Positions 1 through 26,570 of a DNA stretch of 26,570 bases are shown in pieces. This DNA comes from a virus, in the IMG/VR virus record IMGVR_UViG_3300028388_000926, positions 1-26,570 of that record; one strand, given 5' to 3'. The position numbers were made by a program, and so were the translations under genes. The notes under the pieces are model-generated. The model made no database searches. It saw only the letters and a program-made list of their open reading frames with translations, and was not told the DNA's origin. Numbering within the stretch: the first letter of the stretch is position 1; each line of letters starts with the position of its first letter.

Positions 1-90
1 GGACCCGCGAACATAATGAGAGTAGTTTGCACTTAGATTCGCATTGAATCGGACGGGGCGCGGACATTGGCGAGAGGTGACCGACAGACG

Positions 91-115
91 AAAAAAAGCC
101 CGCTCGAGGCGGGCT
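91..115 (-). terminator. Rho-independent terminator closing the left operon
   Basis: A 7-bp perfect stem (AGCCCGC at 97-103 pairing with GCGGGCT at 109-115) with a 5-nt loop is followed, on the minus strand, by seven T residues (91-97 on the plus strand are A). It lies 24 bp past the last minus-strand stop at 139, so it should end transcription of the small-gene operon 139-2172. The 90 bp to its left hold only a short inverted repeat, GATTC-GCATT-GAATC at 36-50, and no gene I can support. Confidence 0.9.
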
Positions 116-138
116 AGGTTAGGCGAGAGGCGGGCCGG

Positions 139-246
139 TTATCGGCTCGCAACCCAATGCATTAGCAGAAAGGCAGCAAGGACCGCGAGAGACTCACCCA
201 GTCCGTTTTGCCCGTGCAATTGCATTGCCGCTAGTGAATCAATCAT
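139..246 (-). CDS. 35-aa small membrane peptide, hypothetical
   Basis: This short frame begins with ATG at 246 and overlaps the stop of the preceding gene (239-442) by 8 bp, an arrangement typical of coupled translation in this operon. The protein starts MIDSLAAM and its C-terminal half (about residues 19-34, ESLAVLAAFLLMHWVA) is one hydrophobic segment long enough to sit in a membrane. It is the last gene before the strong terminator at 91-115. Function is unknown; small membrane peptides in phage accessory operons can act in lysis, exclusion or host interference, but nothing here decides between these. It is short enough to be chance, though placement and overlap favour a real gene. Confidence 0.5.
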   Translation of the reverse strand: MIDSLAAMQLHGQNGLGESLAVLAAFLLMHWVASR

Positions 247-442
247 TGCTCGCGCCCTCTGTATCGTAGTCTGTAGACGCGATGACGCGGCCCGCTATTG
301 TCGCGGTATATGTAGATGCATCCGCTAGCAGCGCGTCATATAAACGCAATGCGTCCGCGTATGATTCGAGCGCGTGCCAATAGTCCATTAGAGGCGCATC
401 GTCGCGCCCGCCTACTCTCTTTGACCAAATGACGAAGAACAT
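239..442 (-). CDS. 67-aa hypothetical accessory protein
   Basis: The start chosen is ATG at 442 (MFFVIWSKRVGG), 2 bp after the stop of the upstream gene, with GAGGG about 10 nt upstream. A longer frame to 529 runs inside the neighbour and has an Arg-rich, shadow-like N-terminus, so I rejected it. The middle (LMDYWHALESYADALRLYDA) looks like an amphipathic helix. I recognise no family. It belongs to the five-to-seven gene left operon with stop/start overlaps. Confidence 0.6.
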   Translation of the reverse strand: MFFVIWSKRVGGRDDAPLMDYWHALESYADALRLYDALLADASTYTATIAGRVIASTDYDTEGASND

Positions 443-444
443 AA

Positions 445-828
445 TCAGCACGCCCTCAAATCTTGTAGGGTTTCGAATAGGCCCATTGCGTCGCCTGTGA
501 ATGGGACGCGGGCGGAATCCAAATACCAATACCCGCGCACCTCACCGCTCCCGTCTTCCGATATATCTACCCAAATGTTCGGGCCGCCAAACGCCACAAG
601 TATCTGCACCTGTAGCAATTCGTTGTCACTATTGACCAAATAGCGGATATCTAGCGCGTCCTGTAGATAATCGAGCGCGGTCAAAACTTCCCCCGCCTCA
701 TAGTCATAGTCGAAATAGCCGCCGTCTATTTCTTCTTGTGTGACTTCGATTCCGTTAAAAACCGCGTCCGCGATTTGTTGGCAATGCGATAACAGTCTTT
801 CGTCCGTTGTGGTTTGTAATGCTTTCAT
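445..828 (-). CDS. 127-aa acidic hypothetical protein
   Basis: The start at 828 shares a base with the stop of the upstream gene (TAATG), implying translational coupling. The protein is strongly acidic (EEIDGGYFDYDYEAGE, WVDISEDGSGEV) with a predicted mixed alpha/beta character and no membrane segment. Seven of ten alanine codons are GCG, unlike the mixed alanine codons of the right-hand phage genes. Small acidic phage proteins sometimes mimic DNA or bind host proteins, as anti-restriction proteins do, but no diagnostic motif is visible and this is only a possibility. Confidence 0.75.
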   Translation of the reverse strand: MKALQTTTDERLLSHCQQIADAVFNGIEVTQEEIDGGYFDYDYEAGEVLTALDYLQDALDIRYLVNSDNELLQVQILVAFGGPNIWVDISEDGSGEVRGYWYLDSARVPFTGDAMGLFETLQDLRAC

Positions 829-1343
829 TAGTAAAGGTCCCCGTTTTCTGTGAATTCGTATTCATTGGCCTCGATTGATTCCGCGAATGATTCAAACGAA
901 TAGTAGTATTCGACATCCGCGACAACCGCGCGGAAAATCTCGCCAATGCATTCCGTCAAAACGTCGCAAACTGAATCAGTGCGGCCCGTTTGCTCTATAA
1001 ATTGGCGGATAGGTTGCAAGGCTACTTCGTCCAAATAGTAGCCAGTGAAAGGGCAATTCGCGTTATAGATGACCGCGCTATGTTTTTTGAACCACTCGCG
1101 CGCCTCTTCACCTTCGGTGAGATAGTGCCGCTCCGAATAAGATTCATTGTGTTGCGCCATCATCGAATCGTAACGCCATGCGTAAACGCTAAAACCAAAC
1201 AGGTCCGAAAACTCGCGCAAAACGTCCTCTAGTTCCGAATGCCAAGGGTATTCGGTACGCATCCAAAAGTTTTCGTGCGCGTATTCTTGCGCCTCTTTGG
1301 AAAGCTCATCGAATGTATAAATTTTTGTAGTGACTTCACGCAT
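828..1343 (-). CDS. 171-aa conserved phage-type protein, unknown function
   Basis: The start at 1343 overlaps the stop of the small membrane gene by TAATG, and its own stop overlaps the next start the same way. The N-terminus reads IYTFDELSKEAQEYAHENFW; I recall the pattern (aromatic)-x-F-DELS-x-x-A(Q/K)E-x-A followed by W/Y-rich acidic sequence as a recurring start of phage proteins of unknown function. The rest is rich in E, Y and W and has no catalytic signature I can name. I infer a phage accessory protein expressed with its neighbours. Confidence 0.8.
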   Translation of the reverse strand: MREVTTKIYTFDELSKEAQEYAHENFWMRTEYPWHSELEDVLREFSDLFGFSVYAWRYDSMMAQHNESYSERHYLTEGEEAREWFKKHSAVIYNANCPFTGYYLDEVALQPIRQFIEQTGRTDSVCDVLTECIGEIFRAVVADVEYYYSFESFAESIEANEYEFTENGDLY

Positions 1344-1453
1344 TACTTTTTCCCTCTTTTCTCAAAATACCACTCGCAAAGCGCCCCGATCAGGACGAAA
1401 GGGCCGCCGATCGCGAGCAAATAAACGCCAATAACAAATAGCTTCTCGATCAT
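1343..1453 (-). CDS. 36-aa small membrane protein, hypothetical
   Basis: This gene is joined at both ends: its ATG (1451-1453) overlaps the TGA of the upstream gene as ATGA, and its TAA overlaps the ATG of the 171-aa gene as TAATG. The protein begins MIEKLFVIGVYLLAIGG, has one hydrophobic segment at about residues 4-26, and ends in a basic tail (FEKRGKK), as expected of a single-pass inner-membrane protein with the tail in the cytoplasm. GGAAG and AAGGGG lie just upstream. Function unknown. The double coupling makes it much more likely real than chance. Confidence 0.7.
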   Translation of the reverse strand: MIEKLFVIGVYLLAIGGPFVLIGALCEWYFEKRGKK

Positions 1454-1959
1454 GCTTCCGCCCCTTGCATATATTCGCGGGCAACAATCATCCCAAGAAT
1501 CCACAAACGAATCTCGCGCATTGTGGCCGCATCAATTGACCAAGATTCGGCATTGCCGCCGTCCAAACATAGGCCCGAAGTTTGCAGCGCGCCGTTGTTG
1601 TGGAACCCCTTTTCAGGCGTCCATTTTTCCTCGAAACAAATTGTTTCCGAGTAGTAGCGCGCGCCCGTGAATTGACCCAATGGGCCGTGCGGTATCGTCG
1701 CATCCCAGAATTCCGCGCCCGCTTTGTTTTGTCCCTCTTTATCGCCCCATGTAAGGCACCAATTGCGCCCGTATAAATGCCCGTCAAATAAAACGCGCAC
1801 ATTGAATGTGCGGCCCCTGTCATTGGTGAATGACTTAAAAATCATTCGCCCTTGCAGCCACTCATTGACGAAAGTTTCATCAATGCCCAAAGCGCCCGCG
1901 ATTTGTTCCGCGCTATAACCGCGCGCCCTTGTTTCTGTCATTTGTTGTTGTAGGTCCAT
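1450..1959 (-). CDS. 169-aa protein with N-terminal HTH-like segment
   Basis: Start ATG at 1959 has GAGGG 8-9 nt upstream. Residues about 7-35 (TETRARGYSAEQIAGALGI then DETFVNEWL) read like a helix-turn-helix of the kind found in small phage regulators. The remaining about 130 residues (SFTNDRGRTFNVRVL, ...WCLTWGD..., ...ARYYSETICFEE...) do not match a family I know. It is the second gene of the left operon and stops 42 bp after the start region of the tiny membrane gene's coupling site (ATGA). A DNA-binding role is plausible only from the N-terminus. Confidence 0.75.
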   Translation of the reverse strand: MDLQQQMTETRARGYSAEQIAGALGIDETFVNEWLQGRMIFKSFTNDRGRTFNVRVLFDGHLYGRNWCLTWGDKEGQNKAGAEFWDATIPHGPLGQFTGARYYSETICFEEKWTPEKGFHNNGALQTSGLCLDGGNAESWSIDAATMREIRLWILGMIVAREYMQGAEA

Positions 1960-1979
1960 TTTTAATCCCTCTTAAGTTT

Positions 1980-1995
1980 GGGGCCTTGCGGCCCC
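1980..1995. other. GC-rich hairpin between genes
   Basis: GGGGCC (1980-1985) and GGCCCC (1990-1995) form a perfect 6-bp stem with a 4-nt loop between the stop of the 56-aa gene and the start of the 169-aa gene. On the minus-strand RNA the loop reads GCAA, a stable GNRA tetraloop. There is no good T run on that side (AAACTT follows), so it is more likely an attenuator or RNA-stabilising hairpin than a full terminator. Confidence 0.55.
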
Positions 1996-2001
1996 GTTTG
2001 A

Positions 2002-2172
2002 TTAGCTTTTGATGCGGTGTGCAATGTGCACATTCAAAAAATGCAAAACGCCCGCCATGTTTGGCGCATGGCAAACGGGCGCGCCATGCTTATTAAAGAG
2101 CACATATTGGCTTGGCTCTTTTGTGAGCTCTAAGCCAATTAGCGCCGCCGTTGCTTTCAACTGGTTAAACAT
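2002..2172 (-). CDS. 56-aa hypothetical protein, first gene of left operon
   Basis: I chose ATG at 2172 (MFNQLKATAALIGLEL), which has GAGGG 9 nt upstream; the longer frame to 2247 would start inside the promoter and lacks a ribosome site. The sequence (LELTKEPSQYVLFNKHGAPVCHAPNMAGVLHFLNVHI) contains no motif I can assign. It is the first gene after the promoter at 2220-2247 and is separated from the next by a GC-rich hairpin, so it may be expressed at a different level from the rest. Confidence 0.65.
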   Translation of the reverse strand: MFNQLKATAALIGLELTKEPSQYVLFNKHGAPVCHAPNMAGVLHFLNVHIAHRIKS

Positions 2173-2198
2173 TTTCTTTCCCTCTGTTTCTGTTTCGT

Positions 2199-2220
2199 TG
2201 TCACCTTGTAGGCGGTGACA
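2199..2220. promoter_or_regulatory. Operator-like inverted repeat at promoter start point
   Basis: TGTCACC (2199-2205) and GGTGACA (2214-2220) are perfect 7-bp arms separated by 8 bp. The repeat abuts the -10 box of the leftward promoter and covers its expected start point near 2213, where a bound repressor would block transcription. A related palindrome, GGTAACA-G-TGTTACC, lies at 2312-2326. An alternative is an RNA hairpin in the leader of the 56-aa gene. Confidence 0.55.
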
Positions 2221-2247
2221 CAATAAACAATGCATAAGACGTGCCAA
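2220..2247 (-). promoter_or_regulatory. Leftward promoter of the small-gene operon (sigma70 or sigma54-like)
   Basis: On the minus strand TTGGCA (2247-2242), a 16-bp spacer and TATTGT (2225-2220) give a fair sigma70 promoter, about 45 bp ahead of the first start codon. The same DNA also reads TTGGCACGTCTTATGCA (2247-2231), which is one mismatch from the sigma54 -24/-12 pattern TGGCACG-N4-TTGCA with the correct 10-bp distance between GG and GC. Sequence alone does not decide which reading is used. Confidence 0.5.
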
Positions 2248-2287
2248 TAATAAAAAGGCAATAAAAACAGTAACTTAGGATTTTGCA

Positions 2288-2461
2288 TTAGACTAAAGTA
2301 GCGTTACTTGTGGTAACAGTGTTACCGCCAGTAGCGCGCTTCGGTAACACTTTTCGGATCGATGCGACGGGCGCGGCCCCTTTGGTTTGACCGCGACGGG
2401 CCGCGAGAGGCGCAATTGTTGCGTTAGACCTTGGTCGATTAGACTTTAGTCTATGGTCGAT
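2288..2461. repeat. Cluster of palindromes and direct repeats in gene-free region
   Basis: No gene is supported between 2173 and 2634. This part holds GGTAACA-G-TGTTACC at 2312-2326, a third GGTAACA at 2343-2349, and a GTTAC half-site at 2303. ATTAGACT occurs at 2288-2295 and 2438-2445. The latter begins a TAGACT-TT-AGTCTA palindrome (2440-2453), which is bordered by GGTCGAT at 2433 and 2455. The density and mixture suggest protein-binding sites: operators, a partition or origin site, or a packaging site. I cannot tell which. Confidence 0.6.
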
Positions 2462-2485
2462 GCTGCGGTGCGGGACTGTACCCCT

Positions 2486-2638
2486 ACCGTGGGATAGTAA
2501 ATAACCCCACCGTGGGATAGTAAATAGACTGACCACCGTGGGATACAGCAAGCACCACCACCGTGGGATAGTTAAAATTTTTTTGTGACTACCGTGGGAT
2601 AGTAAATAATTTTTCTACCCCACCATGGGATACATTAA
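2486..2638. repeat. Iteron-like array, six copies of ACCGTGGGATA element
   Basis: Copies begin at 2486, 2509, 2535, 2560, 2591 and 2622, i.e. spaced 23, 26, 25, 31 and 31 bp. Three (2486, 2509, 2591) share ACCGTGGGATAGTAAATA; the last (2622) reads ACCATGGGATACATTAA. Several are preceded by CCC, making a CCCAC-C-GTGGG palindrome in the core. The DNA between copies is AT-rich (for example the T run around 2577-2584). The last copy contains the stop codon of the gene 2635-3429. Such arrays in phages and plasmids are usually binding sites for a replication initiator or a regulator; the role here is inference. Confidence 0.85.
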
Positions 2639-3429
2639 GGAAGCGGACGAACTCGCGTCGTGCGTGACTGGCCGGACGCCAGGTTGAATTGACGAATGCG
2701 CTTGAGCGCCATCGCCTGGAACCGTTTCGAGAATGAGACGGGGAATGTCATGCGAGCAGCCTTTTCGACTGTCTCGAAATAGCGGAAGCGCTTTCTGTAC
2801 TGAGGTGTCTTGCGAACTGCGTAGACAACTGCCTTGAAGCTCTCGCTCCCTATGGCGTCCCGCTTGTAAATGCCAGGGGCCAACATCCCGTAATCGCCAC
2901 GATGGATGACAGGGAAGTACAGCGCCCTCTTTGGGTTCTTGATGTTGCCTTTATAGCCTTGTTCGCCAAAAGCCTGCAAATGCGACAGCATTTGAGTCAC
3001 AACGCTACCGCGAAGGTCGCCATAACTATCAAGGAACTGCGTGTTCTGCGTGGCGGGCACGAAAAACGTATTCCGACCAAAGCCTGGAAACTTGCGAAGG
3101 ATCGCCTTCTCAAACCGCTTATGGTTTCGCGATCCGCCATAGACTTGAGGCGCCAAGTAAACGTCAGGCGCCGTTCCTTTTCCGCCAGTGTCTTCGAGTC
3201 CGACAAGTGCGCTCAGATTGTTCACATTAGCGCGACGCATTACACGCCCAGAGTTGTAGGTGTAAGGGCGTGGGTTCTTGAACACGCGTCGCATGTGTTC
3301 GCCCAGGCGCTTTCGTGCGTCAAAGGCGGTGTCGTTGAGTGCGGTCGATACCGCATACCTAAATAGGTATGGGAACTGCTCGATCAGAGGTTTCGTGCTC
3401 GTCGCACTGATGTTGAACTCAACCGCCAT
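2635..3429 (-). CDS. 264-aa virion-type structural protein, displaced
   Basis: Start ATG at 3429 (MAVEFNISATS) has GGAGG 5 nt upstream; an ATG at 3450 in the same frame lies inside a repeat and lacks a ribosome site. The pattern ALNDTAFDARKRL, then KNPRPYTYNSGRVMRRA, then YLAPQVYGGSRNHKRFEKAI resembles a family of about 200-270 aa proteins I recall from tail, neck and morphogenesis regions of phages. It is basic and soluble with no membrane segment. Its position is odd: far from the head and tail genes, among accessory genes, and bordered on both sides by the CCGTGGGATA element. Both the stop codon and the Shine-Dalgarno sequence lie within copies of that element. Confidence 0.7.
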   Translation of the reverse strand: MAVEFNISATSTKPLIEQFPYLFRYAVSTALNDTAFDARKRLGEHMRRVFKNPRPYTYNSGRVMRRANVNNLSALVGLEDTGGKGTAPDVYLAPQVYGGSRNHKRFEKAILRKFPGFGRNTFFVPATQNTQFLDSYGDLRGSVVTQMLSHLQAFGEQGYKGNIKNPKRALYFPVIHRGDYGMLAPGIYKRDAIGSESFKAVVYAVRKTPQYRKRFRYFETVEKAARMTFPVSFSKRFQAMALKRIRQFNLASGQSRTTRVRPLP

Positions 3430-3436
3430 ATGACCC

Positions 3437-3484
3437 TCCGTGGGATACATTAAGCGAAGTATACCCCACCGTGGGATACATTAA
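3437..3484. repeat. Second cluster, two copies of CCGTGGGATACATTAA
   Basis: Copies at 3437-3453 and 3468-3484 are spaced 31 bp, like the last pairs of the 2486-2638 array. They carry the same ACATTAA end as the copy at 2622. In the copy nearest the gene a single T-to-A change (on the minus strand, CGGTGG to CGGAGG) makes the Shine-Dalgarno sequence of the 264-aa gene. The other copy contains the stop codon of the 73-aa gene 3481-3702. Confidence 0.85.
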
Positions 3485-3702
3485 CCGTCGTCGCCCTCGT
3501 GGATCTTCGCCAGTGTGTTGAGTATTTCCACCTCGTCTGTGACGACGCGATACTCGAAGTTGTGATGGAAGTCAGGGTTGTCGCATGGATGCCATTCTTG
3601 TGTGCTCCCATAGTTGGTTGCATCAGGCTTTACGCGGAACTCTAACTTCTTGCCCTCTGCGAGTGCTCGCAGCGCTTCCGCATGTTCGTGTAGATCAGTC
3701 AC
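3481..3702 (-). CDS. 73-aa small phage protein of unknown function
   Basis: The protein begins HEHAEALRALAEGKKLEFRV and ends with EWHPCDNPDFHHNFEYRVV. This layout (a helix, ALAEGKK, then W and an EYR motif near the C-terminus) is one I recall from many small phage proteins, often uncharacterised. It overlaps the upstream gene by 8 bp and its stop lies inside a copy of the CCGTGGGATA repeat. No enzymatic motif is visible. Confidence 0.7.
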   Translation of the reverse strand: MTDLHEHAEALRALAEGKKLEFRVKPDATNYGSTQEWHPCDNPDFHHNFEYRVVTDEVEILNTLAKIHEGDDG

Positions 3703-3913
3703 TTGCTCTCAACGCGGTCTGCCCGCGCGCCTCCTCACAGATCCGCCAAACCTCTTCGTCGCACTGGTGTTCTTCCTTGCCGTTCACCTCCATGAGAATC
3801 CATTCTTCTGGTGCCCAACGATTCGGTTTGCCCATAGCCCAGATGACGTGATACTCGCAAGCATCGCCGTCATCGTCGAAGTGGTAGTAAGTGCCGGAGT
3901 AGTATTCAACCAT
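3695..3913 (-). CDS. 72-aa acidic hypothetical protein
   Basis: I chose ATG at 3913 (MVEYYSGTYYHFDDDGD), which has GGAG 9 nt upstream and leaves a 22-bp gap after the lipoprotein gene; the longer frame to 4003 would overlap that gene by 68 bp. The protein is acidic and aromatic (YYHFDDDGDACEYHVIWAM, W-APEEWI) with four cysteines. No family recognised. Confidence 0.6.
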   Translation of the reverse strand: MVEYYSGTYYHFDDDGDACEYHVIWAMGKPNRWAPEEWILMEVNGKEEHQCDEEVWRICEEARGQTALRASD

Positions 3914-3935
3914 ATCGTCTGCTCCATTCGGATCA

Positions 3936-4172
3936 TCAATATGCCGATAATACAGTATGCCCACGCCCAGTGAGACAACGATCAATGGCTTTGTGGTAGC
4001 CAAGGTTAAACTTGCTCACATGGTCGTCCACAATCGCCGTGCACTCCATCAGATCGCGCTGATAATACTGGGCATCTGCGCCAGACGCTCTGAAGTCCAC
4101 CAACGGCTTGTAAGTGCCACCTGCACATCCCGCCAAGGTCCCTACAATCATCAACCCTACAATTTTCTTCAT
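3936..4172 (-). CDS. 78-aa outer-envelope lipoprotein
   Basis: The N-terminus MKKIVGLMIVGTLAGC is a classic lipoprotein signal: two lysines, a hydrophobic core and a lipobox L-A-G-C with the modified cysteine at residue 16. The mature part (VDFRASGADAQYYQRDLMEC... ending RCLTGRGHTVLSAY) resembles the C-terminal region of small glycine-zipper-type lipoproteins of Gram-negative bacteria and their phages, including the C-x-x-GRG ending. Start ATG at 4172 overlaps the upstream stop as ATGA. Likely roles for a phage lipoprotein are superinfection exclusion or envelope modification. An outer spanin is less likely because no inner spanin gene is adjacent and it lies far from the lysis genes. Confidence 0.8.
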   Translation of the reverse strand: MKKIVGLMIVGTLAGCAGGTYKPLVDFRASGADAQYYQRDLMECTAIVDDHVSKFNLGYHKAIDRCLTGRGHTVLSAY

Positions 4173-4432
4173 ATCTCTATTTCCCTCTCTGTGTAGAACA
4201 GAACCTCTGTATACCAACCAGGATTCCTTTTGTAAATAATCTTTACACCATCATTCACTATCTCCATCGTCATATCAAGCCAATACACGAACCGATTGTC
4301 TTCTTTATGCGCCAGATGGAAGTACCACGAGTCACGCAAATCGATCATAGATACTTCTTCGCCAACGTGGTCATTGAGTGCCTGTATCATCGCCAGGACA
4401 GGTGTGTCATATCTTCTTTCAGTCTTTCTCAT
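4169..4432 (-). CDS. 87-aa hypothetical protein
   Basis: Start ATG at 4432 has AAGG about 8 nt upstream. The sequence (DTPVLAMIQALNDHVGEEVSMIDLRDSWYFHL...RNPGWYTEVLFYTEREIEI) is soluble and unfamiliar. It is the first gene after the long hairpins at 4467-4521 and 4556-4602, so it probably begins a separate transcript or depends on readthrough from the helicase gene. It is coupled by ATGA to the lipoprotein gene. Confidence 0.65.
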   Translation of the reverse strand: MRKTERRYDTPVLAMIQALNDHVGEEVSMIDLRDSWYFHLAHKEDNRFVYWLDMTMEIVNDGVKIIYKRNPGWYTEVLFYTEREIEI

Positions 4433-4466
4433 TCTTCTACCTTCTTACAGGGTCTTAAAGGGTCAG

Positions 4467-4521
4467 GGGGTGTTGCATATATAAGGGGGGCTTTAGCCCC
4501 CATATATGCAATACACACCCC
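4467..4521. repeat. Long extended hairpin / cruciform
   Basis: TTGCATATAT (4473-4482) pairs with ATATATGCAA (4502-4511). Inside this, GGGGGC (4486-4491) pairs with GCCCCC (4496-4501) around a TTTA loop. Outside it, GGGGTGT (4467-4473) can pair with ACACCCC (4515-4521), and GGTC/GACC near 4461 and 4529 extends it further. It lies in the 144-bp gap between the helicase stop and the next start. Either RNA strand would form a very stable hairpin, so it may act as a two-way terminator, but no proper T run follows; a DNA cruciform used in replication is an alternative. Confidence 0.75.
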
Positions 4522-4555
4522 TTTATTAGACCCCGTTAGACTCATGAAACCATGT

Positions 4556-4602
4556 ATGTTGTATCATCACATTTAACTAGGGGATTTGTGATGATACAAC
4601 AT
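4556..4602. repeat. 16-bp perfect inverted repeat spanning the helicase stop codon
   Basis: ATGTTGTATCATCACA (4556-4571) and TGTGATGATACAACAT (4587-4602) are perfect 16-bp arms with a 15-bp spacer. The right arm lies inside the helicase gene and the stop codon (4577-4579) is in the loop. The AT-rich arms and lack of a T run argue against an ordinary terminator; a recombination, protein-binding or RNA-processing site is possible. Confidence 0.8.
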
Positions 4603-5686
4603 GAAAACCCCACTCCCTTCCCTCGCTCGTATAGACCGGTTCCGTGACGAAATTATCTTGGATGTAGTCGATCATCGACGGGATGAGTTGAGTGTTCTTG
4701 ATGATGTCACGCAACCGCAGCGGAACGATTCCCTGTGGCTCACGACAGCGACTATTCTTGATGTAGACCGGTTGCCTTGCCTGGCGAATTTTCTCCGCCA
4801 CAGCGGCCTTGAGTGCGTCCAGTTCGACTTCCTTCTGCAACTGCTTCGCAACCTCGGCGGCCTCTTCGCTGTACGACTCCCACTCGACCACGTTCACCTC
4901 GGCCTGCCCGTTGACAAAGTTCACCGGCACCTTGTGCCCACGACCGGCCCACACTGGCGAGTCTTCGACTAACCGCCAACGATCCTTGTCCCATCGCGCC
5001 AACGTGCGCTCAATGTCCTTGTCCCACTGCACGTTCACCGACCAGTCGATGTTACCGATCAACGCAGACGCACCTCTGGCGGAACGTCCATCAGACGCCT
5101 TTGACGTGTGGTGCACGATGACCACACACCCCATCGGGTGTAATCGGGTGACAATGTGATCCTCGATCATCTTAATCAGCCGTGACGCCTGCTGATTGTC
5201 ATTCTCCTCAAACTGAAACGCCGTAGCCAACGTATCAAACACGACCATCATTGGCGGGTTTTGCAGCTTCTCCATCCACCGCCCAACCGACTCAACCTGA
5301 CTCACCTCGAATCCCTTCGTCGGCAACGCTAGGATGTTGTGTTTCACCGCCTTACCACGGAACGAGCGGTACGCCTTCATCCGCGCCATGATGTGACCCT
5401 GTGACTCCGAGAACATGACGACATCGCCTGTGCATAGGTCATGGTCCAACCACTGCTCATCGCCCGTCAGACAGGCGCATATGAGGTCGCAGATCAGGTG
5501 TGACTTCCCCGAGTTGCTCGGTCCAAACAACATGCCAATCGATCTGGCCGGAATGAGCCGATTGAGAAACCATTCCGGCATCGCAACCTCCCAGTCCCAG
5601 TAGTCAACCGGCAGGATGTTTTCTGGCTGATTCTCAACAAACTCCTGAAACTCTTCCGCCAGTGCAATCTCTCTATCGATGTTCAT
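4577..5686 (-). CDS. RepA-like replicative helicase (AAA_25 / RecA fold)
   Basis: The 369-aa protein has a Walker A motif FGPSNSGKS at about residues 54-62, a hydrophobic Walker B strand MMVVFDTLA at about 146-154 and a sensor-like strand VVIVHHTSKASDGRSARGAS at about 188-207. This arrangement is that of the RepA/AAA_25 hexameric helicases of plasmids and phages, which unwind DNA at the fork. The last about 100 residues look like a helical linker plus a small C-terminal domain. The start overlaps the primase-like gene by 14 bp, so primase and helicase are made together. An arm of a 16-bp inverted repeat lies in its last codons. Confidence 0.85.
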   Translation of the reverse strand: MNIDREIALAEEFQEFVENQPENILPVDYWDWEVAMPEWFLNRLIPARSIGMLFGPSNSGKSHLICDLICACLTGDEQWLDHDLCTGDVVMFSESQGHIMARMKAYRSFRGKAVKHNILALPTKGFEVSQVESVGRWMEKLQNPPMMVVFDTLATAFQFEENDNQQASRLIKMIEDHIVTRLHPMGCVVIVHHTSKASDGRSARGASALIGNIDWSVNVQWDKDIERTLARWDKDRWRLVEDSPVWAGRGHKVPVNFVNGQAEVNVVEWESYSEEAAEVAKQLQKEVELDALKAAVAEKIRQARQPVYIKNSRCREPQGIVPLRLRDIIKNTQLIPSMIDYIQDNFVTEPVYTSEGREWGFHVVSSQIP

Positions 5687-6197
5687 TGATTAGCCCCTGC
5701 TCACGGATCTGTGCGATCTTCCACGCCCATTCTTTGGGCAATGGCTCCACGCCATTTTTCTGCGCCTTCTGTAAAAGTGCTTGAGCCTTCGCATACTCCG
5801 CGTCAGCCATCGATCCGATGTCCATGATAGTCTGCGCCCAGATGTACGCCTCATAGCCAACCTTGCGCTCCATACGAAGCTGTTTCACCTTCTCTGGCGA
5901 CAACTTCTTCGACTCGATCAGCCCACGCCGCTCAAGTGCTCGCATAATGTCACTGAAATCACATCCTTGGCGACAGCCAAAGATCATGGGTTGTGTGCGC
6001 CCTGGTCTAATCCAGAAGCGATCCTGCCCCCCACAAACCGGACACGGCCCCTTTTTTTCCAGAGTGCCGCCTCTGAGATTTAGTACCTCGGCGAAGATTG
6101 ATGAGTCTCTCGCCCACGATATTTCTGATATTGAGTTCACAAATGCTTCCCTTTTGCTCGTCTTTGTTATTGAACGGGATGACTCTATACCGGCCAT
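5673..6197 (-). CDS. Zinc-ribbon primase-like protein
   Basis: The core CPVCGGQDRFWI (from residue 52) and GCRQGCDF (from residue 74) provide four cysteines (52, 55, 75, 79) in the arrangement of the DnaG/CHC2-type zinc ribbon that reads template DNA. The 174-aa length leaves no room for a Toprim catalytic domain, so this is either a primase accessory domain working with the helicase next door or a reduced primase. The start is uncertain: ATG at 6197 (MAGIESSR) overlaps the preceding gene by 191 bp, while GTG at about 6140 (VNSISEIS) with GGGAAG upstream is an alternative. Confidence 0.75.
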   Translation of the reverse strand: MAGIESSRSITKTSKREAFVNSISEISWARDSSIFAEVLNLRGGTLEKKGPCPVCGGQDRFWIRPGRTQPMIFGCRQGCDFSDIMRALERRGLIESKKLSPEKVKQLRMERKVGYEAYIWAQTIMDIGSMADAEYAKAQALLQKAQKNGVEPLPKEWAWKIAQIREQGLINEHR

Positions 6198-6303
6198 CTT
6201 TCCGCCGAACTATCCGGTGAGACATTTCTGTCTGCCCCACCAGATACTCCATCTCTTCAAACGCAGCGTCCAGATCATCGAAAGTGACTATGGAATACTG
6301 CAT
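6007..6303 (-). CDS. 98-aa hypothetical protein overlapping the primase gene
   Basis: Start ATG at 6303 lies 11 bp after the stop of the SSB-like gene. Residues 1-65 (VTFDDLDAAFEEMEYLVGQ, then RRKDGRYRVIPFN) look like a real protein with a DGRYRVIPFN strand motif. Residues about 66-98 run through DNA that encodes the primase in another frame and read like a shadow sequence. Either two genes genuinely overlap by about 190 bp, or a base change has shifted the end of this gene or the start of the next. Confidence 0.5.
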   Translation of the reverse strand: MQYSIVTFDDLDAAFEEMEYLVGQTEMSHRIVRRKDGRYRVIPFNNKDEQKGSICELNIRNIVGERLINLRRGTKSQRRHSGKKGAVSGLWGAGSLLD

Positions 6304-6314
6304 AACCTACTGAC

Positions 6315-6794
6315 TCAGAATGGAATTTCAGAGTCATCGGCAACAGGCGCAGGGGTCGCTTCAGGCGTCGGTGCATACAGCTTTTGTGCCGCATCCATCT
6401 GACTAACCTCTTTCTTGTAGAACCCCTTAATCTGGTTATAACCTCGGTCATCGATGGCGATGTACACCTCGACTTCCTTCTCCATCAGCTCCACTGGATT
6501 CCATGGATCTTGGATCGAGTTGAACCCTGTGGCGATACAGAAGTTGCCCATCTGCTGAAACGCAATCTCCACCGTCTTTGGGTTGGTGTGCGTCATGTTG
6601 AAGTTGTGCCAACACTTCCGTGCAGCAGAGCCAACCGTGCCCCTACACTCGACGTTCAGCATTTCGCCATTGCCCGACTTCATCGCACGACGCTCGAAGT
6701 TGACCATCTTGGCGATGTACTTTCCCTCTGGGATCGGCGAGCGATCTACTGACGAACCGGTTCCTTCACCGGCGAATTGAGTTGCATCAAACAT
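6315..6794 (-). CDS. DUF669-type ssDNA-binding-like protein
   Basis: This 159-aa protein has the features of the DUF669 family of phage proteins: PIPEGKYIAKMVNFERRAMKSGNGEMLNVE at the N-terminal beta barrel, then WHNFNMTHTNPKTVEIAFQQM, and an unstructured Ala/Pro linker ending in the acidic tip DDSEIPF. That tip is the same type as the C-terminal tail by which bacterial SSB recruits partners (D-D-x-x-I/L-P-F). The gene is coupled to the Sak4-like gene (TAATG overlap at 6794, strong AAGGAG upstream), which fits a recombination module of annealase plus SSB. Confidence 0.85.
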   Translation of the reverse strand: MFDATQFAGEGTGSSVDRSPIPEGKYIAKMVNFERRAMKSGNGEMLNVECRGTVGSAARKCWHNFNMTHTNPKTVEIAFQQMGNFCIATGFNSIQDPWNPVELMEKEVEVYIAIDDRGYNQIKGFYKKEVSQMDAAQKLYAPTPEATPAPVADDSEIPF

Positions 6795-7531
6795 TATTTA
6801 TCTCCTTTGAGTGCTTTAATAAACGCGTCGAATGACAGATCCATCTCTGATGGCAGTCCATACCGATTCTTGGCAAGCCAAGCCGGACGCTCTTCGGTAT
6901 ACAGAACCCTTTCGCCAGATCCGACCGCGCGGGTGCGTTGACCGCCACGGGATTCAGTCTTCATCGTAGACTTCTTGTAGTTGGCGAAAAGTATCGCATC
7001 AGAGTGCTCGGACACAAGGTCAGCCGCCTTCTGTTGCAGTTTGATTTGATACCGGTCGAACGAATCCGTATCCGGCGACTTAAACTCCTTGATGATCGAA
7101 TGCCCTACCAAGATCGTGCACATGGCCTTCATGTCGCGCAGATAGTTCAGACGATCCAAAAACTCCCGCCAGTATTTGAGTGCTTCGACGTAACCACGGC
7201 CATACCCTGGCTGTTCAATCGTCTTGTAGCCTTGCGTCTGACAGGTGTGCTCCCAGATCAGTGGCTCTAACCAATCAAGCGAGTCCACTACGATGGTCTT
7301 GTAGTCGTGATCTTCCTTGATAAGGGCATCCAATGAATCCCTAACATCCGTGTATGACTTCGGGCATGGGAAAGCATCTGCTTCGATCTTGCCAAGTCCG
7401 TCCTCGATAGGGAGAAAGATAGGCTTTGGCGCTGCCGCTCCAAAAGTCGTTTTTCCAATTCCTGCTTGTCCATAGATCAAGATCCTTGGCGGTTTCATCT
7501 TCCCGCCCTTGCTTACTTGAGAAAGTTGCAT
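6794..7531 (-). CDS. Sak4-like single-strand annealing ATPase (RecA fold)
   Basis: With ATG at 7531 (MQLSQVSKGG) the protein has 245 residues, the size of Sak4-type proteins. Walker A is GQAGIGKTT at about residues 21-29, Walker B is TIVVDSLDW at about 79-87, and the C-terminus has WLAKNRYGLPSEMDL, a pattern I associate with AAA_24/Sak4 phage recombinases. These RecA-core ATPases anneal complementary single strands, usually with a cognate SSB, here probably the next gene. The start at 7531 has AAGGAAAAGAG upstream; the longer frame begins with GTG inside the upstream nuclease gene. Confidence 0.85.
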   Translation of the reverse strand: MQLSQVSKGGKMKPPRILIYGQAGIGKTTFGAAAPKPIFLPIEDGLGKIEADAFPCPKSYTDVRDSLDALIKEDHDYKTIVVDSLDWLEPLIWEHTCQTQGYKTIEQPGYGRGYVEALKYWREFLDRLNYLRDMKAMCTILVGHSIIKEFKSPDTDSFDRYQIKLQQKAADLVSEHSDAILFANYKKSTMKTESRGGQRTRAVGSGERVLYTEERPAWLAKNRYGLPSEMDLSFDAFIKALKGDK

Positions 7532-7541
7532 CTCTTTTCCT

Positions 7542-7931
7542 TTACATTTCTTCTCTGAGCCATCCACAGAACAGCTCTAGGTCTACTTCGCATGTGCACC
7601 GATAGTCTTCGATGTCATACAACTCACTGTGCAGGGGATACTGCACAATACAGCGCCAAGGTTGGCGATCTGCTCGGTAGATGACCACAGGTTGCTTGCC
7701 CACGCGTTTAGCCTGGTCAACTGCCTGTCGCCACCAAATCTTCTTCGATGATGTTTCCGCCACAGCGTAGCGCTTCACTTCGACCGCCCAGTCATCTAGG
7801 CCCATCAGGTCGTGCCCGCCGAAAGCGGTCTGTGAGTAGTTGCGCTTTAGCTCAATGCCGGTCAGGTCGTATATCGCTTTGATGCACTCCCGTTCGCCAC
7901 TGGCTCCTTTGTTACGACTGTTTATCGGCAT
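7542..7931 (-). CDS. PD-(D/E)XK nuclease, Holliday-junction-resolvase-like
   Basis: Start ATG at 7931 (MPINSRNKGASGERE) has GGAAAGAAG upstream. The sequence shows the order of the PD-(D/E)XK core as in archaeal-type Hjc resolvases: SRNKGASGERE with Glu13, GGHDLMG with Asp41, and WAVEVKRYA giving Glu51-x-Lys53. The 129-aa length is normal for this group. It sits just upstream of the Sak4-like and SSB-like genes and probably processes branched DNA during replication or recombination. A VRR-type or general phage nuclease is an alternative name. Confidence 0.8.
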   Translation of the reverse strand: MPINSRNKGASGERECIKAIYDLTGIELKRNYSQTAFGGHDLMGLDDWAVEVKRYAVAETSSKKIWWRQAVDQAKRVGKQPVVIYRADRQPWRCIVQYPLHSELYDIEDYRCTCEVDLELFCGWLREEM

Positions 7932-8016
7932 CTTTCTTCTTTCCAAATATCCGGTCCCAATTGTCCGACCATTTCTTCTGGTCCACTGGTCTTGGCGTAT
8001 CGCCTTTTCCCGCCAT
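7912..8016 (-). CDS. 34-aa conserved tiny phage protein (GKGDTPRPVD type)
   Basis: This gene is below the usual length cut-off. It begins MAGKGDTPRPVDQKKW (ATG at 8016, AAGGA 7-8 nt upstream; a second ATG is at 8019) and continues with DNWDRIFGKKK. I recall very similar peptides (GKGD-x-PRPVD, then N-(F/Y/W)D-x-IF-x-KK) in many unrelated tailed phages, usually unannotated. It overlaps the nuclease start by 20 bp. Function unknown; the basic tail and conserved DxIF motif suggest it binds a protein or nucleic acid. Confidence 0.75.
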   Translation of the reverse strand: MAGKGDTPRPVDQKKWSDNWDRIFGKKKDADKQS

Positions 8017-8019
8017 CAT

Positions 8020-8169
8020 CTGTCCTTGTGTAATATAAAAACTACATTAAGCAGCTTTATGCCTAATATGTAATGCATATTTGACGGTTTATAAATATGC
8101 AAATAAACGGCCTATAAGTACCAAATTTGTTAATTTGCTAAACCAGTAAGGAATTTTCCTTACCAACTA
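8020..8169. promoter_or_regulatory. AT-rich gene-free control region with two palindromes
   Basis: This 150-bp gap is far richer in A and T than its surroundings. It contains GTAAGGAA-TT-TTCCTTAC (8146-8163), directly after the stop of the 77-aa gene, and GCATATTT-N10-AAATATGC (8075-8082/8093-8100). It also has related segments around ACGG(T/C)(T/C)TATAA at 8084 and 8107. It precedes the recombination and replication genes, so a promoter with operators or a replication origin with an unwinding element are the likely uses. I could not pick a convincing single sigma70 promoter. Confidence 0.55.
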
Positions 8170-8403
8170 TTAAGCATTGCTTAACAGTTCCCTGATCTTC
8201 GCGAACACCTTGCGGCGATCAGACCATCGCTCCCCTCTGGCTACAAAAAACGCCGTGAATCCGTGATGCGCCTTAAACGTCTCCGTCACTGGCACACCGT
8301 TGACCTTGTTCATGTACACCCACGGATAGTTCGCAACCAGTTCAACCTCAACGCCAATACGTTTCAATCGTTGCACGAACCTTGCAATGATTCGGTAGGT
8401 CAT
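8170..8403 (-). CDS. 77-aa conserved phage hypothetical protein
   Basis: The sequence IARFVQRLKRIGVEVELVANYPWVYMNKVNGVPVTETFKAHHGFTAFF follows a pattern I recall from small phage proteins (K-x-IG-(I/V)-x-(V/I)-EL-x-(A/G)-N-(F/Y)-PW-(V/I)-Y-(L/M)-x-KVNG). The family has no established function to my knowledge. The start overlaps the upstream stop as ATGA. The gene is the last of the early cluster begun by the Cro-like gene, and is followed by a palindrome. Confidence 0.75.
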   Translation of the reverse strand: MTYRIIARFVQRLKRIGVEVELVANYPWVYMNKVNGVPVTETFKAHHGFTAFFVARGERWSDRRKVFAKIRELLSNA

Positions 8404-8771
8404 TCCCCCTCCTCGCCCTTAGCTATTTGCTCTGCAATCTCATGCATGTATTGCTCGGCATTACTTAACTGTCGCAGCGCATCTTCCTTCAGTCGTTTTG
8501 CTTCCTCAAACTTAGCGAAGTGTTTAGTCATCTCTCCAAAAGCACGTTGTACACGCTTAAGTTCAAACTCTGCGTCACCGTATGCTTTCCACTTGTCTAG
8601 CACCTGAAGTTGCTCTGCTTGATTGGTATTAAGTTTTGTCAGATAAACACACTTTTCATACAACTCTTTAATGAGTTCAATCTCAGCTTTCTTGCTTTTG
8701 GCGTACACCCAATCGTCACCGTCCTTGTAACGCTTCTTAATTTCAATCTCAATTTCCCAAAGTGCTGTCAT
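8400..8771 (-). CDS. 123-aa coiled-coil protein, hypothetical
   Basis: Almost the whole protein is charged helix (KSKKAEIELIKELYEKCVYL, later EAKRLKEDALRQLSNAEQYM), so a coiled coil is likely. It is coupled to both neighbours by ATGA overlaps. No motif points to a function. Confidence 0.7.
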   Translation of the reverse strand: MTALWEIEIEIKKRYKDGDDWVYAKSKKAEIELIKELYEKCVYLTKLNTNQAEQLQVLDKWKAYGDAEFELKRVQRAFGEMTKHFAKFEEAKRLKEDALRQLSNAEQYMHEIAEQIAKGEEGE

Positions 8772-8959
8772 AACTCCTCCTCATCCATCTCGCGTTGCAC
8801 CTGCTCGTCGTACAGCTCGATCTTAATCACCTCAAGCACCCCAAGCGCCTCAACCAACGCCAAATGATTCTCCGCCGCGAAGTCCATAATCACCTGGCGG
8901 ATCTGAGCAGTCAGCTCGCCATACTTGTTGATCTTAAAGTCTCCAACTGTGACGCTCAT
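8768..8959 (-). CDS. 63-aa acidic helical hypothetical protein
   Basis: Begins MSVTVGDFKINKYGEL and ends in the acidic tail QREMDEEEL. The start overlaps the upstream stop as ATGA and the stop overlaps the next start. No family recognised; part of the coupled early cluster. Confidence 0.65.
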   Translation of the reverse strand: MSVTVGDFKINKYGELTAQIRQVIMDFAAENHLALVEALGVLEVIKIELYDEQVQREMDEEEL

Positions 8960-9153
8960 GTCAGCTCCTTTGGGTTGTTACCGTGCTCATCAAATTCCAA
9001 AGACCCGTAAATTTCCTGCCATATGCAATCGATCATGGCGTCTTTCAGCTCTTTCTCTTCTGGGTAGTCAGTGCTTTTATGGGCGGCTTGATACCCCCAC
9101 CTGACGCCTTCCTCGATACACTCCTTCAGCAAATACTCAAGACTTGTGCTCAT
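8956..9153 (-). CDS. 65-aa hypothetical protein
   Basis: I chose ATG at 9153 (MSTSLEYLLKECIEEG) with GGAG 9 nt upstream; GTG at 9156 is also possible. It overlaps the upstream gene by 17 bp. The sequence is acidic and mostly helical (CIEEGVRWGYQAAHKSTDYP). Function unknown. Confidence 0.65.
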   Translation of the reverse strand: MSTSLEYLLKECIEEGVRWGYQAAHKSTDYPEEKELKDAMIDCIWQEIYGSLEFDEHGNNPKELT

Positions 9154-9280
9154 CACGCAGCTCCAGTTCCAAACGAATCGACTTGTCTTCTAAGCGATAC
9201 CCTTTCTCGATCAGACCCTTGGCATATGCCCGTAGCATCCGCATGTAGGTCTTCTTCAACTTACGCTTGATCTTCTTCAT
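9137..9280 (-). CDS. 47-aa basic hypothetical protein
   Basis: ATG at 9280 overlaps the stop of the Cro-like gene as ATGA, and GAAGG lies about 9 nt upstream. The N-terminus is highly basic (MKKIKRKLKKTYMRML), the C-terminus acidic (RLELELRDEHKS). It may bind nucleic acid, but the composition is the only hint. Confidence 0.6.
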   Translation of the reverse strand: MKKIKRKLKKTYMRMLRAYAKGLIEKGYRLEDKSIRLELELRDEHKS

Positions 9281-9447
9281 TGCTCTGCCTTCAGCTTGCC
9301 TCGCGTCTCTAACTCGATTTGGGCTTGTCGGGCGTATGGGATAGCGCCCTTTTCTTTCCACAGGTAGATTGTTTGCCTGCTAACGCCAATGGCATCTGCC
9401 AGGTTCTTAATGCTTCCATAGTATTTAATTGTTTCTTCAAGGTTCAT
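9277..9447 (-). CDS. Cro-like helix-turn-helix regulator (56 aa)
   Basis: Start ATG at 9447 has a very strong AAGGAGGAGG ribosome site; longer frames run into the promoter region and were rejected. Residues about 11-40 (GSIKNLADAIGVSRQTIYLW then KEKGAIPYARQ) form a helix-turn-helix of the Cro/YdaS type, in which the second helix GVSRQTIYLWKE reads the operator. It is transcribed away from the exonuclease gene from a shared control region, the standard layout for a regulator that acts on both promoters. No CI-like partner is seen in the window. Confidence 0.85.
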   Translation of the reverse strand: MNLEETIKYYGSIKNLADAIGVSRQTIYLWKEKGAIPYARQAQIELETRGKLKAEQ

Positions 9448-9460
9448 TACCTCCTCCTTA

Positions 9461-9489
9461 TTGACAACTAACTTAACGCCCACTAATCT
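9461..9489 (+). promoter_or_regulatory. Rightward sigma70 promoter for the exonuclease gene
   Basis: TTGACA (9461-9466), a 17-bp spacer and TAATCT (9484-9489) match the sigma70 consensus, perfect in the -35 box and four of six in the -10. Transcription would begin near 9496 and give a leader of about 28 nt before the ATG at 9524, which has AGGA 10 nt upstream. Confidence 0.75.
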
Positions 9490-9498
9490 GGGTGTCAA
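9470..9498 (-). promoter_or_regulatory. Leftward sigma70 promoter for the Cro-like gene
   Basis: On the minus strand TTGACA (9498-9493), a 17-bp spacer and TAAGTT (9475-9470) form a promoter that overlaps the rightward one almost completely. The two TTGACA boxes are an inverted pair, and CCCA-N6-TGGG (9479-9492) lies between them as a possible operator. RNA polymerase can occupy only one of the two promoters at a time. Confidence 0.65.
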
Positions 9499-9523
9499 GT
9501 AAATAGACATAGGAAAACTACAA

Positions 9524-10465
9524 ATGGTTGGGAAACTTTCTGATGATCGCCTGATGTCAGGCTCACGCATTCCGGTGCTGTACTGTTGGCTCATCGCCAA
9601 GGAAGCGCACAAATACTCCACGCCAAATGACGAACTGCGTCGCTCGATTGCAGCCAAGAATGGCGAATATGAGCGCGATAACTCGCACAGCGAACCGGCC
9701 TACATGGGCAACCTGTTCGAGCCTGCCATCGTCGCTGACGTATGCGACCACCTCGGCTTACCAGAAGCAGAGCAATCGCCATCGGTCATCGTTTCGCCAG
9801 ACGGAAGTTGGCAGTGTTCGCTTGACGGCCTTGTGCGCCTAGAGCGGCCCGTCACTATCTTTGCCGACGATACAGTTGAGATTGAAGGCGGCCTGGCGTC
9901 TATCACCTTAGACGGCAACATCCCCATTGAGTGTAAGACCACCGAAGCGCACTACACCGGCGAGACGCCTCTGTTCCGTGGCCCAGTGCAACTCCAGATG
10001 CAGATGATGGCTGTGGACGCCAAGTTTGGCATTCTCGCCACAGTGCATCGCGGCAACCTGCGTCACTACAAGGTCTACAAGTGCGATCCTGTGATGCAAC
10101 AGGTGCTTGGCGATCTAGCCCTCGACTTTCGTGATCGGGTCGCAGAAGAGCGCTTTTATCCGCCAGTGAATGTCGATGATTGCACCAAGACTCATCCTGG
10201 CGGAAACGAAGAGCCTGTCGAGCTACATGAACTGCAAGACAAGGTTGAACAGCTTGTGAGCCTGCGCGCACAGATCAAGGACATTGAAGACGCCATCGAG
10301 TCATTGCAGACCGACATCATGTCCGAGATGAAGGACAATGAGGTTGCGATGGTCGGCGAATACAAGGTGAAGTGGCCTACGCGTCACTACAAGGCTCAAC
10401 CGGAAAAGGTGACTCCCGCCAAGGATGCGCGGACTATCCGGTTGAAATCCTTGCAAATACGATGA
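9524..10465 (+). CDS. YqaJ / lambda-type recombination exonuclease
   Basis: This 313-aa protein is the only supported plus-strand gene. It has the PD-(D/E)XK core of lambda-exonuclease/YqaJ proteins: GNLFEPAIV with Glu66, CSLDGLV with Asp101, IECKTT giving Glu136-x-Lys138, and the following QLQMQM helix. These enzymes degrade the 5' strand of a DNA end so that an annealing protein, here probably the Sak4-like protein, can pair the exposed strand. Residues about 232-270 form a coiled coil (LHELQDKVEQLVSLRAQIKD), which is beyond the minimal nuclease. It has its own promoter at 9461-9489 and ends at a terminator at 10535-10559. Confidence 0.85.
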   Translation: MVGKLSDDRLMSGSRIPVLYCWLIAKEAHKYSTPNDELRRSIAAKNGEYERDNSHSEPAYMGNLFEPAIVADVCDHLGLPEAEQSPSVIVSPDGSWQCSLDGLVRLERPVTIFADDTVEIEGGLASITLDGNIPIECKTTEAHYTGETPLFRGPVQLQMQMMAVDAKFGILATVHRGNLRHYKVYKCDPVMQQVLGDLALDFRDRVAEERFYPPVNVDDCTKTHPGGNEEPVELHELQDKVEQLVSLRAQIKDIEDAIESLQTDIMSEMKDNEVAMVGEYKVKWPTRHYKAQPEKVTPAKDARTIRLKSLQIR

Positions 10466-10507
10466 CTGGCATGTAAATTGCATGTGAGTTCATCGAACTT
10501 TTCCCTC

Positions 10508-10529
10508 TGTCTGTTACCCCTAGCAGACA
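10508..10529. repeat. Inverted repeat in convergent intergenic region
   Basis: TGTCTG (10508-10513) and CAGACA (10524-10529) are 6-bp arms with a 10-bp spacer, in the short gap between the converging exonuclease and HNH genes, just ahead of the terminator. It may help stop one or both transcripts. Confidence 0.5.
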
Positions 10530-10532
10530 CCG

Positions 10533-11102
10533 TTAGCCCGATTCGTCGGGCTTCTTTTTGAGTAGCGCCATCTGAATCCGCGATTGTTTAGCCTGGTCGA
10601 AGCGCGCACCTTTGCGCCGGTTGTCTGCCTTGGTCAGCACCTGACAGTTGGATGCGGTGTGCAGACCACACACCTTGGGATGTATGAGCGGGATGATGTG
10701 ATCGACTTCGTGCTTGATGCCGGTATTGATCGTCGCCAGTTGCGCCTCTAGCTTCATGCGCTTGATTTCGAGCACGTCCCTTTGGGTCGATACGCGTTTG
10801 GCTAGCTTCTCCTGCTGACGACGTTTGACGAACATCTTGTCCCAACGCGCTTTATTCTTCTGGTAATAACGTCTTGACGCCTCACGCTTGCGTTCTTTGT
10901 ACGCCTCGTCGCCATAGTCGATCCAGTAGTCTTCTTTGACTGTGCGCTTTCGATTGCGGGCGTACACACATTGTTTACACGCCTTGCTCGATGCAAAGCG
11001 CTCGCAGACGTGTCCGTGCTTACAGGGTTTGCCGGTGAAGTAGTAGGTCACGCCTTGTCGGCGCGCCTCTTGATGGGTCTTTGGAAATTTCCTTTCTTCC
11101 AT
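10533..11102 (-). CDS. HNH endonuclease
   Basis: The C-terminal part has a clear HNH motif: HEVDHIIPL (131-139), CGLH (145-148), SNCQVL (151-156) and ADNRRKG (159-165). The N-terminus (QGVTYYFTGKPCKHGHVC, then ACKQC) adds a likely zinc knuckle formed by C27, H31 or C33, C42 and C45. The middle is a basic helix. Free-standing HNH enzymes in phages nick or cut DNA, often as mobile homing genes. No good ribosome site precedes the ATG at 11102. The final codons (KKPDESG) are encoded by the exonuclease's terminator stem, and an 11-bp direct repeat borders the gene. Confidence 0.85.
   Translation of the reverse strand: MEERKFPKTHQEARRQGVTYYFTGKPCKHGHVCERFASSKACKQCVYARNRKRTVKEDYWIDYGDEAYKERKREASRRYYQKNKARWDKMFVKRRQQEKLAKRVSTQRDVLEIKRMKLEAQLATINTGIKHEVDHIIPLIHPKVCGLHTASNCQVLTKADNRRKGARFDQAKQSRIQMALLKKKPDESG
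10535..10559 (+). terminator. Rho-independent terminator of the exonuclease gene
   Basis: AGCCCGA (10535-10541) and TCGGGCT (10546-10552) form a 7-bp stem with a TTCG tetraloop, followed by TCTTTTT. It stops rightward transcription from 9461. The stem lies wholly inside the last codons of the HNH gene on the opposite strand. Confidence 0.9.
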
Positions 11103-11114
11103 CGACCCGATTCG

Positions 11115-11495
11115 TCAATATGACCAAACGGTCGGCCGAGGCCATCCCTCATCCTGAGTTAGATCATCGAGGTGAATGAAGCGCCCACCTCCTTTCTGTT
11201 GTACGCCAATGCCGGAGAATCCATGTCCGAGTGCTGCACACAGGAAGTTGTACGCATCTTCACCTTGTACGGCAATGTCTACTGCGCGACCGGACGCGTG
11301 TGCGCCTGGCTTGGCCTTCTTGGCTTCTATCGGGTGCTGTGGGCACCGATATGCACTGGTCACGGTCATCGGCTTGCCCCAGTCCGCACGAAGGCTCGTC
11401 AGCCTCTCCATGAAGTCCGCATTCATCCCATCTTGGTTGCAACCGCACTGACATCGCATTTCATCCTGTGTGAAGTAAGGTGATGACCAACTCAT
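11115..11495 (-). CDS. Endolysin, peptidase M15 (M15_3-like)
   Basis: The 126-aa protein shows the zinc-peptidase signature of VanY/M15 family phage endolysins: TSAYRCPQHP, then PGAHASGRAVDIAV (His66 and Asp73) and RFIHLDD (His108), the three zinc ligands. These enzymes cut peptide cross-links of peptidoglycan and release progeny. There is no signal sequence, so a holin must let it through; a holin-type gene lies immediately upstream and overlaps as ATGA. C15, C17 and C19 (CQCGC) form a small cysteine cluster at the N-terminus. Confidence 0.9.
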   Translation of the reverse strand: MSWSSPYFTQDEMRCQCGCNQDGMNADFMERLTSLRADWGKPMTVTSAYRCPQHPIEAKKAKPGAHASGRAVDIAVQGEDAYNFLCAALGHGFSGIGVQQKGGGRFIHLDDLTQDEGWPRPTVWSY

Positions 11496-11887
11496 TTTGT
11501 TAACCCCTTCTGTTTCTCGTAGGTTCGTAAACCGCCCAATCCTAACATACCCATCAATACGGTCATAAGAGACCCCATGTCAAAGACCGGCAAAGGGGGT
11601 AGCTCAACTCCGGCCACTGTAACGCCAAACAGTATAAGAGGTTGAAGAACGAAGTGATAAGCAAGAGCGATACCACAAGTCCAACCAACGAAAGGCCGCC
11701 AACCGCTAACGAAAATACTGCGATGCTTCGCCTCTTCTTTGTTGATAGACACTTGGGCCATCGCCAACTCTTGAGCATGACGATCCGCCATGGTGCTGAT
11801 TTCGTGGGCAAGGCGGTTCTTCTCATCCTTATCCTCAACAAACTTATCCAGTAGGCCGGTGACAGGCCCAATTAGTGCTTGGATCAT
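11492..11887 (-). CDS. GTA-type holin (3TM family)
   Basis: Residues about 58-94 (SIFVSGWRPFVGWTCGIALAY and onward) carry the signature of the GTA_holin_3TM family, a charged N-terminal helix followed by SGWRPFVGW and hydrophobic segments at about 66-94 and 103-120, ending in a basic tail (YEKQKGLTK). Holins make lesions in the inner membrane at a set time and release the endolysin, encoded by the next gene with ATGA overlap. The family name comes from gene transfer agents of alphaproteobacteria, but it is common in other phages. Confidence 0.85.
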   Translation of the reverse strand: MIQALIGPVTGLLDKFVEDKDEKNRLAHEISTMADRHAQELAMAQVSINKEEAKHRSIFVSGWRPFVGWTCGIALAYHFVLQPLILFGVTVAGVELPPLPVFDMGSLMTVLMGMLGLGGLRTYEKQKGLTK

Positions 11888-12202
11888 TTAGCCTCCTTTC
11901 TTTGCTTGGTACGCCGATGCGCCAAAGAACGCGCCCAGGATGATACTTGTCGATGGGAAGTAGATCGTCGCCATGGAGCCTAAGATGTCCTGGGACTTGT
12001 CCAGATCAAGCAGATCCGCGCCAACCACGAATAGGGGATACGTTAGCATTCCTGCTAACACCCACCACACCATCTGGCGCTGTTGGTCACGATGTGCGTC
12101 AGAGTCTTCAATCTTTCGCCGCATGTCTTCAAGCATCAGCTTGCGCTCTTCGGGGTCTAGCACCCCATTCCCGTTCATGTCGTATTTCTCTAGTTCAGTC
12201 AT
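11888..12202 (-). CDS. Membrane protein with EF-hand-like N-terminus
   Basis: Residues 8-19 read DMNGNGVLDPEE, an EF-hand calcium loop with the expected D, N, N, D and E ligand positions. A charged helix follows, then hydrophobic segments at about 45-64 (VWWVLAGMLTYPLFVVGADL) and 76-97. The gene lies directly between the two other lysis-region membrane genes with no spacer, so a role in lysis control or membrane disruption is likely. Whether calcium is bound is unknown. Confidence 0.75.
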   Translation of the reverse strand: MTELEKYDMNGNGVLDPEERKLMLEDMRRKIEDSDAHRDQQRQMVWWVLAGMLTYPLFVVGADLLDLDKSQDILGSMATIYFPSTSIILGAFFGASAYQAKKGG

Positions 12203-12652
12203 TTAATCGCCCTTCACAGATATGAGCCAATAAAGCATAAAACCTGCCAAACCGATGGCAGTGAAAGCACCAAGTATAATACCGCCAATAAGCAGTCCAT
12301 CCTTAATGGCTTTTCTACGAGCCAGTTTCTTAGCTTCGACACGCTTCCTCTCGTTTTCGCGTAACGTCTTTCTGTTGGCTATAAACTTGCAGTAATCATC
12401 CCAAAGCCCAGGGCGACCCTGATAGATAAACATGTCCTTGATTTCGCGCTCGCGTTTGGCGATGTCCTGAAGGGTCCAGAAGGCCTCCATATCACCCTCG
12501 GCAGCAGACTTCTCTAGGTCTTCTTTCGCATCCGCCAGTTTGGTCAGGTCTTTACCCATCTGACCGACGGACTCGCAGTGGCCTGCAAATTCCTTGATAG
12601 CTCCGATAGCCTCGTTTGCGATCTTTATCGCAGCAATGGCTTCAAAGATCAT
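12203..12652 (-). CDS. 149-aa C-terminally anchored membrane protein, lysis region
   Basis: The first about 110 residues are charged helix, likely coiled coil (GKDLTKLADAKEDLEKSAA, later RENERKRVEAKKLARRKAIK). A single hydrophobic segment follows at about 119-144 (GLLIGGIILGAFTAIGLAGF). This tail-anchored layout is the reverse of an inner spanin. I recall similar proteins beside holins in phages, without a known function. It overlaps the upstream small holin candidate by 11 bp. Confidence 0.7.
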   Translation of the reverse strand: MIFEAIAAIKIANEAIGAIKEFAGHCESVGQMGKDLTKLADAKEDLEKSAAEGDMEAFWTLQDIAKREREIKDMFIYQGRPGLWDDYCKFIANRKTLRENERKRVEAKKLARRKAIKDGLLIGGIILGAFTAIGLAGFMLYWLISVKGD

Positions 12653-12830
12653 TATCCTTGCGCCTGCCTATCGCGCGCTGAACCGTCTCGGTTTCGTAAA
12701 TGCGGATTCCCGTCCAGATGATTGTGACCAGGGCGGCCATTGGCGGGAGAATATCAGAAAGGGTACCGATAACTGTGAACACAGATACGGCGTCGATGGC
12801 TTGTTTAGTCGTCTCAGCGGTGTGTTGCAC
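12642..12830 (-). CDS. 62-aa small holin-like membrane protein
   Basis: The start is GTG at 12830, preceded by GGGAG 9 nt upstream. The core (FTVIGTLSDILPPMAALVTI then IWTGIRIYETETVQ) has a hydrophobic hairpin at about residues 15-43 and the IIWTxIRIYETxTVQ signature I associate with small phage holins. The basic, charged tail (RAIGRRKDNDL) fits. It heads the lysis block, so the phage may encode two holin-type proteins. Confidence 0.75.
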   Translation of the reverse strand: MQHTAETTKQAIDAVSVFTVIGTLSDILPPMAALVTIIWTGIRIYETETVQRAIGRRKDNDL

Positions 12831-12868
12831 AGTGACCTACTCCCATAGTGGTTTCGGTCACTATTGTA

Positions 12869-13183
12869 TCAGGGCATCGTAGGCCAGACCACATCGTCTA
12901 GGCTCGTGTATGTCTCTGTAATATCCCGCAGTGCTTGGCGATAGTCGATCTGCTCCTGAGTCATCGTCAGGTCAGATGATGCCCACCAGTCTGTGTTAGC
13001 GAGACGTTGGTTGCGCTCGGCTCTAAGCATCTTCATCGGAATAACCGCTTCTAACTCAGCTTGCTTTGCTGATACAAGAGCCTCGTCCAATGTGACTTGA
13101 TTGCCGTTAGCGTCAAACGCTCCGGCTGTGTCGTCCACTGTGACTACGGTTGGATGCGTTGCATAAATGGCTTCGTGTCTCAT
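12869..13183 (-). CDS. Tail-fibre-associated protein / tail assembly chaperone-like
   Basis: The C-terminus (LRAERNQRLANTDWWASSDL, then MTQEQIDYRQALRDI...VWPTMP) is the widespread R-x-x-R-(D/N)-x-L-L-x-x-(T/S)-DWW...R-x-x-LRD(I/L)...(V/W)P motif of proteins encoded next to tail-fibre genes. Those proteins are thought to assist fibre folding or attachment. It is coupled to the fibre gene by ATGA, which supports this role. Confidence 0.8.
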   Translation of the reverse strand: MRHEAIYATHPTVVTVDDTAGAFDANGNQVTLDEALVSAKQAELEAVIPMKMLRAERNQRLANTDWWASSDLTMTQEQIDYRQALRDITETYTSLDDVVWPTMP

Positions 13184-14205
13184 CCTGCAATCTCCATGAC
13201 TGTGATTGTTGAGGCTGTGCGTCCTGTAGCAATGGAATCTTGGTCAAGACTCGTTCGATTTACATAAACATTGGTTCCGTCTGTTTCACCAATAGCACCA
13301 ATTTGCAATTTATATGTTGTCGCAGAAGTTGTATTTGGGGAATCTAAAAAGTTATTAGACAAACACCAAGTAGCACGATTTATAAAGCTCCAGTCTGTAT
13401 CACGGAAAGTAAAACTAGATGAGCGAGTCCTACCACCTCCGGCATCCCCAATACAAATTGCTGTGGAATCTCTCATCAGCCTCCACTGCTGACCACGGTT
13501 TGCGTCAAATCCTACATTTACGCTATATGTGATAAATATCTTGCTACTTGCGCTACTTGGCGTGATAGATACTGAAAGACCCGACACATCTATAAAAGAT
13601 GTGCTAGATGTGCTGAGTGTATCCGTTTTCGTTGCACTCACCACCTGCAACACCTTGCCCGCACCACCAGCATCCTCAAACGCAATATTTCCCGCACCAT
13701 CCGTTGTCAAAACCTGACCGTCTGTGCCATCCGCTGTTGGATAACTCAGACCATCCAGAACAACCTTGCCTGACCCATTGGGAGTGATATTGATGTCGCC
13801 ATTGGTGTCGGTTGATGTGATTGAGTTGCCATCGATCTTGATGTTGTCTACGTCGAGCGATGTGTTGATCGTGACCGATCCGTTATCCGCAACCGTAACG
13901 CGAGTCGTGCCATCATCTGTCTTAATGACCACCCCTGCCGAATCAACCGCCTGAATGACCGCAGTGCGAACTTCCCACTCGTCGTTGGTCTGATCGAAGA
14001 ATGCGAGCGTAATCCACGCATCGTCTGCACCATTCCGCATCTTCAGCAGATTCGTCGTTTCGTCGTACCAATACTGGTAGGCATACGTTGTGGTCGGTTC
14101 CGTAGTGCCTGCTGAGTTTGTAGCCAATGCACCAAAGGCATTATTCATATCTGCTCTAAAAGCAGGGAATCCTTGGTTTGCTACATTGAAATCATGTTGC
14201 GACAT
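13180..14205 (-). CDS. Tail fibre / receptor-binding protein
   Basis: The N-terminus (FRADMNNAFGALATNSAG, then YAYQYWYDETTNLLKMRNGA) is the common anchoring module of phage tail fibres. The middle (VTINTSLDVDNIKIDGN, then NGDINITPNGSGKVVLDGLS) is the repeat-rich beta-helix shaft region. From about residue 182 a separate, beta-rich C-terminal domain (SATKTDTLSTSSTSFIDVSG onward) is the likely receptor-binding head. It follows gpJ by 8 bp and precedes the assembly chaperone-like gene. Confidence 0.85.
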   Translation of the reverse strand: MSQHDFNVANQGFPAFRADMNNAFGALATNSAGTTEPTTTYAYQYWYDETTNLLKMRNGADDAWITLAFFDQTNDEWEVRTAVIQAVDSAGVVIKTDDGTTRVTVADNGSVTINTSLDVDNIKIDGNSITSTDTNGDINITPNGSGKVVLDGLSYPTADGTDGQVLTTDGAGNIAFEDAGGAGKVLQVVSATKTDTLSTSSTSFIDVSGLSVSITPSSASSKIFITYSVNVGFDANRGQQWRLMRDSTAICIGDAGGGRTRSSSFTFRDTDWSFINRATWCLSNNFLDSPNTTSATTYKLQIGAIGETDGTNVYVNRTSLDQDSIATGRTASTITVMEIAG

Positions 14206-14213
14206 ATTTTCTC

Positions 14214-17200
14214 CTAAGCGGCTTGCTCGCCGTAACCTCTTGCAACGTAGTCAAATGTCCGGTCAACCGCCACATCAGACCCGTTATAGAATGTAATTGT
14301 AAACGATGATGCTGACTTTGAGGTAATTGTATAGTAATCACCCTGTTGTAGGTTCTGTGCAGCAATACCGATTGATGGTGTTGCCTTAAATGCAGGGCTG
14401 AATGATACCACCTTTGCGCCTGCACCAGATTCAATGTCAGAGTCAGCCAGGACGCGATCAGGCATATCAACGGTTACTTGCAAGAAACTCACAGAAGGAG
14501 TTGATTGCGTATTGGTCGATACAAGCCTTGCACGGAACCTTAACGCTCGTGCTGTGTAGTCACCGACTTGGAACAACCGATATTCAGACCACGTTGGAGT
14601 GCCTGTAGGATCGTCGTTGGTTGTCGATACATACAATTCCACATTCACGTCATCTTTCGCATCAGATGCGCCATCGAACTGACCTTGTTGTGCGTCAAAT
14701 AGACCAGAGGTGTCATCGAATAGGCCAACATAGTCAACTCGCGTCTGATCCACTTTCGCTGTGACACGCGATGTATATACAAGACCCAGATCGACTACAT
14801 TGTCAAAGTCGTATGTGCCTTCACCAGACACAAACCCACCGCCACCATCGAATAGGCCAACAGCGTCATCAAAGTCGCCTTCTGCATCATCAAAGTCTAT
14901 GGACGTATCCAGAATCAGCAAATCATCAACTGCGACCACATCTGTTTTTGCGCCAGTGAATGCCGGATGCTGTGTTGATGTTTCAACAACATTCAGCCCT
15001 GAGATGCTGTCAATGATCGTGACAATTTCAGCCGCGTTTTCTGATTGGAAGCCAGACTTGTCTACAGCCTTGATGAAATACGTTCCTGTCCGCGCAGGCA
15101 ATGTTGCTGTCGTAGCAGGACGTGGTACTCGTGGCAATGCGTCTGTTGAATTCTCATAGGTCGCACCAGTAGTCGCTCTGTTGTAGCGAATCTTGTAGTA
15201 CGAAAGGTCAAGGTCAGGCACAGCTTGCCACGTCAGGTGCGCTTCTGAACCAACCACGTTGACCGAGAAATTCTCCACATCAGCAGGTGGCAATGTCTTA
15301 CCGTAGACTTCTTGGGTTAGCTCAGATGCAGTAGATCGACGACCGAGTGAGTTGATTGCCTGTACTCTGAATGTGTATTGTCCTTCAATCGCCTGACGAA
15401 TCTCTACAGACGTTGAGTTTGTCTGAGGCAATGTGACAAAGTTTCTATCGCCAACCTTGTAGGTGACAATGTAGCCATTGGCTTGCGGAACAGAATCCCA
15501 AGACAACGTGACCTGAACCTCAACCTGCGTACCAATTTCATACAAACTTTCAGCCAATGACAGGTTCTGTGGCGATCCTGGTACTGCTGTCAATTGGCTG
15601 ATCTGACGCTCTGGCAAGTTCAGACCTTGCTCAACCTCTGCGTACTTATTCGGATTGTGCTGAAGTGCTGTCACCTCGATACCGTCTTTTGCCTCAACGA
15701 TTGAGATAACCCGATATAGCTGCGCTGAGATGGTTGATGTTTGAACCATGAAGACTGCGTTAGCGTCAGGGTTTGACGACCATGTACCAACAATGTTGAC
15801 CGTATTTCCAACCACAGACTGGATGTCTTTTGACTCCAATGACCCATCAGGCAAGACAACAGATATTGTGCCATCAACGATGCCTGCGACTTCGCTCAAA
15901 TCCTTATCAATCGTGGCTGAGTTTGACGTAGATGCAGTGATGCGACCACCAAGACGTGTACCTGCCCGCATTTCATCTGCAACCTGAATGATTGCAGACG
16001 GACGCAATGGGTAGCCCTCAAGACCTGTCTTGAACGTAATCATCTCTGTTTCGGTTTGCTCTGTGTTCAGAATCCACCGGCCCACACGGTTTGCCTGACC
16101 GCGAGACGTACAGCCAATCGCTGCAACTTCCCTCTGTACTACGCCATACCGAACGATGCCTTCAGCATCCTCTACATACTCAACTTTCTGCCGGTAGAAG
16201 TCATCAGGATCGTTCCAGGTTACCAATGCGACTGTGTGCCGCGCTTTTGCGCCAGAGCCAGAATAGTTAAACATCCCGCCAACGACATTGGCGTTCGTAA
16301 ACTGATAGACCGGATCAGCAGGCGCATCGTATCCCATCGTAATTGAGCCAGTTGCCCAGTACGGCATACCACGGAATATAGAAGCCATCGCGTTGACCAC
16401 GTTGTAGGCTTCGTTGCGTGTCTGTAGATACATATTGCAGGTAAAGCGTGGCTCAGTGCCGCCAAGACCATCAGGAACCAACTCGTCGCAATACTGTGCG
16501 ATAGCGAACAGCGTCCACTTATCCACCTGAGTCGCATCGATGTACTCACCTAGACCGTACCGTGAGTTAGTCAATAGATCGTAGAAGCACCACGCAGGGT
16601 TGTCCGTCCATGCAGTCTGAAACGTGCCATCCCATACGCCAGTGTACGTTCTAGTCTCTGCATCGTAGTTCGATGGAACCTGAACCCTGAGCATCTTCAG
16701 ATCATAGGATCGCTTAGGTACATTCTGGAATTGCTCTGCATCCAATCGAATCCCAACTAACGCTGAGTTTGGATACCGTAGCTTGCTAGAAATGATTTCT
16801 GTGTACGACTCAAAGTTTATGCTATTCACCAATCGAACACTGGTTGAGTCAGCCGTAATACGGCGAACACGAATGTCGTAAGGTGCGCCACCAGTTAAGC
16901 GGATTAGATGAGTTCTTTCGTACTTAGATGTAGTCTTGCCTGAAATCACTCCATCTGGCGAACCAATGTTTGTAGACCCTTCAATGATAGTTGCCGTGCC
17001 TGATGAAACAACAATTCGCATTTCGTATTTTGCAAACTCACTCTGCGCGGGCATCGTGTAGGTGTCGCCCGTGATGGCATCGCCAAAGTCAATGTTGAAC
17101 TTGCCAAAAGAAAATGTATTGTCTGCTCTGGTAATGCCATCACTCAACCAAGTAGACGTGCCTTGCTTGCGATACTGCACCGTGAAGGCAGCACTTTGGT

Positions 17201-17801
17201 CAGTAACACGAATCGACATCTGATAGCCATTTAGCGTTGATTGAGCCAGTGTGCCACTCGAAATACTCGCAGTATTCGACCGCCAGTTTGCGCTAAGGAC
17301 TTGTGGTACATAACCACCGCCATCCGATTGAATTTCGATTCTGTAGGTAACAGATGCTCCGTTCAGATCGCCATTGTCCTCTAGCTTCGTCAGTTGAGGC
17401 ACAGAAAGCCGTACACGAACAAAGTCTACGTCTTCATCATTGATGGTTCTGACAATCGGAGTCGCTTGCTCTACCTGCACATTAACGAAATTCTCATTCT
17501 CAACCGCAGTAAAGCCAGGGATAGAACTTTGCCCTTGAGTGCCGTTGACGAACTCAACAGTTGTGCCAGAGAAGTTAAATGTGCCATTTGGGTTCTGTAG
17601 CGGAGTCTCATTGAGATAAATGGACTGCATACCTTTAGCAAGACCTTCAATCTCGCCCTCGCAGACCAGATCAAGCACTCTCGCATAGGCTCGCGAACGT
17701 AGGGTATCAGGTGCTTCTACAGGGGTATGACCCTGACCACCACCTTTGCCACCGCCACCGCCCTTGGCTCCACGGATTGCCTTCTTCAATTCTTGCGTCA
17801 T
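14214..17801 (-). CDS. gpJ-like tail tip / host specificity protein
   Basis: At 1195 aa it matches the size of lambda gpJ. The start is typical (a Gly-rich segment KGGGGGKGGG, then DTLRSRAYARVLDLVCEGEIEGL). Residues about 390-440 (WTDNPAWCFYDLLTNSRYGLGEY) are the conserved core. Two fibronectin type III modules follow, at about 741-834 and 838-930. Residues 960-1045 carry acidic FDDAxGxFD repeats, encoded with a 17-bp direct repeat. The last about 80 residues (FSPAFKATPSIGIAAQNLQQ... ending VARGYGEQAA) resemble an H-type lectin domain and are the probable receptor contact. The ATGA overlap with gpI fits the lambda gene order. Confidence 0.93.
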   Translation of the reverse strand: MTQELKKAIRGAKGGGGGKGGGQGHTPVEAPDTLRSRAYARVLDLVCEGEIEGLAKGMQSIYLNETPLQNPNGTFNFSGTTVEFVNGTQGQSSIPGFTAVENENFVNVQVEQATPIVRTINDEDVDFVRVRLSVPQLTKLEDNGDLNGASVTYRIEIQSDGGGYVPQVLSANWRSNTASISSGTLAQSTLNGYQMSIRVTDQSAAFTVQYRKQGTSTWLSDGITRADNTFSFGKFNIDFGDAITGDTYTMPAQSEFAKYEMRIVVSSGTATIIEGSTNIGSPDGVISGKTTSKYERTHLIRLTGGAPYDIRVRRITADSTSVRLVNSINFESYTEIISSKLRYPNSALVGIRLDAEQFQNVPKRSYDLKMLRVQVPSNYDAETRTYTGVWDGTFQTAWTDNPAWCFYDLLTNSRYGLGEYIDATQVDKWTLFAIAQYCDELVPDGLGGTEPRFTCNMYLQTRNEAYNVVNAMASIFRGMPYWATGSITMGYDAPADPVYQFTNANVVGGMFNYSGSGAKARHTVALVTWNDPDDFYRQKVEYVEDAEGIVRYGVVQREVAAIGCTSRGQANRVGRWILNTEQTETEMITFKTGLEGYPLRPSAIIQVADEMRAGTRLGGRITASTSNSATIDKDLSEVAGIVDGTISVVLPDGSLESKDIQSVVGNTVNIVGTWSSNPDANAVFMVQTSTISAQLYRVISIVEAKDGIEVTALQHNPNKYAEVEQGLNLPERQISQLTAVPGSPQNLSLAESLYEIGTQVEVQVTLSWDSVPQANGYIVTYKVGDRNFVTLPQTNSTSVEIRQAIEGQYTFRVQAINSLGRRSTASELTQEVYGKTLPPADVENFSVNVVGSEAHLTWQAVPDLDLSYYKIRYNRATTGATYENSTDALPRVPRPATTATLPARTGTYFIKAVDKSGFQSENAAEIVTIIDSISGLNVVETSTQHPAFTGAKTDVVAVDDLLILDTSIDFDDAEGDFDDAVGLFDGGGGFVSGEGTYDFDNVVDLGLVYTSRVTAKVDQTRVDYVGLFDDTSGLFDAQQGQFDGASDAKDDVNVELYVSTTNDDPTGTPTWSEYRLFQVGDYTARALRFRARLVSTNTQSTPSVSFLQVTVDMPDRVLADSDIESGAGAKVVSFSPAFKATPSIGIAAQNLQQGDYYTITSKSASSFTITFYNGSDVAVDRTFDYVARGYGEQAA
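14714..14862. repeat. 17-bp direct repeat inside gpJ
   Basis: CATCGAATAGGCCAACA occurs at 14714-14730 and again at 14846-14862. On the minus strand both encode the VGLFDD/VGLFDG part of the acidic FDDAxGxFD repeats, indicating an internal duplication of this exposed part of the tail tip. Confidence 0.75.
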
Positions 17802-18379
17802 ACAGGTATATCGTCCGTATCAATGCCCGCGCTAACCACGGCACTACCCACAATCATACGACCATAACCAACAGGCACAGGATAACCTTGCGCTGTTGTA
17901 TTGACCGATCCATTGAATAAGTATGAAGGCCGATTCTCCGGCCCTTCCTCTGGCGTATCTGGAAGCGGAGTCAATAGTTGAACAACTCCACCTAAGACCA
18001 TCGCAACACCGGCATTGATTAAGTATGGTGAAACTGGGTTGCCAGGAAAGAAGTAGTTACCGACCATTCCGGCAGCAATCAATACGCCGCCGATAATGAT
18101 TTGTAGTGGCCCGCCATCACCGCCCGCACCCATCAGTACAGGGACGATCTTAATGTCTGACTTACCGACCGGATCATGTAGCTCCTCGACCTTGCGATCT
18201 TCTTTGCCAACAATGACGCGATAGCCAACATTACGCTCATCCGATGTCGCAACGAACTTTTGGAACTCAGGGAAGTTAATGCATAAGGCACGGACAGCCT
18301 CAGCAGGAGTCTTCACATCTAACTTGATGACTCTGCCGAACTTCTTGCCTAATTCACCGAGTAAACGGACCTTTCTCAT
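17798..18379 (-). CDS. gpI-like tail assembly protein
   Basis: The first 75 residues (VRLLGELGKKFGRVIKLDV, then AEAVRALCINFPEF) form the ubiquitin-like fold found in lambda gpI. Next come two glycine-rich hydrophobic stretches at about 92-110 and 119-138, and a proline-rich end (YPVPVGYGRMIVGSAVVSAGI). gpI is needed for tail-tip assembly and is encoded between K and J, exactly as here. Its start overlaps gpK by 26 bp and its stop overlaps gpJ by 4 bp. Confidence 0.88.
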   Translation of the reverse strand: MRKVRLLGELGKKFGRVIKLDVKTPAEAVRALCINFPEFQKFVATSDERNVGYRVIVGKEDRKVEELHDPVGKSDIKIVPVLMGAGGDGGPLQIIIGGVLIAAGMVGNYFFPGNPVSPYLINAGVAMVLGGVVQLLTPLPDTPEEGPENRPSYLFNGSVNTTAQGYPVPVGYGRMIVGSAVVSAGIDTDDIPV

Positions 18380-19076
18380 GTCTTAGATACTTCACCGCAT
18401 TCTTCATCCAATAGCCACCGAAGATGTCTCGTGTCGATAGCCGCCCGTGTATGTGGTGTAGGATAACATTATCGCCAAGATAGATCGCGGCGTGATTCGG
18501 CACTTTTGACAATACCGTCATCAAGATCGCGTCGCCTGGCTGTAGTTCTTCCATTGTGATTTCGTAGAACCCTTGGCTCGCAAAGTTATCCAGATACAGA
18601 TTCTCTCCGTTATGCCACCATTCGTCACGCCTTTCAAAGTCGTGCAAGTCTAATCCGTGTTCGCGCTTGTAGTAATCACGGCATAGCGCATAGCAATCTA
18701 AGACCCCGTGCGACCACTGACGACCAACCAACGGTGCTTCATACCCTGATGGCTCCATAGAATGCCACTGCTCGCTTGGTAGCCCAACAATGAACCAAGG
18801 GAGTCCACTTGCTTCACAGGCCACCTTGTCGGCCTCTGATGGCTTGCATGACATATTTGGATGGCTGTGGAATACAGCAACAATATCACCTGCTTCATCG
18901 GCTTTTGAGTAATCTTCAGGATCAAGTACAAAGTTGTCAGATTTGACTGCAAGGTTCTGACAAGGCCAATACTGTTGTCTGCCTTTCTTGATGATGATTA
19001 AGCCACAAGCCTCGCGTGGTGATTGCGACTTTGCGTGTTCAATACATTCTGCTTTGATCTTGTCATCAAGTATCAC
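18354..19076 (-). CDS. gpK-like tail-tip protein (JAMM protease + NlpC/P60)
   Basis: The N-terminal domain has the JAMM/MPN zinc motif: PREACGL (Glu22) and HSHPN...S-x-x-D (His70, His72, Ser80, Asp83). The C-terminal domain is NlpC/P60-like: GVLDCYALCRDYY (Cys128), PNHAAIYLGD (His195) and ILHHIHG. All expected catalytic residues of both domains are visible, so the protein could process a tail-tip component and also cut peptidoglycan at entry. Length (240 aa) and position between L and I match lambda gpK. Confidence 0.92.
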   Translation of the reverse strand: MILDDKIKAECIEHAKSQSPREACGLIIIKKGRQQYWPCQNLAVKSDNFVLDPEDYSKADEAGDIVAVFHSHPNMSCKPSEADKVACEASGLPWFIVGLPSEQWHSMEPSGYEAPLVGRQWSHGVLDCYALCRDYYKREHGLDLHDFERRDEWWHNGENLYLDNFASQGFYEITMEELQPGDAILMTVLSKVPNHAAIYLGDNVILHHIHGRLSTRDIFGGYWMKNAVKYLRHEKGPFTR

Positions 19077-19780
19077 TTAATCAAACCTGCCGCCGGAAAC
19101 CCGCCAAAAGGCAGTTCGTTGAACTCGCCAAAACGAACCTTGCATGAACTAAGACGCTTCCCGCATACGTCTTGCCCAGATGTTGCAACAATGTTGTCGT
19201 CTTTGTCGTAGTAGTCGGTGCCAGTATAGCCACACTCAGAACTACGATAAACCCACGGACATACATTCTGAATGATCTGTCTTTTGGGTAGCTTGACGCC
19301 TTGCACATCAAATGATGCTGCTAGCTCAAACTCCACAACCTGCATATTCTCGTTGACCTTCTGGTCAATGAAGTAAATATCATCTGGGAATTCTGCTGTC
19401 GGATCGGCTGATGCGTTTACGCCGCCATCAAAGTTTACAGCATCTAGGTATTTAGCCAGTGTGCGCTTCCGTGTCAGCTTTGCGCCAATCATGTCATCGT
19501 AAGCAAGGACAAGTGCGGTGATTACACCAGTGACGTTAGATACGCTCATTCTTGGGCGGGGTATCTGCTCGCCTGTCACATAATCAAAGCCAGTCACTTC
19601 TATGGGATACGGTTGGTATACCTGACCCTGCCATGTGATGCTTTGCTTTAGCTCGTTGGTTCCGGCATGGAAATAGTAAGTGCCGCCACTGAATACAGAC
19701 GCATCAAGTTCAAACAACTCAATGACTGAGCTAGGCGCTAGCTTCTGAATCTCACTGGTGATTGATTCTGGCGTTGTCAC
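19073..19780 (-). CDS. gpL-like minor tail protein
   Basis: Length 235 aa matches lambda gpL. Four cysteines (174, 183, 206, 213) lie in VCPWVYRSSECGYTG and DVCGKRLSSC, the set that binds an iron-sulphur cluster in lambda gpL. The N-terminal part (SITWQGQVYQPYPIEVTGFD, then RPRMSVSNVTGVI) is typical of this tail-hub protein. Overlaps neighbours by 4 bp on both sides. Confidence 0.9.
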   Translation of the reverse strand: MTTPESITSEIQKLAPSSVIELFELDASVFSGGTYYFHAGTNELKQSITWQGQVYQPYPIEVTGFDYVTGEQIPRPRMSVSNVTGVITALVLAYDDMIGAKLTRKRTLAKYLDAVNFDGGVNASADPTAEFPDDIYFIDQKVNENMQVVEFELAASFDVQGVKLPKRQIIQNVCPWVYRSSECGYTGTDYYDKDDNIVATSGQDVCGKRLSSCKVRFGEFNELPFGGFPAAGLIK

Positions 19781-20112
19781 GACTCAAACACTTCCTCAAA
19801 TGTGGCCGAAATATCGTTCGCGCCATCGGAAGCCACAGATCGGCTCCAAGACCGACAGATCCACTTGCCTGCCGCTCCATATGGCGGGGTCCAATCAAAT
19901 GATTCAACTGCTGCGCGAGCCTCAAAGAACGCGATGATTGCATTGGCGTCCGTGTCGTCTCGACCACGGAAATCTAAGTTCCAAGTCCGAGCATCTGTGT
20001 TGATTCCAAATGAGGCGCGTTGCTCGTATCCATCGCCAAAACGAATCATTCGCACTCGCGGTGATTGAGTGGCAGATGCTCCGTAAGATGCTGTGTAAGT
20101 AAAGGTCGCCAT
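19777..20112 (-). CDS. gpM-like minor tail protein
   Basis: The 111-aa sequence carries the signature of the phage minor tail protein M family: SPRVRMIRFGDGYEQR, then NLDFRGRDDTDANAI, FEARAAVESFDWTPP and WICRSW. gpM belongs to the tail-tip complex. Order (after the tape measure, before L) and length match lambda. Confidence 0.9.
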   Translation of the reverse strand: MATFTYTASYGASATQSPRVRMIRFGDGYEQRASFGINTDARTWNLDFRGRDDTDANAIIAFFEARAAVESFDWTPPYGAAGKWICRSWSRSVASDGANDISATFEEVFES

Positions 20113-20113
20113 C

Positions 20114-21535
20114 TTATGCTCCCGCCATCAATAAACCGCCAGGACGCTTCTGGCGTACTAGCTCTGCTTTCACTACGTTGCCGATCAAGGTGCCGAGTTT
20201 GCTTGCGTCATCCGCGCTCGTCTCACCTGTTTGCATGTTGACGTTGACCACGACGTTGTTTGATCCGCCGCCAGACTTCCCGTTTGGAATGACTCGGCCT
20301 GATCCAGTTGGCACAAATAACTCTGGGCCTCTTTCGCCAACGACGTATGGCTTGTTGCCAGTAACCGGTCCACCCATCGCTCGCCCTGGGGCCATGGGAA
20401 TACCCAGTGCATTGGCGAGTGGGATAGTAATCGCTGCGCGTATCTGCATCCTAATCAAGTCAGAGATGATCGAGCGCGCCATGTCTGCAAACGCCTCTTT
20501 CACTGACTTGGTGCCATCAACCAGGCTGATAAGACCATCTTCAACCGCCATGATGCCCTTGCGTTGCACGTCTTCCATGGTGATCTTTAGCTTCGCGTTT
20601 GCTTGCTGAAGGGTGTCAACCTTATCAGTGGTCAAGCCATAAAGCTCTTTGAGGCGCTCTAATTCTTGTGCGGTTTCAGAAGACGTTAATCCGAATCGCT
20701 CTGCCGCCATATTGAGACGAGCCTGAGCCATCTCAAACTTCACAGTAGCCGGAATCGCATTCTCTACAACTTGGTCCCGATACGCCTTTAGCTGCTTCTC
20801 TGTTTCTCCGCCAAATAAAGTTGGCTCTGCTCCACGAGCAGGAATCGCAGAGACTGTGTTTAGCTCGTTGATCTTATCGATCACATCTTGAATCCGACGT
20901 TGCTCAATAAGCCTCTGGACGTTTATTTCAGTTATTGCCTCAGTTGCTTTTTTGCGCGCCGTTATTTCGCCAAGGATGTTTGCCTTACCAGTTGCAATCT
21001 CTTTGTTCGCTTCACTAATGATCCGCTCTTGCTTTTCTAGCTCTGCGTTTAGAGTAATCATCGCGGCGCGACGCTCACTTAGCTCTTGCTTTAAACCCGC
21101 TTGAACAATTGCTTTTTCGGCATCGTTAAGATTTTCGAACCCGCCAACGACATCCATCAGTTGGTCTTTCAGTTCTTTCATACCCTTATTGGCTTCGAAC
21201 AGAGCGGGGGCCAACTGGCTTGCAATGACTGCTGCGACAGCAATCAAACCGCCCATCAAAGCGCCGCCGGTGCCAAAAATAGATGCGATTTGTGAACCCT
21301 GCTGTCCGAAGACCATCAGTGGGTTCATGCCCATCTGAAGCTGAACCGCGATATCCTGGACTTGATGTCCTAGCTGCCCGAACTGTGCGCGACTCTGGCG
21401 AGTCGTATTCCGCATTGTATCGCCGGTTCGCTTTAACTGATTGTCTAACTTCTGTGAATTACGAATAGCAGAAGCAATAGCCGCCCCAGTTTTATCATCG
21501 GCGAGTATGACGATTTTCTGGGTTGCTGTTGCCAT
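20114..21535 (-). CDS. Tape measure protein (gpH-like)
   Basis: A helical 473-aa protein with the N-terminal signature of tape measures (TRQSRAQFGQLGHQVQDIAV, then LQMGMNPLMVFGQQGSQIAS), a hydrophobic segment at about 86-113, long coiled coil (LQQANAKLKITMEDVQRKGI) and a glycine-rich end (ERGPELFVPTGSGRVIPNG). It spans the tail lumen and sets tail length. Using the usual 1.5 angstrom per helical residue, 473 aa predicts a tail of about 70 nm, about half of lambda's. Its start overlaps the T frame of the GT gene by 41 bp. Confidence 0.9.
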   Translation of the reverse strand: MATATQKIVILADDKTGAAIASAIRNSQKLDNQLKRTGDTMRNTTRQSRAQFGQLGHQVQDIAVQLQMGMNPLMVFGQQGSQIASIFGTGGALMGGLIAVAAVIASQLAPALFEANKGMKELKDQLMDVVGGFENLNDAEKAIVQAGLKQELSERRAAMITLNAELEKQERIISEANKEIATGKANILGEITARKKATEAITEINVQRLIEQRRIQDVIDKINELNTVSAIPARGAEPTLFGGETEKQLKAYRDQVVENAIPATVKFEMAQARLNMAAERFGLTSSETAQELERLKELYGLTTDKVDTLQQANAKLKITMEDVQRKGIMAVEDGLISLVDGTKSVKEAFADMARSIISDLIRMQIRAAITIPLANALGIPMAPGRAMGGPVTGNKPYVVGERGPELFVPTGSGRVIPNGKSGGGSNNVVVNVNMQTGETSADDASKLGTLIGNVVKAELVRQKRPGGLLMAGA

Positions 21536-21994
21536 CTAAATCTGCCTCTATCTTGAAGTACGCAATCCATTCTAACAGTTCCGAATATCGCATACGCTCA
21601 AGTTCTTCAACTGTCTTTCCAAGGTGACCCGCTAGCCGAAATAAACTCAGTCTAAGCGAGTCGTTCCTTAGTTTTTTTCGTGGTCCTCTTGAAGAGCAGT
21701 GCCGATCAAAGCGCTGTAGAACCTAGTAATGATCGTGGCCTTCTGCTTCAAAAGGAATGGCTTGTGCTCAAGCGTAAACGCCTTCTCGCCATCCTTCGTC
21801 ATCGCCTTCATCATAATCAGATCAACGGCGGCCTCCATGGAGCTATTCATCAAGAAGTCAGGATGCTTTTTCTGCATCTTGGATAGCTCTTGTACACTCA
21901 AGGGCGTCACATAAAATGTTTCACCCCAAGAAGGCACCTCGATTTCGATTGTTTCGAATTCGATTGCCTCCTTTAGCTTGTCAAGCAGACTCAT
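21495..21994 (-). CDS. Tail assembly chaperone GT (-1 frameshift product)
   Basis: The G protein reads to codon 108 (AAC at 21671-21673). A -1 slip there continues into 58 further codons, LRNDSLRLSLFRLAGHLGKT then VEELERMRYSELLEWIAYF, ending at TGA 21495-21497, for a 166-aa fusion. The added part carries the L-A-x-x-LGKT-(V/L)-EEL...S-x-EL-x-EWIAYF pattern of gpT-type extensions. The T frame has no start codon in a position to be made alone. In lambda the GT form binds the tube protein and tape measure and is absent from finished tails. Confidence 0.92.
21668..21994 (-). CDS. Tail assembly chaperone G (unshifted product)
   Basis: The 108-aa product is acidic to neutral and mostly helical (FYVTPLSVQELSKMQKKHPD, then EAAVDLIMMKAMTKDGEKAF). 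That composition, and the position between the tail tube and the tape measure, are those of lambda gpG-type chaperones, which coat the tape measure before tail polymerisation. It stops at TAA directly after the slippery sequence and is the more abundant of the two products in known systems. Confidence 0.9.
   Translation of the reverse strand: MSLLDKLKEAIEFETIEIEVPSWGETFYVTPLSVQELSKMQKKHPDFLMNSSMEAAVDLIMMKAMTKDGEKAFTLEHKPFLLKQKATIITRFYSALIGTALQEDHEKN
21671..21677 (-). promoter_or_regulatory. -1 ribosomal frameshift site A AAA AAC
   Basis: The zero-frame codons are GAA AAA AAC TAA, so the heptamer has the X XXY YYZ phase required for a two-tRNA -1 slip and the stop codon follows at once. AGAGG lies about 10 nt upstream as a possible Shine-Dalgarno-like stimulator, and CTAAG/CTTAG directly downstream can form a small stem. 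Confidence 0.92.
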
Positions 21995-22002
21995 AAATCA
22001 CC

Positions 22003-22392
22003 TTATACAGTGGTTGCAGTCAGATCGCCTGTACCCTGGATGGAGAAGTTCGCTGTAATCATTTCGCCAACCGCAGTAGAAATTGTGCGACCAGTGATGA
22101 TTCCAGAGCCAGTGTAGTAAGTATCGCCAGAAGAATCGCCTTCAGGATAGATAGAGAAGGTGATAGTCGTTCCGACAACTAGGGCAACCTGACCATTGGT
22201 ATCCGTCTCGTCCCACATTGCATCCAATGACGCAGTGAAAGACTTCAGCGTTGGGATGTATGTACGGGCAGAATCCCCGATCACAGTATCTTCAACTGTG
22301 TCAGACGTGTACTCGATTGAGTATCCGGTGACTTCAGCAACGGCATTAGCGCCTACCTTAATCACCCCGTTTGCAGCGGTATGTGTTGCCAT
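22003..22392 (-). CDS. Tail tube protein
   Basis: The 129-aa protein is almost wholly beta strand with the pattern of long-tailed phage tube subunits: NAVAEVTGYSIEYTSDTVED, then RTYIPTLKSFTASLDAMWDE, a G-S-Y-type loop (SGDTYYTGSGIITGRTIS) and a closing strand (ITANFSIQGTGDL). Hexamers of such subunits stack to form the tube. It lies just upstream of the G gene, as expected. No Ig-like C-terminal domain is present, unlike lambda gpV. Confidence 0.87.
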   Translation of the reverse strand: MATHTAANGVIKVGANAVAEVTGYSIEYTSDTVEDTVIGDSARTYIPTLKSFTASLDAMWDETDTNGQVALVVGTTITFSIYPEGDSSGDTYYTGSGIITGRTISTAVGEMITANFSIQGTGDLTATTV

Positions 22393-22404
22393 TGTAAAGC
22401 CTCC

Positions 22405-22848
22405 TTAAATGGCTGTTTCGGGTTGCCCCGTCTCTGTACGGTATTGTACATCAAAGGTCAAGCGAATCGTACCAACGGGCTGTTCGCCTTCGCCAGAGTA
22501 ATCTGCCTGCGTGTTCGTCAATTCTGTGTTGATCGCTAATCCGCCAAGTGAAGGATCATCCAAGATGGCGACCTCAACTTCCTTGGCGATCAGATCAAGT
22601 GTGTCGTCGAAGTTTGAGATGGCTCTGACAAAGCCCTGTACTTCAACGCTCAAGACGCGGTTCTGAACACGCCTAGAACTGAATGCGACTTCTTCTGACG
22701 ACTCTGTTGTCGTGTAGATCAAGATGGCCGGTAACTTGCCCGCCTGCATGGGATACACGCGAGACTCGAATACATTTGAGCCAGTCGTCGTCAGACCGGT
22801 TAGCTGTGTGCCGAAATACTCACGGATCGTCTTTCTAACGTGTGCCAT
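22405..22848 (-). CDS. Tail terminator / completion protein (gpU-like)
   Basis: This 147-aa protein starts with VRKTIREYFGTQLTGL, then SRVYPMQAGKLPAILIYTT, and ends with GTIRLTFDVQYRTETG. A short helix, a P-A-(I/L)-x-(I/V)-(Y/F) strand and a final R-L-T-(F/Y)-x-(V/I)-x-Y-R strand are typical of gpU-type proteins that cap the tail and join it to the head. It stands between connector and tube genes. Its stop and start overlap neighbours closely (start shares a base with the connector stop). Confidence 0.8.
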   Translation of the reverse strand: MAHVRKTIREYFGTQLTGLTTTGSNVFESRVYPMQAGKLPAILIYTTTESSEEVAFSSRRVQNRVLSVEVQGFVRAISNFDDTLDLIAKEVEVAILDDPSLGGLAINTELTNTQADYSGEGEQPVGTIRLTFDVQYRTETGQPETAI

Positions 22849-23138
22849 TACTGTGCCTCAAGCATCAACATCGTTACGCCAGTACCATCAGGCTGAATGT
22901 CGGTCACCGCATAGCTCGATCCGTTGATCGTGATAAGCGAGCCTTCAGCCACGGCGCTGACATCAGCAGTCTTGCAGGTGAATGTCGCTGACTGAATGGA
23001 AAACTCGACCATGCCACCTGCATTCACTGGATCATGTTCGTGCTCGAAGTGACCCCTGACTGACGCGCCATCAATCGTGGCTGTCTCTGCGTCAGCGAAG
23101 AAGATCGTCAAGTCATCAGCGGTTTCTACGAAAGCCAT
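22848..23138 (-). CDS. Head-tail joining protein (gpFII-like connector)
   Basis: The 96-aa protein runs DDLTIFFADAETATIDGASV, then FTCKTADVSAVAEGSLITING, then YAVTDIQPDGTGVTMLMLE. The F-D-(A/x)-x-x-AT(I/F)-x-G...(V/F)xCxTxDV...GDxLxxxGxxYxVxxxxPDGTGxTxLxLE pattern is that of gpFII-type joining proteins, which sit at the interface of capsid neck and tail. A strong AAGGAG lies in the end of the upstream methyltransferase gene. Confidence 0.87.
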   Translation of the reverse strand: MAFVETADDLTIFFADAETATIDGASVRGHFEHEHDPVNAGGMVEFSIQSATFTCKTADVSAVAEGSLITINGSSYAVTDIQPDGTGVTMLMLEAQ

Positions 23139-23139
23139 C

Positions 23140-23757
23140 TCAGCTCCTTACAAACACAATATCCCGATGGATTCTGGCCCTTATTGTATACCCTATAGAT
23201 TCCAAAAGGTTGATCGTATCTTCATCAGGATGACCATAGCGCTTGCCGATTCCTTTCAGCTCTAGGCAGATAACCGGCCAAGATCGCTTGATTGTTTCCA
23301 TTGCGCCAAGAATCGCGAAATGCTCGAAGCCCTCGACGTCAAGCTGCAAGAAGTCCACATCGTCATACCCAAATCGGTCTATTGAGACGATCTTGAATTC
23401 ATCGCCTTCTTTGATTTGATGCGCGCCAATGTTCTTAGGATCAATGTGATCCATGGCTCCAGATCCATATTTCTCGCCAAGCGCAAAGTTATGAATCTCG
23501 ATGTTGTCGATATCTCCGACGTTTGCGACGAGTGCTTCGTGATTAAGCGCGTCCGGCTCAAACGTGACCACAGAATCAAAGTGCTTAGATAGCTCTTTCG
23601 GCCATATGCCAACATTGCCACCGGCTTGAACGACCCGCCTCTTCTGCTTGCATAGCGGAAGCATGTCTTTTAGATCGTTAACCTCGCGCAGGATGATCGA
23701 CAGTGCGACCTCATCCACATCTGGCACCCACCATCCGTTTCTACTAGTAAGGGACAT
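23140..23757 (-). CDS. FkbM-family methyltransferase
   Basis: Start ATG at 23757 (MSLTSRNGWWVP) has GGGAG about 8 nt upstream; the longer frame begins inside the glycosyltransferase gene. VVQAGGNVGIWP is the SAM-binding loop. FEPDALNHEAL follows, then DVDFLQLDVEGFEHFAILGA, the FkbM signature with the LDVEG(F/Y)E motif. FkbM enzymes O-methylate sugars and related substrates. It overlaps the upstream glycosyltransferase by 14 bp, so the two are probably made and act together, for example on a surface sugar of host or virion. Confidence 0.85.
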   Translation of the reverse strand: MSLTSRNGWWVPDVDEVALSIILREVNDLKDMLPLCKQKRRVVQAGGNVGIWPKELSKHFDSVVTFEPDALNHEALVANVGDIDNIEIHNFALGEKYGSGAMDHIDPKNIGAHQIKEGDEFKIVSIDRFGYDDVDFLQLDVEGFEHFAILGAMETIKRSWPVICLELKGIGKRYGHPDEDTINLLESIGYTIRARIHRDIVFVRS

Positions 23758-24334
23758 CTCTTTGCTCCCAGGGTCTTGGCTTGCCATGAAAGAACACAAC
23801 GCTCGCATCTTCTATGGGATAGCCTTTCTGAATATGTGCCTTATAGGATACGACATCACTGATGGCGTCCTGTATATAAACCACATCGTCTACGTTTTGC
23901 TCAATCCAACCTTGATCGCCATTAGGATGCGAGAAATCTGGGTATGCACTGAACTGATCCCACAGATAGGTCATATCGCCAGACCAATACATAATCGATG
24001 ATTGCATCGCATGTGGATCACGCTCACCACGATAAACGTCGCGCAATATAGCAAATTTGCTATTGCCGATAAGATCAACCCAGTGAGAGATGTCGCCACA
24101 GATAACCGTGTCCAAGTCCATATATAGACACGGCCCTTGTATCTTAAACAGCTCCATCTTTGCCCACCAACCAGGATAGGTCTTCTCCAGTGTAATGCGA
24201 GTGCATTGCGGGCTTGAGTCGGTTAGGCACACAAACTCGCAACCAGGCAGATATCTTTCCGCCATGTCACGAAGTTTGTGCACATGCTCTACTGTGTATT
24301 CCCGACCAGATCGAAGGACGGTGACAAATTTCAC
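23744..24334 (-). CDS. Glycosyltransferase, GT-A type with DxD motif
   Basis: The 196-aa protein has CLYMDLDTVICGD with the DLD metal and nucleotide-sugar binding motif at about residues 73-75. An N-terminal strand (FVTVLRSGREYTVEHVHKLR) and a C-terminal VVFFHGKPRPWE, in which His is the usual second metal ligand, complete the pattern of small GT8/GT-A-like enzymes. It is followed with 14-bp overlap by the FkbM methyltransferase. Likely substrates (capsid, tail, host lipopolysaccharide) cannot be told from sequence. Confidence 0.83.
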   Translation of the reverse strand: MKFVTVLRSGREYTVEHVHKLRDMAERYLPGCEFVCLTDSSPQCTRITLEKTYPGWWAKMELFKIQGPCLYMDLDTVICGDISHWVDLIGNSKFAILRDVYRGERDPHAMQSSIMYWSGDMTYLWDQFSAYPDFSHPNGDQGWIEQNVDDVVYIQDAISDVVSYKAHIQKGYPIEDASVVFFHGKPRPWEQRDVPY

Positions 24335-24339
24335 GAAGG

Positions 24340-24561
24340 CTACTTCCTTTTGTACGTTCGCCGCGTAGTTACAGTCTGCTCAGGCTCACTCGTCTCAAGT
24401 CCCACAGAGCGGTTAGTAGTCTTGAGTGCAGGCTCCTTATATAACTTTGCCTTGCCCCTGTCGATCAACGTGAATCCGTCAACTTCGCTTAACTCCAAGA
24501 CTTCGCCTGGCTCACGAGCCTGCTTGTCCCAAATTACGCCACGGGTTAGCTCTACTTTCAT
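24340..24561 (-). CDS. 73-aa small protein near head genes
   Basis: The first 40 residues (VELTRGVIWDKQAREPGEVL, then ELSEVDGFTLIDRGKAKLY) match a layout I recall from small proteins of head-gene regions: a beta hairpin with PGEV(L/I)E(L/V)SE followed by LI-x-RGKA. The C-terminus is Thr/Arg rich and probably disordered. It overlaps the upstream stop as ATGA. Function unknown; it may be a minor head component. Confidence 0.7.
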   Translation of the reverse strand: MKVELTRGVIWDKQAREPGEVLELSEVDGFTLIDRGKAKLYKEPALKTTNRSVGLETSEPEQTVTTRRTYKRK

Positions 24562-25088
24562 TGGTGTATCTCCTTCAGTTGTCCAGATACAAAATAGATT
24601 CGCTCTGGATGATTCAACGAATCTATGAACTCTTTTAGTCTACCAAGATCGGCATTGCAATGGTTATGTCGCTGCATCTCTTTGCACTGTGGGCCTTCCC
24701 ACCAGTATTCACGAGTGTCGCTCTTGTCGTACTGATTCATGCCGCAAACGTAGATTGTCTCGAACCCCATGTAATCCGCCGCGTAAATCGCGCGTTGCCC
24801 TGAGTATCCCATGGACGGCCAGATGCCCGCATGGATGGTGCGACCGGTATCGAACTTATTGAGGTGAGTAATGTATTTGCAGTCTTTGATAGGTTCTACC
24901 AACGGCCACATGTGGCGGTCGCTGAAGACAATGTAATCGCATGGAAGGATCAAGCTGTGCTGATTCACGCCAATCAATACATCGACGTCCGGCATCGCTC
25001 TAAGGTCATAAGGTAGTGACGTTCCGCCGCATAAGATGGCGCATGTCTGCCCCTGATGTCTGTTCTTGTATTGCTCTATCGTTTCCAT
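24558..25088 (-). CDS. MptE-like / DUF115-type Rossmann protein
   Basis: I take ATG at 25088 (METIEQYKNRHQGQTCAIL); an upstream ATG at 25118 would place the terminator stem inside the reading frame. AILCGGTSLPYDL, then DVLIGVNQHSLILPCDYIVF and SDRHMW resemble the MptE/DUF115-like fold (CGxGPSL...GVN...DY...D), which in other proteins works in sugar-nucleotide or pterin transfer and in flagellin glycosylation loci. With the next genes it makes a probable sugar-modification cassette. The start codon follows the terminator T run directly and has no clear ribosome site. Confidence 0.75.
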   Translation of the reverse strand: METIEQYKNRHQGQTCAILCGGTSLPYDLRAMPDVDVLIGVNQHSLILPCDYIVFSDRHMWPLVEPIKDCKYITHLNKFDTGRTIHAGIWPSMGYSGQRAIYAADYMGFETIYVCGMNQYDKSDTREYWWEGPQCKEMQRHNHCNADLGRLKEFIDSLNHPERIYFVSGQLKEIHQ

Positions 25089-25110
25089 AAAAAAGGGGGC
25101 CGAAGCCCCC
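25089..25110 (-). terminator. Terminator after the capsid gene
   Basis: On the minus strand GGGGGC-TTCG-GCCCCC (stem 25095-25100/25105-25110, extended by A-T pairs) is followed by six T residues. It begins 16 bp after the capsid stop at 25127. Such a terminator lets capsid mRNA outnumber that of downstream genes, which then depend on readthrough or on a promoter I could not locate. Confidence 0.9.
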
Positions 25111-25126
25111 TTCTCCATCTAGGCTA

Positions 25127-26570
25127 TCACGCAGTGGTGACGTCCTTGATTGCCGCGAAAGATTCCGCGTGACGTACTGCAATGTCGATGTCTTGGTACA
25201 TTGCGATCCGTGTAGCACCAGTTGAAGAACCAGTGTAAGGATCAACAAGGATATCCAATCCGCCGAACATGCCGATCATCAGGTCGGCGAAGTTGCCGAA
25301 CACAACCGCAGAGCAGACGCCTGAAGAAGTACCCTTCGTCAAGTCAGATGGCACCAGAGTAGTTGAAGCTACGTTGTAGCCCAATACTGTGTTGCTGTCG
25401 TTCAAGATGAAGTTGCCTTCAACGCCAGAAGACTGACGTGGAGTCTGACGCATTGCTGCGACAACCTTCGGGTTGGTCAGGTAAGACAAGTTGCCTGCCA
25501 GTGCGTTATCAATCGCTACTTCGCGCTCCAACTCTACGAGAGAAGCGTAAGTGATTGCGCCACCGTTAGTGCCAAGTGCCACTGAACCGATACCGTTGGT
25601 TCCAAGTACACCAGTAGGCTCGTTCGCACCGCCGCCTTCAATCGCAACATCGTCGATCTTAGAAGCGAACTGCTGAGTCATGTCCTGGCGAAGGATCTGC
25701 TCTACAGATGGGTCAGACTGCATCATCAACTTGCGAGAGATATCTACATAAGATACGCAAGTCTTAGGTGACATTGTGACCTGACGGAATGTTGGAGCAC
25801 CTTCAGATGGAGCGTTGTTCTCAGCAACGAATGCAACAGAAGTCTTCGCATTCAAAGCAGGGATTGCAACGTCGCCCTTCAGGCCAGACATCATCCGCGC
25901 ACCCAAGCCAGAGATAACCAGATTCGCACGAAGCGCATCGATGAACTCATCAGCCAGGTGATCTGTAGGAACAAGGTTTGATCCGTTAGCAGGTGAAGAA
26001 GTCAGGATGTCACGCTTGAAGATGCTGTGTGGCACATAGAAACCACGAGCGTCTTTGCCGTGTACACGAGCAAGCTCTTCTGATACTTCACGCTCTAAGC
26101 CGTCGAACTTGCCAGTTGCAACGCCACGAATAGCGCGCATCAACGAGTATGAACGCTCTTCCTTTGGAGTCATGTCAACGTCGTTCAGTTCGAGTGGCTT
26201 GTCAGCCAACTTGTCGAGCAACAGGCCACGGAACTGAGCCAAGTTGTATCCTTTACGGATGCACTCGTCAGCCAAGGCGCGTTGGTTGTGCTTTGCAGCG
26301 ATCTCAAGGATTTCGCTGATCTCTTTGTAGGCCGCTACATTGTCATCGCGGACCTGTTCGTTTTGCTGTTCCATTGTTCGTACCTCCGTAATGGAAACTG
26401 TTTCAACTTTAGGTTCTTCGGTCGATTCAATGCTCCGGCCCACGCCAACTGTCGGGTCAGCAGGGAGAGAGACAATAGAAACTTCCATTGGTCGCCATGA
26501 GGTTGCGCGATAGACCGATGGACTATCCTCATCACGAACCATTTTGTCGATGCGATACCCGATAGACACA
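25127..26570 (-). CDS. Prohead protease-major capsid protein fusion (partial, right edge)
   Basis: The frame is open to the window edge, so the N-terminus is missing; the GTG at the edge is probably an internal valine. The visible start, SIGYRIDKMVRDEDSPSVYR, then EVSIVSLPADPTVGVGRS, is the C-terminal part of an S78-type prohead protease. After a linker comes a helical scaffold-like segment (residues about 66-150 of the visible part). The HK97-fold capsid protein follows, from about FYVPHSIFKRD, with NLVPTDHLADEFIDALRANL and GGGANEPTGVLG, a capsid hallmark. Maturation cleavage probably falls near residue 175-185. An internal ribosome site suggests a second product. Confidence 0.9.
   Translation of the reverse strand, partial: VSIGYRIDKMVRDEDSPSVYRATSWRPMEVSIVSLPADPTVGVGRSIESTEEPKVETVSITEVRTMEQQNEQVRDDNVAAYKEISEILEIAAKHNQRALADECIRKGYNLAQFRGLLLDKLADKPLELNDVDMTPKEERSYSLMRAIRGVATGKFDGLEREVSEELARVHGKDARGFYVPHSIFKRDILTSSPANGSNLVPTDHLADEFIDALRANLVISGLGARMMSGLKGDVAIPALNAKTSVAFVAENNAPSEGAPTFRQVTMSPKTCVSYVDISRKLMMQSDPSVEQILRQDMTQQFASKIDDVAIEGGGANEPTGVLGTNGIGSVALGTNGGAITYASLVELEREVAIDNALAGNLSYLTNPKVVAAMRQTPRQSSGVEGNFILNDSNTVLGYNVASTTLVPSDLTKGTSSGVCSAVVFGNFADLMIGMFGGLDILVDPYTGSSTGATRIAMYQDIDIAVRHAESFAAIKDVTTA
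26372..26387 (-). promoter_or_regulatory. Internal ribosome binding site and start inside the fusion
   Basis: GGAGGT (26382-26387 on the plus strand as ACCTCC) lies 7 nt before an in-frame ATG at 26374 (MEQQNEQVRDD). The fusion's codons there are I-T-E-V-R-T-M. Starting here would yield a 415-aa capsid precursor with its scaffold segment but without the protease. Confidence 0.7.

Follow-up and report, generated by a model that had tools for sequence, protein, structure and literature searches.

A near-constant ten-base repeat running one way behind a tail-completion-type gene of uncultured siphophages: a candidate transcription roadblock

What do eight copies of one short repeat do when they enclose a single phage gene, and how did that gene come to lie between them? 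The window, i.e. the whole stretch of 26,570 bases of a virus record that was analysed, has the gene content of a lambda-like siphophage, and its capsid, tail, lysis, recombination and replication genes lie mostly on the minus strand. An initial annotation had described the repeats as an array of protein-binding sites into which a gene cassette had entered by recombination between copies, and had offered a replication origin, a phage-specific regulatory element or a recombination hot spot as possible roles. The features needed for the argument are the following.

239..2172, minus strand: small accessory genes of the right end (2002-2172, 1450-1959, 828-1343, 445-828, 239-529)
2173..2486, minus strand: non-coding segment past the array, about 310 bp, with palindromes and a weak sigma70-like promoter (TTGGCA at 2247, TATTGT at 2220) facing the right-end genes
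2487..2632, minus strand: main array, six copies, in sense TATCCCACGG or TATCCCATGG, starting 3 bp past the stop codon of gene Z
2635..3429, minus strand: gene Z, gpZ-type tail-completion (minor tail) protein, 264 aa (phrog_1924, E=7e-44)
3438-3447 and 3469-3478, minus strand: two upstream copies between the 73-aa gene and Z, overlapping the Z Shine-Dalgarno sequence and the stop region of the 73-aa gene
3481..3702, minus strand: 73-aa gene upstream of Z, its stop codon inside an element copy; members of its homologous cluster (c45) occupy the same place in other phages with the window's type of Z
4577..6197, minus strand: replication genes, a RepA-like AAA_25 helicase (4577-5686) and a Zn-ribbon primase (5673-6197)

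The element reads CC[G/A]TGGGATA on the plus strand and TATCCCA[C/T]GG on the coding minus strand. Its eight copies all run in a single direction and form two clusters flanking the 264-aa gene, as had been described, with cores starting at 2487, 2510, 2536, 2561, 2592, 2623, 3438 and 3469 (the positions given earlier were one lower, the preceding base having been counted in). Exact CCGTGGGATA is found seven times in the window, always on the plus strand and nowhere outside the two clusters, and the copy at 2623, CCATGGGATA, carries one mismatch. When up to two mismatches were allowed 29 matches were obtained, as compared to a mean of 16.4 in shuffled sequence, and none of 100 shuffles reached 29. 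The finer points of the initial annotation also held: ACATTAA is common to the copies at 2623, 3438 and 3469, and a spacing of 31 bp occurs on both sides of the gene (2561-2592, 2592-2623 and 3438-3469). Likewise the element supplies two stop codons and one Shine-Dalgarno sequence. Read on the minus strand, TTAATG of copy 2623 contains the stop codon of the 264-aa gene and TTAATG of copy 3469 that of the 73-aa gene, and copy 3438, which is ACGGAGGGTCATATG on this strand, forms the Shine-Dalgarno sequence ahead of the 264-aa gene.

The assignment of this gene to the virion genes proved to be right. The phrog_1924 profile (E=7e-44) covers residues 24-240 of the protein, and all eight relatives tested match it too. 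One relative has a weak Minor_tail_Z hit under the Pfam cut-off. The gene, called Z here, thus belongs to a minor tail family, like lambda gpZ and other tail-completion proteins; unlike lambda gpZ it lies outside the tail module at the right end of the genome, and in relatives having no array it adjoins cos. An early structure model from six sequences was poor (pLDDT 46), and one from 47 sequences reached a pLDDT of 88.9. The predicted fold has no convincing match in the PDB (best E-value 4, VIA Z not above 4.0); among the BFVD rows are names of tail components and of HK97 gp10. The phrog_1924 family also includes the last gene of Pseudomonas phage MD8, and a member precedes terS in Paracoccus phage Pben1 and Sinorhizobium phage phi3LM21. 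Among the accessory genes to the right of the array, the four at 2002-2172, 1450-1959, 828-1343 and 445-828 gave no Pfam match. Elsewhere in the window, genes at 23140-25118 (minus strand) resemble by eye an FkbM-type methyltransferase and a glycosyltransferase, which would be unusual at this place between capsid and head-tail genes. A Cro-like helix-turn-helix gene, a possible regulator, is found at 9277-9567 (minus strand), and beside it a RecE-like exonuclease gene at 9524-10465 (plus strand) has the opposite orientation to the other genes.

A pattern scan of IMG/VR yielded 64 loci with the element, where about one is expected by chance according to our own estimate. With the window included, CCGTGGGATA lies opposite the majority coding strand in 64 of 65 contigs, so that TATCCCACGG is the coding direction; the extended unit in this direction is (TTTA or GG)C-TATCCCACGG. 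In some phages it forms 11-bp tandem runs of up to 15 copies. Within arrays appreciable variation is confined to positions 4, 8 and 10. In 811 kb of related sequence 351 exact copies were counted in the coding direction and none in antisense, random permutations of the motif giving a mean of 0.5 copies. Isolated copies were sense in 32 cases and antisense in one, and 19 whole records held no antisense copy. The same element is common to phages of 38-56% GC and of three replication types, and the helicase and primase of the window differ from those of most array phages.

Protein clustering placed a gene of one cluster (c0) before the array in 52 contigs and a gene of a related cluster (c27, the window's type) in six. 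Among the matches listed, 83 loci have at least three copies and 78 of these have Z, an association which, the loci having first been picked by motif, is strictly shown for exact and near-exact motifs; the concern is lowered because arrays of the variant CTATCCCACGA were recovered by protein search. As to the five loci which have no Z, four start at most 141 bp from a contig end, and the fifth (L375) looks unrelated. We regard locus L037, and most loci with two copies and no Z, as chance matches, since by our own estimate about one (strict pattern) to ten (relaxed) are expected. A DNA search of named phages gave no array, and the open papers searched for the motif gave unrelated primer-like matches only, with no description of the element. 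Host sequences were likewise discarded: out of 61 stretches with the element all those read in detail were unrelated, with no recognisable prophage. The match in LSUCC0115 is a coding repeat and the other host stretches read are minisatellites. Planctomycete contigs (L126, L104, L091, L110 and others) hold the same ten bases within an unrelated intergenic repeat, GACAGGCTGGAAGCC-TATCCCACGG.

Some further occurrences were seen on the way. In L368 (6958 and 6969, on the strand read) and L400 (6455 and 6466) a tandem pair of elements lies about 42 bp past the major capsid gene, a second gene-end site. An in-gene copy in the helicases of L035 and L048 gives LLSHGYL where most others have LLDQGYL or similar, as if the motif had been forced into coding sequence. 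In array phages (L011, L017, L028, L042 and others) the accessory region of the right end often holds genes for GP88 (PF17338) or DUF7227.

The position of the array in the genome can be read from contig ends. When the small terminase was used as query, 80 contigs were found, and about half of them begin 46-126 bp before terS, often at the identical base within groups (GGGATTTCGC... or GGTAATTCGC...). Together with the large terminase, which is of the gpA type, these starts point to a lambda-like cos about 110 bp ahead of terS. In contigs holding both, the array is roughly 2-4 kb away from this predicted cos, which would put it inside the right end of the genome. The initial annotation had proposed to look in relatives for an uninterrupted array, and an "empty site" of a kind was indeed found: in relatives with the same terS and no array, Z lies about 0.1-0.8 kb from cos with zero to two small genes between, and this compact order recurs in Roseobacter phages CRP-821 and CRP-406. 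As observations on the terminase side, the contig starts of L279-L358 upstream of terS give a direct reading of cos (GGGATTTCGC.., GGTAATTCGCGAGCGC.., GGTAGTCGCGCGCC.., about 110 bp ahead). The small terminase of most array phages (L028, L018, L063 and others) appears by eye too short for the N-terminal helix-turn-helix of Nu1 and commonly ends in KRKRVGRPKK, which is AT-hook-like; that of L015 has a longer, Nu1-like form with a weak Pfam hit.

How the array is inherited was read from three trees. In the Z tree the array phages form two pure groups, of 18 and 6 rows, split by rows without array, and two changes are forced. The large terminase tree requires at least four changes of array status, and in it L024, a phage with the window's type of Z, nests among phages with Z of the other cluster; the helicase tree has no-array phages among array phages. 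Judged from these trees array presence tracks the Z lineage and not terminase or helicase, and array and Z are normally inherited together, part of which can be explained by linkage through adjacency. The case of L024 implies one of two events, an exchange of Z that left the array in place or a transfer of the array to a second Z. Because two Z lineages carry the same array while the terminase of L024 nests with the other type, Z was probably swapped at least once with the array retained. The proposed entry of a cassette by recombination between copies therefore fares unevenly. In nearly every case the array and the gene are fixed together (78 of 83 loci with at least three copies), which the initial annotation itself had named as a refutation, and one probable exchange of Z in place gives it partial support.

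The copies prefer gene ends. Among intergenic copies leading a cluster, 64 of 109 start at most 15 bp after a stop codon, as compared to 10% of random intergenic positions, gene calls following our simple longest-ORF rule. Behind Z the array starts at a median of about 6 bp, usually 1-15 bp, after the stop codon. In L386, where the accessory genes are oriented convergently with Z, the motif still runs in the direction of Z; the element therefore goes with the unit upstream of it rather than with the one downstream. The maximum for copy spacing lies at 10.5 bp (R=0.29, n=164, a statistic inflated by kinship as related contigs are not independent), common spacings being 11, 21-24 and 31 bp. A non-coding stretch of about 100-500 bp follows the array, and in many contigs it contains a sigma70-like promoter in sense orientation. 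Such a promoter was better than 95% of random windows in 12 of 34 contigs, a figure raised by the AT-richness of intergenic segments and again by kinship. The first accessory genes after the array differ from phage to phage. Replacement of an intrinsic terminator by the array received no support: terminator-like hairpins follow Z in 2 of 35 array regions and in 0 of 32 no-array regions, which is no difference.

From the sequence evidence our preferred reading, to which we would assign a probability of about 0.4, is that the copies are putative binding sites for a factor acting one way as a transcription roadblock or terminator at the ends of units, chiefly behind Z. A sequence-specific protein would bind the copies as DNA, and its binding would halt RNA polymerase arriving from Z, in one direction only. 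This would serve to keep the accessory genes of the right end apart from Z, which is a structural gene placed at the far end of the early and replication region. The factor may be host-encoded, which is favoured because the first accessory genes vary between phages; less likely it is Z itself. A roadblock is supported by the asymmetry of the sites, nearly all of which run in the coding direction; most start no more than 15 bp from a stop codon, they are densest behind Z, and they go along with Z between phages. Against it, inspection of the accessory genes revealed no shared candidate for a cognate DNA-binding protein, and no integrase or repressor system was identified. Repressor sites usually diverge along with their repressor; the present motif hardly changes between very different phages, which also counts against a roadblock. 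The earlier description as protein-binding sites is plausible in view of the asymmetric motif and a spacing maximum such as DNA binding would be expected to give, the binding itself being putative; of the roles offered, a phage-specific regulatory element is the best reading of the array.

Other explanations were weighed against this roadblock. Origin iterons of the lambda and P4 type are direct repeats of 10-20 bp with helical spacing beside AT-rich DNA. The array resembles them in all three respects, with phasing at 11, 21-24 and 31 bp, a following segment AT-richer than the genome in 27 of 34 contigs, words of the GGTCAAA and ATTTTTG type therein, and replication genes just upstream. That it consists of initiator-bound iterons beside the opening DNA of an origin is nevertheless distinctly unlikely. 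Six long contigs show a monotone GC skew across the array, and the skew change looked for in the window was not seen either. Three unrelated replication modules carry the same motif, which is thus not tied to one helicase or primase, and relatives with a closely related helicase/primase lack the array, their helicase nesting among those of array phages; the exact core was absent from the whole records searched of two of them (21 and 11 kb). Moreover, copies lie at gene ends and inside genes, always in sense, and 28% of random windows are as AT-rich as the peaks. A part in the packaging site, cos or pac, had its appeal since Z adjoins cos in the relatives MD8, Pben1 and phi3LM21 and the array sits where cos was first expected; it is largely refuted by contig ends clustering 46-126 bp before terS and not at the array, roughly 2-4 kb off, and is barely credible. 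Very improbable, too, is a polar recombination or end-protection signal of the Chi kind, recognised by an enzyme that comes in at the right cos end. The copies do have one orientation genome-wide, pointing to the right end of the linear genome, and the region of Z and array is exchanged between phages, but tandem ten-base sites are unlike known Chi sites, six host genomes examined had no enriched strand-biased motif, and a clustering of starts at gene ends is not needed for Chi.

That the element acts in RNA, as a sense 3'-UTR signal for an RNA-binding protein, a complementary RNA or Rho in termination, decay or translation, is unlikely, although several observations suit it: copies are in sense only and start directly past stop codons, one overlaps the Shine-Dalgarno sequence of Z, and at positions 4 and 8 the change tolerated is from C to T, as G-U wobble would permit. 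Arrays behind the more common type of Z are C-rich and no more structured than shuffles (z -0.7 to +2.3), which would also agree with such a signal. Arrays of the window's type are mostly structured (z -4.1, -3.7, -2.9 and +0.7); no structure shared by both types was found, and the array had no match in Rfam. The spacing maximum close to the helical repeat also argues against RNA, and Rho would not need an exact 10-mer. A hairpin promoter or RNA structure built on the palindrome CCCA-CGG-TGGG was dropped as this is confined to the window's lineage. Functionless simple repeats, expanded and propagated by copying and retained through linkage to Z, would account for the 11-bp tandem runs of up to 15 copies, which resemble repeat expansion. 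They are improbable given a core that hardly varies, with few changes tolerated, in phages of 38-56% GC, the strict strand bias of isolated copies (32 against 1), the preference for gene ends, and two Z lineages with an identical motif.

The preferred roadblock reading rests in part on likeness to a known system, the one-direction layout at gene ends being that of the stoperators of Cluster A mycobacteriophages such as L5 and Bxb1. Stoperators are asymmetric sites of a single orientation that lie between genes or overlap their ends, and a repressor bound to them stops RNA polymerase during elongation, in one direction only (PMC9283540, PMC3029335). The present element likewise is short, is intergenic or overlaps gene ends (64 of 109 within 15 bp after a stop codon), keeps a single orientation relative to transcription (351 against 0, and the direction of Z in L386), and also occurs as scattered single copies. 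Different from the stoperators are the dense arrays behind one gene and a core constant across diverse phages, and no repressor gene was found among the accessory genes inspected. We know of no stoperators in tandem arrays of up to 15 copies. T4-type phages have PeSL regulatory cassettes, repeated intergenic signals at gene borders in variable regions. Intergenic repeats are also reported from halovirus HF2 (PMC8707807). Both resemble the element as repeated signals at gene borders in variable regions, and it differs from them in that the repeat itself has no stem-loop or promoter and the array is fixed to one gene family. The nearest cultured relatives are reported to be probably strictly lytic, a further difference from L5 and Bxb1 (PMC12629253).

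A fuller version, which we regard as doubtful, is that a near-constant 10-bp polar array, read by a host factor common to the hosts, ends transcription behind a displaced structural gene in widespread uncultured aquatic siphophages, a one-way terminator made of repeats and not of a hairpin. The step we infer here is the one-way stop by a bound factor at the end of the Z unit. Such a design is known, in outline only, from some mycobacterial viruses. If the one-way stop is true, the array would be a compact polar roadblock and a pointer to a DNA-binding factor. The element, undescribed in the open papers searched, is strict enough to be searched for by eye, and may give a handle on how a late structural gene is kept apart from its neighbours and on the exchange of genome-end modules.
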